Below are positions 1 through 64,000 of a stretch of DNA of 64,000 nt, piece by piece. Both the position numbers and the translations under genes were made by a program. The DNA comes from Halorubrum sp. CBA1229 (GTDB lineage: Archaea; Halobacteriota; Halobacteria; Halobacteriales; Haloferacaceae): contig NZ_CP054585.1 of assembly GCF_003721435.2 (NCBI RefSeq), positions 1,674,001 to 1,738,000 on the forward strand. Reading direction: 5' to 3'. The notes beneath the pieces are model-generated. The model saw only the letters and a list, made by a program, of their open reading frames with translations, did no database searches and was not told where the DNA came from. Positions within the stretch are counted from its first letter, which is position 1, and the number at the start of each line of letters is the position of its first letter.

Positions 1-129
1 TCCGACTACCCGCTTTCCGTCGTCGAGCTCGCGGGCATCGACATGGCCTCGCCGGACCCGATCGAGGCCGCCGTCGGGATCTACGACGACTACCTCCACG
101 AGATCGCGGCGCTGCTCGACCTGGAGTAG
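1..129 (+). CDS. pepF: Oligoendopeptidase F, C-terminal end (partial)
   Basis: An open frame enters from the left edge and stops at TAG 127-129. The 42 visible residues (SDYPLSVVELAGIDMASPDP, then an acidic helix ending LLDLE) match the C-terminal end of M3-family oligoendopeptidase F, a cytoplasmic zinc peptidase that cleaves short peptides. The HEXXH active site lies outside the window, so the call rests only on the tail. The next 180 bases (130-309) hold a TTTATAAA stretch near 159 and a second TATA-like box near 266, but no gene. Confidence 0.6.
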   Translation, partial: SDYPLSVVELAGIDMASPDPIEAAVGIYDDYLHEIAALLDLE

Positions 130-263
130 TCGGTTCGAAGGGCTCTCGTGCTGCGCGTTTTATAAACCGCTCACGCCGGGCGCATCGACCTTTTCTCCCT
201 GCCGTTCGCCCGCTCGCCGCTCCCCCTCCTCGTCTGCTCGCGGGTGCCAGTATCTATCATGTT

Positions 264-274
264 AATTTATTATA
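264..274 (+). promoter_or_regulatory. TATA-like promoter box for the GlcG/HbpS-family gene
   Basis: AT-rich TTTATTATA in an otherwise GC-rich spacer, about 40 nt before the ATG at 310. This would give a leader of roughly 12 nt. It is also the reason for preferring ATG 310 over the in-frame ATG-like start at 244, which lies upstream of the box. Confidence 0.4.
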
Positions 275-309
275 CTACCGCGGGACCGGGTAGACGGAGC
301 ACACGCAGT

Positions 310-723
310 ATGACTCACGTAACACTAGACGTCGCCAAGAAGGTCATCGCGGCCGCGGAGGAGGAGGCCGCGGCGATCGACGTACCGATGTGTATCGCGG
401 TGATGGACGACGGCGCGAACCTTGTGGGATTCCACCGGATGGACGGCGCGCTGCTCGGGAGCGTCGACATCGCCCAGAACAAGGCGTACTCCTCGGTGTC
501 GCTGAAGTTGGACACCGAGGCGATCCACGAGGCGTCACAGCCGGGCGAGTCGCTGTACGGGATCGGGAACACGAACGACGGGCGAATCGTCACCTTCGGT
601 GGCGGGTTCCCGCTAGAGGTCGACGACGGAACAGTCGTCGGCGGCGTGGGCGTCTCCGGTGGCAGCGTCGACGAAGACATGACGGTCGCACGGGCGGGGG
701 TGGAGCGCTTCGAGGAGCTCTGA
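310..723 (+). CDS. GlcG/HbpS family heme-binding-like protein
   Basis: 137-residue cytoplasmic protein covering the whole GlcG/HbpS (DUF336) domain. The family pattern is visible: N-terminal helix (LDVAKKVIAAAEEEA), the core strand MCIAVMDDGANLVGFHRMDGA, the segment SVDIAQNKAYSSVSL, and the C-terminal glycine-rich part FGGGFPLEV...VGGVGVSGGSVDEDM. Family members bind heme or cobalamin, or occur next to glycolate and diol metabolism genes, but no such partner is adjacent here, so the ligand is unknown. It is monocistronic by spacing. The ATG at 310 starts exactly at the domain. Confidence 0.85.
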   Translation: MTHVTLDVAKKVIAAAEEEAAAIDVPMCIAVMDDGANLVGFHRMDGALLGSVDIAQNKAYSSVSLKLDTEAIHEASQPGESLYGIGNTNDGRIVTFGGGFPLEVDDGTVVGGVGVSGGSVDEDMTVARAGVERFEEL

Positions 724-861
724 GAGCGCTGCCGCATTCGGTGGCCTCGGACCCCCTCTCACCGGACGCGTCGATGAGCACGCGAACCGTTCCGTGACGG
801 CCCGCACTCACGTATCAACAGAGACCGATCACGTCCGAACGGCGATCACCGTCCCGGCACC

Positions 862-869
862 GATTTACC
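862..869 (+). promoter_or_regulatory. TATA-like box, aminopeptidase gene
   Basis: GATTTACC lies 23-30 nt before the ATG at 892, the spacing expected for a leaderless haloarchaeal transcript. Confidence 0.4.
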
Positions 870-891
870 GCTCCCACACGACGCGGCGACC

Positions 892-2049
892 ATGGACGAA
901 CGCGTACGCGAGCACGCCGAGGTGCTCGTCGACTGGAGCGCGCGGGTCGAGGCGGGAGACGACGTCGTCGTCAGCGTCGCCGAGGACGCCCACGACCTCG
1001 GCGTCGCCGTCGCCGAGGCGCTCGGCGAGCGCGGGGCGACCGTCACGACGCTGTACGGCTCCGACGAACTCTCCCGAGCCTATTTAAAAGGCGCCGAGGC
1101 GGGAGTCGACGGAAGCGGCAGCGACGACGACAGTGGCGACGCCCCCGACTTCGACGACGATCCCGCCGTCGACCGCGCGATCTTCGAGGCCGCCGACGCC
1201 TACCTCCGGATCGGCGGCGGGCGCAACACTACCGCGACCGCGGACGTCTCCCCCGAAACCCGACAGGCGTACGCGAAAGCGCGGAAGGGCGTCCGCGAGG
1301 CTCGGATGGACACCGACTGGGTGTCGACGGTCCACCCGACCCGCAGCCTCGCGCAGCAGGCCGGGATGGCCTACGAGGAGTACCGGGAGTTCGTCTACGA
1401 CGCGGTCCTCCGCGACTGGGAGGCGCTCGCCGACGAGATGGCACAGATGAAAGCGATCCTCGACGCGGGCGAGGAGGTCCGGCTCGTCACCGAGCGCGAC
1501 GACGCGCCCGATACCGACGTGACGATGTCGATCGCGGGTCGCACCGCGGTCAACTCCGCCGCCTCCGTGGCGTACGACTCCCACAACCTCCCGTCCGGCG
1601 AGGTGTTCACCGCGCCGTACGACACCGAGGGCGAGGCGTTCTTCGACGTGCCGATGACGATCGACGCGACCCGGGTCCGGGACGTGCGCCTCGTCTTCGA
1701 GGGCGGCGAGGTCGTCGACTTCGCGGCCGAAGCCGGCGAGGACGCGCTCGCGAGCGTGCTCGACACCGATCCGGGCGCCCGGCGGCTCGGCGAGCTCGGG
1801 ATCGGGATGAACCGCGGGATCGACCGGTTCACCGACTCGATCCTCTTCGACGAGAAGATGGGCGACACGGTCCACCTGGCGGTCGGCCGCGCCTACGACG
1901 CCTGCCTCCCCGCGGGCGAGTCGGGCAACGACAGCGCGGTCCACGTCGACATGATAAGCGACGTGAGCGAGCGCTCCCGGATGGAAGTCGACGGCGAGGT
2001 CGTCCGGCGGAACGGGACGTTCCGGTGGGAAGAGGGGTTCGAGGGGTAG
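892..2049 (+). CDS. M29-family aminopeptidase (thermophilic metalloprotease family)
   Basis: 385-residue cytoplasmic dimetal aminopeptidase that removes N-terminal residues from peptides. The metal-binding C-terminal half is clear: RRLGELGIGMN (acidic ligand), EKMGDTVHLAVG (Glu and His ligands) and AVHVDMISD (H-x-D ligand pair). Length matches the family apart from an acidic serine/glycine/aspartate insert at about residues 71-90 that looks like a halophile surface loop. Its 3' end is the source of a perfect 44-bp duplication just downstream. Confidence 0.9.
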   Translation: MDERVREHAEVLVDWSARVEAGDDVVVSVAEDAHDLGVAVAEALGERGATVTTLYGSDELSRAYLKGAEAGVDGSGSDDDSGDAPDFDDDPAVDRAIFEAADAYLRIGGGRNTTATADVSPETRQAYAKARKGVREARMDTDWVSTVHPTRSLAQQAGMAYEEYREFVYDAVLRDWEALADEMAQMKAILDAGEEVRLVTERDDAPDTDVTMSIAGRTAVNSAASVAYDSHNLPSGEVFTAPYDTEGEAFFDVPMTIDATRVRDVRLVFEGGEVVDFAAEAGEDALASVLDTDPGARRLGELGIGMNRGIDRFTDSILFDEKMGDTVHLAVGRAYDACLPAGESGNDSAVHVDMISDVSERSRMEVDGEVVRRNGTFRWEEGFEG

Positions 2050-2155
2050 CCGCGGTTTTTGGTGCAGATTTTTGCCGGGCGAGCGGAGCGAGCCCGGGAA
2101 AAGCTGCAACTGGGACGTTCCGGTGGGAAGAGGGGTTCGAGGGGTAGCCGCGGTT
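2014..2155. repeat. 44-bp direct duplication of an aminopeptidase gene end
   Basis: The last codons, the stop and eight following bases of the M29 gene (2014-2057) recur perfectly at 2112-2155, an offset of 98 bp. The bases between the copies are a GC-rich imperfect palindrome. The second copy is out of genic context and encodes nothing by itself. Confidence 0.85.
2061..2110. repeat. Imperfect palindromic element between the 44-bp duplicates
   Basis: The arms GTGCAG-A-TTTTTGCCGGGC and GCCCGGGAAAAGCTGCAA pair with a few mismatches around a GAGCGGAGCGA centre. It lies directly after the M29 stop and could act as a terminator hairpin (T-rich stretch on each strand) or be a small inserted element. 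The sequence supports the palindrome but not a choice between these roles. Confidence 0.55.
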
Positions 2156-2168
2156 CCGAGCCGTCAGG

Positions 2169-2333
2169 CTACTGTACCACGGACCGTCCCGCGGCGTCCG
2201 CGGGCGCCTGCGTGTCCGGCCGCTCCGTGACCGCGTCCCACTCCTCGGAACACGTCACGCAGAGGTAGTAGGCGAACCCGTCGACGTCGCAGTGGCGGAC
2301 CGGCGCGTCGGCGCCGCACTTCTCACAGTTCAT
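2169..2333 (-). CDS. Small zinc-ribbon protein (54 aa)
   Basis: The protein starts MNCEKCGADAPVRHCDVDGF and continues YYLCVTCSEEWD, giving a CxxC...CxxC zinc-binding pair in the first 35 residues, then a short hydrophilic tail. Tiny haloarchaeal zinc-ribbon proteins of this shape are common and mostly of unknown function; they may bind nucleic acid or protein. Start chosen at ATG 2333, directly before the zinc motif; an upstream in-frame ATG at 2360 would add nine residues unlike the family. Confidence 0.7.
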   Translation of the reverse strand: MNCEKCGADAPVRHCDVDGFAYYLCVTCSEEWDAVTERPDTQAPADAAGRSVVQ

Positions 2334-2440
2334 ACGAAGTTCCTTCGACAACCGACACAAATACTTTCTGCTCTCGATCTCACGATCCTAAATGCTCGTG
2401 AAACCGTCCGATCCGGCGGTTTCGCCGGCGGTCGCTCCGG

Positions 2441-4177
2441 CTAGCGCAGCGCGTCGAGGTCGAACTCGAAGGCCGCGACCGGCACTTCGAGGTCGTGCTC
2501 GACGAGGACCGCGGGATGGACCTCGCCGATCACGCCGACGGTCTCGCCGTCGATCTCGACCGCGGCGGTCCGTCCGTCGATGAACGACGGGTGCTCGGTG
2601 CGGGGCGTCGCGAGCTCGGCGCCGAAGTCGTCGCACACCGCCTGCAGGCGCCCTTTCGCGGCCTCGTAGGAGGCGTCGCGCCGGGCGACCGCGCCGGCGA
2701 CGTGACGGCGCTCGGCGACGTTCGTGTTCGCCGCGTCGTCGCGCTCGGCGACGAAGCCGACCTCCGCGACGTCCTGCGGGTAGGCGTTGTGGGTGTTCCG
2801 CTCCAACAGCATGACGAGCGAGGGGAGCGCCCACGTGCGGAGCTGGGTGTACTCCTCGCTGTACGGCTCCGTGATCTCGACGGGCTCGCCGCCGCCGAAG
2901 GCGTCGCTTCCCGCCTCTAGATTCATCCGGTCGTAGTTCTCGGTCCCGCTCGTCATGTGGAAGTTGAGCAGGTCCTCGAAGCCGAGTCCGACGAGGCTCG
3001 TCCGGACCGCGTCCTCCAGCCGGGAGCGCTCGTGGCGCCCGCCGACGGTCCCCACGTCGGGGTAGCGCGGCTCCAACTCGTCGAAGCCGTACGCGCGCCC
3101 CACGTCGTCGACGAGGTCGAGCGGGTGGAGCACGTCGACGCGGTACGGCGGGATTTCCACCTCGTAGGTCACGTCCTCGTCGAGGGTGTAGGAGGCGTCG
3201 AGCCCGGCGCGCTCGAAGCAGTCGACGACCGCCTCGGGCTCGAAGTCGACGCCGAGCAGCGTCTCGATGCGGTCGTGGCCCACCGACTTCTCGTCGACGT
3301 CGAGATTCGGCCTGACGAGCTCGGCGCCGTACTCGTCCGGGGCGGTCGCGCCGTCGGCGTAGTTCACCTCGACCTCCTCGATCGTCGCGCCGCGGGCGGA
3401 GAGCGCGTAGCAGACGATGGTGCACATCCGGTCGATCGTCCACTGGTCGGTGCCGGTGAGCTCGACGAACAGCTCGCGGGAGCCCGTCGTCACCTCGGTC
3501 CGCTTCCCGTTGATGACGGGCGGGAACGAGAAGAGCCCGAGCTCGTCGTAGATGGCGGGGTAGCGGTCGAAGTCCTCGACGAGGTCGGCGTACGTCCGGC
3601 CCGTGTCGTGCTCGTCGAGCACCTCGCTCGGCGTCAGCTCGTCGTTCGCGTCCAGCGGGACGAACGTGTCGCCGTCGGGCTCGACGCCGCGGTAGGTGAT
3701 CGACGGCTCCGACCCCTCCTGCAGCGGGGCGCCCTTGAGCATCGCGAGGTCGTGGATCCCGATCGCGCCCTTCGCGCGGCCGCGACCCATCGTCGCGTGC
3801 AGCTTCTCCTGCAGCTGGATCAGCGACTCGAGCGCGCCCTCGTCGAGGTCGACGCCGCGGATCACGGCGCCCGTGACGTACGGGCGCTCGTCCGGGACGG
3901 ACTCGTCGACCTCGATGGTCCACTCGGCGTCGTTCGTCTCGGGGACGTAGACGCCGCGGTCGTCGCCGTAGTGGTAGCGCAGCGAGCGCGCGACGCCCTC
4001 GACCGAGAGCCGGTCGAGCCGGTCGGGCGCGAACTCGAACTGGAGGAGCCCGTCGTCGGTCTCGCCCTCGAACTCTAAGCCGAGCCCGAACAGGTCCTGC
4101 TTGAACTCCTCGTCGGTGGTGTCGGTGCGGCCGGTGAGCCCGCGCAGCTCGTCGGTGTCGATGTCGACGACGGGCAT
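2441..4177 (-). CDS. pheT: Phenylalanyl-tRNA synthetase beta subunit
   Basis: 578 residues, the usual archaeal length. It lacks the C-terminal anticodon-binding extension of bacterial PheT. N-terminal region, B3/B4-like editing region (residues about 90-260, with ATMGRGRAKGAIGIHD), B5 domain (about 270-350) and the catalytic-like core to the end are all present. With PheS it forms the cytoplasmic heterotetramer that charges tRNA-Phe and edits Tyr-tRNA-Phe. The start ATG shares one base with the pheS stop (TGATG), so the two are translationally coupled. Confidence 0.95.
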   Translation of the reverse strand: MPVVDIDTDELRGLTGRTDTTDEEFKQDLFGLGLEFEGETDDGLLQFEFAPDRLDRLSVEGVARSLRYHYGDDRGVYVPETNDAEWTIEVDESVPDERPYVTGAVIRGVDLDEGALESLIQLQEKLHATMGRGRAKGAIGIHDLAMLKGAPLQEGSEPSITYRGVEPDGDTFVPLDANDELTPSEVLDEHDTGRTYADLVEDFDRYPAIYDELGLFSFPPVINGKRTEVTTGSRELFVELTGTDQWTIDRMCTIVCYALSARGATIEEVEVNYADGATAPDEYGAELVRPNLDVDEKSVGHDRIETLLGVDFEPEAVVDCFERAGLDASYTLDEDVTYEVEIPPYRVDVLHPLDLVDDVGRAYGFDELEPRYPDVGTVGGRHERSRLEDAVRTSLVGLGFEDLLNFHMTSGTENYDRMNLEAGSDAFGGGEPVEITEPYSEEYTQLRTWALPSLVMLLERNTHNAYPQDVAEVGFVAERDDAANTNVAERRHVAGAVARRDASYEAAKGRLQAVCDDFGAELATPRTEHPSFIDGRTAAVEIDGETVGVIGEVHPAVLVEHDLEVPVAAFEFDLDALR

Positions 4178-5700
4178 CAGTAGCTCACCTCCGCGTCGCG
4201 CAGGAACTCGATGTCAGCCAAGGTCCCGTGGAGGTCGCGGATGTCCTCCGCGCCGGTGGTGAGCATCGCGAGCCGTTCGAGGGCGAGCCCCCACGCCATC
4301 ACGTCGCAGTCGACGCCGAGCGGCCCGGTGACCTCCTCGCGGAAGACGCCGGAGTTGCCGATCTCGATCTCCTCGCCCGTCTCCGGGTGTTCCCCGAACA
4401 GCTCGAAGGAGGGCTCCGTGTACGGGTTGTAGTGGGGCTTGAACCGGATGTCGGTGATCCCGAACTGCCGGTAGAACTCCTCGAAGGTGCCCATCAGGTC
4501 GCGCACCGAGAGGTCCTCGGCCATCACCCACCCCTCGATCTGGAAGAACTCGAGGAGGTGCGTCGGGTCGAGCGTGTCGTTGCGGTACACCTTCTCGACG
4601 GAGAAGTAGCGCTGGGGCGGCTCCAGCTCTGCGCCGGCGATCCCCGAGAGGTACCGCATCGACAGCGACGTGGTGTGGCCCCGCAGGGCGACCTCGCGGG
4701 CGAACTCCTCGGACCACGGCGAGTGGTAGCCGTCGCCGTCCTCCCCCCACCCGTCCCGGTGGGCCGACTCGACCCGCCGGATCAGCTCCTCCGGAATCGA
4801 CTCCATCGGGTCGACGTCCAGCGCGAACCGGTCCCAGTGGGTCCGCGCCGGGTGGTCCTGCGGCATGAACAGGCAGTCGTTGATCCAGAAGTCGCTGTCG
4901 GCGTGGGGCCCCTCCATCTCCTGGAACCCCATGCCGACCAGGACGTCCTTCACGCGGTCGGCGGTCCGCCGGAGCACGTGCTTCCGGCCGCCGGAGACGC
5001 CGGGCGCGTCGGCCTCGACGTTGTACTCGGCGAACTCCACGTCGCGCCACTCGCCGCTGGCGAGCAGCTCCGGGGTGAGCTCCGAGACGGTCTCGGTCGC
5101 CTCCACGCCCGTCATCAGGGCGTCGACGCCGTCGTCGGTCAGCGTCACCGACCGCGTGACCGACTCGCCGCGGTCGACGAGCCCGCGGGAGTCCAGCTGG
5201 TCGAGGACCGCGTCCTCGACCGCGGGGTCGTCTCCCCCGGCGAGCGCCGCGAGCGCGGCCGCCTCGGAGTCGGCGTCGGGGTCGGCGTCAGCGTCGACCG
5301 TCAGCTCGCCCGAATCGATCGCGCCGAACCCCTTCCGCGCGAAGTTCGAGAGGGCGATGTCGACCTCGGGGCCGTCAAGGTCGGCCTCGCCGATGACCCG
5401 TCCCATCGAGACCGCGGACTCGTCGGCGCCGAGCGCGAGCCCGGCCCGGTAGAGCCGCGTCTCGGGGAGCCCGTCGTCGACGTAGCGCCGTCCCTCGTCG
5501 GTGAGATCGGCCGTCTCCGCGGTGCGCTCGGCGACGGAGCAGAGGCCCTCATCGCGGAGGTCGAAGGCGGCGCCGACGACCGTCTCGGGCTTTAAGCCCG
5601 TCTCCGTCGCGATCTCGTCTATCGTCCGTTCGTCCGTCGCGCTCGCGGCCTCGAGGACCGCGAGCTGTCGTTCCGGGAGTCGCATTCGAGTTGTATCCAT
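4177..5700 (-). CDS. pheS: Phenylalanyl-tRNA synthetase alpha subunit
   Basis: 507 residues. An N-terminal winged-helix region (about 1-240) recognises tRNA, and the C-terminal class II catalytic core contains motif 2 around HLLEFFQIEGWV and motif 3 around DVMAWGLALERLAML. It activates Phe and transfers it to tRNA as the alpha partner of PheT, encoded immediately downstream with a one-base overlap. Start is ATG 5700 or the internal ATG at 5685 (MRLPERQ...); both precede the conserved sequence, and upstream in-frame codons to 5781 look non-coding. Confidence 0.95.
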   Translation of the reverse strand: MDTTRMRLPERQLAVLEAASATDERTIDEIATETGLKPETVVGAAFDLRDEGLCSVAERTAETADLTDEGRRYVDDGLPETRLYRAGLALGADESAVSMGRVIGEADLDGPEVDIALSNFARKGFGAIDSGELTVDADADPDADSEAAALAALAGGDDPAVEDAVLDQLDSRGLVDRGESVTRSVTLTDDGVDALMTGVEATETVSELTPELLASGEWRDVEFAEYNVEADAPGVSGGRKHVLRRTADRVKDVLVGMGFQEMEGPHADSDFWINDCLFMPQDHPARTHWDRFALDVDPMESIPEELIRRVESAHRDGWGEDGDGYHSPWSEEFAREVALRGHTTSLSMRYLSGIAGAELEPPQRYFSVEKVYRNDTLDPTHLLEFFQIEGWVMAEDLSVRDLMGTFEEFYRQFGITDIRFKPHYNPYTEPSFELFGEHPETGEEIEIGNSGVFREEVTGPLGVDCDVMAWGLALERLAMLTTGAEDIRDLHGTLADIEFLRDAEVSY

Positions 5701-6055
5701 ACGCGTGTGGCTGGTTGGTAACGGTTCCGGCACGTCGCTCTCGCGGGACGGCGCGGGGCGGTCGACCTCCTCCCGCACCATCCCGTCGCCGCCGAACCGC
5801 GCGGTTTCGCCGCCCGACCGCGGGGCGGGTCCGCCGCGCGCCGGTTACTTAAAAAAGCGCTCGAACGCGTCGCCGTCGGCTCTCCGAGCGATACCCGCCG
5901 TGGCGCGTTCGAGTGCCATGCGATCCCGTGACGCGTGAGTCCCGTTAACCGTTTCGCTCCGGTCGGGGCCGATCCGCCCCCACCGACTGATCCGCATTAT
6001 CTGGTTTGATTACCGGCGCCGAGAGCTTATATACCGGAGCGGAGTTCGGACCGGT
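5701..6055. other. Intergenic region between divergent pheS and HalOD1 genes
   Basis: 355 bases without a convincing gene. It contains an inverted repeat with 13-nt arms (5857-5869 and 5904-5916, one mismatch, 34-nt loop) directly after an ACTTAAAAAAG stretch at 5848, and the TATA box of the HalOD1 gene at 6026. The hairpin could belong to a pheS leader on the minus strand, an operator or a small RNA. Confidence 0.45.
6026..6033 (+). promoter_or_regulatory. TATA box, HalOD1 gene
   Basis: CTTATATA lies 23-30 nt before ATG 6056, so the transcript is probably leaderless. Inverted arms ATACCGG (6031) and CCGGTAT (6051) overlap the box and the start codon and could be an operator. Confidence 0.5.
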
Positions 6056-6361
6056 ATGAGCAGTGTCCCGACAAGCGCTTCCAACGCCGGCTCGATTTCC
6101 GGACCGGTCCGCGTCGCCCACGGCCGTACCGACCGATCCCCGAGCCGCGCGGTCGTCGAGGCGCTCGCGGACCTCGCCGGCGTCGCCACCGATGCGCTCG
6201 CCGCCGAGACCGGCATCGTCCTGTACGATCACGTCGACCCCGACGCGCTCGACGCGCTCGTCGAGCACCGTCCCGACGGCGAGATCGCCCTCTCCTTTTC
6301 CGTCGACGAGTACGACGTGCGGGTCGACCGCGACGCGGTCGTCGCTCGCGTCGACGAGTAG
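6056..6361 (+). CDS. HalOD1 output-domain protein
   Basis: 101 residues. The C-terminal two thirds match the halobacterial output domain HalOD1: SRAVVEALADLAGVATDAL, then LYDHVDPDALDALVEH, then the strand pattern GEIALSFSVDEYDVRVDRDAVV. These stand-alone domains are abundant in haloarchaea and are thought to be signalling outputs or partners. No sensor gene is adjacent. The start follows from the leaderless promoter. Confidence 0.85.
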   Translation: MSSVPTSASNAGSISGPVRVAHGRTDRSPSRAVVEALADLAGVATDALAAETGIVLYDHVDPDALDALVEHRPDGEIALSFSVDEYDVRVDRDAVVARVDE

Positions 6362-6424
6362 CGCCCCCGAGCCTCTCTCTCTCCCGTCAACGAGTAGCGC
6401 CCCCGAGCCTCTCGCTCCCGTCAG
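6355..6424. repeat. 36-nt tandem duplication across the HalOD1 stop codon
   Basis: CGAGTAGCGCCCCCGAGCCT plus a CT-rich run occurs at 6355-6390 and again at 6391-6424 with a 2-nt length difference in the CT run. The first copy contains the HalOD1 stop; the second runs into the stop of the convergent minus-strand gene. Confidence 0.85.
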
Positions 6425-7149
6425 TTCTCGTCTTCCGCCCGCTCCCGGAGCGCCGCGATCCGATCGCCGAGCGGCGGCTGCACCTCGAACCACGTCGACC
6501 AGTCGCCCGTCTCTGGCTCGACGCCCCGAACGGCGGCGACGCGCTCGAAGGCGTCGGCGACGCGCTCCGCGCCGACCGCGTCCGCGGCGCGGGCGTCGGC
6601 CGCGTACTGCACACGTCGTCCGACCCAGAACGCGGCGACTCCGACGGCGACGAGCGATGCGAAGCCGGCCTGAAACGGCACCGCTACCGTCACGATCGCC
6701 GCCAGGATCGCGAGCACCGCCGCGATCGCGACCGCGCGGAACTCGCCGTAGTACGTCTCGACGCGCCCCGCCTCGGCCGCGAGGAGCCCGGTCGCGACGT
6801 CCTCGTCGAGGCCGTCGAGCACGCTCTCTGTGACGAACAGGACCCGCCTGCCCGGCGGGCCGCGCACGGCGACCTCGACCCGTCCGATGTCCGACCCGTC
6901 CTCGTCGGCAGTCGTTTCCTCGCTCGCCCCCCCGTCTCTCGTCCCCTCGTCGCTCGTCGCCCCGTCGGTCTCGATCGCGACCCGCTCCACGCCGAGGCCG
7001 GCGGTCTCGCGGAGCGACGTGAGCCGCCTCCGCTCCGCGTCCGTCGGTTCCCGCAGGTCGCGGAAGCGGTCGGCGGCGTACAGCGGTCCGACCTCGACCG
7101 CGAGGAAGCCGACGACGGCGACGCCGACGAGGAACGCGACCGTGAGCAT
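6421..7149 (-). CDS. Degenerate M48-peptidase-like membrane protein
   Basis: 242 residues: an N-terminal transmembrane helix (about 2-20), a soluble region, a hydrophobic hairpin (about 143-180) and a soluble tail. The layout and several blocks follow M48 (HtpX-like) peptidases: LFVTESVLDGLDEDVATGLLAAEAG where the HExxH helix should be, then ARAADAVGAERVADAFERV, then QPPLGDRIAAL matching the family's HPP-x-x-RI-x-L end. The zinc-binding histidines are absent, so it is predicted to be proteolytically dead. Last gene of the mcm operon, 58 nt after the MinD-like gene. The family call is inference from motif order. Confidence 0.6.
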   Translation of the reverse strand: MLTVAFLVGVAVVGFLAVEVGPLYAADRFRDLREPTDAERRRLTSLRETAGLGVERVAIETDGATSDEGTRDGGASEETTADEDGSDIGRVEVAVRGPPGRRVLFVTESVLDGLDEDVATGLLAAEAGRVETYYGEFRAVAIAAVLAILAAIVTVAVPFQAGFASLVAVGVAAFWVGRRVQYAADARAADAVGAERVADAFERVAAVRGVEPETGDWSTWFEVQPPLGDRIAALRERAEDEN

Positions 7150-7207
7150 GGCTCTCCCTCCGTTCCGGACCGAATAAAACGACCCGATGTCCCGCGCCCA
7201 GTGCCCG

Positions 7208-7858
7208 TCAGCGGGGGACCCGCTCGGCCAGGTTCTGAATCGCCCCCGCCGCGTCGCTGTCCGGCGCGGCGTCGACGACCGGGCGCTCCGCGGCGACGGA
7301 GCGACCGACCCGCGGGTCCGCGGGGATCACCGCCGCGGGCGCGCCCAGCGCGTCGGCGACGGCCTCGGTCGGCGGCTCTTCGGTCACCCGGTTGACGGCG
7401 CAGCCGACGAGACCGGCGTCGAGCTCGCGGGCCAGTTCCCGCGTCCGGATCGCGTCGGCCAGCGCGAACGCCCGCGGGGAGACGACCAGCAGGCACGCGT
7501 CCGCGACCGCGAGCGGGACGCCGGCGTCCGCCCGTCGGCCGGCCGGACAGTCGAGGACGACGACCCCGCACTCCCGCTCGATCGCTGCGATCGCGTCTCC
7601 GAGGGCCGAGAGGTCGCAGGCGCGGGCGCCGGCGAGCGTCCGACCGCAGGGGGCGACGTCCACCGGGCCGGCCCGAACGATCTCGGTCGGATCGGCGCGC
7701 CCCGCGAGCACGTCGTGGAGGTCCGGACCGCGTCCACCGGGGAGGTCGGCCATGCCGAGGTCCGCGTCGACCGCGACCGCGTCGAGCGCGGCGGCGACGT
7801 TGTACGCGAGCGTGGTCTTCCCGACGCCGCCCTTGCCACCGGCGACGGCGAGGATCAC
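7208..7858 (-). CDS. MinD/ParA-family ATPase
   Basis: 216 residues. The deviant Walker A GGKGGVGKTT is at residues 7-16, the A'-like VAVDADLGMADLPGG follows, and Walker B VVVLDCPAG is near residue 100. These ATPases dimerise with ATP and position cell components. There is no C-terminal membrane-targeting amphipathic helix and no long extension. From memory, the Haloferax volcanii mcm neighbourhood (HVO_0220 onwards) ends in minD4 (HVO_0225) with the same number of genes between, so this is probably the positional MinD4 counterpart; a sequence search should confirm. Overlaps the upstream gene by 4 nt. Confidence 0.88.
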   Translation of the reverse strand: MILAVAGGKGGVGKTTLAYNVAAALDAVAVDADLGMADLPGGRGPDLHDVLAGRADPTEIVRAGPVDVAPCGRTLAGARACDLSALGDAIAAIERECGVVVLDCPAGRRADAGVPLAVADACLLVVSPRAFALADAIRTRELARELDAGLVGCAVNRVTEEPPTEAVADALGAPAAVIPADPRVGRSVAAERPVVDAAPDSDAAGAIQNLAERVPR

Positions 7859-8565
7859 GCGAGCCGCTCCAGCGCCTCGATCGGCGCGTCCGTCGCCGCG
7901 GCGCGCTCCGCCAGCGCCGCGGCGCGCTCGCTCACCGCCCGGAGCCGCTCCGCGTCCGCCGCCACGCGCTCGTCGAGGTCGGCGAGCGCGTCGACGCCGC
8001 CGGCGTCTGCGACCGCGTCCGTCGCCGTCGCCACGTCTGCGTCGGTCAGCTGCTCCGCCCGATCGACCCGCGCCTCGACCGCGGCGAACCAGTCGTCGAC
8101 CGCATCGGGGCCCGCGCTCTCCGGCTCGTCGGCATCGCAGGCCCCGTTGTCCTCGCCGGTCACCCGTTCCCCGTCGACCGCCGCGCGCGGCGGCCGATGG
8201 TCACCGAGGTCGCGGAGTGCGGTCGCCACCGCCGACTCGCCGGGTTCGTCGTCGCTCGAACCGACGACTCCGCCGGCGGGTTCGTCCGGGTCGACGGGGT
8301 CGATCTCGGCGATCTCCACCGGCGGCTCGACGGGCCGGGCCGGCACGGCGAAGCCGAACCCGTGTCGCTCCTCCGGACCGATCCGCAGCGTCACGCCGTC
8401 GGCGTCCCAGCCGTCCACCGGCACGCCGGCCCGCCGTGGCGGCAACACGGGCGCGTCGAACCGGCTCTCGATCCGCACGCGGCGCGGGCCGGCGTCGCCG
8501 TTGCGTAGCCGACAGCGCACCAACGACACGTCGCCCGCTCGGTCGACGGTCCACGAGAGGTCCAT
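7855..8565 (-). CDS. Conserved haloarchaeal protein of the mcm-MinD operon (DUF7857-like)
   Basis: 236 residues, no signal or membrane segment. The N-terminal half is beta-rich (MDLSWTVDRAGDVSLVRCRL, then RVRIESRFDAPVLPPRRAG...GPEERHGFGFAVPA), resembling an immunoglobulin-like or arrestin-like fold. The C-terminal half is an acidic linker followed by a helical coiled-coil-like end (VDDWFAAVEARVDRAEQL...LADLDERVAADAERL). ATGA overlap couples it to the MinD-like ATPase, suggesting that the two products work together. DUF number given from memory. Confidence 0.75.
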   Translation of the reverse strand: MDLSWTVDRAGDVSLVRCRLRNGDAGPRRVRIESRFDAPVLPPRRAGVPVDGWDADGVTLRIGPEERHGFGFAVPARPVEPPVEIAEIDPVDPDEPAGGVVGSSDDEPGESAVATALRDLGDHRPPRAAVDGERVTGEDNGACDADEPESAGPDAVDDWFAAVEARVDRAEQLTDADVATATDAVADAGGVDALADLDERVAADAERLRAVSERAAALAERAAATDAPIEALERLA

Positions 8566-8617
8566 ACGTCGGCTGTCGCGGAATCGTATTTAATTATCGA
8601 CCCGACACCGACGCCGA

Positions 8618-9406
8618 TCACGGGTCCGGTGCGGCGTCCGGACGAGCGATCGGTACGTCGAGCACCGCCTCCGGCGGTCTCGACCCTCGCTCGGCGAGCC
8701 AGCGCGCAGCCTCGCGGCCGAGCGTGACCGGCGCGTCGAGGTCGGCGATCCGAACCGCCGCAAGCGACGCGGCGAGCCGCGGCCCGTCGTACTCCGACGG
8801 CCCCGACCCGGCACTTGACGAGTCGCCGTCGGGGACGGCACCGAGCGCGTCGCGGAACGCCGGGTACACGTCGGCCGCGAGCTCGCGGCGCGCCTCCCGC
8901 CGCCGGTTCCGCAGTCGGTCTTCGAGTTCGAGCCGTCGCTCGCGCTCGTCGCGGGCGGCGGCGGCCCGCTCGCGCGCCCGTTCGAGTGCCTGCTCCGCCG
9001 CGATCCGTTCCGTCTGCGCGTTCGAGAGCTCCGCCGCGGCGGACTCGAGGTCGTCGAGCGTCTCCCCCGTCTCCGCCTCGACGGCTCGGCGCGCCCGGAC
9101 GTCGCCGCGGAGCGCCGCGACGCGCTCCTTCAAGCGCTCCTCCTCGCCGCTCGCGTCCGCGACCCGCCGCTTGGCCGCGGCGAGGTCGACCGGCTCGACC
9201 TCGATCGCCGCGACCTCGTCGCGGAGCCGACCGAGCTCGTCGCTCACCGAAGAGTCGCGTCCCCGCGACCGGGCCGCCGCCGCGAGCTCCCGCCGGAGGC
9301 TGGTCCCGGTCGGCAGTCGACCGAGGACCGCCGCGGGGTCGGGGACCGGGGTATCACTCGGCTCTGCCGGCTCCCCCGGCCGCGCCGGCTCCGGCGCCCC
9401 GGTCAC
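8618..9406 (-). CDS. Coiled-coil haloarchaeal protein of the mcm-MinD operon (DUF7856-like)
   Basis: 262 residues. A proline-rich start is followed by LGRLPTGTSLRRELAAAARS and a long charged helix, about residues 55-185, with heptad-like spacing (many ER, AL and EE pairs), which predicts an extended coiled coil. The C-terminal part (AADVYPAFRDALGAVPDG onward) is globular. There is no catalytic motif I can recognise. Starts with a 4-nt overlap on the preceding gene. A coiled coil beside a MinD-type ATPase suggests a scaffold or adaptor; that is inference. Confidence 0.75.
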   Translation of the reverse strand: MTGAPEPARPGEPAEPSDTPVPDPAAVLGRLPTGTSLRRELAAAARSRGRDSSVSDELGRLRDEVAAIEVEPVDLAAAKRRVADASGEEERLKERVAALRGDVRARRAVEAETGETLDDLESAAAELSNAQTERIAAEQALERARERAAAARDERERRLELEDRLRNRRREARRELAADVYPAFRDALGAVPDGDSSSAGSGPSEYDGPRLAASLAAVRIADLDAPVTLGREAARWLAERGSRPPEAVLDVPIARPDAAPDP

Positions 9407-9741
9407 AGCTCCTCGCCCTTCAGCCGCTCCGGGTCCGGGTGCTCCGTCCCGGCCGCGAACGCGGCGTACGGCGTCGCGGGCGCGTCCCTGTCCGAGTACG
9501 CGCTCGCGGCCTCGCGGATCGACTCGTCGAGCGCGACGAACTCGTTGAACGGCTCCGTCCGCTCGATCTGGACGTCGCCGCCGTGCGACTCACGAAGTCG
9601 GACGGCGAGGAACGCGGCGTACTCCGTCGCCTCGAGCAGCGCCGCCCGCCCGAACCGGCGGACGACCGGCTCCTCGTGGCGCCGACACAGGTTCCGGAGG
9701 CCGGTGCGGGCCGCCTCCGAATACGTCACGATCAGCAGCAC
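9403..9741 (-). CDS. Small haloarchaeal protein of the mcm-MinD operon (DUF7855-like)
   Basis: 112 residues beginning MLLIVTYSEAARTGLRNLC and continuing with a basic helix (RRHEEPVVRRFGRAALLEATE) and AFLAVRLRESHGGDVQIERTEPFNEF. No signal peptide. The N-terminal strand-helix layout could be a small alpha/beta fold. Function unknown. It lies 39 nt after the preceding gene and overlaps the coiled-coil gene by 4 nt. Confidence 0.75.
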   Translation of the reverse strand: MLLIVTYSEAARTGLRNLCRRHEEPVVRRFGRAALLEATEYAAFLAVRLRESHGGDVQIERTEPFNEFVALDESIREAASAYSDRDAPATPYAAFAAGTEHPDPERLKGEEL

Positions 9742-9780
9742 GGACGCGGCTGATCGAGGGCCGAACTTATCGGTTCCGAA

Positions 9781-10134
9781 CTACTTCGAATCGCCTACCA
9801 GTTCGACCTCGAACTCGGGGACTGCGTCGTTTTCGAGGTCTGTCAGATCTCTCTGACGTTCGGTTTCTCCCGCGCCGCTCGCGTCGTCCGCGTCGATCCC
9901 GGAGAGCGCGAGCACGCGCTCGCGCGCCGCCGGCGCCGACGGCGCCACGACGACCCGCCCGTCGATCGGATCCTCGCCGACCGCGCGGAACACGTCGTCG
10001 TCGCCGTCGAACTCCGTGGCGTAGGTCCGGAGCACCGCCGCCACCCGCCGCTCCGTGTCGGCGAGGTCGGCCTCGCCGTTCTCGAACGCGCGCAGGGCGT
10101 CCTCGACGTTCCGTATCGCTGAGATGCGGTCCAT
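9781..10134 (-). CDS. Small haloarchaeal protein directly downstream of mcm (DUF7854-like)
   Basis: 117 residues. An N-terminal helical region (ISAIRNVEDALRAFENGEAD, LADTERRVAAVLRTYATEF) is followed by DGRVVVAPSAPAARERVLAL and an acidic tail. Its ATG directly abuts the mcm stop codon (TAGATG), so it is translated from the mcm transcript. No known domain is recognised; constant linkage to mcm suggests a replication-related or cell-cycle role, which is inference. Confidence 0.75.
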   Translation of the reverse strand: MDRISAIRNVEDALRAFENGEADLADTERRVAAVLRTYATEFDGDDDVFRAVGEDPIDGRVVVAPSAPAARERVLALSGIDADDASGAGETERQRDLTDLENDAVPEFEVELVGDSK

Positions 10135-13100
10135 CTACGTCGTCCGGAGGTGCCCCTGCTTCGGTTCGTACACCTCGCCCTTCGTCCGGAGCTTCTCGAT
10201 CTCCTGTTCGGCTTTCCCGGGGTCCATCCCGATCTCGCCGGCGCGGTCGAGCACCTCCTCGATGGGCGCGCCCTCTTGGTACTCCTCCTCGATGTCCGCG
10301 ATCAGTCCCTTGATGTTCTTGATGCGGTCGCGCTGGCTCTTGGAGGTGCCCGTCTCCACCACGTCGGCGTCGAACTGCCCCGTCTCGGGGTCGACGCCGA
10401 TATCCTTGAGACAGGACTCGACGATGTCGGTCGCGCGGTCGGCGTCCTCGCGCTCGACGGTGTCCGAGAGCCGGAGCCGCGCGCTCGCCTCCGCGAGCCG
10501 CACCATCGCCTCCAGCTTCCGGGCGGTGACGGGCACCGGTGCGTCCTCGTCGGCGCCCTTCGAGCGCAGGTCGACGTAGAACTCCTCGATGAGCTCCTTC
10601 GCCTCCTCCGTCATCGTCGGGTAACAGGAGCGCTTCGCGTGAGCGATGTACTTCCGAAGCAGCTCGGCGTCGATCTCCGGGGCGACCTCCTGGGTCACCT
10701 CCGCCACCTGCTCCGACGTGAACTCCGAGCTCGCCAGCTCCTCGCGCTGGGTGTTGAGCTCGCCGGCGTAGTTCGTCTTGATGATGTGTTTCGCCAGCCG
10801 GGAGTCGTGTTCGGGGTCCGGGCTGTCAGTCACCGTGAAGATCAGGTCGAACCGCGAGATGAGCGCGGGTTCGAGGTCGATCTGCTCGCCGATCGGCTCG
10901 TACTGGTCGAACCGGCCGTACTTCGGGTTCGCCGCGCCGAGGAGCGAACACCGCGCCTTCAGCGTCGCGTTGATTCCGGCCTTCGAGACGGAGATCTTCT
11001 GCTGTTCGAGCCCCTCGTGCATCGCGGAGCGGTCGGAGGAGTTGTGGACGACCACGCCGTTCGCGACGAAGTTGTGCGTCTCGTCGACGGTCAGGTCGTA
11101 CACCTTCGGGCTCCGCCCGTCCTCGATCCGAGCCAGGAGCGAGCGCAGTTCGTCCTTGACGGCGCCGACTTCGGCTCCGATCGCTTCGTGGAGATCGCCG
11201 AGCCTGTCGGTCTCGACGGCCCCGGACAGCCACCGCGACACGGTCGCTTGATCCACGTCGAGCGACGAGGCCACGTCGGACTGACTGACGCCGTACGCCT
11301 CGAGCGCCGCCGATAGCTCCTCTCTCGTTTCCCCGACTGAATCGCGTTCAAGCAGACTCCGCGCGCGTCGTTCGATGCCCTCGACCGGACCGCCGAGAAC
11401 CTCTGCAAGCCGCTGTCGGAGCACCTCGCGACGGTGTTCGGTCGACTCCGGCGGCACCGTTTCAACCGACTCGACGCGGCGCCACTTCACGTCGCCGCGG
11501 ACGAACTCGCGAAGGTCGCCGAGGTCGGTCTTCGTAATCTCGATGAGGATCCCCCGAAGTCGGTCGGCCACCGTTCGCCGAGCAGAGTCGCTCTCGCCCC
11601 ACTCGCGGGAAATCCGCTGTTGTGACAGCGCCGTTCCCTCAGCCAGTTCGGACTGCGAGACGTGATACCGGCCTCGAAGCTCGGAGATGGTTTCCCACGT
11701 CGGATCCTCGCCGAGCCGGTCTCTGTCTTCGGCGGCCGTCTCCAGTCTCTCCTCGAACGCGGTCAGCACCCGCTGCGCTCGATGGAGCGACACGTTCGCG
11801 GCGCCGCTCTCGAAGTCGTGATACGTGACCGCGTCGAGCCCGCACTCGCTCTGGTGAAGCCGGAGCGACTCGCGACACTCCGCGAGTAGGCCGTCTATCT
11901 CCGGAATCACGTCGAGAATCGTGCGGTCGCCGTCGGCGGCCTCGACGACGCAGTCGAGCGCCTCCGCCTTTCGGGTGGCGGTGAATCCGATAGCGCGGCG
12001 GAACGCCGCGAGCGAGTCCGCGTCCGTCACCGTGAGGTAGTACACGTCTCGGCCCCCGTTTCGTTCGCGGCGCTGGAGCTGGCTCGACACGCCGAACTGT
12101 AAGAGGAGGGTCCGCGCCCCTCGAAGCAGGTCTCGGCTCGCCGACGCTATCCGAACGTTACCCGCGGACTCGTCGACGTGCCCCTCGCTGTCGGCCAGCG
12201 CGCGGACGAACGCCGCCTTCGCCGCTCGACTTCCGGTCGAAACTGGGGCCGGGAAGCACTTCTCGTCGTATCGACCGAGGTTCATCCCCGCGTCGAGGAC
12301 GGCGTCGGCGTGTTCCTTCCCGGTGACTCGAACCGTCTCGGTGCCGTCGTCACGCTTCTCGCTCGGCGGACGGGTCGGTTCTGTACCGAACGCCTCCTGC
12401 GCCGCCCGCTCGAAGTCGGCCAGCAGTTCCTCGTCGGTGTTGGTGAACCGGACGCCGTAGACGCCCTCCTCCCGATCGTAGTAGACGTTCCCGTCGCCGG
12501 AGAGGTATCCGAGAACGCTCGCCATCGCGGCGTCGACTCCTCCGCTGTCACCGACGGACCCGGCGTCGATACTACCGCCTGCAGCCGCCACCGCTCCCGC
12601 GCCGTCCGTCGCTTTCGTCGGCATCTCGCGGGAGACGTACACCCAGTCGCCGTCGTCGAGCGCCGCCGCCTCGCGCTCGACGCGCTCGCCGTCGTCGAGG
12701 ACGAAGAACGGGTGGTCCGCCGTCGCCGTCAGCGACTCGCCGGTCTCTGTCGTCACGCGGGTCAGCTCCGAGGGCGCGTCGTACTCGTGGACCGAGAACA
12801 CGGGACGCTCGACCAGATCTCCCTCCTCGTCCATCGTCCAGACGTCCAGATCGACGTCGCGGATTCGTCGGCCGTTCGAGAGCTCCTCGATTTCGCCGTC
12901 TTCCGCGGCCTCCCGTGCCAGATCGTCGATTCGCTCCACGCGCCCGTCGGCGAGCGAGACCAGCGTGTCGCCGGTCACGCAGTCCATCTTGTCCAGCTCG
13001 TCGACCGCGGCGATCCCCTTGTCTGCGAGGACAAGAGCACCGGCTTCGAGCGACCACTGCTGGCCGTCGCCGAAGTCGTCTCTCACAGCCGCGGCCGTAT

Positions 13101-15747
13101 TGTGCGTCACGATCCCGTTTCCGAGGAAGTTGTGGGTGTCCGGGACCGTGAGGTCGAACACCTCTTTTTTTCCGGTGTGTTCGGCGTCAACGACTTCGTC
13201 CCAGACGAGGTCGGCGTCGGCAACCTCCTCGACATCCCCGGCGATCGCGCCGAGATCGAGACTATCCACGATGGCTTTCGCCCGGGAACGACTTGGGTTC
13301 TGCCCTTTTACGATATTCTGGCGGTATGCTGTAGACCCGCCGTCTGCCCGTGCGAGTGCGCTCCCCACCGGAAGCCGTTCACCACGCCGAGGCACGTCGC
13401 GGACGATGCTGCCTAGCGCCCGTGATTTTGCAGTCGACCGGAATCCGATCTGATCGGCGAACGCGTCGAGTTCCTTCCCATAAATGGCGAGGTGCGTTTG
13501 GATCGAAGTCGATTCGATTTCGTTTCCGTCCGCCCGTGTGTAGGTCCCGCGGCGGTCACGCTCACGGGTTCGCGAACGGACGCCGTACGTCTCCAACATC
13601 AGTTGGACTTGCTCCGCGAGTTCGCCACAGACGGTCGAGAACTGGACGCTCGATCCGCCGTCGTCACGTCCGCAAACTGACCCGTCCGCATCGAACAGGC
13701 CCCGGAGGAATGCGTCAGCGTGCTCCGCTGTCGTGAGTCCGGGATCGAGACGGATGTCGTCTTTCGGCGATTCGACGCCAACGTTGGCGAAAAAGCGGGC
13801 GACGGTCGCGCTGTGAAGACGAATGCAGGGGACACGCTCGTCCTGGTACTCGACCTGGACGGACCTCCCGAATTTGGCCTCGATGATATCGGCGGCCTGT
13901 TTCAGCAGGTCCGTGTCCGAGTTCGAGATCCGGACGTGACCGCGGTTGCCCCCTCGACGCGACACCATCACGTCGCCGTCACCGAAGACGAGTCCGATCA
14001 AATACATCAGATCCGCGTCGAACTTCTCGGGGATCGTCACACCGCTTCCGTGCCGAAGCATCGCCCGTTCGAGGCCGATGTCGTCGAGATGGACGTCGAG
14101 TGCATCGAGGACCGTATCGAGCTTTTCGCGTGGAATGTGACGGTTCGAGAGCGTGTCGTAAATAAAGTCCTCCGAGAGATCGAGTTCGGCGGCCGCGTTA
14201 CGAAGCGTCCCGAACTCCTCGCAGAGACGAGTGCGGAGGCGTTCGATCGACTCGTCCGTCGGTTTCAGCTTTTCACCCGTGAACTCGACGTACTCACGAA
14301 CTGACGGCGATGACCGGTCGATCCCGGTGTATCGGGGAACTGCGACGTGGTCGCCAACACCGACCTCCGAAATCTCGCGCCACTCGATGCCGTGCTCGTC
14401 ACAGACGAGAACCGGCGTATTGACCGACGCTTCGAGATCCTTTCCGTGTGCCGTCTCGATCCGCCGACAGGACTTCTCGGGCATTCGCCACACGTGAGAA
14501 CTCTCCGCGAGCTCGATCGAGCCGTTGGCACGGTCGAACGTGTACAGATCGCGCGTCGATTCTGCGGCCGTTTCGATCTCGACCGGATCGGGATGCCGGT
14601 CTGTGGCGATCTCCCGAATCGGGACGAACCCGTCGCTCGTGTGAATCTTCGTGTCACCAACTACGCAAAGCCCCGCAGCAGATGATCCTTTACCAGACGT
14701 ATAAACTGACCTTGGAGCAATATTCTCGACATAACTGATCATTTGAGACTTTCCCGTACCCGGATCCCCGATCAGGAGCATATGCAGGTCCCCGCGGATC
14801 CGCGAGCCGTCGGGGAGGTGTTTGGTGACGCCGGAGAACAGCTGGAGAATCATCGCGAGCTTCTCCTCCTCGTAGCCGTAGATGGCCGGGGCAATGGAGC
14901 CGACCATCGCCTCGTAGATGTCGTCGCGGTTGGAGAGCTCGATGATCTCGCGTTTGTCCGCCTCGGTGATGTCCATGTCCTCGAACTCCTCGTCCTCGAT
15001 AGAGATGGAGACGCCGTCCATGTACAGATCGAAGATGGCGGACTTCTCGTTGCCCTGCTCGACCTGCTCGATGTGGAGGACGCCGACGCAGGTGACGTGG
15101 TCGCCGGGGCTCACCTTCCCGGTGATGTCGTCGACGATGTCGACGTCCAGCGACTGGGGGGTCTCCCCGCCGCGGAGCCCCTCGGGCGACTCCTGAATGC
15201 GGAGCTTCTGGGAGTCGATGAACTCCGACTGGTCGAAGTTAACGCGGAAGGGGCCCTGCCGCTCGCAGCCCTGACACTCGTGGGGCTCCTGGAAGCCGCC
15301 GTCGCTCTGGGGGATGTACGTCATTGTGCCGCAGCGCTGGCACTCGAAGGCGGCCTCGGTCACCTTTGGGCGGACGTCGGTCGCCTTGCGGACGATCCCC
15401 TTGACCGAGACGAGCTTCCCGATGTGGTCGTCGTGGACGCGGATCCCGCGGATGTCGATGCTCTCGGGGAGGTTCTCGATGCGGACGTGCGCGCGGCCGA
15501 GGCTGACGTCGGCGGGGAGGTCGTAGAGCCGCAGCGCCTCCTCGGCGTACTCGCGCATCTGATCCGGCTTCGTGCGGAAGTCCTCCGCGAGGTCGCGGTC
15601 GAACTGGAACAGATCGTCGTAGTCGACGTACAGGGAGCGCTGTTCGTTGGGGTATCGCTGCGCGAGGGTGCCGATCTCCTCGCGGTAGTAGTTGCGGTAG
15701 AACTGAATGAACCGCTCCGTGAGGTCCTGATTCCCGGCCTGAGCCAT
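10135..15747 (-). CDS. mcm: MCM replicative DNA helicase, interrupted by two inteins
   Basis: 1870 codons encode a 700-residue MCM after removal of two inteins. N-terminal domain with C4 zinc motif (C136, C139, C158, C161); Walker A GDPGTGKS at 327-334; Walker B ending DELDKMD at 916-922; arginine-finger/sensor region and a C-terminal winged helix (to 1870). Exteins are residues 1-360, 884-922 and 1570-1870. The homohexamer unwinds DNA at the replication fork using ATP. Both inteins sit in the ATPase core, so the helicase depends on splicing. First gene of a seven-gene minus-strand operon ending at 6421. Confidence 0.97.
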   Translation of the reverse strand: MAQAGNQDLTERFIQFYRNYYREEIGTLAQRYPNEQRSLYVDYDDLFQFDRDLAEDFRTKPDQMREYAEEALRLYDLPADVSLGRAHVRIENLPESIDIRGIRVHDDHIGKLVSVKGIVRKATDVRPKVTEAAFECQRCGTMTYIPQSDGGFQEPHECQGCERQGPFRVNFDQSEFIDSQKLRIQESPEGLRGGETPQSLDVDIVDDITGKVSPGDHVTCVGVLHIEQVEQGNEKSAIFDLYMDGVSISIEDEEFEDMDITEADKREIIELSNRDDIYEAMVGSIAPAIYGYEEEKLAMILQLFSGVTKHLPDGSRIRGDLHMLLIGDPGTGKSQMISYVENIAPRSVYTSGKGSSAAGLCVVGDTKIHTSDGFVPIREIATDRHPDPVEIETAAESTRDLYTFDRANGSIELAESSHVWRMPEKSCRRIETAHGKDLEASVNTPVLVCDEHGIEWREISEVGVGDHVAVPRYTGIDRSSPSVREYVEFTGEKLKPTDESIERLRTRLCEEFGTLRNAAAELDLSEDFIYDTLSNRHIPREKLDTVLDALDVHLDDIGLERAMLRHGSGVTIPEKFDADLMYLIGLVFGDGDVMVSRRGGNRGHVRISNSDTDLLKQAADIIEAKFGRSVQVEYQDERVPCIRLHSATVARFFANVGVESPKDDIRLDPGLTTAEHADAFLRGLFDADGSVCGRDDGGSSVQFSTVCGELAEQVQLMLETYGVRSRTRERDRRGTYTRADGNEIESTSIQTHLAIYGKELDAFADQIGFRSTAKSRALGSIVRDVPRRGERLPVGSALARADGGSTAYRQNIVKGQNPSRSRAKAIVDSLDLGAIAGDVEEVADADLVWDEVVDAEHTGKKEVFDLTVPDTHNFLGNGIVTHNTAAAVRDDFGDGQQWSLEAGALVLADKGIAAVDELDKMDCVTGDTLVSLADGRVERIDDLAREAAEDGEIEELSNGRRIRDVDLDVWTMDEEGDLVERPVFSVHEYDAPSELTRVTTETGESLTATADHPFFVLDDGERVEREAAALDDGDWVYVSREMPTKATDGAGAVAAAGGSIDAGSVGDSGGVDAAMASVLGYLSGDGNVYYDREEGVYGVRFTNTDEELLADFERAAQEAFGTEPTRPPSEKRDDGTETVRVTGKEHADAVLDAGMNLGRYDEKCFPAPVSTGSRAAKAAFVRALADSEGHVDESAGNVRIASASRDLLRGARTLLLQFGVSSQLQRRERNGGRDVYYLTVTDADSLAAFRRAIGFTATRKAEALDCVVEAADGDRTILDVIPEIDGLLAECRESLRLHQSECGLDAVTYHDFESGAANVSLHRAQRVLTAFEERLETAAEDRDRLGEDPTWETISELRGRYHVSQSELAEGTALSQQRISREWGESDSARRTVADRLRGILIEITKTDLGDLREFVRGDVKWRRVESVETVPPESTEHRREVLRQRLAEVLGGPVEGIERRARSLLERDSVGETREELSAALEAYGVSQSDVASSLDVDQATVSRWLSGAVETDRLGDLHEAIGAEVGAVKDELRSLLARIEDGRSPKVYDLTVDETHNFVANGVVVHNSSDRSAMHEGLEQQKISVSKAGINATLKARCSLLGAANPKYGRFDQYEPIGEQIDLEPALISRFDLIFTVTDSPDPEHDSRLAKHIIKTNYAGELNTQREELASSEFTSEQVAEVTQEVAPEIDAELLRKYIAHAKRSCYPTMTEEAKELIEEFYVDLRSKGADEDAPVPVTARKLEAMVRLAEASARLRLSDTVEREDADRATDIVESCLKDIGVDPETGQFDADVVETGTSKSQRDRIKNIKGLIADIEEEYQEGAPIEEVLDRAGEIGMDPGKAEQEIEKLRTKGEVYEPKQGHLRTT
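11041..12981 (-). other. Intein 2 in MCM (647 aa, LAGLIDADG endonuclease, HTH segments)
   Basis: In-frame insertion after DELDKMD, from C923 (CVTGDTLVSLADG) to HN1569 followed by serine of the extein, the normal chemistry for class 1 splicing. Block B has TADHPF with H1012. LAGLIDADG motifs are LGYLSGDG (1079-1086) and VRALADSEG (1181-1189). The C-terminal part is unusually long: helix-turn-helix-like segments at about 1363-1383 and 1486-1508, the latter lying between VESVETV (1431) and KVYDLTV (1548), inside what is normally a continuous Hint C-terminal domain. Confidence 0.95.
13099..14667 (-). other. Intein 1 in MCM (523 aa, LAGLIDADG endonuclease)
   Basis: In-frame insertion after GKGSSAAGL, from C361 (CVVGDTKIHTSDGF) to HN883 followed by threonine. 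The two homing-endonuclease motifs LIGLVFGDG (583-591) and LRGLFDADG (681-689) both keep their acidic residues, so the endonuclease may be active. The block-B position reads VNTPVLV where most inteins have T-x-x-H, so the assisting histidine appears to be missing. An HTH-like stretch lies at about 514-550. The reading frame uses more A/T-ending codons than the host gene. Confidence 0.95.
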
Positions 15748-15860
15748 TACGAAATCCCTTCGTCGCCATCACGTATGAACCTCATGTTCGGAGCGGAGGT
15801 GGACTTGGCGGGCCCCGTTCGGCTCCCGAACTCGATCCCCCTCGGCCCGAGGCGGCCTCG

Positions 15861-16223
15861 CTACGCCTTCGTCACGAACGTCGCGTCGGCCGAGGTGCGG
15901 CCCTCGTTGAACGAGAGCACCTTGGCGCGGATCACGTCGCCCGTCGAGAGGTCGCGCGGGATGTCCTCGGTGAAGACGACGAACCCCTCGACCTTGCCGA
16001 CGGCGACCTCCTCGCCGGAGTGGTGGTCGGTGAGTTCGGTGACGCCGAACTCGTACGTCTCGCCGATCTCGACGGGCGGCTCGCGCTCTTGTGCGGCGTC
16101 GTGGGCGCGCTTCGACTCCCGCGCTTCCTCTGACGGCCCGCGGAGGCGACTGACGACGGCCAACAGGACGAGCAGGGCGATCACGGCCACGGCCCCCATG
16201 ACGAGCGGGTCCGACGGTATCAT
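15861..16223 (-). CDS. TRAM-domain protein with N-terminal membrane anchor
   Basis: 120 residues: one transmembrane helix (about 8-25, VMGAVAVIALLVLLAVVSRL), a charged linker, then a TRAM domain (about 50-120: PVEIGETYEFGVTELT...GKVEGFVVFTEDIP...GDVIRAKVLSFNEGRTSADATFV). TRAM domains bind RNA in archaea. Membrane anchoring of a TRAM domain is typical of haloarchaeal members. ATG 16223 is preceded by a GTTTACG box about 25 nt upstream, fitting a leaderless start; an upstream start at 16313 would add an unconserved extension. Confidence 0.85.
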   Translation of the reverse strand: MIPSDPLVMGAVAVIALLVLLAVVSRLRGPSEEARESKRAHDAAQEREPPVEIGETYEFGVTELTDHHSGEEVAVGKVEGFVVFTEDIPRDLSTGDVIRAKVLSFNEGRTSADATFVTKA

Positions 16224-16402
16224 ACCGGCCGGTCGGTCCGCGGTCACGTAAACGCTCGGGGTCGACGACGGCGAACGCGCCCGTCCGAACGGACCGCGCT
16301 CCGCCGGCCACATGAGAAACGCCTTTGCGCTGGAGCCCCCCGACTCGACGTGATGCGAACAACGCTCGGTCGCCGTCGACTCGCCCGCGAGCGTGGTGCG
16401 GC

Positions 16403-18745
16403 GTGAAGGTCGCGGACGCGGTGCCGGAGTTCGCCGACGCGTTCGGCTTCGAGGAGTTCAACCGGATGCAACGCGAGTCGCTGCCGGGCATCCTCGAGAC
16501 CGACCACAACGTCGTCGCCTCCGCGCCGACGGCCTCGGGGAAGACCGCGCTCGCCGAGCTCGCTATCTGCAAGACCCTCTCGGAGGGCGGCACAGCGCTC
16601 TTTATCGCTCCCCTCCGCGCGCTCACCAACGAGAAGGAGAGCGAGTGGGAGCGCTTCGAGGAGCTCGGCTACTCCGTCTACGTCGTCTCCGGCGAGCGCG
16701 ACCTCAACCCGCGCCGCGCCGAGCGCGCGGACGTGCTCGTGACGACCCCCGAGAAGGCCGACAGCGCCACCCGAAAGCACGACTCCGCGCGCTACTCGTT
16801 CGTCACCGACGTCGACTGCGTCGTCATCGACGAGGTCCACCTGCTCGACAGCGAGAAGCGCGGTGCGGTGCTCGAGGTGACGGTCTCGCGGCTCCGTCGG
16901 CTGCAGGACCCCCGCGTCGTCGCGCTCTCGGCGACGATGCCGAACATCGCGGACGTCGCAGAGTGGCTCGACGCGCCCGCGGAGACGACCTACGAGTTCG
17001 GCGACGAGTACCGCCCGGTCGACCTCGAGACCGGGGTGAAGACGTACTCGCACGGCTCGAACGCCTTCGCCGACAAGTACCGGCGGCTCTACCGCGCGCT
17101 CGATCTGGCCGAGCCGCACGTGCGCGAGGACGGGCAGGCCTTGGTGTTCGTCTCCTCGCGGCAGGACACGGTGCAGGCGGCCAAGAAGGCCCGCGACGAG
17201 ATCACCGACCGCGACATCCCGATCGACTCGCGGGACGATTACGACTTCCACAACGAGGCGAAGGAGCTCACCAACGACACGCTCCGCCAGTCCGTTACCG
17301 ACGGCGTCGGCTTCCACCACGCCGGGCTCGGGAAGGAGGATCGCGACCGCGTCGAGGAGTGGTTCAAGCAGGGGAAGATCAAGCTGCTCTTCTCGACGTC
17401 GACGCTCGCGTGGGGGGTGAACCTCCCGGCGCGCTGCGTCGTCATCCGCGACACGAAGTACCACGACCCGCTGGAGGGCGAGACGGACATCTCGCCGCTC
17501 GACGTGCTCCAGATGCTCGGGCGCGCGGGCCGGCCCGGCTACGACGACGTGGGGTACGGCTGGGTGGTCTGCGACCGCGGGGACGCCGACAAGTACCGGA
17601 AACTGCTCCGGGAGGGCAAGGAGATCGAGTCCCGACTCGCCGCCGAGCTCGAGTCGCACCTCAACGCGGAGATCGCGATGGGGACCATTCGGGGATTGGA
17701 GGACGTGATGGAGTGGCTGGAGACGACCTTCTACTACGTCCGCGCCGAGTCGAAGCCCGACGCGTACGACTTCGGCACCCTCCGCGACCGCGTGCGCGAC
17801 ACCCTCGACTCGCTCGTCGACGACGGGTTCGTCGCGGCCGACGACGACCTCGCGATCGAGCCGACGGGGCTCGGCCGGCTCGCCTCGAAGTACTACCTCC
17901 GTCTCGACACCGCCCGTCGCTTCCGGCGGCTCGCCGACCGAGAGACGCTGACGGTCGACCGGATCTTGGAGGCGGTCGCGTCGGCCGGCGAGTTCGACTC
18001 GGTGTCGGCGCGGTCGGCCGAGTCGGACGCGGTCGACCGGATCCTCGACGGCCACGACACCGACTTGGAGGACGGGCACCGCAAGGTGTTCGCCATCCTG
18101 CTCGCCGGGATGGCCGACGCGATCCCCTCGGACCTGCGGTCGGACGCGTGGGTGATCCGGCAGAACGCGCTCCGCCTGCTGGCCGCGCTCGCGGAGTTCC
18201 TCGACCGGTTCGCCGGTCCGCGCGCCGCCAACCTCGCGTGCCGCGTCGAGGCGCGCGTCGAGCACGGCGTTTCGCGGGAAGCGGTCGCGCTCACAGCGAT
18301 CGACGGGGTCGGCTCCGGCCGCGCGGAGCGGCTCGCGGACGCCGGCCTTACCTCCCCTGCGGCCGTCGTCGACGCCGGCGCCGACGCTCTGGAGAACGCC
18401 GGGATGAGCGGCTCCGTCGCCGAGCGGATCGTCGACGCCGCCCGCGACTGCCCCCGGATCGACGTCGACTGGGGCGACTTCCCCGACGCGGTCGCCGTCG
18501 GCGAGAACGAGATGTGCGAGGTCGCGGTCGCGACCCGCTCCGGGAGCGCCCGCACGGGGATCCGGGTCACCGTCAACGACGTGGAGATGACCGCGCGGAC
18601 GACGTACCTCGACGGCGAGACGCCGGTCCCGGTCGGCGTCTTCGGTCCCCCAGACGCCGACGAACTGGAGTTCGTCGTCGAGGTCGTCTTCCCCGACCTG
18701 CCGCTGATGCCCGTGCGGGCCACGCGGACGGTCCGGGTGGAGTAG
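16403..18745 (+). CDS. Ski2-type (Hel308-like) superfamily 2 helicase
   Basis: 780 residues from GTG 16403. Motif I APTASGKTALAEL, Ia APLRALTNEKE, Ib TTPEKADS, motif II DEVHLLD, motif III ALSATMPN, motif IV-V FSTSTLAWGVNLPA and motif VI QMLGRAGRPG are all present, followed by winged-helix, ratchet-like and helix-hairpin-helix parts (AIDGVGSGRAERLADAG). The C-terminal beta-rich region (about 690-780) resembles a Sec63-type domain. It is the second, non-canonical Hel308-like helicase typical of haloarchaea; role in fork repair or RNA processing is not resolved by sequence. GTG is chosen because the conserved start KVADAVPEF follows directly. Confidence 0.9.
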   Translation: MKVADAVPEFADAFGFEEFNRMQRESLPGILETDHNVVASAPTASGKTALAELAICKTLSEGGTALFIAPLRALTNEKESEWERFEELGYSVYVVSGERDLNPRRAERADVLVTTPEKADSATRKHDSARYSFVTDVDCVVIDEVHLLDSEKRGAVLEVTVSRLRRLQDPRVVALSATMPNIADVAEWLDAPAETTYEFGDEYRPVDLETGVKTYSHGSNAFADKYRRLYRALDLAEPHVREDGQALVFVSSRQDTVQAAKKARDEITDRDIPIDSRDDYDFHNEAKELTNDTLRQSVTDGVGFHHAGLGKEDRDRVEEWFKQGKIKLLFSTSTLAWGVNLPARCVVIRDTKYHDPLEGETDISPLDVLQMLGRAGRPGYDDVGYGWVVCDRGDADKYRKLLREGKEIESRLAAELESHLNAEIAMGTIRGLEDVMEWLETTFYYVRAESKPDAYDFGTLRDRVRDTLDSLVDDGFVAADDDLAIEPTGLGRLASKYYLRLDTARRFRRLADRETLTVDRILEAVASAGEFDSVSARSAESDAVDRILDGHDTDLEDGHRKVFAILLAGMADAIPSDLRSDAWVIRQNALRLLAALAEFLDRFAGPRAANLACRVEARVEHGVSREAVALTAIDGVGSGRAERLADAGLTSPAAVVDAGADALENAGMSGSVAERIVDAARDCPRIDVDWGDFPDAVAVGENEMCEVAVATRSGSARTGIRVTVNDVEMTARTTYLDGETPVPVGVFGPPDADELEFVVEVVFPDLPLMPVRATRTVRVE

Positions 18746-18746
18746 G

Positions 18747-20096
18747 TCACTCTTCGCGTTCCCGTTTCGTGATATCCACGCGGTAGCCGTCGAGGAGGTC
18801 CCGACCGAGGAGTACGGGGTACGTCATATGATTTCGGTCCTCGATGCTCGCGGTCACGGTCTGCCAGCGATTCCCGATTTTGACATCGATCTCCACGACC
18901 GGGCGCTTCTGTCGCCCGGTTCGCGATCCGGACTTCACGTAGACCGTGTCGATGATCGGACCGGCGCCGATCTCCGCGGCGACGTCGAAGTCGATGCTCG
19001 TCCGCTGGGCGCCGGTGTCCGATTTGGCGATCACGTCGACCGCCTGCTGACCCGCGCTCACCGTCACGCGCTCGGTGTAGCCGATCGTCGTCGATCTCTC
19101 CGGCTCCGGGTCGGTCGGGGGTTTACACTCCGGGACCGAATCGTCCAGCGTCTCCGCGAGTTCAGCGACGCGGTCGGGGTCCACGCGGCCGCCGCCCCGA
19201 TCGATCGCGAGGGCGGCGATGTGCGGGGCGGGACTGATCCCGGTTGCCTCGAAGAGCCCTTTAAATCCCGCCGTCACGTTGACCTCCAGAACGTACCACG
19301 CGCCGTCGCGGCACAGCAGGTCCACGCCGGCGTAATCGAGGTCGAGCGCGTCCGCCGCCTCCCGCGACAGCCGCGCCGCCTCCTCGGGAAGATCGGCGGT
19401 GAAGTCCTCGACTTCGCCGCCGACGGCGACGTTCGTGCGCCACTCGTCCGACGGCGCGTACCGCTTCATCGCGGCGACGACGCGCCCGCCGACGACGTAC
19501 GCGCGGACGTCGAACGGCCGCTCCGTGCCGGTGTCGATAAACTCCTGCAGGAACGCCCGCCGCCGGGCGATGTACGGGGAGACGGCGTCGTCCGCGCCGA
19601 CGACCGCCATCCGGTCTCCGTTCGTCCCGATGGCGGACTTGTGGACGGCCCTCTCGCCCGCGAGGCGGTTGCCTTCGTTGATCGTCCGGTGTGAGAGCGC
19701 CAGGTAAGCCTCCGGAACCGGGATCCCGGCCGCGGTGAGCGTCGCCGCGGCGCCGTACTTGTGAATGGCCCGGACGACGACGTCCGGCGGGTTCAACACG
19801 GGACGCGACGCGGCGTAGCTCGTCGCGACGCCGAGATCGTCGAGCGGCTGGACCGCCTTCGTCGTCAACAGCCGGTTCGCGACGACCTCCACGTCGGGGT
19901 CGAAACGGAGGCTCTCGTCCTCGATCCAAGACCGGACGTTCTCCTCGCGGAGCCAGACCGGCTCGTGACCGAGCGCGCGAACGGCGTTGAGGATCGCCTT
20001 GGTCTCTTTGCTGTTGTGGAAGCTCAACACCCCAACCCGAACGCCTGCAGCCGTGTCCGCTGTTTTCGGCGGATCCGAACCCGAGGCCTCGCTCAT
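18747..20096 (-). CDS. RimK-type ATP-grasp ligase fused to RimB-like protease domain
   Basis: 449 residues. Residues about 15-310 are a RimK/LysX-type ATP-grasp ligase (RVGVLSFHNSKETKAILNA at the start; lysine-binding ERAVHKSAIGTNGDRM; metal-binding YAGVDLLCRDGAWYVLEVNVTAGF). Residues about 345-449 are a pepsin-fold domain of the family called ATP-dependent zinc protease or RimB (DVIAKSDTGAQRTSIDFDV...YPVLLGRDLL). The first part would add amino acids to a protein C terminus and the second may trim them. Start ATG 20096 has a CATTTAAC box 28 nt upstream. Converges with the helicase, stops one base apart. Confidence 0.88.
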   Translation of the reverse strand: MSEASGSDPPKTADTAAGVRVGVLSFHNSKETKAILNAVRALGHEPVWLREENVRSWIEDESLRFDPDVEVVANRLLTTKAVQPLDDLGVATSYAASRPVLNPPDVVVRAIHKYGAAATLTAAGIPVPEAYLALSHRTINEGNRLAGERAVHKSAIGTNGDRMAVVGADDAVSPYIARRRAFLQEFIDTGTERPFDVRAYVVGGRVVAAMKRYAPSDEWRTNVAVGGEVEDFTADLPEEAARLSREAADALDLDYAGVDLLCRDGAWYVLEVNVTAGFKGLFEATGISPAPHIAALAIDRGGGRVDPDRVAELAETLDDSVPECKPPTDPEPERSTTIGYTERVTVSAGQQAVDVIAKSDTGAQRTSIDFDVAAEIGAGPIIDTVYVKSGSRTGRQKRPVVEIDVKIGNRWQTVTASIEDRNHMTYPVLLGRDLLDGYRVDITKREREE

Positions 20097-20120
20097 GTGT
20101 CGACCTACGGAAACGATACT

Positions 20121-20128
20121 GTTAAATG
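20121..20128 (-). promoter_or_regulatory. TATA-like box, RimK-like gene
   Basis: On the minus strand CATTTAAC lies 25-32 nt before ATG 20096, consistent with a leaderless transcript; it rules out the long upstream extension of the reading frame to 20324. Confidence 0.45.
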
Positions 20129-20180
20129 AAACACACGATTCTCCCGTCCCCGGAGTCCGGTCCGGTCGCACCGCCCACTG

Positions 20181-20186
20181 CTTAAA
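20181..20186 (+). promoter_or_regulatory. TATA-like box, NucS-like zinc-ribbon gene
   Basis: CTTAAA is centred 28 nt before ATG 20212 and supports that start over upstream in-frame codons. Confidence 0.45.
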
Positions 20187-20211
20187 TCCGAAAACGGGGC
20201 AACCCCGCCGC

Positions 20212-20970
20212 ATGCCCGAACGACTCCGCGTGTTCGCAGGCGACTGCCGAGTGACCGAGCGCGGCGACCGCTCCCGGACCCACCGGGGGCGCGTCGTCGT
20301 CCTGATAAAGCCGGACGACACCACGCTCGTCCACGACGCCGACGGCTACCAGCCGGTCGCGTGGCTCACCCGCCCCGACTCGGTCGTCGTCGAGGGCGAC
20401 GGCGGCGGGTTCTCCGTCACCGCCCGCGACGGCACCCGACGGCTCCGGGTCGTCGCCGAGGAGGCGACCGCGGGCCGCGCCCTGCCGATCACGGAGGCCG
20501 GAATCCCGGTCGGCACCTGCCCCGAGGACGGCGGGCCGCTCGTGCGCTCGCGCGGCGACGTGGTCTGTCTCGACTGCGAGGAGCGGTGGGGGCTCCCGGC
20601 GGGCGCGAGCGTCACGGACGCGACCTGCGACGACTGCGGGCTGCCGAAGCTCCGCGTCGAACGCGGCGAGCCGTTCCACCTCTGTCTCGACCCCGCGTGC
20701 GACCCGATGGAGGCGGCCGTCAGCGACCGATTTGATCGGGTCTGGGACTGTCCCGACTGCGACGGCGAACTGACGGTCAACTCCGCGCCCGGCCGCGTCT
20801 ACCTCGGCTGCGAGAACTACCCCGACTGCGAGACGACGTTTTCGATCCCCGCCGGCGTCGTCGTCGACGAGTGCGCCTGCGGGCTCCCCGTCTTCGAGAC
20901 GGCGACCGGCCGCGACTGTATCGACGGGAGCTGCGAGCGCGGGGCGCGCGCGGCGGGTGAGGAGAAATAG
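20212..20970 (+). CDS. NucS-like N-terminal domain with topoisomerase-type zinc ribbons
   Basis: 252 residues. The N-terminal third (RLRVFAGDCRVTERGDRS...RGRVVVLIKPDDTTLVHDADGYQPVAWL) matches the N-terminal DNA-binding part of the NucS/EndoMS (DUF91) endonuclease, but the catalytic RecB-like domain is absent. The rest is a series of cysteine pairs (CPEDGG...CLDC, CDDCG...C, CPDC...CENYPDC, CACG...C), the last two resembling the C4 zinc fingers of topoisomerase I. It is therefore probably a nuclease-less DNA-binding protein. Gene is alone, divergent from the RimK-like gene. Confidence 0.82.
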   Translation: MPERLRVFAGDCRVTERGDRSRTHRGRVVVLIKPDDTTLVHDADGYQPVAWLTRPDSVVVEGDGGGFSVTARDGTRRLRVVAEEATAGRALPITEAGIPVGTCPEDGGPLVRSRGDVVCLDCEERWGLPAGASVTDATCDDCGLPKLRVERGEPFHLCLDPACDPMEAAVSDRFDRVWDCPDCDGELTVNSAPGRVYLGCENYPDCETTFSIPAGVVVDECACGLPVFETATGRDCIDGSCERGARAAGEEK

Positions 20971-21021
20971 CGAACCGGGCGAACCGAACCGGCCGAAGCG
21001 AACCGAACCGACCGAAGCCGC

Positions 21022-22008
21022 CTACTCCGCGAGCTGCTCGCGTCCCGGCGCGATGAGGCGGTCGAGGTACTCGGCGAGCGCGCCCTTCGCGTCGGCCGGG
21101 TGGAGCTCGCCGGACTCCAGGTCGGCCTCCAACGCGTCGTAGTCGTCGTACGCTAAGTCGCCGCCGTACTCCTCGGGGCGCTCGACGCGGACCGTCTCGA
21201 ACCGCGGAAACACGTGGTACTCGAACACCTGCAGGACGGGGTTCTCCCGCGCCTCGCCGTCGTCGGTCGGCTCGGGGTCGGCGGTCGGCGGGCAGTACGC
21301 GTCGTTCACCTTCGACTCGATATCCGCGCGGGAGTCCTCCATCGAGATGGTGACGCCCTCGCTAGAGGACATCTTCCCGCGGCCGGTGCCCAGGTCGGCG
21401 ATGAGCGGCGTGTGGAGGCTCGTCGGCGGCTCGCGGTCGATGCTCGGAAGCACGTCCCGCGCGAGCATGTGGACCTTGCGCTGCTCCATCCCGCCGACCG
21501 CCAGGTCGACGCCGAGGTACGGGATGTCGAGCGCCTGCATCAGCGGGTACACCGCCTGCGACACCTTCACGGAGTCCCCGGAGGTGATCTCCGCCATGGC
21601 GCGCTCGGCCCGCGCGAGCGTCGTCTCCAGCTCCAGCGCGTGCAGATCGAGGGTGTAGTCGTCGTCGAGCTGGAAGTCGGAGCCGAGCACGAACTGCGTG
21701 TTCGACTCGTCGAGCCCGTAGGCGATGAACTGGTCGCGCATGCGCTCGGCGGTGTGGCGGATGTCCTCGAACGACCCCTTGTCGTTGAGGTAGGCGTGTA
21801 CGTCGGCGAGCAGCACCGTCACCTCGAACCCGGCCTCCTGGAGGTCGATGAGCTTGTTCGCGGTGAGCATGTGCCCGATGTGGAGGACTCCCGAGGGCTC
21901 GTAGCCGACGTACGCCCGCTTCCCGTCGGGGTCGTCGGCCAGCGCCTCGATCTCCTCCTCGGTGACCACCTCGGCCGCGTTCCGGGTGATCCGCTCGTAG
22001 GCGTCCAT
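21022..22008 (-). CDS. tyrS: Tyrosyl-tRNA synthetase
   Basis: 328 residues, the normal archaeal size. The class I HIGH motif appears as HIGHM (about residues 43-47) within VGYEPSGVLHIGHML, and the KMSKS-loop as GKMSSSEG near residue 220. Conserved VYPLMQALDIPYLGVDLAVGG lies between. It charges tRNA-Tyr in the cytoplasm. ATG 22008 precedes the family start MDAYERITRN; a CATATG-containing stretch about 25 nt upstream could be the promoter. In-frame upstream sequence to 22371 is the shadow of the next gene. Confidence 0.95.
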   Translation of the reverse strand: MDAYERITRNAAEVVTEEEIEALADDPDGKRAYVGYEPSGVLHIGHMLTANKLIDLQEAGFEVTVLLADVHAYLNDKGSFEDIRHTAERMRDQFIAYGLDESNTQFVLGSDFQLDDDYTLDLHALELETTLARAERAMAEITSGDSVKVSQAVYPLMQALDIPYLGVDLAVGGMEQRKVHMLARDVLPSIDREPPTSLHTPLIADLGTGRGKMSSSEGVTISMEDSRADIESKVNDAYCPPTADPEPTDDGEARENPVLQVFEYHVFPRFETVRVERPEEYGGDLAYDDYDALEADLESGELHPADAKGALAEYLDRLIAPGREQLAE

Positions 22009-22120
22009 ACGCAGGAGTTGCGGTTGTCGGACATATGACTTCTGGAAGCGTGCGGACGCCTGGCGAGGGGCGTCTCCGCGGAGCGCCGTCGGCACCGTCG
22101 GCCTCGTTTCCCTGCCGGCC

Positions 22121-24175
22121 CTACTCCTCGGTCTCGGGGAGCGTCCGCCCCGCCCGGTGCTCGGAGATGATCCGGTCGAGGTGCTCCTGTTTCTCCGCCT
22201 TCTGCCGGCGCTCGGCCCGCCGCTCCCAGTCGTCGAGGGCGGCCTCCAACTGCTCCTCGCTTGCGACCGCCAGCTCGTCGACCTCGCGCACGGGCACCGC
22301 GTCGACCGGGACGACCGGCACGTCGTGGTCGAACAGGACCTGGTCGGCGACGTCCGCGAGGTTCCCGTCACGGATCACCGCCCGCGGATCCGTCTCGGCG
22401 AGCCGCTCGGCGGTCCGACGGCCCGCTCCCGAGGCGTCCCGGAGGTAGACGACGTCGCCGGCGACGAGCCCGTACGCTTCGTCGGCGGCCTCCAGCGCGT
22501 CGAGCGTGAACTGCTCGACGACCTTCACGCTGACGAGCCCCTGGTCCGCGGCCACGTCGTCGAAGTTGGAGTGGTCGAGCCGCCACAGCTCCTTCAGCGT
22601 CTCCACTTTCCCCTCTAACTCCTCGACGGTCTCCCGCGCCTCGTCGCGCTCGCGCTCTAGCCGGTCGGTCTCGCGTTCGAGCCGCGAGACGGCCCGCCGG
22701 GTGCGCGCCTCGATGCGCTCCTCGCGTTTCGCCTCTTCCAGCTCCCCCTCCAGCTCCGCGATCCGCTCGTCGCGCTCGGCGAGGTCGGCCTCCAGCGACT
22801 CGGCGTGCGACTCCAGCCGCTCGACGCGCTCGCGGAGCCGGCGGATCGTCTCCTCCTCCTCGGTGCGCTCGGGCTCCGTGGGGTCCGTCTCGTCGGCGTC
22901 GGTGTCGCCGCTCCCGCCACCGTCGCCGCCGTCGTCCTCGCTGAGGTCGGCGATGACGGACTCCACGGAAGCGTCGCCGGCGACGACCCCCGCGATCACC
23001 GCCTCGCGGTCGAGCCGCGGCGGCGTCTTCGCCGCGATCCGGTCGAACTGATCCTCGTGGTCGTCGTAGGCGTACAGGGCCGCCGCCAGCGCGTCGCGCT
23101 CGTGGTCGTTGTCGTAGCTCGCCTCGCGGGTCCGGTGGAGCTTCTCGTCGACGGGGAGGTCCGTGGTCGGCCGCCACCCGGCGGCGTCGAACGAGCGCCG
23201 GAACTTCTCGACGGTCTCCGGCATCGGCTCCACGTCGGCGGCGACGATGATCGGGCGGCCCTGCTCGATGATCCACTCGGTCACGTCGGCCGTGTCGGCG
23301 GTCCGCGAGGAGTACAGCGCGTGCACGGTGCCGTCGAGTCCCACGACGGCCGCAGCGGTCGTCGTCCCCGGGTCGATGCCGACGATCACCCTATCGCGCC
23401 GCTGCACCAGCGGCTCGTACTCGATCCCGTCGCGGCGCTCTCGCTCGACCTCGACGCGCACGTCGCCGGCCCGCGAGTTCGACACGGGGATGTCCTCGGG
23501 GCGCGCCTCGACCGCGAACGTCGCGTTCGCGTAGCCGCCGTACTTCTCGGTCACGTCGCGCTCGAAGTCCAGGTTCGCCTCCTCGAGCTTCGACTGCACC
23601 TGTCGGGTCCGCTTCCGGACGTTGCCGTGGATCCGGCGGGTGTAGCGGTCCTGACTCCACCCGCCCTTCCCGGTCGAGCGTCCCCGAGACACCTTCACCG
23701 TCGTCTCGTCGGTGAACGCGGTCACCTCGTGGCCGACGTTCGCCGCGGCCAGCCGGGCCGACGCCTCGGCCTCCTTCATCGGTTCCTTCCCGTATGGGAT
23801 TCCGTGGCGGGAGGCGACCCGCGAGAGCGGCTCCGGCCGCTCCGCGCCGGTCACCTGCACGAGCCGGGTGCCGTCGGGCAGCGACCGGAGGAACCCCACG
23901 AGCTCGCCCTTGTCCGCCGCCAGCTCGTAGGCGTTGTCGGTGGCGACGTAGAGGGGCTCGCGGTCGTCGATCAGCCGGCAGAGCTTCCGGAACGACACCA
24001 CGTCGCGGGTCACCCGCGCCATCGGGCCGTCGGCGTCGGGCGCGTCCGGGTCGTCATCGTCGACGGGGTCTAAGATGACGAGGGCGTAGGAGGGGTCGTC
24101 GCCGCGAACGTCGCCGCTGTGCACGTCGACGCCGAACACCGGCCGGTCGCGGGCGCGGATGGTCCGGGTTGTCAC
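22121..24175 (-). CDS. DUF460-family protein (RNase H-like fold, coiled coil)
   Basis: 684 residues. N-terminal part: FGVDVHSGDVRGDDPSYALV. Central RNase H-like segment: RDRVIVGIDPGTTTAAAVVGLDG (about 235-260), then VTEWIIEQGRPIIVAADVEPMP and EKLHRTREASYDNDHERDALAAALYAYDDHEDQ with acidic residues that could bind metal. A long coiled coil follows (about 445-545), then a DUF460-type C-terminal domain. Archaeal-specific; probably a nucleic-acid enzyme or structural factor of unknown role. GTG 24175 is chosen because a TATATAC box lies 25-31 nt upstream; GTG 24211 lies upstream of that box. Confidence 0.87.
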   Translation of the reverse strand: MTTRTIRARDRPVFGVDVHSGDVRGDDPSYALVILDPVDDDDPDAPDADGPMARVTRDVVSFRKLCRLIDDREPLYVATDNAYELAADKGELVGFLRSLPDGTRLVQVTGAERPEPLSRVASRHGIPYGKEPMKEAEASARLAAANVGHEVTAFTDETTVKVSRGRSTGKGGWSQDRYTRRIHGNVRKRTRQVQSKLEEANLDFERDVTEKYGGYANATFAVEARPEDIPVSNSRAGDVRVEVERERRDGIEYEPLVQRRDRVIVGIDPGTTTAAAVVGLDGTVHALYSSRTADTADVTEWIIEQGRPIIVAADVEPMPETVEKFRRSFDAAGWRPTTDLPVDEKLHRTREASYDNDHERDALAAALYAYDDHEDQFDRIAAKTPPRLDREAVIAGVVAGDASVESVIADLSEDDGGDGGGSGDTDADETDPTEPERTEEEETIRRLRERVERLESHAESLEADLAERDERIAELEGELEEAKREERIEARTRRAVSRLERETDRLERERDEARETVEELEGKVETLKELWRLDHSNFDDVAADQGLVSVKVVEQFTLDALEAADEAYGLVAGDVVYLRDASGAGRRTAERLAETDPRAVIRDGNLADVADQVLFDHDVPVVPVDAVPVREVDELAVASEEQLEAALDDWERRAERRQKAEKQEHLDRIISEHRAGRTLPETEE

Positions 24176-24199
24176 GGATTCACGTAGGCCGTTCGCGCG

Positions 24200-24206
24200 T
24201 ATATAC
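24200..24206 (-). promoter_or_regulatory. TATA box, DUF460 gene
   Basis: GTATATA on the minus strand, 25-31 nt before GTG 24175: leaderless spacing. Confidence 0.5.
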
Positions 24207-24340
24207 CCCACGCCGAGTGTGGCGGTTTCGTCGTGGGATCCGGTTCAGTAGCTCCGTGGGGACCCGACTCTTCGAACGTGAGGTCGCTCGAAACGGAGGT
24301 CGATGCGGTATTTAAAGGGCGACGAGCTGCGGCGAAGATA

Positions 24341-24720
24341 GCTTATAAAATCGGATGCGGTGGCGCGTGCCCGTGAGCGGCCGGCAGGCCGCGAACAGCG
24401 AGGGACCTTCGGTCCCTCTGGCAGCCGGCGGCTTTGCCGCCGGCGACGGCACCGCGCGAGGGAGTCGGTGGTCCGGAGCGAAGCGACGGACCACCGACGA
24501 GGCTGGGGAGGCGTGAGGTGTGGTTGCGGTGCGGTCGGGGTGGGACTCAAAGGGGCAGCCGCGAGGGCGAAGCACGACGACGCAAGCACTGCGGGGAGCG
24601 AGCACCGCGAGCGACCGAAGCGCGCAGCGAGTCGCGCGAGTCCTCGCGGCTGGGGCTTTGGCGGTGTTCACCGCAAAGCAACCAGTCACGTAAACCCGAA
24701 CGGCCGAGGCTTCGGATGTC
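24341..24720 (+). ncRNA. Dispersed structured-RNA element, copy A
   Basis: This fills the gap between panB (ends 24759) and the DUF460 promoter. In order: TATA-like CTTATAAAA (24342), head GCGGTGGCGCG (24357), helix P1 (24363-24371 with 24448-24457, one bulge) enclosing P2 (24377-24382/24387-24392), GAGGGAG, helix P3 of 12 bp (24464-24475/24487-24498), GAGGCTGGGGAGGCGTGAGG, ACTCAAAGGGGC, helix P4 of 10 bp (24557-24566/24642-24651), GGGGCTTTGG and a GGTGTTCACC hairpin. One degenerate tail unit follows. The P1-P2 junction carries extra hairpins with TTC and TTT loops. Frames within it are broken, composition-driven ORFs, not genes. RNA nature is inferred from covariation across the four copies. 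Confidence 0.65.
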
Positions 24721-24758
24721 TTCTCCGCAGCGCCGCCGTTCGCTGATAACTATCCGAC

Positions 24759-25565
24759 TCAGTACAAGTCCTCGAGGTCCTCCTCGACGTGGGTGTGCTC
24801 GTCGGCCGGGAACGCGCCGCTCTCGACGGCCTCGCGGTACGCCGCGACGGCGTCGGCCATCTCGCCGCGCACGTCGCCGAACTGCCGGGAGAACGGGGGC
24901 GACCACTCGCCGAGCCCGATCGCGTCGTTGATCACGAGCACTTGCCCGTCGCAGTCGGGGCCCGCGCCGATGCCGATGGTGGGAATGTCGAGCGCCTCGG
25001 TCACCGCCCCCGCGAGGTTCGCCGGGACGTGCTCCAAGACGAGCGCGAACGCGCCGGCCTCGGCGTGCGCTCCCGCGAGTTCGACGATCTCCTCGGCGGC
25101 GTCCTGATCGGTCCCCTGTCGCGTGTACCCGCCCAGTCGATTGACGTGCTGGGGAGTCAGGCCGAGGTGGGCCATCACCGGGATCCCGACGTCGGTCATG
25201 TGCCGGGTCATCGAGACGGTGTGCGGGCCGCTCTCGATCTTCACCGCGTCGGCGTTCGCCTCCTTCACCAGCCGGCCGGCGTTGCGCACGGATTCGCTCT
25301 CCTCGACGCCGAAGGTGAGGAACGGCATATCGGCGACGACGAGCGCGTCCTCGGTCGCGCGGGCGACCGCCGCGGTCCGGCTCGCGACCTCGTCGAGCGT
25401 CACGGGGAGCGTGGAGTCGTACCCCAAGGCGGTGTTCCCCATGCTGTCGCCGACGAGGATCACGTCGATCCCGGCCTCGTCCACGACCGCCGCGGTGGGG
25501 GCGTCGTACGCGGTCAGCATCGTGATCGGCGCCTCGCGGTCCCGGAGTCCCCGCGTCGTGGTCAT
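24759..25565 (-). CDS. panB: 3-methyl-2-oxobutanoate hydroxymethyltransferase
   Basis: 268 residues, full family length. Conserved blocks ITMLTAYDAPTAAVVDEAGIDVILVGDSMGNTALGY (Mg-binding aspartates), VADMPFLTFG, MAHLGLTPQHVNRLGGYTRQG and TIGIGAGPDCDGQVLVINDAIGL are visible. It transfers a hydroxymethyl group from methylene-tetrahydropterin/folate to ketoisovalerate, the first step toward pantoate and coenzyme A. Start ATG 25565 has a GATTTTAA box 25-32 nt upstream. No other CoA-synthesis gene is adjacent. Confidence 0.95.
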   Translation of the reverse strand: MTTTRGLRDREAPITMLTAYDAPTAAVVDEAGIDVILVGDSMGNTALGYDSTLPVTLDEVASRTAAVARATEDALVVADMPFLTFGVEESESVRNAGRLVKEANADAVKIESGPHTVSMTRHMTDVGIPVMAHLGLTPQHVNRLGGYTRQGTDQDAAEEIVELAGAHAEAGAFALVLEHVPANLAGAVTEALDIPTIGIGAGPDCDGQVLVINDAIGLGEWSPPFSRQFGDVRGEMADAVAAYREAVESGAFPADEHTHVEEDLEDLY

Positions 25566-25589
25566 ACCCGACCTCACCCGCGCGACCGG

Positions 25590-25597
25590 TTAAAATC
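25590..25597 (-). promoter_or_regulatory. TATA-like box, panB
   Basis: GATTTTAA on the minus strand, 25-32 nt before the panB ATG; supports a leaderless start at 25565. Confidence 0.45.
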
Positions 25598-25708
25598 GCC
25601 GGGATCCGGAAGCGCGCGGTCAGGCCTCCGGCGGCGCCGCTGCCCGAGAGCGCGCCGCGCCGCCCCGCGACCGCCACCGATTTGCCCCTCGGCGCCCGAG
25701 ACGAGATC

Positions 25709-26188
25709 GTGCAACCTGTCGAGCGGGCCGAGTTCGAGGGGGTCGACTACGGCTGGGTGATGCAGACGACGTTCGTGCTCACGATCCTCGTCGGCGCCCC
25801 GGTCGTCGCGGTCCTCTCCGCGTTCGTCACCCTCGACTCGTGGGGCGCCCGCGCCGCCTTCGCGGTCCGCGTCGGCGCGCCGATCTGGTTTACCACCGCC
25901 GTCGCCGTCGCGCTCTACGCGCGCCGGACCGACGCCGGGGACGGGGGCGTCGAGAGCGCCGGGGCCGAGGAGGCCGGAGGAGACGGCCCCGACGACACCG
26001 AGAACGAGGGGACGAGAGAGGACGACCACGACGACATCGAGGGCGAGGAGAACGACGACATCGAGGGCGAGGAGAACGACGACATCGAGGGCGAGGAGAA
26101 CGACGACACCGGGAGCGAGGCTCCCGAGGCGACGACCGGACGGGAGGGCGATCGCGCGTCACGGTCGACCGGGCCGTCAAAGGACTGA
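25709..26188 (+). CDS. Small haloarchaeal membrane protein (DUF5822-like) with acidic repeats
   Basis: 159 residues from GTG 25709 (MQPVERAEFEGVDYGWVMQT). Two transmembrane helices (about 18-42 and 55-75) are followed by a long acidic, disordered tail. Within the tail an 8-residue unit DDIEGEEN occurs three times, encoded by three identical 24-nt repeats. The membrane part resembles the small two-helix family I know as DUF5822; function unknown. GTG is preferred because it gives the conserved GVDYGWVMQTTF region a normal N terminus; a TTG at 25682 is less likely. Confidence 0.72.
   Translation: MQPVERAEFEGVDYGWVMQTTFVLTILVGAPVVAVLSAFVTLDSWGARAAFAVRVGAPIWFTTAVAVALYARRTDAGDGGVESAGAEEAGGDGPDDTENEGTREDDHDDIEGEENDDIEGEENDDIEGEENDDTGSEAPEATTGREGDRASRSTGPSKD
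26030..26101 (+). repeat. Three perfect 24-nt tandem repeats inside the DUF5822-like gene
   Basis: Units at 26030-26053, 26054-26077 and 26078-26101, each encoding DDIEGEEN. In-frame, so copy number can change without frameshift. Confidence 0.9.
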
Positions 26189-26203
26189 CCCCCTGCCGCG
26201 GGC

Positions 26204-26243
26204 CGGGTCCGTCGCCGTGGCTTCGGGTCCGTCGCCGCGGCTC
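26204..26243. repeat. 20-nt tandem duplication after the DUF5822-like gene
   Basis: CGGGTCCGTCGCCGTGGCTT at 26204-26223 is followed immediately by a copy with two changes at 26224-26243, in the convergent intergenic gap. Confidence 0.75.
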
Positions 26244-26298
26244 TGAATCGCTCTCCCGCGATCTTCCTTTTAAACGACCGTGCGGCTCGGTCCGCCGG

Positions 26299-26913
26299 TC
26301 AGATCAGGTCCGCCACCCACGCGAACGCGACGCCAGCGCGCTCCGCCGCCGCCTCGTCGCGCGGCGAGTCGCCGACGAAGAGCGCGTCCTCGGGCGCCGC
26401 GCCGAGCCGATCGACCGCCGCGAGCAGCGACTCCGGCTCCGGCTTGTGTGACCCGACGGTGTCGCGCCCGACGATCGCGTCCGTGTCGAGCGCGTCGCCG
26501 AGGCCGTGAGCCTCGACGGCGATCCGGCACGCCTCCTCGCAGTTGAGCGAGCAGACGCCGGCCGGCGGCGTGCGCCCCCGATCGTCGGCCCCCTCGACCA
26601 GCCGCGCTCCGAGCGGGAGCAGCGTCGAGTCGCGCGCGCCGGCCCGCTCGTGGAGCGCGATCGCCTCTTCGACCGGATCGCCGATCCCGTACTCGTCGGC
26701 CGCCTCCAGCAGGCCCCAGAGCTCCTCGGTCGGCGGCTTGATCGCGTGCTTGGCGTACACGTCGAGCACGGACGACGCCACCGTCCCCCAGTCGACCGCG
26801 AGCTCGACGAGAGTCCCGTCGAGGTCGTAGACGACGGCGTCGTAGCCCGCGAGGCCGGGAACGGCGCCGTCGGCGCTCGAGGCGGCGCCGTCGGATCCGG
26901 GATCGCCCGTCAT
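26299..26913 (-). CDS. HAD-superfamily hydrolase (phosphoglycolate phosphatase-like)
   Basis: 204 residues. Motif I YDLDGTLVE at about residues 29-37 (nucleophile aspartate), a helical cap, motif II in GVCSLNCEEACRIAV, lysine motif in SHKPEPESLLAA, and motif IV FVGDSPRDEAAAERAGVAF. It should dephosphorylate a small phosphorylated metabolite; substrate unknown. The start overlaps the acyl-CoA dehydrogenase stop (TGATG), so it is the second gene of a two-gene unit. An 18-residue acidic N-terminal extension precedes the domain. Confidence 0.88.
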   Translation of the reverse strand: MTGDPGSDGAASSADGAVPGLAGYDAVVYDLDGTLVELAVDWGTVASSVLDVYAKHAIKPPTEELWGLLEAADEYGIGDPVEEAIALHERAGARDSTLLPLGARLVEGADDRGRTPPAGVCSLNCEEACRIAVEAHGLGDALDTDAIVGRDTVGSHKPEPESLLAAVDRLGAAPEDALFVGDSPRDEAAAERAGVAFAWVADLI

Positions 26914-28121
26914 TTCCCCAACACCCCCCGCGCGATGATCGTCTTCTGGATCTCCGTGGTCCCCTCGTAGATCTCCGTGATCTTCGCGTCGCGGTAGAGC
27001 CGCTCGACGTCGAAGTCGGTCGTGTAGCCGTAGCCGCCGTGGATCTGGACGGCCTCGTTGGTCACCGACATCGCCGCCTCGCTGGCGCGGTACTTCGCCT
27101 TGGAGGCCGCGACGCGGTTGTCCTCGCCCGCCTCGGCCTGCCGGCACGCCTCGCGGACGAGCAGGCGGGCCGCGGAGACGTCCGTCGCCATCTCCGCGAA
27201 CTTGTGGCGGATCGTCTGGATCTCGGCGATCGGCTCGCCGAACTGCTCGCGCTCGGCGGCGTACGCCGTCGCCTCGTCGAGCGCGGCCTGCGCGACGCCG
27301 ACCGCCTGTGCCGCGATCCCGATCCGGCCGCCGGTCAGCGTCCGGAACGCGGCCGAGAGCCCCTTCCCCTCCTCGGTGAGCCGGTTCTCGGCCGGGACCC
27401 GACAGTCGTCGAAGCTGATTCCGGTCGTGTCGGAGGCGCGGAGCCCGAGCTTCTCCTCCTTCTTCCCGACTTCGAACCCCTCGACGTCGGCGGGGACGAG
27501 GAACTGGGTGATCGACCCGCGGCCGTCGTCGTCTCGTTCGGTGTCGTCGCTCTCGGGGTCGTCCCCCTCGCTCTCGGGGTCGACCGCCTTCGCGAAGACG
27601 ATGGCGACGCCGCCCCGCGTCCCGTTCGTGATCCACTGCTTCTCGCCGTTCAGGACGTACTCGTCGGTCTCGGGGTCGTACTCGGCGGTCGTCGACATCT
27701 CCGCCGGATTCGACCCCGCGTGCGGTTCGGAGAGACAGAACATCCCGACCGGGCGCCCCTCGGCCGCCATCTCCGGGAGCCAGCGCTCCCGTTGGGTCTC
27801 GCTGCCGAACTCCGCGATACAGGAGGTGGCGAGGCAGTGGACGGACAGCGCGGTCGCGACCGCGAGGTGGCCGTACGCCAGCTCCTCGTTGACGACCGCG
27901 TAGGTCGTCTCGTCGGCGCCGAAGCCGCCGTACGCCTCGGGCGCCGTCAGCCCGGTCAGCCCCAGCTCCGCGAGCCCGTCCCAAGCGTCCTCCGGGAACG
28001 ACTCCGTCTCGTCCGCCTCGCCGGCCCCGGGTCGGAGCTCCTCGACCGCGAACTCCCGGACGAGCTCCCGGATCGCCTCCTGTTCGTCGGTGAGCGACGA
28101 GCCGACGCGTGCGCCAGTCAT
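26910..28121 (-). CDS. Acyl-CoA dehydrogenase
   Basis: 403 residues, FAD enzyme of beta-oxidation or branched-chain acid breakdown. Visible: N-terminal helical domain (LTDEQEAIRELVREFAVEEL), GLTGLTAPEAYGG, MFCLSEPHAGSNPA, GEKQWITNGTRGGVAIVFAK, FEVGKKEEKLGLRASDTTGI, and the C-terminal QIHGGYGYTTDFDVERLYRDAKITEIYEGTTEIQ holding the catalytic-region glutamate. An acidic insert (about 190-215, EGDDPESDDTERDDDG) is a halophile feature. Start ATG 28121 is the family start; frame upstream to 28496 is a shadow. Chain-length specificity cannot be read. Confidence 0.93.
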   Translation of the reverse strand: MTGARVGSSLTDEQEAIRELVREFAVEELRPGAGEADETESFPEDAWDGLAELGLTGLTAPEAYGGFGADETTYAVVNEELAYGHLAVATALSVHCLATSCIAEFGSETQRERWLPEMAAEGRPVGMFCLSEPHAGSNPAEMSTTAEYDPETDEYVLNGEKQWITNGTRGGVAIVFAKAVDPESEGDDPESDDTERDDDGRGSITQFLVPADVEGFEVGKKEEKLGLRASDTTGISFDDCRVPAENRLTEEGKGLSAAFRTLTGGRIGIAAQAVGVAQAALDEATAYAAEREQFGEPIAEIQTIRHKFAEMATDVSAARLLVREACRQAEAGEDNRVAASKAKYRASEAAMSVTNEAVQIHGGYGYTTDFDVERLYRDAKITEIYEGTTEIQKTIIARGVLGK

Positions 28122-28212
28122 GGCTTCGAGTTCGATCTCACACGGAAAAAGGTGAGCGATCGGGTGAGGTGGCCGGCGCGGCCGCTCGCGCCCTCGCGGC
28201 CCGCCGCTCGCG

Positions 28213-29247
28213 TCACTCCCAGAACGGGTAGAGTTCGTCGCGCGGCGGCTCCTCGATCCGGTCACCGTCGAGGAGGACGGTGCCGGCCTTCGCGTCGGCG
28301 GCGTCCGGAGTGTCGGCTCCCTCGGCGGCGTCGGAGCCGTCGCCGTCCCCCGCCGCCCGCACCTCGCCGATCTCGCCGACCGCGATCCCGGCGGCCGCCA
28401 GCGCGTCGGTCGCCTCGGCGACGCGCTCGGGCGGGACCGCCGCCAGCAGCGCGCCGGAGCCGAACGTCGCCAGCGGATCGACGCCCAACGCCGCACAGCA
28501 GGCCTCCGTTTCGGGTCGAACCGGCACCCGGTCGCGCTCGACCGCGAGGACCGCCTCGCTCGCGCTCGCGGTCTCGACGAGCGCGGTCAGCAGGCCGCCC
28601 TCGGTCGGGTCGTGCATGGCGGTCGCCGCGTCGCGGGCGGCGGCCGCGTCGGGGACGACGCTCACCTCGTCGAGGAACCCGGCGGCCGCGTCGAGCGTCG
28701 CGGCCGACACGCCCGCCTCGGCGCACTCATCCCGGAAGTCCGTCGCGAGGATCGCGGTCGCCTCGATCCCGGCGCCCTTCGTGAGGAGGAGCCGGTCCCC
28801 GGGGTCGGCCCCGCCGCTCGACACGAAGCGGTCCGTCGTCCCGAGCGCGGTCATCGAGCAGAGCGGGCGCTCCAGCGACGGCAACACCTCGGTGTGGCCG
28901 CCGACGATCGCGACCCCGAGGTCGCGCGCGGTCGCGTCCACCTGCTCCGCGACCGTCTGGCGGCGATCCGGGTCGTCGTCGGGGAGGAAGAGCGTGTGGG
29001 TGAGCCACCGCGGGTCCGCGCCGCTCGCGGCCACGTCGTTGCAGGCGACGTGGACCGCGAGCTCGCCCACTGAGTCCGCCGCCAGCGAGAGCGGGTCGGC
29101 GGCGACGACGAGGGTCGACTCCGCGCCGGTCAGGTCGATCGCGGCCGCGTCCTCGCCGTAGGCGGGGCCAACATCGACCGCCGCGTCGTCCGCCCCGGTC
29201 GCTTCGAGGACCGCCGCGAGCGCCTCGGGCCCGAGCTTCCCGGTCAT
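28213..29247 (-). CDS. AIR synthase-related (HypE/PurM-like) protein
   Basis: 344 residues. Two AIRS domains: N-terminal part with GPAYGEDAAAIDLTGAE and HVACNDVAASGADPRWLTHTLFLPD, VGGHTEVLPSLERPLCSMTALG; C-terminal part with LLLTKGAGIEATAILA, MHDPTEGGLLTALVE and FGSGALLAAVP. This is the ATP-binding fold of HypE, SelD, ThiL and PurM. The HypE C-terminal cysteine is absent and no hydrogenase genes are near, so it is not a hydrogenase maturase; the true reaction is unknown. Start overlaps the alaX stop (TGATG). Confidence 0.82.
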   Translation of the reverse strand: MTGKLGPEALAAVLEATGADDAAVDVGPAYGEDAAAIDLTGAESTLVVAADPLSLAADSVGELAVHVACNDVAASGADPRWLTHTLFLPDDDPDRRQTVAEQVDATARDLGVAIVGGHTEVLPSLERPLCSMTALGTTDRFVSSGGADPGDRLLLTKGAGIEATAILATDFRDECAEAGVSAATLDAAAGFLDEVSVVPDAAAARDAATAMHDPTEGGLLTALVETASASEAVLAVERDRVPVRPETEACCAALGVDPLATFGSGALLAAVPPERVAEATDALAAAGIAVGEIGEVRAAGDGDGSDAAEGADTPDAADAKAGTVLLDGDRIEEPPRDELYPFWE

Positions 29248-30563
29248 CGGTCGCGCAGCCACGCGGCGACGTCGTCGGGGTCGGCGTCGAGCCCGCCGCC
29301 CTGCGCGAACGTCGGGCCGCCGCCCCCGCCGCCGCCGAACTCGTCGGTGACCGCGCGCACGACCGCGCCGGCGTCGAGCCCCTCGCCGCTCGCGTCGTCA
29401 CCGCCGGTCGCCCCGTCCGCGACCGCCACGACCACGAACGGCGCGTCGCCCTCGCCGACCGCCGCGACCGCGTCGGGGGCGCCGTCGGTCGCGTCGCTCT
29501 CCTCACCGTCGCCCGCGAGGAGGGCCTCCGCCGGCTCTCGCAGGTCGTTCGGGTCGGCGCAGTCGACGGTTCCCACCGCCCACGTCGCCCCGTTGACCTC
29601 CGCGGTCGGGAACTCGGCGAGCCGGGCGGTCAGCAGGTCGGCGCGGGCCTCCCGGAGCTCGCCCTCCAACCGGTCGACCTCGCCGCGGAGGCGCTCGACC
29701 GCGTCGGGGAGGTCGCCGACCCGCGCGTCGAGGCTCGTCGCGGCGTCGAGCGCGGCGGCGTGGACCGCGGCGTCGTGGTCGATCGCGGTCGGCCCCACCG
29801 CGAACTCGACGCGCGTCACGCCCTCGCCGGGGTTCGACCGGTCCAGCACCGAGATCGGTCCGATCTCGCTCGTGTTCCGGACGTGGGTGCCGCCACAGGC
29901 CGCGACGTCCCACGCCGGCGCGGCGTCGTCGTCACCTCCCCCCGCCTCGCTCCCGTCGCCCGCACCGCTCCCGCCGACGGTGACGACGCGGACCGCATCG
30001 CCGCCGCTCATCGCGCCCTCCTCGGTCTTCGCGTTGAACGCGATCCCGTCGACCGCGCGGGCCTCGTCCGCCGGGAGCGTCTCCCACGAGACGGGCAGCG
30101 AGTCCCAGACGGCGCGGTTGGCGAGCCGCTCCAGTTCGACGAGGTCCTCGTCGTCGAGGGGCTCCGCTGTCGTCAGGTCCACCCGGACCTTCTCCGCGGA
30201 GATGTCGAACCCGGCGTAGCCGAGGTCCTCGCAGGTCCGGCGCGCGGCGCCGTAGAGCACGTGCGAGGCGGTGTGCGCGCGGGCGCAGTACGTCCGGAAC
30301 GCGTCGTCCACGATCGCCGAGACCGTCTCGCCGACCGCGAGCGACCCCGGCGGCTCCTCGTCGAGCACGTGGACGACTCGGCCGTCGCGCTCGACCACGT
30401 CGTCGAGGAGGACGCCGTCGATCGTCCCTCTGTCGGCCGGCTGGCCGCCGGACTCGGCGTAGAAGTACGTCTCGCTCAGGACGACCTCGCGGCCGTCGAC
30501 CGACTCCACCGTCGCCTCGAACTCCCTGACCTCGGGCTCCGCCGGCGCGCGTGACGCGGTCAT
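29244..30563 (-). CDS. alaX: Alanyl-tRNA editing protein, long form with DHHA1-like tail
   Basis: 439 residues. The editing domain carries the zinc motifs HTASH (H97, H101) and CGGTH (C223, H227), preceded by the AlaX/ThrRS-type TYFYAESGGQPADRG. A helical region (about 275-310) leads to a DHHA1-like end (VVRAVTDEFGGGGGGGPTFAQGG). It should hydrolyse Ser- or Gly-mischarged tRNA-Ala in trans. An acidic insert near 200-218 is halophile-like. First gene of a pair with the HypE-like protein; TATA-like box at 30586. Confidence 0.92.
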   Translation of the reverse strand: MTASRAPAEPEVREFEATVESVDGREVVLSETYFYAESGGQPADRGTIDGVLLDDVVERDGRVVHVLDEEPPGSLAVGETVSAIVDDAFRTYCARAHTASHVLYGAARRTCEDLGYAGFDISAEKVRVDLTTAEPLDDEDLVELERLANRAVWDSLPVSWETLPADEARAVDGIAFNAKTEEGAMSGGDAVRVVTVGGSGAGDGSEAGGGDDDAAPAWDVAACGGTHVRNTSEIGPISVLDRSNPGEGVTRVEFAVGPTAIDHDAAVHAAALDAATSLDARVGDLPDAVERLRGEVDRLEGELREARADLLTARLAEFPTAEVNGATWAVGTVDCADPNDLREPAEALLAGDGEESDATDGAPDAVAAVGEGDAPFVVVAVADGATGGDDASGEGLDAGAVVRAVTDEFGGGGGGGPTFAQGGGLDADPDDVAAWLRDR

Positions 30564-30585
30564 GGACGGCCCGTGGTCGCCGTCG

Positions 30586-30593
30586 GATAAATA
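30586..30593 (-). promoter_or_regulatory. TATA box, alaX
   Basis: Minus-strand TATTTATC, 23-30 nt before ATG 30563. The divergent TTTATAAA of element copy B lies only about 20 nt away, so the two promoters are back to back. Confidence 0.5.
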
Positions 30594-30613
30594 GGTGTTC
30601 GCCTCGGCGTTCG

Positions 30614-30985
30614 TTTATAAACGACTGCGGTGGCGCGCGCCTCCGAGCGGCCGCCCCGGCGGCCGCGAGGTGCGCGTGCGAGGGAGTCGCTGGCGCCGCT
30701 GGCGCCAGCGACGAGGCTGGGGAGGCGTGAGGTGCGGTCGCTGTGCGGTGTGGGGTGGGACTCAAAGGGGCAGCCGGGAGGTGGGCGCAGGCGACGCAAG
30801 CAGCGTGGCGCGTAGCGCCACGGGCAGCCGGCGGCGAAGCCGCCGGCGACACCGCAGGGAGCGAGTGAAACGAGCGACCGAGGAGCGCAGCGAGCGTGCG
30901 CCCGCCTCCCGGCTGGGGCTTTGGAAGTGTTCACCGCCGGTCTCTCAGCAACCATTTATAAACGAGCGGCTGGGGACTTAACAGT
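30614..30985 (+). ncRNA. Dispersed structured-RNA element, copy B
   Basis: Lies between alaX and dodecin. TTTATAAACGA (30614) and head GCGGTGGCGCG (30627) are followed by P1 (30633-30641/30669-30677, two GU pairs), P2 (30647-30655/30658-30666), GAGGGAG, P3 of 12 bp with a three-base loop (30686-30697/30701-30712), GAGGCTGGGGAGGCGTGAGG, ACTCAAAGGGGC and P4 of 17 paired positions with one mismatch (30772-30789/30897-30914). GGGGCTTTGG and a tail unit (30913-30969) end it, and the next unit begins at 30970. P3 and P4 sequences differ from copy A yet pair fully. Two palindromes with GTA and GAA loops sit in the P4 interior. Frames inside it are artefacts. Confidence 0.65.
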
Positions 30986-31054
30986 CTCTACCGTCGATCC
31001 GCGGTCGACCGAGACATCGAAAGAATCCTCGAAACCGACCGATGCGCGCCGCTC

Positions 31055-31255
31055 TCAGCCCTCGAGCTCGAACGCGACCTCGACCTCGGCCTGGTACTCC
31101 CGCGTCGGCGCGTTCTTGATCTCCACGCCGAACTCCTGTACCTCGGCCCAGTAGACGTTCTCGAGGGTGTCCTCGGCGCGGTCGATCGCCTCGTCGGCGG
31201 CGTCGTCGAAGCTCTCCTCGCTCGTCCCGATCAGTGTGATCTTTTTAAACACCAT
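31055..31255 (-). CDS. Dodecin (flavin-binding)
   Basis: 66 residues, complete dodecin: [19 protein letters not shown], helix, then the flavin-stacking tryptophan W36 in [16 protein letters not shown] and the last strand [13 protein letters not shown]. Dodecins assemble into 12-mers that store riboflavin or other flavins and protect them from light. W36 is at the position known in the Halobacterium protein. Promoter TATA at 31281 gives a near-leaderless start. Confidence 0.95.
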
Positions 31256-31280
31256 GTCGTACGCTAGTTACGCGCACGGT

Positions 31281-31288
31281 CATATAAA
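31281..31288 (-). promoter_or_regulatory. TATA box, dodecin
   Basis: Minus-strand TTTTATATG, 26-33 nt before the dodecin ATG. Confidence 0.5.
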
Positions 31289-31312
31289 AACAGGTGGAAT
31301 CCGGGGACGCCG

Positions 31313-31651
31313 TCAGGGGCTGCCGGGCGCGCCTTCCATCACCGCGAAGTCCTCGCCGTCGTCGTCGATACCGATGACCGCCCAGTCGTACGGGGGCTTC
31401 TTCGAGACGAGTCGGTCGCGGAGGTCGCCCGCCCGGCTGCGCCACGTCACGAAACACCGGAGCCGCGGCGTCTCGCCGCCGTCTGTCAGATACGGGTCCA
31501 GATCGTCGTCGTCCATACACAGCACCGTCACGAGCACACGTCGCCACTTCCGCTCCGCGACGAACTCTTGTCCGCCCTCGGAGACGGTGTACCCGAGTTC
31601 ACGAAAGACGTCTCTGGCCTCCGTCGTCGGTGGGATGCTCGCAGTGGCCAT
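31313..31651 (-). CDS. Small conserved haloarchaeal protein
   Basis: 112 residues, no signal or membrane segment. The N-terminal ARDVFRELGYTVSEGGQEFVAERKWRRVLVTVL resembles a restriction-like or wHTH-like small fold, followed by RLRCFVTWRSRAGDLRDRL and PPYDWAVIGIDDDGEDFAV. A strand-helix pattern with basic residues suggests a cytoplasmic regulatory or nucleic-acid role, but I do not recognise the family with certainty (possibly DUF7116). Likely single gene. Confidence 0.65.
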   Translation of the reverse strand: MATASIPPTTEARDVFRELGYTVSEGGQEFVAERKWRRVLVTVLCMDDDDLDPYLTDGGETPRLRCFVTWRSRAGDLRDRLVSKKPPYDWAVIGIDDDGEDFAVMEGAPGSP

Positions 31652-31784
31652 CTACCTCGTCGTTCGCCGCCATCCGTGATAAACTTTCTCACGATTCCGC
31701 GGACCCGGTCACTCGCCCAGCAACGCGGCCGTTCACGCGCCGTTCCGTTGCGAACGATCACTCGCTCGGGGACCGCGCGCCCGG

Positions 31785-32030
31785 TCACTCGTGGGCGGCG
31801 TCCCACTCGTCGGGCTTCCGGATGTTGCCGCACTCCGTGCACTGGATCCGACCCATCGTGTCCATCGCGGTGTCGAACGACCCGCAGTTCCCGCAGCGGA
31901 ACCCCCACCGGGCCGACCCGTCGGCGTCGGCGAACACGACGTAGAAGGGTCCCTCGGCGCCTCGCTCGACCATCGTCCGGTCGGTGTACACCCGTTCGCC
32001 GTCGGCAGTCGTCGACGCGTCGAGACTCAT
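31785..32030 (-). CDS. Zinc-ribbon protein (DUF5816-like, 81 aa)
   Basis: 81 residues. The C-terminal half has the zinc ribbon CGNCGSFDTAMDTMGRIQCTECG; the N-terminal half is a small beta unit (EGPFYVVFADADGSARWGF). A halophile-specific family resembling DUF5816; probably a protein- or nucleic-acid-binding adaptor. Start ATG 32030 directly precedes the conserved MSLDAS. Confidence 0.75.
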   Translation of the reverse strand: MSLDASTTADGERVYTDRTMVERGAEGPFYVVFADADGSARWGFRCGNCGSFDTAMDTMGRIQCTECGNIRKPDEWDAAHE

Positions 32031-32131
32031 ACCCGTCCGTAGCCGTCGGAGCCGTTTAAAAGCGTGAGTCGGCGGTCGGCGGGACCGCGCTCGGAGCGAC
32101 AGCGACAGTCCGATCGCCCCGGAGCGTCGCG

Positions 32132-32497
32132 TTACGTCCGGAACGACTCGCCGCAGCCGCACTCGGAGACGACGTTCGGGTTCTCGACCTCGAAGCCGGC
32201 CGCCTGCAGGCCGTGCTCGTAGTCGAGTTTGCTCCCGCCGATGTAGTTCCGGCTCGCGGGGTCGACGAACACGCGGAGCCCGTGGTGCTCGACCACGAGG
32301 TCGTCCTCCTCCGGCTCCGTGTCGAACCGCATCCCGTACGACAGGCCCGCGCAGCCGCCCTGTTGGACGAACAACCGCAGGCCGGCCTCTTCCGTGTCGA
32401 GGTCCTCTCCCTCCAGCAGGGAGAGCGCCTCCTCCGCGGCGTCAGGGGTCACCTCGATCGCCGGGTCGCTCCCAGTGTCGACCGTTTCGGTGCTCAT
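32132..32497 (-). CDS. HesB/IscA-family iron-sulfur assembly protein
   Basis: 121 residues. The three conserved cysteines of A-type carriers are present: QQGGCAGLSYG and the terminal SECGCGESF. IGGSKLDYEHGL is typical. It carries or delivers Fe-S clusters to apo-enzymes in the cytoplasm. No other suf/isc genes are adjacent. A 7-bp-arm inverted repeat overlaps its start codon. Confidence 0.95.
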   Translation of the reverse strand: MSTETVDTGSDPAIEVTPDAAEEALSLLEGEDLDTEEAGLRLFVQQGGCAGLSYGMRFDTEPEEDDLVVEHHGLRVFVDPASRNYIGGSKLDYEHGLQAAGFEVENPNVVSECGCGESFRT

Positions 32498-32517
32498 GCG
32501 AACGTCTTCCGTTCGCA
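32497..32517 (-). promoter_or_regulatory. Inverted repeat at the iscA-like gene start
   Basis: TGCGAAC-gtcttcc-GTTCGCA overlaps the first base of the ATG and ends just before a TTTTTACC promoter-like box near 32520. In a leaderless gene this position covers the transcription start, so it is a good operator candidate, for example for an iron or redox regulator. Confidence 0.45.
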
Positions 32518-32680
32518 CGGTAAAAACCCTGCCGGCGGATCCCCATCGGTCGTTGGCGCAAACGGTTACGTCCGCCGCGCGATCCGCCCGATCGCCCCCA
32601 CCGACGGTTCCGTCGCGCCAGTGCACCGAGCGCGTCGGCGTGACGACACGGTTTTGATTCGGTACCGAGTGAGTACGCGT

Positions 32681-34990
32681 ATGACGGAGTCGCCGTCCCG
32701 CGTCGGCGTGCTCGCCGCGGGGGACCTCTCCGACGAACAGCGCGCCGCGTTCGAGTGGCTCGACGCTCGCGAAGGGGTTGCCGCCGAGGTCGTCCCGCTC
32801 GTCGCCGGTCCGTCCGGCGGCGACCGCGACGGCCCGTTCCGCCGGTTCGACGTCCTCTGGTGGCACCGCGCGGCGCCGCTCCACGACGCGGATCCCCTCG
32901 GGGACGCGGCGGCCGCGATCGACGACTTCCTCGCCGACGGCGGCGGGCTCCTCCTGACGCTCCGAGCGATGGCCTCGGTCGACCGGCTCTCCGTGGAGTC
33001 GGTCCCCCCGGACCGGGTCGGTACCGAGTCCCTCGCCGAACCGACCGGCGTCCTGTGGCGGTCGCTCTACGCCGACCACCCGGCGCTGGCGTCGCTAGAG
33101 GGGCTCCGACACCCGCTCCGCGACCGCGGCACTGTCCCGGCGGTGCGGTACGAGCGGGTGCTCCCCGAGCGCGGCGAGGCGCTCGCCTCGACCGTCCGCG
33201 GCGGCGGGGCCGTCCCCGACGAGGTGACCGCGGTCTCGTGGGCCGCCGACGACGGCGGCGCGGTCCTCGGCCTCGGCGCGCCCGTCCTGTTCGCCGACCC
33301 GCCCGCGGCGGCGGACGACCCGGCGGCCGACCGGCTCGCCGAGACGCGCGACCGGCTCGTCGCCGGCTGCCTCCGGAGCCTCGCCGTCGATGACGGGACG
33401 CCCGCCCGCCCGACCGACGCGGCCGACATGCGCCGCCTCCGCGAGCGCGTCGCCGACGCCGGCGAAGACGGTCCCGGCGGGCGACCGAAGTACCACCTCA
33501 CCCCGCCGGCGAACTGGCTGAACGACCCGAACGGGCTGATCCGATGGGACGGTCGGTACCACGTCTTCTACCAGTACAACCCCGGCGGTCCGTACCACAA
33601 CACCATCCACTGGGGCCACGCCGTCAGCGACGACCTCGTGACGTGGTCCGACGAGCCGGTCGCGCTCTCGCCGTCGCCCGACGGCCCCGACCGCGACGGC
33701 TGCTGGTCGGGCTGCGCAGTCGACGACGACGGCATCCCGACGCTGCTGTACACGGGGGGGAACGGCCGCGACCAGCTCCCCTGTCTCGCGACGACCGACG
33801 ACCCCGGGCTCCGGACGTGGAACAAGTACGACGGGAACCCGGTCATCGAGTCGCCGCCGACCGACCTCGACGTGCTCGAGACCGAGCACTGGCGCGCCGA
33901 GTTCCGCGACCACAACGTCTGGCGCGAGGACGGGCGCTGGCATCACCTCATCGGTACCGGGCTCGCCGACGGCGGCGGCGCGGCCCTGCTGTACACCGGC
34001 GAGACGCTCACCGAGTGGCGGTACGAAGGTCCCCTGCTCACCGGCGGTCCCGACGCCGGCGCGGTGTGGGAGTGCCCCGAGCTGCTGGACCTGGGCGACC
34101 GCCGGATCCTCCACGTCTCCGACTACGAGAACGTCGTCTACTTCCTCGGCGACGTCGTCGACGGCGGGTTCGAGGTCGAGTCCGAGGGGTTACTCGACCA
34201 CGGCGACTTCTACGCGCCGCAGTCGCTGAGGGACGCGAAGGGCGACGGCGCCGCGGGGGGAGACGGCGCCGAGGGCAACGACGACCCTGCGGGCGACGGC
34301 GCCGCGGGCGGTGACGACCCCGCGGGCGGCGACGCGGAGGGCGACGAGGCGACCGACCGGACGCTCACGTGGGGGTGGCTCCCCGAGGCCCGCGACGTCG
34401 AGGCGCAGTGGGAGGCCGGCTGGTCCGGGGCGCTCTCGCTCCCGCGCGTCATCGAGGCCGGTCCCGACGGTACGATCCGACAGCGTCCGGCCGACGAGGT
34501 GACCGAGCTCCGGACCGAGCGCCTCGCCGCCGGGGCGACCCTGGACCTCTCGCCCGGCGACCGCCGACGGCTCGACGTCTCCAGCGCGGCGATCGAGATC
34601 GAGGCGGAGATCGCGCTCGACGACGCTGACGCCGTCGAGCTGTCGGTGTTCGAGACGCCCGACCGGGCCGAGCGCACGCCGATCCGCTACGAGCGCGACG
34701 GCACGCTCTCCGTCGACCGGGCGCCGTCGAGCGACGACCGCCGCGCGTTCGCCGACCCCCAGTCGATGCCGGTCCCGCCGCACGACGAGCCGCTCTCGCT
34801 CCGGGTCTTCCTCGACCGGTCCGTGGTCGAGATATACGCGAACGGCCGGCACTGCCTGACGAGCCGGGTGTACCCGACCCGCGACGACGCGGTCGGAGTC
34901 TCGGCCGTCGCGGAGGGCGGCCGGGCGTCGATTTCGTCGCTGTCGGCGTGGGCGATGGGCGAGGCGATGCCGACCGGCGGTTCCGACTGA
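32681..34990 (+). CDS. GH32 fructan/sucrose hydrolase with N-terminal GATase-like domain
   Basis: 769 residues. Residues 1-245 form a class I amidotransferase/ThuA-like domain (RVGVLAAGDLSDEQ...DVLWWHRAAPLHDA...LADGGGLLLTLRAM). GH32 five-bladed propeller follows: WLNDPNG with nucleophile D282, FRDHNVW where most family members have RDP (R409, D410), and WECPELLDLG with acid/base E464. A C-terminal beta-sandwich (about 600-769) ends ...VVEIYANGRHCLTSRVYP. An acidic Gly/Ala/Asp-rich insert (about 522-560) interrupts it. No signal peptide, so hydrolysis of sucrose or fructo-oligosaccharide should be cytoplasmic. Convergent with GH68; stops 4 nt apart. Confidence 0.92.
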   Translation: MTESPSRVGVLAAGDLSDEQRAAFEWLDAREGVAAEVVPLVAGPSGGDRDGPFRRFDVLWWHRAAPLHDADPLGDAAAAIDDFLADGGGLLLTLRAMASVDRLSVESVPPDRVGTESLAEPTGVLWRSLYADHPALASLEGLRHPLRDRGTVPAVRYERVLPERGEALASTVRGGGAVPDEVTAVSWAADDGGAVLGLGAPVLFADPPAAADDPAADRLAETRDRLVAGCLRSLAVDDGTPARPTDAADMRRLRERVADAGEDGPGGRPKYHLTPPANWLNDPNGLIRWDGRYHVFYQYNPGGPYHNTIHWGHAVSDDLVTWSDEPVALSPSPDGPDRDGCWSGCAVDDDGIPTLLYTGGNGRDQLPCLATTDDPGLRTWNKYDGNPVIESPPTDLDVLETEHWRAEFRDHNVWREDGRWHHLIGTGLADGGGAALLYTGETLTEWRYEGPLLTGGPDAGAVWECPELLDLGDRRILHVSDYENVVYFLGDVVDGGFEVESEGLLDHGDFYAPQSLRDAKGDGAAGGDGAEGNDDPAGDGAAGGDDPAGGDAEGDEATDRTLTWGWLPEARDVEAQWEAGWSGALSLPRVIEAGPDGTIRQRPADEVTELRTERLAAGATLDLSPGDRRRLDVSSAAIEIEAEIALDDADAVELSVFETPDRAERTPIRYERDGTLSVDRAPSSDDRRAFADPQSMPVPPHDEPLSLRVFLDRSVVEIYANGRHCLTSRVYPTRDDAVGVSAVAEGGRASISSLSAWAMGEAMPTGGSD

Positions 34991-34994
34991 CGGG

Positions 34995-36401
34995 TCAGTT
35001 CGCGTCGTCGCCGTCGCCAGCGCTCCTCCCGTCCCCGCCGCCGTCGAGAGCGCTCCCGCTCGCGCCGTCGACGAACGCCGCGTACCCGCCGGCCGCGCCG
35101 CCCTCGCGGATCTCGCCGGGGAGCGCGTCGCCGGCCGGGAGGTCGGACCCGTCGGCGGGCGGGAGCGGCTCGTCCGGGGTCGGGATCCGCCACGCGGCGA
35201 GGGCGCCGAGCAGTCGGGTCCGGTCGCCGTCGACCGCCAGCCGGAGCGTCGGCGCGAGCGTCCCGCCGAACCGGTCGCGCTGGTCGGCCTCCGGGAGGTC
35301 CGCGATCGCGTCCAGCGAGTCACCGGAGAAGTCGTGGTAGTTGAGGAAGCTCTGGACGAGCACCTCCTCCTCGTGCGCGAACGCCATCCACGAGTACGCC
35401 TGGAACGGCGCCTCCGGCGGGTTCGTGGCGACGAGCCCCGAGTCGTTCAGCGGGCGGTACTCGCCCCCGAACTCGTCGGCGACGAAGCCGTACAGGCCGT
35501 CGGGCCCGGTCACGCCCGGCGCGAACGTGTGGACGTGGCTGCAGACGAACAGGTAGTAGCGCCCGTCGGCGACGACGACGTGGGGGCGCTCGAGTTCCTG
35601 GTTCACCTCGACCGCGTCCAACAGCGGCGGCCGGAGCTCCCACGAGAGGGGGTCGCCGTCGGGCGAGACCGCGACGCCGACGCAGCCGTTGAACTCCCGT
35701 CGCTCGCTCGTCTCCGGGTCGTCGCCCGGTCGCTCGGGCGCCGGCGCGTTCGCCTCGAACAGCAGGTGCGTCTCGCCCGTCGCCGGGTCCTCGAAGAACC
35801 ACGGGTCGCGGAAGGTGTAGATCATCCCCCGCGAGTCGGCCTCGGTCTCGTACCAGTCGCCGTCGGGCGTCAACAGGGTCTCGTGGGTCCACGGCCCCGA
35901 GAGCTCGATTCCCTCGGCCGACGCGGTCACGGTTCCGCCGTGCGCGACCGCGATCCGCTGGGTGTACGTCATCTCGTCGGCGGTCTCGTCGCCGGCGGCG
36001 GTGTAGTAGAGGTAGACGTCGCCGTCGTCGTACAGCGCGGAGCCGGCCCACTGGCGCTGGCCGAGCGCGCCCCCGTCGAAGACGGGGCCCGCGTCGCGCC
36101 AGGTCTCGCCGTCGGCGGAGTAGAAACACCGGATCTCGGCCACGTCGTGTCGCTTCCCGGGCAGGAGGTCGGCCGGCGCCGTCAGCGAGAAGGCGAGTCG
36201 GTACCCGTCGACGTCGGCGATCTCGCCATGTCGGTCCCGGAGCAGCCACGTGTCCCAGACGTGGAGCTCCGGAAACGGATCGACTTCCGGCGGGCCGGCC
36301 GCCGGCGCGACGTTCCCGTGCCGGCGCTCGATGGACGCGGCCTGCGCTCTCGTCCATCGCGGGCGAGGGGAGCGACCGTCGCTCCCCGACGTCTCGTGCA
36401 T
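34995..36401 (-). CDS. GH68 fructosyltransferase (levansucrase-like)
   Basis: 468 residues. GH68 catalytic triad is visible: VWDTW with nucleophile D50, FRDPWFFED with D199, and QELERPHV with acid/base E271. Family enzymes split sucrose and either build levan or release fructose. Most are exported, but no Tat or Sec signal is present and the protein begins with a short basic stretch, so activity may be intracellular. An acidic Gly/Asp/Ser C-terminal tail (about 430-468) is disordered. The promoter overlaps a TrmB-like palindrome half. Confidence 0.92.
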   Translation of the reverse strand: MHETSGSDGRSPRPRWTRAQAASIERRHGNVAPAAGPPEVDPFPELHVWDTWLLRDRHGEIADVDGYRLAFSLTAPADLLPGKRHDVAEIRCFYSADGETWRDAGPVFDGGALGQRQWAGSALYDDGDVYLYYTAAGDETADEMTYTQRIAVAHGGTVTASAEGIELSGPWTHETLLTPDGDWYETEADSRGMIYTFRDPWFFEDPATGETHLLFEANAPAPERPGDDPETSERREFNGCVGVAVSPDGDPLSWELRPPLLDAVEVNQELERPHVVVADGRYYLFVCSHVHTFAPGVTGPDGLYGFVADEFGGEYRPLNDSGLVATNPPEAPFQAYSWMAFAHEEEVLVQSFLNYHDFSGDSLDAIADLPEADQRDRFGGTLAPTLRLAVDGDRTRLLGALAAWRIPTPDEPLPPADGSDLPAGDALPGEIREGGAAGGYAAFVDGASGSALDGGGDGRSAGDGDDAN

Positions 36402-36422
36402 ACGCTCTCTCCGCGACGAACC

Positions 36423-36436
36423 GAATAAAACCTTTT
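36423..36436. promoter_or_regulatory. GH68 promoter with a partial palindrome
   Basis: On the minus strand GGTTTTATT lies 23-31 nt before ATG 36401, a TATA box for a leaderless GH68 transcript. The plus-strand sequence AATAAAACCTTTTC is a degenerate version of the perfect palindrome at 36526, so one regulator may bind both. Confidence 0.5.
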
Positions 36437-36451
36437 CAGTCGGGACGGCGC

Positions 36452-36496
36452 CGTGGTGTCGCTTCCGGTATCGGCGTGGTGTCGCTTCCGGTATCG
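36452..36496. repeat. 22-nt direct repeat between the GH68 and trmB promoters
   Basis: CGTGGTGTCGCTTCCGGTAT plus CG occurs at 36452-36473 and 36475-36496, identical, one base apart. It could be a tandem regulator site or a replication-slippage duplication. Confidence 0.85.
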
Positions 36497-36525
36497 CCCG
36501 CGTCGCGCTCCCGCTCTATCGCGGA

Positions 36526-36541
36526 AATAAAACGTTTTATT
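36526..36541. promoter_or_regulatory. Perfect 16-bp palindrome over the trmB promoter
   Basis: AATAAAACGTTTTATT is a perfect palindrome whose right half (TTTTATTA, 36535-36542) is the TATA box for a transcript starting near 36563. A regulator binding here would block TBP, the autoregulation pattern known for TrmB proteins. Confidence 0.6.
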
Positions 36542-36562
36542 ACAGCCGTGGTAGTCCTAGTC

Positions 36563-36694
36563 ATGGCAAGAGGACGGACCGATCGAAACCAACCGAACCG
36601 TGCCCCGGTCTGGCGATCGCCTCCGATTCACGTCGCGGTCGACCGCGCGGAGGGGACCGTCACGGGGCGACGACCGACCGACGGTGAGGGATGA
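36563..36694 (+). CDS. Possible 43-aa leader ORF upstream of trmB
   Basis: ATG 36563 is at the predicted transcription start of the trmB promoter (TATA centred about 24 nt upstream). The frame (MARGRTDRNQPNRAPVWRSP...) ends in TGA overlapping the trmB ATG (ATGA). It is basic, unlike typical haloarchaeal proteins, and I recognise no family, so it may be a coupling leader rather than a functional protein, or chance. Confidence 0.35.
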   Translation: MARGRTDRNQPNRAPVWRSPPIHVAVDRAEGTVTGRRPTDGEG

Positions 36695-37770
36695 GAGTGG
36701 ACCGCGCAGAACTCACAGAGACGCTGGAGGACGCCGGCCTCTCGCCGTATCAGGCCGACGCCTACGTCACCGTGCTGGAGCTCGGCGCCGCCCCGGTCAC
36801 GCGGGTCGCCGACGCCAGCGGGGTGCCCGACCCGCGGATCTACGACGTGTTGCGCGACTTGGAGAGCGCCGGCTACATCGAGACGTACGAGCAGGAGTCG
36901 CTGTACGCCCGCGCGAACAGCCTCGACGAGATCACCGAGGACCTCCGGACGCGCGCGAGTCGGTTCACCGCGGCGACCGAGGAGATCGAGCGCCGCTGGA
37001 ACGAGCCCTCCGTCGAGCAGTCGACCGTCAGCATCGTCACCCGGTTCGAGACGGTGATCAAGAACGCCGACGAGTTCATCCGCGAGGCCGAGACGCAGGT
37101 GAACGTCTCGCTCGGCGTCGAGCACTTCGAGCGGCTGCGCCCGGCGCTTCAGGCGGCCACCGAGCGCGGCGTCCGCGTCAACCTCTCGATCCACACCCCG
37201 GACGGCGACACCGAGGCGCTCCCGGACGCCGACGACCTCGCCGAGGTCTGCTCCGAGGCCCGTCACCGCCGGCTCCCCTCCCCGTTCGTGGTGATCGTCG
37301 ACCGGACGAAGACCTGCTTCGCGCCCCACGCGGGCTCGACCAACGAGTACGGCGTGCTCGTCGACGACCGCACGCACACGTACGTGTTCCACTGGTACTT
37401 CCTGACGACCCAGTGGGACTCGTGGAAGCCGATCTACACGGTTCGCGACGACGAGCCGCCGATCGACTACATCGACATCCGGTACTGCGTCCGGGACGTC
37501 GCGCCGCTCCTCCGCGACGGGGCGACCGTCCGGATCCGAATCGAGGGGACCGACACCGAGAGCGGCGCCGACCGCGTCGTCGAGGGCGTCCTCTCGGACG
37601 TCGTGGTCACCGGCGACGACGACGCGGTCGGCGCCGACACCGTCGCCAGCTACGGCGGCCGGGTCGGGCTCATCGTCGAGACCGACGACGGCCCCGTCGA
37701 GGTCGGCGGCTGGGGCGCGATGGTCGAGGCCGTCGAGGCCCACCGGATCACGGTCGTCAGCGTCGACTGA
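36691..37770 (+). CDS. TrmB-family sugar-responsive transcriptional regulator
   Basis: 359 residues. N-terminal winged helix (residues 1-80: LTETLEDAGLSPYQADAYVTVLELG...YDVLRDLESAGYIETYEQ), a coiled-coil linker (about 85-120), and the C-terminal TrmB sugar-binding domain (about 125-359). TrmB proteins bind promoters and release or change mode on sugar binding. Between the GH68 promoter and the ABC-importer operon, it is the obvious local regulator. The ATG overlaps the stop of a short upstream frame. Confidence 0.93.
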   Translation: MRVDRAELTETLEDAGLSPYQADAYVTVLELGAAPVTRVADASGVPDPRIYDVLRDLESAGYIETYEQESLYARANSLDEITEDLRTRASRFTAATEEIERRWNEPSVEQSTVSIVTRFETVIKNADEFIREAETQVNVSLGVEHFERLRPALQAATERGVRVNLSIHTPDGDTEALPDADDLAEVCSEARHRRLPSPFVVIVDRTKTCFAPHAGSTNEYGVLVDDRTHTYVFHWYFLTTQWDSWKPIYTVRDDEPPIDYIDIRYCVRDVAPLLRDGATVRIRIEGTDTESGADRVVEGVLSDVVVTGDDDAVGADTVASYGGRVGLIVETDDGPVEVGGWGAMVEAVEAHRITVVSVD

Positions 37771-37871
37771 CCGGGTAGACGGCGCTCGTTTTCGTCGGGT
37801 TGAAGAAGGGATCCGCAACGAGGTTCGGCCGCGACGCCCGCTCTCGCGAGCGCGCGGGCGACCGGGGTCGC

Positions 37872-38999
37872 CTACTCCAGCGAGTGGGTGATCGCGTCGC
37901 CGCTCGCCCGGTCGAACAGGTGGACGTTCTCGCGGTCCATCACGATCCGGACGTCATCGCCCTCCTCGATGGTCGTGTCGGGCGCGAGGTTGATGAGGAG
38001 CTGCCCCTCGCCGCGACCCTCGGCGCTCGCCTCGACGTCGCGGTCGAACAGCAGGTAGGCGTTCACCTCCTTCCCCATCGGCTCGATGACGTCGACCACG
38101 GCGTCGAACGCCTTCGTCGGCGAGGCCGCCTTCCGGGAGTCCTCCGCTAAGAACACGTCCTCGGGGCGAATCCCGACCGTGAGATCCTGTCCCGGCGTGA
38201 CCCCGTGGGTCTCGGGGTCGAAGTCGATCTGCGTGTACTCGGACTCGAAGCCGCCGTCGATGACCTCCCCTTCGAGGAAGTTCATCGCTGGCGATCCGAT
38301 GAAGCCGGCGACGAACAGGTTCGCCGGCTCGTTGTAACACTCCAGCGGCGGCGCCACCTGCTGGAGCACGCCGCCGTCGATGACGGCGATGCGGTCGGAC
38401 ATCGTCATCGCCTGCGCCTGGTCGTGCGTGACGTAGATGATCGTCGTGTCCAGCTCGCGGTGGAGCCGCTGGAGCTGGGTGCGCATGTGGACCCGGAGCT
38501 CCGCGTCGAGGTTCGCCAGCGGCTCGTCCATCAGGAACGCGCCGGGGTTCCGGACGATGGCGCGGGCGATGGCGACGCGCTGTCGCTGTCCCCCCGACAT
38601 CTCCTTGGGCATCCGGTCCATCATCCCCTCCAGTTGGACGATGTCGGCCGCCTCCTGAACGCGCCGGTCGATCTCCTCTTGGTCGTACTTCCGGAGCCGG
38701 AGCCCGAAGGAGATGTTGTCGTACACGTCCATGTGCGGGAACAGCGCGATGTTCTGGAACACCATGGAGATCCCCCGGTCCTTCGGCGGGAGATCCGTCA
38801 CGTCGCGCCCGCCGATCTCTATCGTTCCCTCGGTGGGGAGCGTGAGCCCGGCGATCGTCTCCATCGTGGTCGACTTCCCGCAGCCGGAGGGGCCGACGAA
38901 GGTGACGAACTCGCCGTCCTCGATCTCCAGGCTCATGTTGTCGACCGCCGTTACGTCCTCGTACCGTTTCGTGATTCCCTCTAGTTTGACTGATGCCAT
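37872..38999 (-). CDS. Carbohydrate ABC transporter ATPase (MalK/UgpC type)
   Basis: 375 residues. Walker A GPSGCGKST (about 36-44), signature MSGGQRQRVAIARA, Walker B FLMDEPLANLD and the switch VTHDQ are complete. C-terminal OB-fold regulatory domain (about 240-375) is the MalK type (TVGIRPEDVFLAED). It energises the two permeases encoded just upstream in the same transcript; ATG 38999 is 2 nt from the preceding stop. Substrate probably sucrose or a fructo-oligosaccharide by context. Confidence 0.95.
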   Translation of the reverse strand: MASVKLEGITKRYEDVTAVDNMSLEIEDGEFVTFVGPSGCGKSTTMETIAGLTLPTEGTIEIGGRDVTDLPPKDRGISMVFQNIALFPHMDVYDNISFGLRLRKYDQEEIDRRVQEAADIVQLEGMMDRMPKEMSGGQRQRVAIARAIVRNPGAFLMDEPLANLDAELRVHMRTQLQRLHRELDTTIIYVTHDQAQAMTMSDRIAVIDGGVLQQVAPPLECYNEPANLFVAGFIGSPAMNFLEGEVIDGGFESEYTQIDFDPETHGVTPGQDLTVGIRPEDVFLAEDSRKAASPTKAFDAVVDVIEPMGKEVNAYLLFDRDVEASAEGRGEGQLLINLAPDTTIEEGDDVRIVMDRENVHLFDRASGDAITHSLE

Positions 39000-39001
39000 G
39001 G

Positions 39002-40054
39002 TTACTCCTTGACCGCCCCCGTGGTGAGTCCGCTCACGATCTTCTCCTGTGCGACGACGACGAGGATGGCGACCGGCAGCACCGCGATGATGCTGGCGGC
39101 CGCCATGAGGTTGTACAGCACCTCGAACTCGCCCTGGAACCGCAGTATCCCTTCGAGCATCGGCGCCCAGTTGCCCGGCCGCCCGTCGGTCATCAGCGAG
39201 CTGAAGAAGTACTCGTTGTACACCGAGATGAACGTCAACACCCCCGCGGTCGCGACGCCCGGCGCCGACAGCGGGACGATAACGCGGAACAGCGCGCCGA
39301 TCCGCGTCGTCCCCTCGACCCGGGCCGCGTCCTCCAGCCCGTCGGGGATCTGCGAGTAGAACGTCATCAGGATGAATATCGACAGCGGCAGGAAGATCGC
39401 CGACAGCGGGATGAAGATCGCGTACGGGGTGTTGTACAGCGACCCGGCGGATATCAGCGGCCGCAACACGTCGACGTTGGTGTTGAACAGCCGGTTCAGC
39501 GGGATGAAGAACGCCGCCGGCGGGAAGAAGGACGTGACGAGCACCAGGAGTAGCATCACGTTGCGCCCGCGGAACCGGAGGCGGCCGAACACGTAGCCGG
39601 CGAGGCTCCCCACGAGCAGCACCGCCACGGTCGCGATCGTCGCGATCAGGAAGCTGTTGAACACGTACCGGTGGAACGGCAGCGTGGTGAACACCTCGAT
39701 GAACGCCGCCGGGTTGAAGCCGGCCGGGAGGAACACGCCCACCTCGGAGAGGTTGTTCCGCGGCGTCACCGCGACGACGAACAGCCAGTAGAACGGGAAC
39801 AGCGTCGTGACGAGGAAGAAGATCGTCGCGACGTAGAACGACGCCCGGTACGCGCGGTCCGGATTGGTGATCATCTTCGCGGCCCACGCCTCGATCAAGC
39901 CCCGGTCGAGCTCCGGTTCGTCGGCGGTCGGGTCGGCGACCGGCTGATCGACCGTCTCGGCGTCGGCGACCCCGCCGTCGGGGACGGCGTCGACGGCAGT
40001 CTCGTCCGCGACGGGCTCCGACTCGTCCCCCGTCTCGCTCGGGCGGTCGGTCAT
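39002..40054 (-). CDS. Carbohydrate ABC transporter permease (MalG type)
   Basis: 350 residues. An acidic cytoplasmic N-terminal extension (1-65) precedes six transmembrane helices beginning about residue 75 (ASFYVATIFFLVTTLFPFYWLFVVAV). The EAA loop is EDAARVEGTTRIGALFRVIVPLSAPG. It forms the membrane pore with the next-listed permease. The start overlaps the preceding gene's stop by 4 nt. Confidence 0.93.
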   Translation of the reverse strand: MTDRPSETGDESEPVADETAVDAVPDGGVADAETVDQPVADPTADEPELDRGLIEAWAAKMITNPDRAYRASFYVATIFFLVTTLFPFYWLFVVAVTPRNNLSEVGVFLPAGFNPAAFIEVFTTLPFHRYVFNSFLIATIATVAVLLVGSLAGYVFGRLRFRGRNVMLLLVLVTSFFPPAAFFIPLNRLFNTNVDVLRPLISAGSLYNTPYAIFIPLSAIFLPLSIFILMTFYSQIPDGLEDAARVEGTTRIGALFRVIVPLSAPGVATAGVLTFISVYNEYFFSSLMTDGRPGNWAPMLEGILRFQGEFEVLYNLMAAASIIAVLPVAILVVVAQEKIVSGLTTGAVKE

Positions 40055-41058
40055 GCGACACCCCCCTCGCTGTCGCGCAGCGCGAGCAGGTACAACACGA
40101 CGAATCCGCTGATGACGACGGCGGTCAGGAACGCGACGGCGGAGGCCGTCGCCCAGCGCCGGCTGTTCTGGAGCGCGATGATCACGAGACAGGTCAGCGA
40201 CGGCACGGTCTCACAGCCCGCCGTGGCGTCGATGAGCCCGTAGATCCGCATCGCGTCCATCGTCCGGAACAGCATCGCGACGAGCAGCGCCGGCGCCACG
40301 AGCGGCAGGGTGATGTACCGGAACCGCTGCCAGGGCGAGGCACCCGACACCTCCGCGACGTCGTAGAGCCCGCGGTCGATGCTCTGAAGCCCCGCCAAGA
40401 TGAGCAGCGCCATGAACGCCGTCGTCTTCCAGATGTCGGCGACGAGCACGATTAAAAAGGAGTCCGTGCTGCTCGACAGCGGATTGTCGCCGAACACCCC
40501 GAGCCACTGCATGAACTCGGTCCCGAACCCGATGGTCGGGTTGAAAAGCAGGAAGAAGATCATCCCCTGGATGACGATGGGGATGGCCCACGGGATGATG
40601 ATCGACACGCGGACCCAGCGGCGACCGTAGAAGTCCTGGTCGAGCACCAGGGCCTGCCCGAACCCGATCGTCGTCTCGAACAGGACGCTGACGATCGCGA
40701 ACGCCAGCGTGACGAACAGCGCCTGCTGCAGGAACGGCGCCCCGAACGTGACGAACGGGAACGAGTCCGTGGTGGATATCGAGATGAACTGCTGGGTGAA
40801 GTTCGTGTCGCCGGTCAGCAGGTCGACGTAGTTGTCGAGGCCGATGAACTCGCCGAACGGGTCGGCGGACGCGACGGCGTCGGCGAGCAGCGAGAAGCGG
40901 AACGTCTCGATCAGCGGGTAGAAGGCGACGAGCGCGAGCAGCGCGAACGCAGGGATCAGCAGGACGTAGGCGTACACCTCCTCGCTCTGCGTCTCCAGCC
41001 AGTTGAGCGGGCGGGCGAGCAGCGATCCCCCCTCGTCCGCTCGCGTGTCGGTTGACAT
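40051..41058 (-). CDS. Carbohydrate ABC transporter permease (MalF type)
   Basis: 335 residues, six predicted membrane helices starting about residue 27 (VYAYVLLIPAFALLALVAFYPLIETF). The EAA loop is YDVAEVSGASPWQRFRYITLPLVAP. MalF-type partner of the MalG-type permease. Located 12 nt after the solute-binding protein gene, in the same operon. Confidence 0.93.
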   Translation of the reverse strand: MSTDTRADEGGSLLARPLNWLETQSEEVYAYVLLIPAFALLALVAFYPLIETFRFSLLADAVASADPFGEFIGLDNYVDLLTGDTNFTQQFISISTTDSFPFVTFGAPFLQQALFVTLAFAIVSVLFETTIGFGQALVLDQDFYGRRWVRVSIIIPWAIPIVIQGMIFFLLFNPTIGFGTEFMQWLGVFGDNPLSSSTDSFLIVLVADIWKTTAFMALLILAGLQSIDRGLYDVAEVSGASPWQRFRYITLPLVAPALLVAMLFRTMDAMRIYGLIDATAGCETVPSLTCLVIIALQNSRRWATASAVAFLTAVVISGFVVLYLLALRDSEGGVA

Positions 41059-41070
41059 TCTCGGTTCCTC

Positions 41071-42540
41071 TTATTGGGCGAGGTCGGACTCGATATCACC
41101 GAGCGAGCTCTCCAGGTCGGACATGGCCTCCTCGGGCGACTTCTCGCCCTGATAGGCCGCCGAGACCTCGGAGGCGACCTGCGGACTCTGGTCGGGCCAG
41201 GCCACCGTGACGGGACGCGGCACCGTGTTCTGCCCGGCCACCGCGAGCGTGTCGAGGAAGTTACCGAGCGCGCCGACCTCCTCGGGGTCGACCGACTCGG
41301 TGACCGACGGGTCCGGCGGGAGGTACCCGCCCTCGGCGAAGTTGCTCTGCATGACATCCTCGTTGGCGAACGCCTCCAGCACCTGGACGCACTCGTCGAG
41401 CCGCTGGGTGTTCGGGTTGATCGTGAGGTGCCACCCGCCGAGCGCCCCGGCGGGACCGCCGGTCCCCTCGTAGTCGCCCTCGCCGGCCTCGACGCCGTAC
41501 GGGAGCGGCATCACGTCGTAGTCGGCCTGCTCGAACGAGTCCGAGTCGAGGTTGATCGGGATCGCGTACGGCCAGTTCCGGTGGAAGATCGCGTTGCCGG
41601 ACGTGAACGGCTCCCGGGCCGGCTCCTCGGTGAACGACAGCAGGTCCGTCGTCGAGATCTGCGGGAAGTCGGGGTGGGCGTACTCCGCGTCCGGCCCCTC
41701 CATGAACGACCGCATCATGCGGATCGTGTCGTGGACGGGCTCCTCGTTGACGGTGATCGGCCGGTCGCCGATCGGCCCGAAGAGGTTCTCGTGGTCGCCG
41801 AAGTACGCGCCGCCGAAGGCGGTCATCGTCTCGTTGAACGTACAGCAGGACAGCCCGACGTAGTTGTCGGCCTGCGTGGTGAACGCGTAGTCGAAGTCGC
41901 CGCCCTGACCGCCGTTCTGCTCCCAGACGTCGGCGGCGATCTCGGCGAACTCCTGCCAGCTCATCGGCTCGGTCGCCCAGTTCTCGCCCTCCGGGTCGTA
42001 GCCGGCCTCCTCGACGAGGTCCTTTCGGTAGTGCATCACCGGGTAGTCCGGGAACAGCGGCAGCCCGTACAGGTCGCCGCTACCCGGGTCGCTCGCCGTG
42101 CTCACGGCGCTCTCTAGGTAGTCGCTCTGGACGTAATCGACCGTCTCCGAGGAGAGCTCCTCGCTCAGGTTCACGAGCTGTCCCCGGGCGATGAACGGGA
42201 TCGTCCAGCCGGAGTCCATCATGAAGATGTCCGGGCTCGCTCGCCCGGCGTCCAGCGCCGACGTGAACTCGGACCGGCGCGCGCCCGACTCGAAGTCGCC
42301 CGGCAGGATCTCGACCTCGATCGACTCGTCGAGCCCGGCGTCGTACAGGCTCTGACTGACGGTGTCGGAGATGCCCTGCCACTCGCTGTCCATCGTGATC
42401 TGGATCGGTCCGTCGCCGCCACCGCCGCCGGAACAGCCGGCGAGACCGATTGCCGCCCCCGCGGCACCGGTTGTTTCCAGGAACCGCCGTCGTGATACCC
42501 CCACGCGACCGCCGTCGTGATCGGACTCTCTGTCGACCAT
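41071..42540 (-). CDS. Extracellular sugar-binding lipoprotein of the ABC importer
   Basis: 489 residues. Twin-arginine signal VSRRRFLETTG followed by a hydrophobic core and lipobox GLAGC, then a glycine linker GGGGGD, typical of Tat-exported haloarchaeal lipoproteins. The mature part is a family 1 solute-binding protein (PIQITMDSEWQGIS...PDIFMMDSGWTIPFIARGQL...SGNAIFHRNWPYAIP). It captures sugar outside the cell for the permeases. First gene of the operon; ATG 42540 is 28 nt from a strong TATA. Confidence 0.94.
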   Translation of the reverse strand: MVDRESDHDGGRVGVSRRRFLETTGAAGAAIGLAGCSGGGGGDGPIQITMDSEWQGISDTVSQSLYDAGLDESIEVEILPGDFESGARRSEFTSALDAGRASPDIFMMDSGWTIPFIARGQLVNLSEELSSETVDYVQSDYLESAVSTASDPGSGDLYGLPLFPDYPVMHYRKDLVEEAGYDPEGENWATEPMSWQEFAEIAADVWEQNGGQGGDFDYAFTTQADNYVGLSCCTFNETMTAFGGAYFGDHENLFGPIGDRPITVNEEPVHDTIRMMRSFMEGPDAEYAHPDFPQISTTDLLSFTEEPAREPFTSGNAIFHRNWPYAIPINLDSDSFEQADYDVMPLPYGVEAGEGDYEGTGGPAGALGGWHLTINPNTQRLDECVQVLEAFANEDVMQSNFAEGGYLPPDPSVTESVDPEEVGALGNFLDTLAVAGQNTVPRPVTVAWPDQSPQVASEVSAAYQGEKSPEEAMSDLESSLGDIESDLAQ

Positions 42541-42567
42541 TACAGCTGTTGTTACAAAATACGCCCG

Positions 42568-42578
42568 TATATAATTAT
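42568..42578 (-). promoter_or_regulatory. TATA box, ABC importer operon
   Basis: Minus-strand ATAATTATATA, about 28-38 nt before ATG 42540, the most AT-rich promoter in the window. No copy of the AATAAAAC palindrome is present here, so regulation by the local TrmB would use a different site. Confidence 0.6.
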
Positions 42579-42738
42579 TGATGCCAATAGTCGTGTTCAC
42601 CGCCCGCGGGCCGCCGCGACGGTCGCCGGTCAGGTACCATTCCGCCCGTTGCTGCTAACTGAACTCACGTTCGGCCGCCGCGAGCCGTCGGCTCCGGCGG
42701 AACGGCTATGGGCCCCGAGCGACGAGAGGCGTCCACGC

Positions 42739-43197
42739 ATGGGTACCACCGGCGCGGTCGCGAGGCGGGTACGTGACGGGGCGGTCCAGTGGCTCGAACG
42801 CGTGTTCTTCGGCGGGGCCGAGCTCTCGGTGCTGTCGACGCCCGCGTTCGTCGTGGTGCTCGTCCTCCAGACGCGCTACCCGGACGCGATCCCGATCGCC
42901 GGGCTGCTCGCGATCGCGACCGGCAGCGTCGCCATCGCGCTGTTCCGGGCCGAGACGATCGACGTCGGGGCGTGGCCGCGTCGCGGCGAGCTCGCCACCG
43001 TCCCGCTCCGCGTCGGCTACTTCAGCGCCCTCTTCGCGCTCGCGAGCGCTGGCGTCGGGGCGGGCGCGGTGGCGGCCGGCTCGCTGTGGCTCGCGCTGCT
43101 CGGGGGCGTCGTCCAGCCCCTCGGCCTCGCGGCGTTCCCGAGCGTCTACCGCGCCGTCCACGGCGAACCGCTCCAGCACGCGGCCGCCGAGCTATGA
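42739..43197 (+). CDS. Haloarchaeal membrane protein, unknown function
   Basis: 152 residues with about four hydrophobic helices (around 32-48, 53-68, 92-113 and 118-135). Amphipathic N terminus with RRVRDGAVQWLERVFFGG. Family not recognised with confidence. Its stop overlaps the start of the next gene (ATGA), suggesting that they work together. Confidence 0.7.
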   Translation: MGTTGAVARRVRDGAVQWLERVFFGGAELSVLSTPAFVVVLVLQTRYPDAIPIAGLLAIATGSVAIALFRAETIDVGAWPRRGELATVPLRVGYFSALFALASAGVGAGAVAAGSLWLALLGGVVQPLGLAAFPSVYRAVHGEPLQHAAAEL

Positions 43198-44240
43198 GCG
43201 GCGACGCCGAACCGGGCGACGGGTCGCTCCGCGCCGCCGTCCGGGCCGCGCTCGGCTCGGTCGCCGACCCGGAGCACACGGGCGAGAACCGCTGTCTCCC
43301 GTGCACCCTCGTCAACGCGGTCGGCGTCGCGGTCGCCGCCGCGCTCCTCTCCCGCCGTAGCCGGTCGCTCGGGCTCCTCGTCGCCGCCGCCGGCGCGGCG
43401 GCGGTCTGGCTCCGCGGCTACGTCGTTCCCGGGACGCCCCGCTTCGCCCCGCGGCTCGTCGAGCCGCTCCCGATCGACATCGGCCCCGACCATCCGGACG
43501 ACCTCGGGTCGGGCTCGCTCGCCGCCGACGGACCTAACTCGCTCGCCGACGAGCGAGCGGACGTGACCGACGCTCACGGAGATGTCGCCGACGCTCTCGG
43601 AGACACCGACACGGAAGACGCTGCCAACGCCGAAGACGCCGACGCTCACGGAGACGCCGAAGACGCCGACGCTCGCGGAGACGCCGACACGGCGCCTCCC
43701 GACGACCCCGCCGACGTCGACTCAGACGGCATCGGCGACGGCGACGCGGTCGACCCCGAGACCGTGATGACCGCCCTCGTCGACGCCGACGCCCTCGTCG
43801 ACGACGGGGAGACCCTCGTCCTCGACGAGGCGTTCCGCGACGCGCTGTACGACCGGATGGGGGCGCTCCGCGAGGGCTCGGACGAGGCGCTCGCCGAGCG
43901 CGCGGCGGCGATCGCGGGCCCCGACGTCGACGGGCAGGTCCACGACGGCCGGATCCTGCTCGCGGGGAGCCGAGACGCGTGGCTGAGCCGCCCGGTCGCG
44001 ATCGCGGAGACGGCCGCCGGCGAGGCGCTCCGCGAGCGCGGCGTCGACGACGCGGTCTCCCGCGCGGCGGCGCGCCCGCTCCGCGCGTTCCTCGACGCGT
44101 GTCCGGTCTGCGACGGCCCCGTCCGCGAGACGACGCTGCGGAACTGCTGCGGCGGCCCTGGCGGGATCAGCGGGAACCCGGAGCGACCGGTCCGCGCCTG
44201 CGCCGACTGCGACGCGATCGTTTTCGCCGACCGCTCCTGA
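43194..44240 (+). CDS. Haloarchaeal membrane-anchored protein with cysteine-rich ends
   Basis: 348 residues. N terminus with ENRCLPCTLVNAV and two hydrophobic helices (about 38-70). A long acidic central region includes repeats of DADAHGDAED type. The C-terminal domain (about 200-348) ends with CPVCDGPVRETTLRNCCGGPGG...CADCDAIVF, a zinc-ribbon-like motif. I do not recognise a function. Coupled to the small membrane protein upstream. Confidence 0.7.
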   Translation: MSGDAEPGDGSLRAAVRAALGSVADPEHTGENRCLPCTLVNAVGVAVAAALLSRRSRSLGLLVAAAGAAAVWLRGYVVPGTPRFAPRLVEPLPIDIGPDHPDDLGSGSLAADGPNSLADERADVTDAHGDVADALGDTDTEDAANAEDADAHGDAEDADARGDADTAPPDDPADVDSDGIGDGDAVDPETVMTALVDADALVDDGETLVLDEAFRDALYDRMGALREGSDEALAERAAAIAGPDVDGQVHDGRILLAGSRDAWLSRPVAIAETAAGEALRERGVDDAVSRAAARPLRAFLDACPVCDGPVRETTLRNCCGGPGGISGNPERPVRACADCDAIVFADRS

Positions 44241-44300
44241 GGTCCCCGAGGGCCCGCTCACCGTCGACAGACACAATCCGTTCCGGTCCGATCACCGGGT

Positions 44301-44606
44301 ATGAGTGCCGTTGGCACGGGGGAGCTACTCTTCCGGCTCGCGGTCGCCGCGCTCGCGCTCGCCGGCCCGACGGTCCTCTACCTCGGGCTCTGGCGCTTTC
44401 TCGAGTGGCTCCGCGACGACGCGCTCATCGACCGCCTCGCGGCCCGCGGGGCGGTCGAGAAGCCCCGTCCGGCGGCGGCCGACGTGCTCGCGTCCGCGAC
44501 GGCGGGGGTCGACGGGCGGCGCTGTCCGGCGTGCGGGACCACGGTCATCGTCGGCGCGACGCGCTGCGGGAACTGTCAGGCCGAGGTCGGTGCGGACGAA
44601 GCGTAA
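44301..44606 (+). CDS. Small membrane protein with C-terminal zinc ribbon
   Basis: 101 residues: one N-terminal transmembrane helix (about 8-32), an amphipathic segment (LEWLRDDALIDRLAARGAVE), and a C-terminal double CxxC ribbon (CPACGTTVIVGATRCGNC). Probably a membrane-tethered adaptor; function unknown. It follows the two preceding genes in the same direction by 60 nt. Confidence 0.72.
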   Translation: MSAVGTGELLFRLAVAALALAGPTVLYLGLWRFLEWLRDDALIDRLAARGAVEKPRPAAADVLASATAGVDGRRCPACGTTVIVGATRCGNCQAEVGADEA

Positions 44607-44754
44607 CCGGTCGTCCGGGGGCGCCGTCCGCCCCGTCGCCGGCGCAGCCGTTCACTCCGTCGTCGGTGCGGTCCCTCACCCGTCGCCGACGCGGCCGTGT
44701 GAATCTCGCTCCGGTCCGCGGTACGCTTTAGACGCTGCGACTCCCGTGCCCCCC

Positions 44755-46209
44755 ATGAGCCTCCCGTCCGAGGCGGCGTTCGCCCGGCGGTACCGGGCGC
44801 TCTCGCCAGCCGAGCGCCGCGGGTTCGTCGCCGCGCTGTGGGCCGCTCGCGGCTGGGAGACCGCCCGCGAGGCGGACGCGCCGAACGTCGTGGTCGCCCG
44901 CCGCGACGGGCGAACGCGGCGCGTCGCGGTCGGGACGCCCGTCCCGGACGACGCCGACGCGGTGGTCGGCGACGGGACGCCTCGCATCCTCTCGGCGTCC
45001 CCCCGCTCGCGGGCCGAGGCGGTCGGGGCCCCGCACGTCTCGCCGGCCGACCTCCGCGAGCGACTGCTGTACGGGCTCGACCGAGACGCGGCGGACCGGC
45101 TGTACCACGACCACTTCGGCGTCGACCTCGCGGCCGCCGGGGCGGCCGACGCCGCGGACGCGCGGTCCCTCCGGCGTCGGTTCCGCCGAGTCCGACGGTC
45201 GGCGGTCGCCGACGGGCGGTCCGCGCTCGGCGTCGTCGCCGTCGCGGCCCTGCTGGTGGCGGCCGCGGCGGTCTTCGCCGCAGGCGGTCCCTCGGCGCTC
45301 GCCGATGTCGCCGGACTCGGCTCCGACGCCGAGGCCGCTGACCCGGTTCCCCCGTCGCCGCCGGCCGACGGGGAGTACGCGGCCGCCGCGGACGCCATCG
45401 GCACCGCGGAGTCGGCGGAGCGCGGCGCGGCCACGCTCGACGACGCGGCGTACCTGGGACTCTACGAGGACGCCCTCACGGGGACCGTGGGGTCCACGGC
45501 GCGGACGCCGCCCGGCGTCTTCCTGACCGGGGTGTACGACGCGGACGCGCTCGCCGACGCCCACGTCGCCACCGCGACGAACCTCTCGTCCGCGTCCGTG
45601 CTCCTGGTCGCGTCGGGACCGTCGAACGCGACCGACCTCGACGCCTCGACCGGCGGGCGCGTGGGGATCGCCGGCGACGGGGGCGTCGAACTGGCGGTCG
45701 CGTCGGAGCGCCGGTACCGGCTCGCCGGCTCCGCGAACGCGTCGATCGTGAACGCGACCCACGACGGGACCGCCGAGGTGTTCGCCGACGGCGGGCCCGT
45801 CTACGAGCGGACCGCAGGACCGGCCGGCGTCGAGACCCGTCGGGTCCGGCCCGCCGCGGCGCCGAACGCGACGGCGCTCGTCGGCGCGGTCGCCGCGGAG
45901 CCGATCCGGCGGTTCCTGAACGGGAGCGAGTCGACGGTCGGCCCGGCCGCCACGGAGCTCCCGCTGTACCGGATCGAGGTGAGCGGCGAACCGGGCGCGC
46001 TCGGCGACGACGTCCGGGCGTTCCGGACGGTCGCGTTCGTCACGGCCGACGGGCTCGTCCTCGAGCTGCGGGCCGCGTACGTCCACGAGCCGACCGGCGA
46101 GCGCGTCCGGGTCGCGTTCCGGTACGACCGCCTCGGCGACACCGCCGCGGTCCCGCCGGCGTGGTATCTCGAGGCCTCCCCGGACGGCGACGCCGGGGCG
46201 TCGACCTGA
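44755..46209 (+). CDS. Haloarchaeal single-pass membrane protein with glycoprotein-like exterior
   Basis: 484 residues. Cytoplasmic N-terminal domain of about 150 residues with a restriction-endonuclease-like beginning (AALWAARGWETAREADAPNVVVARRDGRTRRVAVG), which might recall an Mrr/REase fold but lacks a convincing full catalytic set. One transmembrane helix (about 163-180), then an acidic linker and an exterior domain with many N-x-S/T sites (NLSS, NATDL, NASIVNATHD, NGSES). Function unknown. Confidence 0.7.
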   Translation: MSLPSEAAFARRYRALSPAERRGFVAALWAARGWETAREADAPNVVVARRDGRTRRVAVGTPVPDDADAVVGDGTPRILSASPRSRAEAVGAPHVSPADLRERLLYGLDRDAADRLYHDHFGVDLAAAGAADAADARSLRRRFRRVRRSAVADGRSALGVVAVAALLVAAAAVFAAGGPSALADVAGLGSDAEAADPVPPSPPADGEYAAAADAIGTAESAERGAATLDDAAYLGLYEDALTGTVGSTARTPPGVFLTGVYDADALADAHVATATNLSSASVLLVASGPSNATDLDASTGGRVGIAGDGGVELAVASERRYRLAGSANASIVNATHDGTAEVFADGGPVYERTAGPAGVETRRVRPAAAPNATALVGAVAAEPIRRFLNGSESTVGPAATELPLYRIEVSGEPGALGDDVRAFRTVAFVTADGLVLELRAAYVHEPTGERVRVAFRYDRLGDTAAVPPAWYLEASPDGDAGAST

Positions 46210-46278
46210 CGGCCGCCCGTCCCGCCGTCGGGTTCCCTCGCTGCACGTAGTCGCCGTCGCCCTCAACCGCCGCCGGCT

Positions 46279-47427
46279 TCAGTCGCCGTCGCCCGCTCGG
46301 TGCTCGGCGGATTCCGTCGCGGCGGCGGACGGGGGACCCGACCGCTCGGCGCCCGCGCTCTCGGGGCCCGGACCGTTGGTCGGCGTGACCGTCACGTCGC
46401 GCTTGGGGTACGGGATCTCGATGTCGGCGTCGCCCAGCGCCTTGTACAGCGCGCGGTTGAGCTCGTGCTGTGCGCGTCGGCGCCGCGTCGGCCCGTTGAC
46501 CCAACAGAGGATCTCGTACTGCAGCGCCGAGTCGCCGAACGAGCGCAGCCGCGCCCGCGGCTTCGGCGAGTCGAGGACCAGCGGCTCCGCCCCCACGACC
46601 TCGAGCGCGAGCGACTCGAACGCGTCGACGTCGGTCCCGTAGGCGACGCCGATCGGGACCCGGACGCGGCGCCGGCGCTGCGGCGCGGACTCGTTCGTCA
46701 CCTTCGCGGCGTTGAGCGCCGCGTTCGGCACCGTCACGAGAACCTCGTCGCGGGTGAGCAGCGTCGTCGAGCGCACGCCGACTTTGATCACGGTTCCGGC
46801 GGTGCCGTCGTCGAGGACGATGTAGTCGCCGATCTTGTAGGTGTCGTCGAAGTAGAGCGCGATCCCACCGAAGAAGTTCGCGACCGTGTCCTTCGCGGCG
46901 AAGCCGACCGCGATGCCGGCGACCCCCGCGGCGCCGAGCAGGGGCGTGATCTCGATGCCCCACAGCCACAGCAGCGTACCGGCGCTCCCGACGAGCACCG
47001 CGAGCGTCCAGACGTTCGAGAACACGGGCGCGAAGTCGAACCGACCGCCCTCCTCGTTGACCGCGGCGACGAGCCGGTTCACGACGGCGTTCGCCGCGTG
47101 CGCCCACACGAGGACGATCACCGACAGCGACGGCCGACCGAAGACGCTATCGAGCAGCCGGGGGCTCACGAGCACCGAAGTCCGGACCGACGGCACCTGC
47201 GTGAGGAGGTACACCCCGGCGAGCGCGGCGGTGACGACGAGCGGCGCGCGCAGCGAGGAGATGACGATGTCGTCGTACCCGGAGTCGGTGGCCGCGACGT
47301 ACCGGCGGGCGACCCGCAGGACGGCGAACTCCATTCCCACGGCGGCGACGATCGAGACCACGAGGACCGCGACCGTCGCCTCGACCGCCGTGAGCCCCTC
47401 GAACAACGTCAGCGGCGACGGAATCAT
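46279..47427 (-). CDS. MscS-family mechanosensitive channel
   Basis: 382 residues. About four hydrophobic helices before the pore helix, then the MscS core: GIEITPLLGAAGVAGIAVGFAAKDTVANFFGGIALYFDDTYKIGDYI, followed by the beta domain (GTVIKVGVRSTTLLTRDEVLVTVPNAALN). C-terminal end acidic and disordered. The channel releases solutes on hypo-osmotic shock. ATG 47427 is the family-like start; the open frame upstream is a shadow of hisD. Confidence 0.93.
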   Translation of the reverse strand: MIPSPLTLFEGLTAVEATVAVLVVSIVAAVGMEFAVLRVARRYVAATDSGYDDIVISSLRAPLVVTAALAGVYLLTQVPSVRTSVLVSPRLLDSVFGRPSLSVIVLVWAHAANAVVNRLVAAVNEEGGRFDFAPVFSNVWTLAVLVGSAGTLLWLWGIEITPLLGAAGVAGIAVGFAAKDTVANFFGGIALYFDDTYKIGDYIVLDDGTAGTVIKVGVRSTTLLTRDEVLVTVPNAALNAAKVTNESAPQRRRRVRVPIGVAYGTDVDAFESLALEVVGAEPLVLDSPKPRARLRSFGDSALQYEILCWVNGPTRRRRAQHELNRALYKALGDADIEIPYPKRDVTVTPTNGPGPESAGAERSGPPSAAATESAEHRAGDGD

Positions 47428-47477
47428 ACCGTCCGGAGGCGAGTGCGCGAGATAACCGTTTCTGCGGGGTCGGTCTC

Positions 47478-48755
47478 CTACTCGAACCGCTTCCGGACGC
47501 TTTCGGCGTGCGCCTCCAGCCCCTCGGCCTCCGCGAGCGTCGTGATCGTCTCCGAGAGGTCGGAGAGCGCGTCGCGGTCGAGCCGCTGGACCGTCGACGA
47601 CCGGAGGAAGGTGTCGACGGAGAGCCCGCCGTAGCGCTTCGCGCCCCCGTTCGTCGGCAGCACGTGGTTCGTCCCGGCCGCGTAGTCGCCGGCGGCGACC
47701 GGCGAGTACGGCCCGAGGAAGACGGAGCCGGCGTTCGTGATCCGGTCTAAGAGGGCCTCGTCGTCGTCGGCGACGATCGAGAGGTGCTCGGCCGCGTACT
47801 CCTCGGCGAACAGCACCGCCTCGGGCATCGACCGGGCGCGGAGGACGCCCGAGGCGTCGTTGTCGAGGGCGGCGCGGATCGTCTCCTCGCGCTCGCGCCC
47901 CGCCGCCTGCTCGTCGACCGCGTCGGCGACCGCGTCGGCGAGGTCGGCGTCGGCGGTGACCGCGACCACGGAGGCGTTCGGGTCGTGTTCGGCCTGCGCG
48001 ACGAGATCGGCCGCGACGAGCGCCGGGTCGGCCGTCTCGTCCGCGAGCACGAGCACCTCGCTCGGTCCCGCGAGGAAGTCGATCTCCACGTCGCCCTGGA
48101 CGACCGCCTTCGCGGCGGTCACCCACTTGTTGCCGGGGCCGACCACCTTCTGCGCGTTCGTCACCGTCTCCGTCCCGTACGCGAGCGCGGCGATCGCCTG
48201 CGCGCCGCCGACCTGGTACACCGCGTCGGCGCCGGCCTCGTGGATCGCCGCGAGCGTCACCGGATTCAGGTCGTCGGCCGGCGGGGTCGCGACGGAGACG
48301 TGGTCGACGCCCGCGACGGTCGCCGGGATCACGCCCATCAGCGCGCTGGAGGGATAGGCGGCCGCGCCGCCGGGCACGTACACCCCCGCGCGGTCGATCG
48401 GGCGGAAGCGGCGGCCGAGCTCCCGGCCGTCGAACTCGTCCCGCCAGTCCTCGGGGCGCTGTCGCTCGTGGAACTCGCGGATGTTCGCCGCGGCCTCGCG
48501 GACCGCGTCGAGCACCGGGTCGTCCGCGTCGTCGAGCTCGGCGTGCGCGCGCTCGGCGTCGTCGGTGACGTCGATGTTGCCGACGCTCACGCCGTCGAAC
48601 TCCTCGGCGAACTCCCGCAGCGCGACGTCGCCCTCCTCGCGCACCCTCCCCACGATCTCGCTCACGTCGTCGCGGACCGCGTCGACGCCGGCGTCGCGCT
48701 CGAAGAAGGCGCGCCGCTCGGCCGGCGAGAGGTCGGCGACGGTTCGTACGTCCAT
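47478..48755 (-). CDS. hisD: Histidinol dehydrogenase
   Basis: 425 residues, full length. Conserved GVYVPGGAAAYPSSALM, VYQVGGAQAIAALAYGTETV, VVGPGNKWVTAAK, IDFLAGPSEVLVLAD, QAEHDPNA, and EEYAAEHLSIV...GPYSPVAAGDYAAGTNHVLPT with zinc and catalytic histidines. It performs the last two NAD-dependent oxidations of histidine synthesis. Not next to other his genes. ATG 48755 precedes MDVRTVADLS; the first eight residues of the longer frame are unconserved. Confidence 0.95.
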   Translation of the reverse strand: MDVRTVADLSPAERRAFFERDAGVDAVRDDVSEIVGRVREEGDVALREFAEEFDGVSVGNIDVTDDAERAHAELDDADDPVLDAVREAAANIREFHERQRPEDWRDEFDGRELGRRFRPIDRAGVYVPGGAAAYPSSALMGVIPATVAGVDHVSVATPPADDLNPVTLAAIHEAGADAVYQVGGAQAIAALAYGTETVTNAQKVVGPGNKWVTAAKAVVQGDVEIDFLAGPSEVLVLADETADPALVAADLVAQAEHDPNASVVAVTADADLADAVADAVDEQAAGREREETIRAALDNDASGVLRARSMPEAVLFAEEYAAEHLSIVADDDEALLDRITNAGSVFLGPYSPVAAGDYAAGTNHVLPTNGGAKRYGGLSVDTFLRSSTVQRLDRDALSDLSETITTLAEAEGLEAHAESVRKRFE

Positions 48756-48881
48756 ACGATCCTTCCGAGCCGCGGTCAAAAGGGCGTTCCGACTTCGCCC
48801 ACCTCGACGGCGGCTCCGCGCTCCGCCGACCGGACTCCGGCTGTGCGGTATTTAAATAACCACGAGCGACGACGACGATCA

Positions 48882-49370
48882 CTTATAAATCCGCGGCGGC
48901 GCGCACCTGCGAGCGCCCGTCGGGCGCGAGCAGAGTGCGCGAGGGAGTCGGACCGGCGCGGTCGCGCCGGTCCGACGAGGCTGGGGAGGTGTGAGGCTGC
49001 GGTTGCGGTCCCGCGAGCGGAGCGAGCGGGAGCACGGAAGTCGCAGCCCGCGCAGCGAAGCGAGCAGGAACGTCTTCCGGTGGTGCTGTGCGGGGTGGGA
49101 CTCAAAGGGGCAGTCGCGAGGACGACGCACGGCGACGGTAGCACCGCAGCGAGGGAGCGAAGCGACCGAGCGAGGAGCGCACCGGGCCGCGCGAGTCGTC
49201 GCGGCTGGGGCTTTGGAGGTTTTCACCGCCGATCCAAGATCAATCATTTATAAGCGATCGACTGGGGCTTTGGAGGTCTTCACCCCCGATCCAAGATCAA
49301 CTATTTATAAGCGAGCGGCTGGGGCTTCGGGAGTGTACGCTGCAGACCTGTCGTTCATTTATAACCAATT
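48882..49370 (+). ncRNA. Dispersed structured-RNA element, copy C
   Basis: Between hisD and the small membrane gene at 49475. CTTATAAAT (48882), a head variant GCGGCGGCGCG (48893), P1 (48900-48906/48935-48941), P2 (48913-48918/48922-48927), GAGGGAG, P3 of 14 bp (48947-48960/48963-48976), GAGGCTGGGGAGGTGTGAGG, then an extra module of about 85 nt shared with copy D (roughly 49005-49090), ACTCAAAGGGGC, P4 (49112-49119/49199-49206 with a GU pair) and GGGGCTTTGG. Three tail units at 57-nt period complete it. The remaining spacer (48756-48881 and 49371-49474) shows no gene; GGTATTTAAA occurs at 48847. Confidence 0.65.
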
Positions 49371-49375
49371 GACCC
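49205..49375 (+). repeat. 57-nt tandem tail units of element copy C
   Basis: CTGGGGCTT begins at 49205, 49262 and 49319, exactly 57 nt apart. The first two units contain GGAGGT...TCACC, then GATCCAAGATCAA and ATTTATAAGCGA. The third is degenerate and ends in TTCATTTATAAC. Copies B and D carry the same 57-nt unit. Confidence 0.9.
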
Positions 49376-49474
49376 TGCATACCGAGCCACGCACTCGGGT
49401 AACCACTCGCTGCTGTTCCCGATAACTGTGATCAGGTCACCACCACCGGATCCCACACGTTCCGACGGCGCGGA

Positions 49475-49684
49475 TCACTCCAACTTGCGGATCCCCGTCA
49501 CGTCGAGCGTCGCGAGGACGACGAGGACAACCAACAGCCCCGCGGCGGCGAAGAGGATCGGCGCCGACAGCGCCACGGCCAGCTCGTAGGGCGCGAGGAG
49601 GCGGGTCGTTCCCCTGACGACGAACGAGAGGAAGACGAGCCCGAACGCGAGCAGCGCGAGGCCGACGAAGCGAGAGCGGTTCAT
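49475..49684 (-). CDS. Small two-helix membrane protein
   Basis: 69 residues from ATG 49684: MNRSRFVGLALLAFGLVFLSFVVRG forms helix one and LLAPYELAVALSAPILFAAAGLLVVLVVLATLDV forms helix two. No known domain. Located 91 nt downstream of the phytoene synthase gene on the same strand, so possibly co-transcribed. An upstream in-frame start at 49732 would add an unconserved-looking Gly/Ser stretch. Confidence 0.6.
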   Translation of the reverse strand: MNRSRFVGLALLAFGLVFLSFVVRGTTRLLAPYELAVALSAPILFAAAGLLVVLVVLATLDVTGIRKLE

Positions 49685-49775
49685 CCCGGCCTCCGACGCC
49701 CCATGTCCTGACGCCCCTGACCCCGGCGCCACCGTCCCCGACGCCTCTGACCCCGTCGCCCCGGACCCCGCACGT

Positions 49776-50741
49776 TCAGTCGGACTGCGCGACGCCCGAG
49801 CCGTGCGGGCCGTGTTCGCGGTGGTCGCGGGTGCCGTCGAAGCCGCGACACATCTCGTAAAACACCGCCTCGGGGTCCTTGTTCCACTGCCACTTCCAGC
49901 GCGTCCGGACGAGCAGCGAGATCTTGCGGGCGAAGGAGAGCTCCGGCGTCGTCGACACCGTGTCGTACCCCAGGTTCCGGATGAGTCGGTGGTGGTCCGC
50001 GTACAGCACCGCCGCGAGCAACACCGCCAGCTGGCAGTCCTCGGGGAGGTACTTGATCCCCGCCACGCCCTCCTCGTAGAGCCGCTCCGTCCGGGAGAGC
50101 TCCTCGCGGATCGCGGCCGCCACGTCGGCGTCGAACTCCAGATCGAGGATCTGCTCCTCGCTCACGCCGTGCCGCCGGAGGGTCTCCAAGGGGAGGTAGA
50201 TGCGGTCGCGCTCGACGACGTCCTCCCGGACGTCGCGGATGAAGTTCGTCATCTGGAACGCCTCGCCGAGCTTGGTCGCGTGCGGGAGCGCCGTCGCCTC
50301 GGTCTCCTCGTCGAGCTCCATGATCGCCGTCATCATCCGGCCGACCGCGGCCGCGGAGCCGTCCATGTACGTCTCCAGCTCCTCGTAGGTCTCGTAGCGG
50401 TCGGTGTCGATGTCGCTCTCCATCGCGTCGACGAACGAGTGGACGTCCTCGTCGGCGATCTCGTGGTCCTCCTTGATCTCGGCGAACGCCTCCAACACGG
50501 GGTCTTCGGTCGACTCCTCACCGAGGGCGGCCCGCCGGAGTCGGTCGAGCTCCGCGCGCTGTTCGGCCGGCGGGGCCGTGTCCTCGGCGTCGACGACCTC
50601 GTCGGCGATCCGGAAGAAACCGTACAGCACGTACGTGGCGTGGCGGATCCGCTTCGGCAGTAGCCGGGTGGCGACGTGGAAGGTCTTGCCCGTTCGGCGC
50701 TGAATCCGCTTGCTCCGGGCAACCTGGGTGTGCTCTACCAT
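49776..50741 (-). CDS. crtB: Phytoene/squalene synthase family protein (phytoene synthase)
   Basis: 321 residues. Both aspartate-rich motifs are present: YGFFRIADEVVDAED and NFIRDVREDVVERDRIYLP, with FARKISLLVRTRWKW near the end. It condenses two geranylgeranyl diphosphates to phytoene, the first committed step to C50 bacterioruberin carotenoids. ATG 50741 is the family start (MVEHTQVARSKR). An AT-rich stretch near 50815 could be its promoter. No other carotenoid gene is adjacent. Confidence 0.93.
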   Translation of the reverse strand: MVEHTQVARSKRIQRRTGKTFHVATRLLPKRIRHATYVLYGFFRIADEVVDAEDTAPPAEQRAELDRLRRAALGEESTEDPVLEAFAEIKEDHEIADEDVHSFVDAMESDIDTDRYETYEELETYMDGSAAAVGRMMTAIMELDEETEATALPHATKLGEAFQMTNFIRDVREDVVERDRIYLPLETLRRHGVSEEQILDLEFDADVAAAIREELSRTERLYEEGVAGIKYLPEDCQLAVLLAAVLYADHHRLIRNLGYDTVSTTPELSFARKISLLVRTRWKWQWNKDPEAVFYEMCRGFDGTRDHREHGPHGSGVAQSD

Positions 50742-50933
50742 GCTGACCCCTGACGGTCGGCGAGGAGGGTCGAGAGCGGGTCGCCGGTCATGGGAGAAAA
50801 GTCGGCCTCCAAGAACATAACAGTTCGCACATCCATTGTTATATTCGTTTCTATCCCCGTTGATTCCGTCGCGACTCGACGCGCGTGAAGCGGGCGTCGC
50901 CGGTCGAAAATCCGGTGACTGCGGCGCCTCGAA

Positions 50934-51095
50934 CTAGTAGAACGTGTCGCTGCAGTCGTAGACGACGCCGTGGGCCGGACAGACGTACTTGCAGTGTCTG
51001 TGGTACATCGGCGTCTCGCAGAGGGGACACGGCCGACCGCCCGAATCGGCGGCCGTCTCGCCCGCCGGTTCCCGATCCCCGTCGCCCTCGCTCAT
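50934..51095 (-). CDS. HVO_2523-like zinc finger protein (53 aa)
   Basis: 53 residues. After an acidic start the zinc motif reads PCPLCETPMYHRHCKYVCPAHGVVYDCSDTFY. From memory this belongs to the HVO_2523 zinc finger family, which in Haloferax is also beside phytoene synthase (HVO_2524), so the neighbourhood is conserved. Role unknown. Start ATG 51095 is the one that gives the short conserved form. Confidence 0.8.
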   Translation of the reverse strand: MSEGDGDREPAGETAADSGGRPCPLCETPMYHRHCKYVCPAHGVVYDCSDTFY

Positions 51096-51180
51096 GCGTT
51101 CGGACACGGTCGCAGCGTACATAACCGATTCCCTCCGCGCCGCGGAGACGGCTCGCCGTATCACCGCCGTCCCTTACCAG

Positions 51181-51759
51181 TCAGGCCGACGCCAGCGACT
51201 CGTACACCGACTGCGCGACGCGCTCCTCGCCGAACGGGAGGGTCAACACGCCGCCCCACTCCTCGTCGGTGAGCGCGTCCACCGTCGGCTCGTCCAGTTC
51301 GACCCGCCTGACCTCGGTCCCGTCGAGCGTCATCGACACGACGAACCGCTCCGGCTCGTCGACCGCGCCCGCCGCGGCCAGCCGCTCCTGGAAGGCGTCG
51401 ACCCCGTCGTCGCCGAGCGCGACGTACACGAGGTACTCGCCGTCGTCGTCGAAGACGCCCTCCACCTCGTCGAGGTCGCTCGCGCCGAACAGCCGCCGGT
51501 CGTCGTCGCCGTCGCGGCGGAGCCGCGCCTCGAACGGGGCGTCCGGGTCGGCGTCGACCGCGCCGGCCGGGCCGTCGCTCTCGTCGCCGCTCGCTCCTCC
51601 GTCGGTCGAACCGCCGTCGGTCGAACCGCCGTCTCCGTTTGGTCCGTCGCCGTTCGCCGCGTCTTCGTCCGTCACCGCGGTCGCACCGGCGAATCCGACG
51701 GCGCCGACCGCGCACGCGGCTCCCACACCGGTGAGCATCCCGCGTCGAGAGAGTTCCAT
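51181..51759 (-). CDS. Tat-exported protein of unknown function
   Basis: 192 residues. N-terminal MELSRRGMLTGVGAACAVGAVGFAG is a twin-arginine signal. A low-complexity acidic Gly/Ser/Asp linker (about 33-75) leads to a domain (about 75-192: PFEARLRRDGDDDRRLFGASDLDEVEG...DGTEVRRVELDEPTVDALTDEEWGGVLTLPFGEERVAQSV) that weakly recalls SecD P1-like folds. Likely anchored or secreted. Function unknown. Confidence 0.72.
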   Translation of the reverse strand: MELSRRGMLTGVGAACAVGAVGFAGATAVTDEDAANGDGPNGDGGSTDGGSTDGGASGDESDGPAGAVDADPDAPFEARLRRDGDDDRRLFGASDLDEVEGVFDDDGEYLVYVALGDDGVDAFQERLAAAGAVDEPERFVVSMTLDGTEVRRVELDEPTVDALTDEEWGGVLTLPFGEERVAQSVYESLASA

Positions 51760-51843
51760 ACGCGACCGTTCCCGTCGGGGTTCAAAAGGGTTACACGCCG
51801 ATTCACACCGCTGATAACGGCGATCGGCGTTCTGTCCGCCGGC

Positions 51844-52422
51844 TCACGGCTCCGCGAACTCGACGTCCTCGCGGGTCGTCGTCTCGCCGAACAGCCAGTC
51901 CGCGTGGTCGACGGCGTACTCGCGGTGGTCCTCGGTGATGTAGCCCAGCGCGTCCTCGACGACGACGGGCCGGTAGTCGCGGAGCCCCGCGCTGCCGGCC
52001 GTGTGGAGGACACAGACGTTCGCGAGCGTCCCGCAGATCAGCAGGTCGGAGATTCCGTGGGCGTCGAGGTGCCCCTCCAGCTCCGTCTGATAGAACGCGT
52101 CGTACGTGTGCTTCTCGACGATGTGGTCCGCCTCGCGCACGTCGAGCCCCCCGACGAGCTCGGCGTCCCACGACCCCTCGACGACGTGCTCGCCCCACCG
52201 GTCGAACTCGTCGTAGTAGTGCGTCCCGTCGAACTGCTCCGGCGGGTGGACATCGCGGGTGTAGACGACGCTCGCGCCGGCCTCGCGGGCCCGCTCGACC
52301 AGCGACGTCACCGGCCCGATCGCCGCCTCGCTCGGCTCGGCGTAGAGGCTCCCGTCCGGGTGACAGAACCCGTTCTGCATGTCGACGACGATCACCGCGG
52401 TCTCGGTCGGATCGTACGGCAT
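51844..52422 (-). CDS. Isochorismatase-family hydrolase (nicotinamidase-like)
   Basis: 192 residues. Catalytic aspartate in AVIVVDMQNGFCHPDG (D near residue 13), lysine in IVEKHTYDAFYQTELEGHL, and nucleophile cysteine in DLLICGTLANVCVLHTA. Metal-binding DVHP is present. The sequence fits nicotinamidase or a related amidohydrolase; with nicotinate phosphoribosyltransferase encoded at 58 kb, a role in NAD salvage is plausible but not proven. Confidence 0.9.
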   Translation of the reverse strand: MPYDPTETAVIVVDMQNGFCHPDGSLYAEPSEAAIGPVTSLVERAREAGASVVYTRDVHPPEQFDGTHYYDEFDRWGEHVVEGSWDAELVGGLDVREADHIVEKHTYDAFYQTELEGHLDAHGISDLLICGTLANVCVLHTAGSAGLRDYRPVVVEDALGYITEDHREYAVDHADWLFGETTTREDVEFAEP

Positions 52423-52482
52423 GGGCGGAGGTTGGTGACGCGGATCCAAAAAGGCGAAGCCGGAACGAGCGGGACGGCGCCG

Positions 52483-52536
52483 CCTCGACCGCCGGACGCG
52501 ACCGCAGCGTCACCCTCGACCGCCGGACGCGACCGC
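52483..52536. repeat. 23-nt direct duplication between isochorismatase and regulator genes
   Basis: CCTCGACCGCCGGACGCGAC plus CGC at 52483-52505 recurs identically at 52514-52536, in the spacer beyond the 3' end of the HTH gene. Confidence 0.85.
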
Positions 52537-52558
52537 GTCGACCGACTGAGACCCCGAC

Positions 52559-53080
52559 TCACTTCCGGTGCGCACGAACGAACGCACGTCGCAGCACGGT
52601 CAGGAGCACGTACGTCTCGTACTTCTGCGTCTGACAGTGCTCACAGGGCTGCATGTCGGCGACGATCTCGTCGATGGCGTCGTCGTACCCGTCGGTGAGC
52701 GTTGCGAGCGCGTCCGTGATCTGGGGCTGAACGGCGTCCACCATCTCCTCGACCGCGTCGTCGGCCGACTCCGGGAGCGAGTACGAGAGGACGATCGTGT
52801 TCGCGTGGTAGTACTTCGTCGTCCCCCCGCGGCCCTCCTCGAAGCGGACAACGTCGACGAGGCCGGCGTCCCGTAACTCGTTGATGTGGTGTCGGACCGT
52901 GTTCTCGGTCCGGTCGATGCCGCGATCGGCGAGGCTCCCGTGCACCTCGCTCGCGGTCAGGGCCTCCTCGGACAGAATGTCGAGGACCATCGCCCGCATC
53001 GGTTCGTCGATCGCGTCCGAGACCCGCGTGTCCCGCACCGCGATGTCGTCGAGGCGGTGATCGGTACCGGAGTTGCTCAT
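52559..53080 (-). CDS. ArsR-type winged-helix regulator (probable metal-responsive)
   Basis: 173 residues. HTH at about 25-90 (DEPMRAMVLDILSEEALTASEVHGSL...TENTVRHHINELRDAGLVDVVRFEEGRGGTTKYY). The C-terminal helical part has CEHCQTQKYETYVLLTVLRR, a CxxC that could bind metal. Divergently transcribed from the HMA chaperone and P-type ATPase genes across a 200-nt gap, so it probably controls that metal operon. ATG 53080 is preferred over the upstream in-frame start. Confidence 0.85.
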   Translation of the reverse strand: MSNSGTDHRLDDIAVRDTRVSDAIDEPMRAMVLDILSEEALTASEVHGSLADRGIDRTENTVRHHINELRDAGLVDVVRFEEGRGGTTKYYHANTIVLSYSLPESADDAVEEMVDAVQPQITDALATLTDGYDDAIDEIVADMQPCEHCQTQKYETYVLLTVLRRAFVRAHRK

Positions 53081-53219
53081 ACTGGAACCGAGCGCGAGCA
53101 CGCGGGAAAAAACGGCGGGATGCGAGCGACGCCGACGCCTCTCGACGAATCGGGACCCGAATGACCCGCGAGGGCGAAAGCCCTAGACGACCCGTTTGAC
53201 CGTTCCAACAGCCTATATA

Positions 53220-53227
53220 TGAATTCA
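53220..53227. promoter_or_regulatory. TGAATTCA palindrome in the metal-island divergent promoter
   Basis: TGAATTCA lies just after CCTATATA (53212) and 15 nt before the TATA box of the chaperone gene, in the AT-rich part of the spacer. It is a candidate operator for the adjacent regulator, based on position only. An AGGGC-GAAA-GCCCT hairpin lies farther upstream at 53171. Confidence 0.35.
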
Positions 53228-53242
53228 AACATATCATCTAAA

Positions 53243-53253
53243 AAATACTTATT
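53243..53253 (+). promoter_or_regulatory. TATA box, HMA chaperone/P1B-ATPase operon
   Basis: AAATACTTATT is centred about 32 nt before ATG 53281, giving a very short or absent leader. Confidence 0.5.
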
Positions 53254-53280
53254 GGAGTATGGGCACTACCTCAAACCGTG

Positions 53281-53496
53281 ATGAGCGACACAACGCAGTT
53301 CCGCGTCCTGGACTTCGACTGTCCGAGCTGTGCGAGCACCGTCGAACGCGCCCTCTCGAACGTCGACGGCGTCGAAGCCGTCGAGGTGCATTACTCGACC
53401 GGTCGCGTCGAGGTCGAGTACGACGACGGCGTCGCTGACCCCGACGCCTTCGCACAGACCATCGAAAACCAGGGTTACACGCCCCAGCCCGCCTGA
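53281..53496 (+). CDS. HMA-domain metallochaperone
   Basis: 71 residues, a single heavy-metal-associated domain with the binding pair C14 and C17 (DFDCPSCASTVERAL) and the typical second helix and strand. It hands a soft metal ion to the P-type ATPase encoded 4 nt downstream, which lacks its own N-terminal HMA domain. A GTG directly precedes the ATG; ATG 53281 is chosen. Confidence 0.93.
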   Translation: MSDTTQFRVLDFDCPSCASTVERALSNVDGVEAVEVHYSTGRVEVEYDDGVADPDAFAQTIENQGYTPQPA

Positions 53497-53500
53497 ACGC

Positions 53501-55471
53501 ATGAACGGACAAACGATCACGCGGTACTACCGGAACCACCGGAAGGCCACCGTGACGGCGACGAGCGGCCTGCTCTACGGCGGCGGCTGGAGTCTGGGCT
53601 ACCTCACGAGCTTCGACGCCGCGAGCGCCGCCGTCCTCGTCCTCGCGACGGTCGTGGGCGGCTACGACATCGCCAAGACCGCCTACCACGAGGTCACCAA
53701 CCGGACGCTCGGCATCAAGACGCTGGTGACGCTGGCCGCCGTCGGCGCCGTCGTTATCGGGGAGTACTGGGAGGCCGCGGCCGTGGTCTTCCTGTTCAGC
53801 CTCGGCAGCTACCTCGAGGGCCGGACGATGCGGAAGACCCGGACGGCACTCCAGGAGCTGCTGGAGATGACGCCCGACACGGCGACCGTACGCCGGGATG
53901 GAGAGCTCCGAGAGGTCCCCGCCCGCGAGGTCGAGGAGGGCGAGGTCGTCGTCGTGAAGCCGGGCGGGAAGGTCCCGGTCGACGGAACCGTCGTCGACGG
54001 CGAGAGCGCCGTCAATCAGGCGCCGGTCACCGGGGAGAGCGCGCCCGTCCACAAGGCCGACGGCGACGAGGTGTACGCCGGGACGGTCAACCAAGAGGGT
54101 GCGCTAGAAATCCGGACGACGGGCGCGGGCTCGGACACGACGCTCGAACGCATCATCCGCCGCGTCGAGGAGGCGCAGGAGGCCCAGTCGCCGACGGAGA
54201 GCCTCATCGACCGGTTCGCGAAGTACTACACCCCGGCTGTCATCGTGTTAGCAATCGGCGCGTACGCGGTCACGCAGAACGCGATCCTGTCGCTGACGCT
54301 GCTGGTCATCGGCTGTCCGGGCGCGCTCGTCATCGGGCCGCCGGTCAGCATCGTCTCGGCCATCGGGAACGCCGCCCGGTCGGGCGTGCTGATGAAGGGC
54401 GGCGAACACCTCGAACGCGCCGGCAAGATCGACCTCGTCGCCTTCGACAAGACCGGCACCCTCACGGAGGGCGAGACCCGCGTGGCGACTTCGCCGCCAC
54501 GGCATGACGAGGGCGGCAAAGCCGCCCTCGCTGTCACCGATGTCGAGGGGTTCGGCGTCGCCGACGACGAGGTGCTCGCGCTCGCGGCGACCGCCGAGAA
54601 GAAGAGCGAGCACCACCTCGCCGACGCCATCGTCGACGCGGCCCGCGAGCGACCGACGGCTGCGACGGACGGCGGAGCGACGGTCGTCCAGGCGGACGAT
54701 ACGGACGCCAGCCTCCGGTCGGTCCCCGATCCGGACGACTTCGACGTGGTCGCCGGCAAGGGGGTCGTCGCCCGTGCCGGGGGCCGGGAAGTTGTCGTCG
54801 GCAACCGCGCGCTCCTGGACGACCGCGACGTCGACGTCCCCGATCAGGTCGCCGAGTACGTCCGCGAGCGCGAGGGGCGCGGCGAGACGGTCGTCCACGT
54901 CGTGCGGGACGGGGACGTCGTCGGCGCGATCGCCATGCGCGACAAGCTCCGGGAGTCCGCCCCCGGCGTCGTCGCGACGCTCCGGGACGCCGGCATCGAG
55001 ACGGTGATGCTCACCGGCGACAACGAGCGGACGGCCGCCGCGGTCGCCGAGGAAGTCGGCATCGACGACTACCGCGCCGAACTGCTCCCCGAGGACAAGC
55101 AGTCCGTCATCGAGACGCTTCAGGGCGAGGGCCACGTCGTCGCGATGGTCGGCGACGGCATCAACGACGCACCGTCGCTGGCGACCGCCGATGTCGGCAT
55201 CGCGATGGGCGCCGCCGGGACGGACACCGCCATCGAGACGGCGGACATGGCGTTGATGGCCGACGACCTCGAACGCATCCCGTACGCGGTCACACTGAGC
55301 AAGGCGACGCGTCGGAACGTCCTCGAGAACGTCGGGCTCGCGGTGCTGACCGTGACCGTCCTCCTCGCGGGCGTGCTCACGAGCTACGTCACGCTCGCCG
55401 CCGGGATGCTGGTCCACGAGGCCAGCGTCCTCCTCGTCATCCTCAACGGGATGCGGCTGCTCCGGCACTGA
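53501..55471 (+). CDS. Heavy-metal P1B-type ATPase with CPG motif
   Basis: 656 residues. Actuator VTGESAP, phosphorylation DKTGT at D316, hinge MLTGDNERTA and MVGDGINDAPSLATADVGIAMG are all intact. The transmembrane metal site reads GCPGALVIGPP (C272), a CPG rather than CPC, so the metal is not obvious; zinc/cadmium- or copper-like groups are both possible. There is no N-terminal HMA domain; the chaperone gene supplies it. Two adjacent palindromes (54482-54530) lie in the nucleotide-binding domain. Exports metal across the cytoplasmic membrane. Confidence 0.94.
   Translation: MNGQTITRYYRNHRKATVTATSGLLYGGGWSLGYLTSFDAASAAVLVLATVVGGYDIAKTAYHEVTNRTLGIKTLVTLAAVGAVVIGEYWEAAAVVFLFSLGSYLEGRTMRKTRTALQELLEMTPDTATVRRDGELREVPAREVEEGEVVVVKPGGKVPVDGTVVDGESAVNQAPVTGESAPVHKADGDEVYAGTVNQEGALEIRTTGAGSDTTLERIIRRVEEAQEAQSPTESLIDRFAKYYTPAVIVLAIGAYAVTQNAILSLTLLVIGCPGALVIGPPVSIVSAIGNAARSGVLMKGGEHLERAGKIDLVAFDKTGTLTEGETRVATSPPRHDEGGKAALAVTDVEGFGVADDEVLALAATAEKKSEHHLADAIVDAARERPTAATDGGATVVQADDTDASLRSVPDPDDFDVVAGKGVVARAGGREVVVGNRALLDDRDVDVPDQVAEYVREREGRGETVVHVVRDGDVVGAIAMRDKLRESAPGVVATLRDAGIETVMLTGDNERTAAAVAEEVGIDDYRAELLPEDKQSVIETLQGEGHVVAMVGDGINDAPSLATADVGIAMGAAGTDTAIETADMALMADDLERIPYAVTLSKATRRNVLENVGLAVLTVTVLLAGVLTSYVTLAAGMLVHEASVLLVILNGMRLLRH
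54508..54530. repeat. Perfect hairpin with AAA loop inside the P1B-ATPase gene
   Basis: CGAGGGCGGC-AAA-GCCGCCCTCG: 10-bp stem, three-base loop, in frame within the nucleotide-binding domain (residues about 336-344). A second hairpin (GTGGC...GCCAC) precedes it at 54482-54500. The form matches the three-base-loop palindromes inside elements A and B. Confidence 0.85.
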
Positions 55472-55501
55472 CCAGCGGACACGACGACCACCACTACCAC
55501 C

Positions 55502-56155
55502 ATGACAACGAATTCGACTGCGACCGACGCGATCCAGAGCGGAACCGACTGGCAGGTCGACTACGACGCCGACCCGATCGAAATCCGCGACCCCGTCGCG
55601 GAGGCCCTCGGCGTCCTCGGACCGGGCGACCCGTTCGTCATCACCTATCGAGACGCGGTGAAAGCGGCGGGACACTCCTGTCCGACCGCCTCGGGCGCCT
55701 ACCGGATCGCCCAGCTCGGGCTCGACGCCCTGTATCCCGACGGCTATCCGGTCCGGAGCGAGATCGAGGTTCGAGCGGCCGGCCCGCGGGACGACGCCGC
55801 GTACGGCGTGATGAGCCGCATCATCTCGTACGTGACCGGCGCGACCGAGGACGACGGCTTCGGCGGGCTCGCCGGCGGCTACGGCGGCCGCCGCGATCTC
55901 CTGCGCTTCGGTGCGTTCGATCCGGACACCCCGGACCCGACGTTCCGCTTCCGGCGAACCGACACTGACGAGACCGTCGACGTGACGTACCACGTCGCCG
56001 AGGTCCCCGACGGCGGACCCGCGATCGGGAACCTTCAGGAGATACTCGACGGGTCGGCGAGCGACGAGCAGCGGGCGGCCTTCGCCGACGCCTGGCACCG
56101 CCGCGTGCAGGTCGTCCTCAGCGGCGACTCGCTGTTCACCGTCGACGCCGTGTAG
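55502..56155 (+). CDS. FmdE-family protein
   Basis: 217 residues. The FmdE signature AGHSCPTASGAYRIAQLGLDALYP is at about residues 58-81, with a His-x-Cys metal- or thiol-like pair, followed by SEIEVRAAG, YGVMSRIISYVTGATEDDGFGGL. FmdE proteins were named from formylmethanofuran dehydrogenase operons, but this lineage has no methanogenesis, so it is a stand-alone relative probably serving metal handling. Ends the metal operon, 30 nt after the ATPase. Confidence 0.85.
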   Translation: MTTNSTATDAIQSGTDWQVDYDADPIEIRDPVAEALGVLGPGDPFVITYRDAVKAAGHSCPTASGAYRIAQLGLDALYPDGYPVRSEIEVRAAGPRDDAAYGVMSRIISYVTGATEDDGFGGLAGGYGGRRDLLRFGAFDPDTPDPTFRFRRTDTDETVDVTYHVAEVPDGGPAIGNLQEILDGSASDEQRAAFADAWHRRVQVVLSGDSLFTVDAV

Positions 56156-56257
56156 CTCCAGAGGGAGGATCTGTCCGCTCCGTCGCGGGGTACGCCGGTA
56201 CCCGATCGGGCCTTCTGCACCGACAAACTACTTATCCGGTCGGTCGTAATCGCCCCT

Positions 56258-57970
56258 ATGCGACGGGTTCCCACCCTCCCGGTCGTCCTCGCCGCGATAG
56301 CCCTCCTCTCGCTCGGCGTCGGCGGGGTCGCCGCCGGTCCGGTGGCCGAGAACGTCGCCGCCGGCGATTCCCCGGGAAGCACGACCACCGCCGAGTGCGA
56401 CGCGGGCGACGGCACCGACCTCGTCGGCTGCTGGAACGGGACGCACTACGAGGACGAGCTCTCCTTCAACCAGAGCGACGGGCTCAACGAGTCCGAGCTG
56501 GAGGCTCTGACGCACCTGACGATGGCGCGCGTCGAGCACATCCGCGAGCGGCCGTTCCGAGAGGACGTGCCGGTCGAGACGGTCTCCCGGGAGGAGTTCG
56601 CGAACGGCTCGACCGGCGGGAACAACAGCAGCGAGGCGTTCCGCCGGTGGAACGACCAGGTGTGGGAGGCGCTGTTCGTCGTCGGCGAGGACGCGGACGC
56701 GAACGAGGAGATCGACACGGTGTTCGGCGGCGCCGTTTCCGGCTTCTACTCGCCGAGCCAGAACCGGATCGTCCTCGTCACCGCCGAGGGCGAGGAGCCG
56801 CAGGTCGACCCCTCGACGCTGGCGCACGAGCTCGTCCACGGGATGCAAGACCAGTACCACGGCCTCACGCGGCCGCGCTACGCCAGCGCCACGCAGGACG
56901 GCGACCTCGCGGTCGACGGCATCATCGAGGGGGAGGCGGTCCACATCGAGGAGCGCTACGCCGCCCGCTGTGCGGCCAACTGGACCTGCCTCGACGCGCC
57001 CGACTCCGCCGGCGGGGGCGGCGGACCGGCGGCCGACTACAACTTCGGCATCCTCCAGACCGTGCTCCAGCCGTACTCCGACGGGGCGCTCTACGTCGAG
57101 GAGCTGATCGAGGAGGGCGGGTGGGAGGCCGTCAACGAGACGATGGAAAACCCGCCCGGAAGCACCGCCGAGGTGATCCACCGGAACCCCGACTACGAGA
57201 CCCGCGAGGTGGCGTTCGAGGACGCGGCGACCGGCGGCTGGGAGACGTACCCGGATCAGGGCGTCGACGGCGCCGAGACGACGGGCGAGGCGTCGATGTT
57301 CGTGATGTTCTGGTACCAGAGCTTCGAGTACCGCTACCCGGTGCTCGAGCCCGAGACGAGCGCGGGGGCGAACGTCCGGATCCACACGCGGCCGGACGAG
57401 GAGCTCCGGACCCGCGCGAACTACAACTACGCCCACGAGTCGACCGACGGCTGGGCCGGCGACGAGCTCTACCCGTACCGCGCCGGCGACGGCGACGACG
57501 CCCGCGAGGGCTACGTCTGGGTGACGGAGTGGCAGACCGTCGGCGACGCCGCGGACTTCCGCGAAACGTACCTCACGATGCTGACCGCCCACGGCGACGA
57601 CGAGTACGAGACGGGGCGGGTGTACGAAATCGACGGCGGCGACTTCCCCGGCGCCTACGGCGTCGTGCGTGACGACACCACCGTGACGATCGTCCACGCC
57701 CCGGAGCCCGCCGGCGTGCTCGAACTCCGCCCGAACGCCGACCTCGAACTCCCCGCGACCGACGACGCTGACGGCGACGACGGGAGCGACACCGGACCAG
57801 ACGGCGACGACGGCGACGCGACCGACACCGGCTCGGCGGACGACGCCGGCGACGGCTCGTCCGGTCCGAACGCCTCGACGGACGACCGAGCGCCCGGGTT
57901 CGGCGTGGCGGCCGCTCTCCTCGGGCTGTTGGCGGCGGTGTCGCTGCTCGCGCGGCGCGGACGGGACTGA
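56258..57970 (+). CDS. Hvo_1808-family surface protein with PGF-CTERM anchor
   Basis: 570 residues. Sec-type signal peptide (MRRVPTLPVVLAAIALLSLG...). The middle part has a zinc-protease-like HELVHGMQDQYHG (about residues 190-202) and a downstream glutamate region IIEGEAVHIEERYA, plus several N-x-S/T sites. An acidic Asp/Gly/Thr linker precedes APGFGVAAALLGLLAAVSLLARRGRD, the PGF-CTERM signal for archaeosortase processing and lipid attachment. Surface-anchored; the HExxH motif suggests a metalloprotease, though activity is unproven. Confidence 0.9.
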   Translation: MRRVPTLPVVLAAIALLSLGVGGVAAGPVAENVAAGDSPGSTTTAECDAGDGTDLVGCWNGTHYEDELSFNQSDGLNESELEALTHLTMARVEHIRERPFREDVPVETVSREEFANGSTGGNNSSEAFRRWNDQVWEALFVVGEDADANEEIDTVFGGAVSGFYSPSQNRIVLVTAEGEEPQVDPSTLAHELVHGMQDQYHGLTRPRYASATQDGDLAVDGIIEGEAVHIEERYAARCAANWTCLDAPDSAGGGGGPAADYNFGILQTVLQPYSDGALYVEELIEEGGWEAVNETMENPPGSTAEVIHRNPDYETREVAFEDAATGGWETYPDQGVDGAETTGEASMFVMFWYQSFEYRYPVLEPETSAGANVRIHTRPDEELRTRANYNYAHESTDGWAGDELYPYRAGDGDDAREGYVWVTEWQTVGDAADFRETYLTMLTAHGDDEYETGRVYEIDGGDFPGAYGVVRDDTTVTIVHAPEPAGVLELRPNADLELPATDDADGDDGSDTGPDGDDGDATDTGSADDAGDGSSGPNASTDDRAPGFGVAAALLGLLAAVSLLARRGRD

Positions 57971-58104
57971 GGCCGGGCGCGTCGATGGGACGAGGGGGAC
58001 TCCTGGTGTCGGTCGGCCGAGGCTGACTCCGCGCGTCGGCCGGCGTAACCGATCCCGCTCGGAGACCCGGACCGCTTTTGCTCCCGCGCGAGCGTGTTCC
58101 GCGT

Positions 58105-59262
58105 ATGACAGCGTTCGACATCGTCGACGCGGCCGCGATCCGCGACGGGCGGGCGACGGACGCGTACTTCGATCAGACCGTGGCCGCGCTGGAGGGCGCC
58201 GACCGGAACCCGCGGGTCGTCGCCGAGGTGACCGCCGACCAGTTCCCGGACGGCGACTTCGAGCTGCTCGCCGGAGTCAAGGACGCGGTCGCGCTCTTGG
58301 AGGGCCGCGACGTCGACGTCGACGCGATCCCCGAGGGGCGCCTGTTCGACGGCGGGCCGGTGATGCGGATCGAGGGGCCGTACCTGGCCTTCGCGCGGCT
58401 GGAGACGTCGCTTTTGGGCTTCCTCTCGCACGCCTCCGGGATGGCGACCGCCGCGCTCGACTGCCGCGTCGCCGCCCCGGAGTCGTCGGTGCTCTCCTTC
58501 GGCGCGCGCCACGTCCACCCCGCCATGACGGCGGCGGTCGAGCGCTCCGCGCTGGTGGGCGGCTTCGACGGCTTCTCGCACGTCGCCGCCGGCGACCTGC
58601 TCGGCCGGGAGGCGTCGGGGACGATGCCGCACGCCCTCTCCATCTGCTTCGGCCGCGGCGAGCAGGAGGCCGCGTGGCGCGCCTTCGACGAGGCCGCCGA
58701 CGAGTCGGTGCCGCGGATCGCCCTCTGTGACACCTACTCCGACGAGGTGGACGAGACGCTCCGGGCGGTCGCGGCGCTCGGCGACCGGATCGACGGCGTC
58801 CGGCTCGACACCACCGGATCGCGGCGCGGCGACTTCCGGCACATCGCCCGCGAGGTCGGGTGGGAGCTCGACGCCCGGGGCCACGGGGACGTCGACGTGT
58901 ACGTCTCCGGCGGGCTCGGTCCCGCCGACCTCCGCGAGCTGCGCGACGTCGTCGACGGCTTCGGCGTGGGCGGGTACGTCTCCAACGCCGACCCCGTGGA
59001 CTTCGCGCTCGACATCGTCACCGTCGAGGGCGAGCCGGCCGCGAAGCGCGGCAAGCTTTCGGGGGCGAAGGCCGTCTACCGCACCGCCGACGGCGCGCAC
59101 GCGGTCGGGCTCGCGGACCGCTCGGGCCCCGAGGACGCCGAGTCGCTCATGGAGCCGGTGATCCGCGACGGCGAGGTCGTCGCCGACGACGTGGTCGACC
59201 TCGCGACCGCGACCGAGCGGGCGCTCGCGGACGCGGAGGCGGTCGGCTACGGGACCGAGTAG
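58105..59262 (+). CDS. Nicotinate phosphoribosyltransferase
   Basis: 385 residues, short archaeal type. Conserved pieces: RDGRATDAYFDQTVAAL, FDGGPVMRIEGPY, SFGARHVHPAMT, GTMPHALSICF, LCDTYSDEVDETL, GVRLDTTGSRRGDFRHI and VSGGLGPADL. It makes nicotinate mononucleotide from nicotinate and PRPP in NAD salvage, consistent with the nicotinamidase-like gene at 51.8 kb. ATG 58105 is chosen because family homology begins there. A 23-nt tandem repeat straddles its stop. Confidence 0.93.
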   Translation: MTAFDIVDAAAIRDGRATDAYFDQTVAALEGADRNPRVVAEVTADQFPDGDFELLAGVKDAVALLEGRDVDVDAIPEGRLFDGGPVMRIEGPYLAFARLETSLLGFLSHASGMATAALDCRVAAPESSVLSFGARHVHPAMTAAVERSALVGGFDGFSHVAAGDLLGREASGTMPHALSICFGRGEQEAAWRAFDEAADESVPRIALCDTYSDEVDETLRAVAALGDRIDGVRLDTTGSRRGDFRHIAREVGWELDARGHGDVDVYVSGGLGPADLRELRDVVDGFGVGGYVSNADPVDFALDIVTVEGEPAAKRGKLSGAKAVYRTADGAHAVGLADRSGPEDAESLMEPVIRDGEVVADDVVDLATATERALADAEAVGYGTE

Positions 59263-59323
59263 CGGTCAGTTGCCGGGTCGAATAGCGGTCGGCTGCGGGA
59301 CCGAATCGCGGTCGGCTACGCGG
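59241..59323. repeat. 23-nt tandem repeat across the nicotinate phosphoribosyltransferase stop
   Basis: Units at 59241-59263 (contains the stop), 59264-59286, 59287-59309 and a partial 59310-59323, each starting GGTCGGCT or GGTCAGTT. Units differ at a few positions, so the expansion is not brand-new. Confidence 0.85.
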
Positions 59324-59364
59324 CAGAGGAGGAGGAGACGTCAAAAGCGGGTCGCGGTCGGCCG

Positions 59365-59967
59365 TTACAGTTCCTCGACGGCGCCGCCGTCGGCGCGCTC
59401 TCGGAACACCTGGCCCTCGATGAGCGTCACCATCGTCTCGTCGTCCTCCCAGGCGTTCGGGGCGAGCTTCGCCTTCCGGCAGGCGCGCGAGAGGAACTCG
59501 GCGCCGGACCAGCCGTTCTCGACGGGGACCGTCGGGTAGAGCCAGCCGTGGGAGTTGCCGCCGTCGACGGCGACGCCGTGGGTGCCGACCTCCAGGTCGG
59601 CGAGGGGGTCGTTGGTGAGCACCGTGTTCGAGACGACGAACACGGAGACCGTGATGTTGTCGAGCTCCTTCGGCTCGACCTCCGAGCCGCAGGAGTCGCC
59701 GGAGGCGGCCTTGATCGCGGCCTCGACGATCGCGTGGCCGAGCTGGTCGGAGGTCTCCCACGCGCCGGCGCAGCCGCGCAGCCGGCCGCGGCCCCTGGTG
59801 GATTCCAGTCGAACGAACGCCCCGGTGCGGGCGTAGAACGCCTCGCGCATGCTGCCGGGTTGTTCACGTTGTCCGTGTCGGACGAACGACTCGACCGCCT
59901 CCCGCGCGAGTTCGACCGCTCGTGCACCGTCGTCGTACGACAGCTGAACGGTCTGAGCCTCGGACAT
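59365..59967 (-). CDS. AMMECR1-family protein
   Basis: 200 residues covering the whole AMMECR1 domain: GAFVRLESTRGRGRLRGCAGAWE, VEAAIKAASGD, ELDNITVSVFVVSNTVLTNDPL, VGTHGVAVDGGNSHGWLYPTVPVENGWSGAEFLSRACRKAKL. The LRGCAG signature is present. Universal in archaea and eukaryotes; function unresolved, possibly a redox or RNA-linked enzyme. Divergent from rnpB. Confidence 0.92.
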   Translation of the reverse strand: MSEAQTVQLSYDDGARAVELAREAVESFVRHGQREQPGSMREAFYARTGAFVRLESTRGRGRLRGCAGAWETSDQLGHAIVEAAIKAASGDSCGSEVEPKELDNITVSVFVVSNTVLTNDPLADLEVGTHGVAVDGGNSHGWLYPTVPVENGWSGAEFLSRACRKAKLAPNAWEDDETMVTLIEGQVFRERADGGAVEEL

Positions 59968-60139
59968 GATAGACCCTTACGTTGCTGACGACTTGAACGC
60001 TTCCCTTACGAGTCGGTCGCACGCCGCCCCCTCGAGAGGTCTCGCTCCCGTCTCCGATCGTCCCGGGCGGACTCCTGAGAACCCCGACCGGATCCGTGAC
60101 GATCCCGACCGAATCGCTTATTCGCGGTCGCGGCGAACG

Positions 60140-60465
60140 TCGGCCCGGACAGAGGGAGCCCGACTCCCGTGCCTCTGGCATGAGGAAAGTCCCCCCACCG
60201 GCCGGACAGGCGACCGGGCACACGCCCGGAGTCGGAGACGGCTGGCTCTGGAACAGCAACGACACCCCCCGCCCCGACCCGTGAGTCGAGCGAACCGACC
60301 CGCGAGGGAAGGGAGTTAACCCGACGAGGTTCGACGGGCGGGAACGGATGGAACGGCGAATCCTCGCCGGTGCAAGTCCGCGCCACAAGGTAGTCCGGCC
60401 ACGGCGCGGACGCTCAGCCGAATGTCGGGACGAACCGAAGGGGGCTTACTCCCCTCAGTCCGCTT
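60140..60465 (+). ncRNA. rnpB: RNase P RNA
   Basis: Archaeal type A RNase P RNA. Conserved regions are present in order: GAGGAAAGTCC near 60182 (CR I), the GGTGCAAGTCCGCGCC and GGCGCGGACGCTCAGCCGAATG region (about 60370-60425), and AACCGAAGGGGGCTTACTCC near 60433 (CR V). The 5' end (CGGAC, 60146) pairs with GTCCG (60458) as P1. A CTTATT box at 60117 gives a start near 60142. It is the catalytic subunit that trims tRNA 5' leaders. Ends are approximate. Confidence 0.93.
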
Positions 60466-60497
60466 CTACTCGGTAGTCGTGGGTGTCTGCGTTTGCG

Positions 60498-60667
60498 CTT
60501 TTATAAGTTGTATCGGCAGCCGCAGCGCGGTGACGGCCTCCAAAGCTCCAGTCGCTCGGTTATCGCAGTCGCTCCTACTGGTAACGCGACGACCACCTCC
60601 AAAGCCCCAGCCGCTCGTTTATACGTACTCGACGCCGGATCAACGGTGAACACCTCCAAAGCCCCAG
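60498..60667 (-). repeat. 57-nt tail units of element copy D
   Basis: Unit 1 spans 60611-60667 (57 nt), unit 2 is about 59 nt (60552-60610), unit 3 ends in CTTATAAAAG near 60498. All begin CTGGGGCTTTGGAGG or close to it on the minus strand and contain a TATAAA-like or equivalent AT box. Confidence 0.85.
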
Positions 60668-61003
60668 CCGCGAGGGCGGCGTACGCTCGCTGCGCTCCTC
60701 ACTCGGTCGCTCACTTCGTTCGCTCCCTCTTTGCGGTGCTTTCGTCGCCTACGCCGCCCTCGCGGCTGCCCCTTTGAGTCCAACCCCGCACAGCAACCGC
60801 TGGAAGACGTTCCTGCTCGCTTCGCTGCGCGGGCTGCGACTTCCATGCTCCCGCTCACTTCGTTCGCGGGACCGCAGCCTCACGCCTCCCCAGCCTCGCC
60901 GCGACGGCGCATATAAGCGCCGTCGCGGGCTCCCTCGCGCGTGCGATTCGCGGCCCGAAGGGCCGCTCACCGGCACGCGCCACCGCATCGTTTGTTTATA
61001 AAT
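60498..61003 (-). ncRNA. Dispersed structured-RNA element, copy D
   Basis: Minus strand, in the gap between rnpB and the CPBP gene. From the head: TTTATAAAC (60995-61003), GCGGTGGCGCG, P1 (60973-60980/60937-60944, 8 bp perfect), P2 with GAA loop on plus (60950-60956/60960-60966), GAGGGAG-type block, P3 of 12 bp (60899-60910/60917-60928), GAGGCTGGGGAGGCGTGAGG, the extra module shared with copy C, ACTCAAAGGGGC, P4 of 18 perfect bp (60666-60683/60750-60767) and GGGGCTTTGG. Three tail units follow to 60498. The tail meets rnpB head-on 33 nt past its 3' end. Confidence 0.65.
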
Positions 61004-61050
61004 AACCGCGTGGCCGCCGGCAGTACGACCGATTCGCGACGCTCTACTAT

Positions 61051-62004
61051 TTAAAAGGGGAGCAGCGCCGCGCTGCCGCCGGCCGCCTCTTGGATCTGGT
61101 CGCTGTAGGCGATCGTGATATACAGGATGGTGAAGATGACGGCGTTGTGGAGGCCGTGGAGCAGCGCCGGAACGACGAGGTTCTCGGTGTACTCGTACAC
61201 CGCGCCGAAGACGATGCTCGGGAGGAAGAGGATGGCGATGGTGGTGAGTCGCCCGGAGATGCCGCCCGTCAGTGCCATCACGTGGACGGCCGCGAAGATG
61301 GCCGAGGCGATCAGGATCGCGGGCGCCGGCGACAGCGTCTCCCGGAGCCGCCCCTGCACGACGCCGCGGTAGAGGATCTCCTCGGAGGGACCGATCACGA
61401 GGAACGACGCCGCGATGAGCAGGGGGATGATCGCGGGGTTCTGCATCGCCAGCTCGGCGCTCTGGTTCGAGGCGGTCTCGGTCCCGAGCTGCTGGATGAC
61501 GAGGGAGACGGCCATGATCGTGACCAGGATGAGCGCCCAGCTCCCGACGATCAGGCCGACTTCCTTCAGGCTCGGGCGCCGCACGCCGAGGTACGCGATG
61601 ATTCCGGCGCGGTCGAGCCCGCGCCACGTGAGGTAGACGATCGCCAGCCCGCCGAACGCGACGTACTGGCCCAGAATCAGCGTGATCACGAGGTTCGCGG
61701 CGAGCGGGAGCCCGCCCGTCACGGCGTTGAGGCCGAGCACCACCCCTCCGCTGAGCAGGGCGATCGCCGGACCGAGCACCCCGAGGATCAGGGCCGTGGC
61801 GACGGCGACGGCGACCCTCCGACCCCCGGCGCGGTCGGCCGCCGAGGAGGCGGTGTCGTCGCCGGTCTCCGGTCCGTCGGCGGTCGCCGGTCCGTCTCCG
61901 ATCTCCGGCCCGCCGCCGGTCGCGGTCGCGCCGTCTGCGGGCGGGCCGCCGTCCGGGGCGCCCGGCTCCCGTCGATTCCCGTCGTCGCTGGAGGGGTCAG
62001 CCAT
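61051..62004 (-). CDS. CPBP-family intramembrane metalloprotease
   Basis: 317 residues. Acidic N-terminal tail (1-75), then about seven to eight transmembrane helices. The family motifs EEILYRGVVQGRL and FAAVHVMAL supply the metal-binding Glu/His residues. It probably cleaves membrane-embedded substrates such as signal or leader peptides. Start ATG 62004 chosen; frame upstream is less conserved. Copy D of the element starts just past its stop on the same strand. Confidence 0.9.
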   Translation of the reverse strand: MADPSSDDGNRREPGAPDGGPPADGATATGGGPEIGDGPATADGPETGDDTASSAADRAGGRRVAVAVATALILGVLGPAIALLSGGVVLGLNAVTGGLPLAANLVITLILGQYVAFGGLAIVYLTWRGLDRAGIIAYLGVRRPSLKEVGLIVGSWALILVTIMAVSLVIQQLGTETASNQSAELAMQNPAIIPLLIAASFLVIGPSEEILYRGVVQGRLRETLSPAPAILIASAIFAAVHVMALTGGISGRLTTIAILFLPSIVFGAVYEYTENLVVPALLHGLHNAVIFTILYITIAYSDQIQEAAGGSAALLPF

Positions 62005-62098
62005 TATGCGGTGTACGGACCGACGCATAATAGGGCTGTTCGTGTCTCTCGGTTCCGGCGTCCGGGCGTCCGGGGGCCCAGTCTCGCCGCTCGCGCCC

Positions 62099-62644
62099 TC
62101 AGCGGTGCAGCAGCTCGTACCACAGCACGGCGGTCACGGCCCGGCCGTCGCGGAGCCCCTCGTCGACGACCGCTTCGAGCAGGTCGTCGTACGGGACCGT
62201 CTCGACCGCGATCGACTCGTTGTGGTCGAGGTCGCGCTCGGCCGTGGGCGTACAGCCCGTCGCGAGGAAGTGGTGGTGGACCGAGTCCGCCACCCCGTTC
62301 GTCGGCTCCACCGTCGTCAGGCGCTCGAAGGAGTCGGCCTCGTACCCCGTCTCCTCGGCGAGCTCGCGGGCGGCGGCCCGCTCGAGGTCGTCGGCGTCCC
62401 CCGGCTCGACCGTTCCGGCGGGGAGCCCGCGGTTGACCCGCCCGACCGCCTGCCGCCACTCGTCGATGACGACGACGTCGCCGTCGGGCGTCAGCGGGAG
62501 CACCACGACCGCCGGCGGCTCGTCGACGTAGTGGAACCCGTCGGTGTCGCCGTCCGGGAAGCGCACCTCGTCCCGGCGCACGTCGAAGCCGGGGCAGCGG
62601 TAGTCGATGTCGGTGTCGAGCGTCTCCCACGACAGATCGTCCAT
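62099..62644 (-). CDS. Nudix hydrolase (ADP-ribose pyrophosphatase-like)
   Basis: 181 residues. The Nudix box is GTVEPGDADDLERAAARELAEETGYEA (GX5EX7REUXEEXGU; the first Gly-Glu part is GTVEPGD). RFPDGDTDGFHYVDEPPAVVVLPLT and QAVGRVNRGLPAG resemble ADP-ribose pyrophosphatases. Start ATG 62644 (MDDLSWETLDTD). Confidence 0.9.
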   Translation of the reverse strand: MDDLSWETLDTDIDYRCPGFDVRRDEVRFPDGDTDGFHYVDEPPAVVVLPLTPDGDVVVIDEWRQAVGRVNRGLPAGTVEPGDADDLERAAARELAEETGYEADSFERLTTVEPTNGVADSVHHHFLATGCTPTAERDLDHNESIAVETVPYDDLLEAVVDEGLRDGRAVTAVLWYELLHR

Positions 62645-62694
62645 GCCTCGGCGTCGGCGCTCGGGCACCTAAATCCCCCCACTCCACGGGGGCG

Positions 62695-63150
62695 TCACTC
62701 GGTGGGAGGGTCCCGACGCCGGGCCCGAATCACCTCGACCGCTCGGACCGCGATCGCGCCGGCGACCCAGGCGAGCGTCCCCAGCGAGAGGGCCTCGACG
62801 CCGACGAAAGCGAGTCCGTCGGGTCCGAGGAACGCGGCGACGCGCTCGCCGAGGGGCCGACCGGACAGGCCCAGCAGGTAGTGGTCGGCGTTGTACCCGA
62901 GCAGCGCGCCGTAGACGGTCGCCCACGCGAGGGCCAGTCCGGCCCGTCGGTAGGCGAGGACCGCGGCCGCGAGGACGCCGACGATCGCGGCCTCGCCCGC
63001 GAGGAACACGACGCCGCCGGCGATCTTGAAGATCCCCAGCGCGTAGGCGGCGAAGACGCCCAGAAAGAGCAGCGGCGGGACGAGGAGCCGGTGTCGTCGG
63101 GGCGAGCCGTTCGGGTTCGAGCCGAGGAGGACGCGGCGAGCGAGGGACAT
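62695..63150 (-). CDS. Haloarchaeal four-helix membrane protein
   Basis: 151 residues: basic N terminus, four hydrophobic helices (about 22-45, 46-66, 70-90, 112-137) and a basic C terminus. No recognisable family motif. 50 nt from dinB on the same strand. Confidence 0.72.
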   Translation of the reverse strand: MSLARRVLLGSNPNGSPRRHRLLVPPLLFLGVFAAYALGIFKIAGGVVFLAGEAAIVGVLAAAVLAYRRAGLALAWATVYGALLGYNADHYLLGLSGRPLGERVAAFLGPDGLAFVGVEALSLGTLAWVAGAIAVRAVEVIRARRRDPPTE

Positions 63151-63200
63151 GTGTCCGGATCGCCGCGATCGCGTGATAAATCCACGCGCCGCCCTGACGC

Positions 63201-64000
63201 TCACTCCCAGTCGCCGAGCGACGCCTGCCCGTCGTCGCGTTCCGTCGCTCGCCGGGCCTCGCCCTCCTCCGCGTCGGCCTCGGCCGACTCCGCCGCGGCC
63301 GGCTCCCCGCCCACCCAGTCGGTGAGCTTCCCGCCGTCGCCGTCGGTGGCGGCCGACCGGGCGTCGGACGCGCCGTCGCGCTGGCTTACGCCGTCGCTCC
63401 TCCCGCCACCGGTCCCCCCTCCGTCCCCCGGCTCGAACCCCCCGAGGGTCGCCTGGTCGCTCTCGGCGAAGTCGAGGTTGGAGACGCGCACGCCGAGCTT
63501 GCGGACCCGGTCCCCGGCGAACTCCGCGAGGAGGTCGAACGCGACCGACTCCACGAGGTCGGGGTCGTCGACCGGTCCGGGGAGGCTCCGCGCTCGGGTG
63601 TTGACGTCGTAGGGGGGCTCGACCGCCTTGATCCCGATGGTCCGGTAGAGGCACCCCCGCTCGCGGGCCCGCCGCGCCACGTCGGCCGCCAGCGCCGCCA
63701 CCGTCTCGCGCTTCGTCTCCTCGTCGGCCGTCGGCGACAGCGACGACTCCCGCGAGAGGCTCTTCGGGAGCCCGGTCGGGGTGACCTCCCGGTCGTCGTC
63801 GCCGCGGGCGCGCCGGTGGAGCTCGGGGCCGCGCTCGCCCAGCTCGTCGGCGAGCCGGTCGGGGTCGGCCGCGGCGAGGTCGGCGGCGGTCTCGATCCCC
63901 ATCTCGGCGAGCGACCGCTCCGTCACGGGACCGACGCCGTGGATCTCGGCGGTCGGCAGCGGGGCGAGGAACGACTCGACCGAGCCGGGCGGGACGACCA
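63201..64000 (-). CDS. dinB: DNA polymerase IV (Y family), C-terminal part (partial)
   Basis: The frame runs in from the right edge: VVPPGSVESFLAPLPTAEIHGVGPVTERSLAEMGI (helix-hairpin-helix/thumb), KSLSRESSLSP (little-finger start), YRTIGIKAVEPPYDVNTRARSLP and RVRKLGVRVSNLDF. An acidic disordered tail ends QASLGDWE, a PCNA-interacting PIP-box form; DQATLGGF farther upstream looks like a second. It copies damaged DNA. The catalytic palm lies beyond the window. Confidence 0.93.
   Translation of the reverse strand, partial: VVPPGSVESFLAPLPTAEIHGVGPVTERSLAEMGIETAADLAAADPDRLADELGERGPELHRRARGDDDREVTPTGLPKSLSRESSLSPTADEETKRETVAALAADVARRARERGCLYRTIGIKAVEPPYDVNTRARSLPGPVDDPDLVESVAFDLLAEFAGDRVRKLGVRVSNLDFAESDQATLGGFEPGDGGGTGGGRSDGVSQRDGASDARSAATDGDGGKLTDWVGGEPAAAESAEADAEEGEARRATERDDGQASLGDWE

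Follow-up and report, generated by a model that had tools for sequence, protein, structure and literature searches.

What is repeated in the tail of the element that we call copy C (positions 48882-49375), and why is it repeated? An earlier sequence-only reading of the window, by which we mean the whole 64,000-nt stretch of Halorubrum sp. CBA1229 DNA analysed here, had described this tail as 57-nt tandem units, each with its own TATA-like box, and had proposed either tandem expansion or a set of repeated 3'-processing or promoter sites.

Tandem units in the window

Allowing two mismatches at most, CTGGGGCTTTGG was found in the window at 49205, 49262, 49319, 30913 and 24650 on the + strand, and on the − strand with 5' ends at 60667, 60610 and 60551. 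The search returned 11 matches against 2.2 expected, a number reached in 0 of 100 shuffles, and TRF independently reported a period of 57 nt from 49201 to 49327 (88% match, score 205). Both agree with the exact 57-nt spacing claimed for copy C. The other copies also bore out the earlier description: copy B has a full unit at 30913-30969 followed by CTGGGGACTTAAC starting at 30970, the spacings in copy D are 57 and 59, and copy A has the unit at 24650 and a degenerate one 54 nt further on. The general formula proposed for the unit fits the consensus of 68 distinct 57-nt units, CTGGGGCTTTGGAGGTGTTCACCGCCGATCCGCCGTCAACCATTTATAAGCGAGCGG. The features concerned are as follows.

49205..49261, + strand: tail unit 1 of copy C, holding the 3' arm of the core hairpin
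49262..49318, + strand: tail unit 2 of copy C
49319..49375, + strand: tail unit 3 of copy C, the last and diverged
49090..49230, + strand: core hairpin of copy C (covariance-model match of 148 bits); 5' arm GGTGGGACTCAAAG-GGG-CAGTCGCGAGG, 3' arm CTG-GGG-CTTTGGAGGTTTTCACC
24305..24770, + strand: copy A, with core hairpin 24535-24675, a unit at 24650 and a degenerate unit at 24704
30590..31010, + strand: copy B, with units at 30913-30969 and from 30970
30750-30938, + strand: core hairpin of copy B, containing an inserted double-hairpin module
60480..61010, − strand: copy D, adjoining the RNase P RNA gene, with core hairpin 60789-60642 and unit starts at 60667, 60610 and 60551

The unit carries one strand of a conserved helix

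In each unit a variable linker follows a conserved block, CGAGCGG-CTG-GGG-CTTTGGAGGTGTTCACC, which is complementary to the 5' strand of the core hairpin, GGTGGGACTCAAAG-GGG-CAGYCGC. The hairpin starts with GGTGGGACTCAAAG-GGG-CAGYCGCGAGG and ends with CCTCGCGRCTG-GGG-CTTTGGAGGTGTTCACC; the first 23 nt of tail unit 1 make up its 3' end, and in helices 1 and 2 of A2 columns 10-23 pair with columns 131-147, which are unit positions 7-23. The 5' strand of this basal helix is present once and the 3' strand recurs in every unit. Since the conserved half of each unit is the 3' strand and its partner is single, the tail amounts to a series of spare 3' strands. The 3'-processing alternative raised earlier would come nearer to the nature of the unit, as judged from its sequence, in that the unit copies the 3' strand of an RNA helix.

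The 38-pair core structure was paired in 98.1% of cells across 45 diverse copies, with changes on both sides in 20 of the 38 pairs and 171 double-change cells, as compared with 41 after shuffling and at most 19 when the partners were slid. A separate alifold analysis of 87 whole RNAs recovered this basal helix as well as additional covarying hairpins upstream of it. In the core hairpin, G-U cells numbered 141, of which 55 lay outside two constant pairs, as compared with 5 A-C cells, and the sense strand had a lower predicted minimum free energy than the antisense strand in 45/45 copies; the strand-specific wobbles and modelled sense folding would favour an RNA read from the sense strand. Perfect hairpins were dominated by three-base loops, often C(GNA)G. 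Such loops are very stable in single-stranded DNA too, and from this loop preference a role of the hairpins as single-stranded DNA retains some residual probability.

In other genera the core reads ACTGAAAG...CTTTCGA, so that the change of C to G in ACT[C/G]AAAG is paired at the genus level by a change of G to C in CTTT[G/C]GA, and the tail units, where present, follow it. The GGG/GGG internal loop of the basal helix was invariant in 45/45 copies. Complementarity between a copy's own 5' strand and the tail strands of its second and later units was slightly above that of permuted combinations (p=0.019). As a separate observation, this loop and an upstream GGGTGGG make up four G tracts at 49090-49230 and in all other copies, from which a quadruplex could arise in molar potassium; every tail unit contributes another GGGG.

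The 5' region of the RNA and its TATA box

Upstream of the core hairpin, copy C contains the following elements.

48883..48889, + strand: TATA box TTATAAA at the 5' end, putative promoter of the RNA
48892..48946, + strand: 5' RNA module with a GCGCGCACC stem and the inner hairpin GCGCCC..GGGCGC (alifold and covariation, 87 copies)
48947..48976, + strand: covarying hairpin GTCGGACCGGCGC..GCGCCGGTCCGAC (columns 138-146 with 230-238, several pair types)
48977..48996, + strand: conserved strand GAGGCTGGGGAGGTGTGAGG
49008..49084, + strand: inserted hairpin module, found also in copy D and missing from most copies and from L248, the ortholog of copy D

The distance from the start of the TATA box to GGYGGCGCG, where the structured RNA starts, peaked at 15-18 nt (57 of 103 copies), and GCGACGATCRC immediately upstream of the box was weakly conserved. 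At this fixed spacing the 5' TATA box is likely to be the promoter of the RNA.

Double-hairpin modules (e.g. GTGGCGC..GCGCCAC-GGGCA-GCCGGCGGC..GCCGCCGGC-GACA) were seen in some copies only and at few fixed insertion places (49008-49084, 60796-60882 on the − strand and 30823-30872 in the window; also L011, L014, L022, L205, L206 and L248). They are gained or lost between orthologs and resemble small nested elements. Other copies have lost the hairpin, apparently by a join between G-rich repeats such as GAGGCTGGGG|CTTTGG, or no longer have any of the RNA that lies between the terminal repeats (hairpin or RNA losses: L051, L058, L291, L293, L294, L297 and L210).

A dispersed non-coding element of the Halobacteria

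The TGGGACTCAAAGGGGCAG core (CGG in one copy) occurs 47 times on the chromosome of this 3.58-Mb genome, in both orientations, and 0 times when read backwards; a covariance model added copies with altered cores. Within Halorubrum the element was present in 47 of 52 genomes at 0-105 copies each, and the covariance model of the core hairpin recovered family members from 110 of 145 Halobacteria genomes, spread over 46 of 58 genera, with E values as low as 4e-23 at loci fetched from other genera. Named plasmid-borne examples come from Haloarcula, Halorussus, Natrinema and Halobaculum. Judged by gene calls from a codon model, the copies of this genome are intergenic, and in 31 of 46 cases their downstream neighbour is encoded on the opposite strand. 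At the Rfam 15 gathering score RNase P RNA was the sole family in the window, the best sub-threshold match having E=1.1, and the letters of the core motif appeared in no paper of the open literature searched, subscription journals lying outside that search. An origin from haloviruses was rejected, the core having no match among 50,697 phage records. Matches on viral contigs (L181-L191) turned out to hit the 16-base pattern by chance and to lack the element, and seven of these loci gave no match to the covariance model.

Like MITEs, the element is short, non-coding and without a transposase, and a subset of copies has terminal inverted repeats of about 20 bp. Among 179 Halorubrum copies, CGATAGCGGGAGTGGGTGTT-like termini were found at the 5' end in 19, at the 3' end in 14 and at both in 8, the inverted-repeat ends of two-ended copies being CGATAGCGGGAGTGGGTGTTGCAG... 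and ...TATACCCACTCCCGCTATCG. In this genome L199 alone has both ends, and the copies in the window have no terminal inverted repeats. Short two-ended copies measure 440-451 bp, and modules or an extra unit extend this to about 605. Inspection of the two-ended copies revealed no consistent target-site duplication, and the inverted repeats may reach further out. Of 30 loci with the 5' terminus, 28 continue into the RNA element, L293 has an internal deletion and L303 reaches a contig edge; a transposase took the place of the RNA at 0 of the 30, and no autonomous transposon with the same termini was found among these loci.

Loci in other genera (L036, L044, L046, L055, L060 and others) carry the core with different 5' neighbours. 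Head-to-head core pairs about 50 nt apart were seen at L054, L055 and L060. L039, L043 and L044 have repeats of roughly 30 nt upstream that end in CAGTCCACCG, which is complementary over most of its length to GGTGGGACTG, the start of the core.

Length and number of the units

The 179 Halorubrum copies carried 0 (8 copies), 1 (94), 2 (50), 3 (20), 4 (5) or 5 (2) units. The claim that unit number differs among copies was thus upheld, with 1-5 units in 46 of the 47 exact-core copies of this genome. The accompanying claim of a fixed length was not: 57 nt dominates (76 spacings), yet 54 (20), 51 (7), 60 (4) and 48 (2) recur, and 45, 55, 58 and 59 occur once each. Multiples of 3 make up 14 of the 17 independent length classes other than 57, as would be expected if the tail were a coding minisatellite of 19-codon repeats. 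The units have no coding signature: variation is equal across the three codon positions, stops interrupt 23 of 102 distinct units even in the best-looking frame, and many arrays contain stops. Because codon-position variability is flat and stops are common, coding is not the cause of the unit lengths, and we consider a coding tail hardly credible. A CRISPR-like array was rejected as well, since the linkers duplicate together with the units (L204, L024 and L212).

Unit number changes at fixed sites, as would be seen for a minisatellite inside a mobile element. At site D this genome has three units and L248 has one, which corresponds to our own last unit; the flanks are orthologous (92%) and the bodies closely similar, apart from two inserted hairpin modules, one on each side. 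Site C is empty in most of the other species; in the remainder it holds an array of 2-4 units, an inverted copy, a copy without the core stem or a left remnant. Sites are partly common to several species and their bodies differ, in a comparison of species pairs that is biased in that every fetched stretch had to contain a core; old insertions followed by frequent recombination between copies would fit this pattern. The spacer beside the archaeal RNase P RNA gene (60148-60460) looks like a favoured site, because several Halorubrum species carry elements with differing bodies there.

Within arrays, mean identity was 0.85 between proximal neighbours and 0.64 for the last pair, and L204 contains four identical units followed by one diverged. 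In two-unit arrays strand mismatches averaged 1.7 in unit 1 and rose to 3.6 in unit 2, and the strands were 78% identical between units whose linkers were at the random level (54%). We read these gradients as duplication and deletion taking place between strands near the hairpin, with distal strands that would be relaxed and still under some constraint. The differing numbers at orthologous sites, together with proximal units that are identical in many arrays and distal ones that have diverged, bear out the earlier suggestion of tandem expansion or contraction after spread.

Origin and possible role of the extra units

Taken together, these results suggest that the tail is probably a short tandem array (1-5 units, mostly of 57 nt) in which one helix strand, the 3' strand at the base of a structured RNA, is iterated, the RNA being carried by a dispersed non-coding Halobacteria element. 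Most likely, one strand is constrained and the others are partly relaxed spares. The 5'-terminal TATA box of the element would drive transcription of the RNA, as the fixed spacing of this box and the G-U-biased, sense-specific pairing suggest. Recombination or replication slippage between near-identical 3' strands would change the unit number, perhaps helped by the hairpin. Full constraint would fall on the stem-adjacent strand only and a weaker one on the distal strands, which, if active at all, may serve as alternative 3' strands and supply extra GGGG tracts. The TATA boxes of the units would be AT-rich linker rather than promoters. The multiples of 3 among the unit lengths do not follow from this model and count against it.

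That the units are promoters, a repeated TATA box driving the neighbouring gene or the array, is a doubtful alternative. The 57-nt consensus does include TTTATAA, and the class I repeats of the halovirus HF2, of 56-58 bp, are proven promoters (PMC8707807). However, the box once assigned to every unit is present in part of them, a TTATAA-like box being found in 58 of the 113 internal units and in 95 of the 171 last ones, and being absent from the remainder. The 54-nt class has a CGTAGTACC-like sequence, CGTA(G/T).., at the TATA position, and elements of other genera have CGTA/TAGCGAGCGG in its place. In addition, a start about 26 nt past the box would fall within the conserved strand of the next unit, and the gene downstream is mostly in the opposite orientation. 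The earlier promoter proposal was not sustained by these observations.

A functional role for the extra units as alternative 3' strands, giving a family of folds or a GGGG-tract quadruplex whose balance is set by unit number, is possible, if somewhat unlikely. Such a role would accord with a conserved block that equals the complementary strand, with strands kept well above the linkers between units and with the invariant GGG/GGG loop; against it, constraint drops away from the hairpin, the covariation of each copy with its own tail is weak, and more than half of the copies (the 94 above) have a single unit. The larger proposal of a mobile structured RNA of Halobacteria that exchanges the 3' strand of its basal helix, possibly with a potassium-stabilized GGGG quadruplex, and whose fold or function is tuned by unit number, we regard as unlikely. 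It is slightly less likely still that the units are scars of repeated insertion, each newcomer having settled next to the 3' strand of an element already in place, the last unit of which is left downstream. Two pairs of loci (L027/L107 and L093/L110) do share orthologous flanks and last unit while body and first units differ, but proximal units are 100% identical in many arrays (four in L204; also L024 and L212), which fits tandem duplication, and at site D the last unit and much of the body are common to our copy and L248 even though their unit numbers differ. A tail of one constrained strand and partly relaxed spares remains the reading that we prefer.

As a natural experiment in which one helix strand is iterated and its number changes at fixed sites, the tail lets the mutation process and the use of extra strands be tested directly. 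Present in most sampled Halobacteria genomes at up to about 100 copies each, the RNA, with compensatory changes of this strength, would rank among the structured RNAs that are most abundant in haloarchaea; it also accounts for a class of intergenic repeats left blank by gene annotation.

Comparison with known repeats

The HF2 class I repeats resemble the units in their length near 57, their AT-rich motif and their occurrence in a haloarchaeal virus, and differ in being dispersed single viral repeats with other motifs (central CGTCTNNTAGAG) and proven promoter activity (PMC8707807). Identity with repeats of this type was rejected, half of the units being without a TATA box and the core being unmatched in the phage records. 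The PATE, MITE and SMR elements are described, in the parts of the Haloquadratum walsbyi study available to us, as haloarchaeal non-coding mobile repeats in tens of copies, with core deletion via repeats and small elements nested in palindromes; those parts describe neither a tandem tail nor a covarying RNA (PMC3119063). According to the same parts, SMR-A elements measure about 110 bp, and PATEs are relatives of IS605-type transposons that have no terminal inverted repeats of their own (PMC3119063). Our complete copies do have terminal inverted repeats, and on termini alone the element was set apart from the IS605-derived PATEs.

BrickBuilt, the minisatellite-containing MITE of Porphyromonas gingivalis, is similar in being intergenic and present in many copies, in its small inverted-repeat ends and predicted stem-loops, in being absent from Rfam and in having an internal tandem repeat that varies in number from strain to strain at a single locus (PMC4596501). 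It differs in its 23-nt units and its restriction to one bacterial species, and its unit is not reported as a strand of a covarying helix (PMC4596501). In the haloarchaeal element, by comparison, the 57-nt unit is a helix strand plus a linker and the RNA is class-wide; the main new point of this work is that the unit repeats a single strand of a conserved RNA helix, in an element that is itself apparently undescribed.
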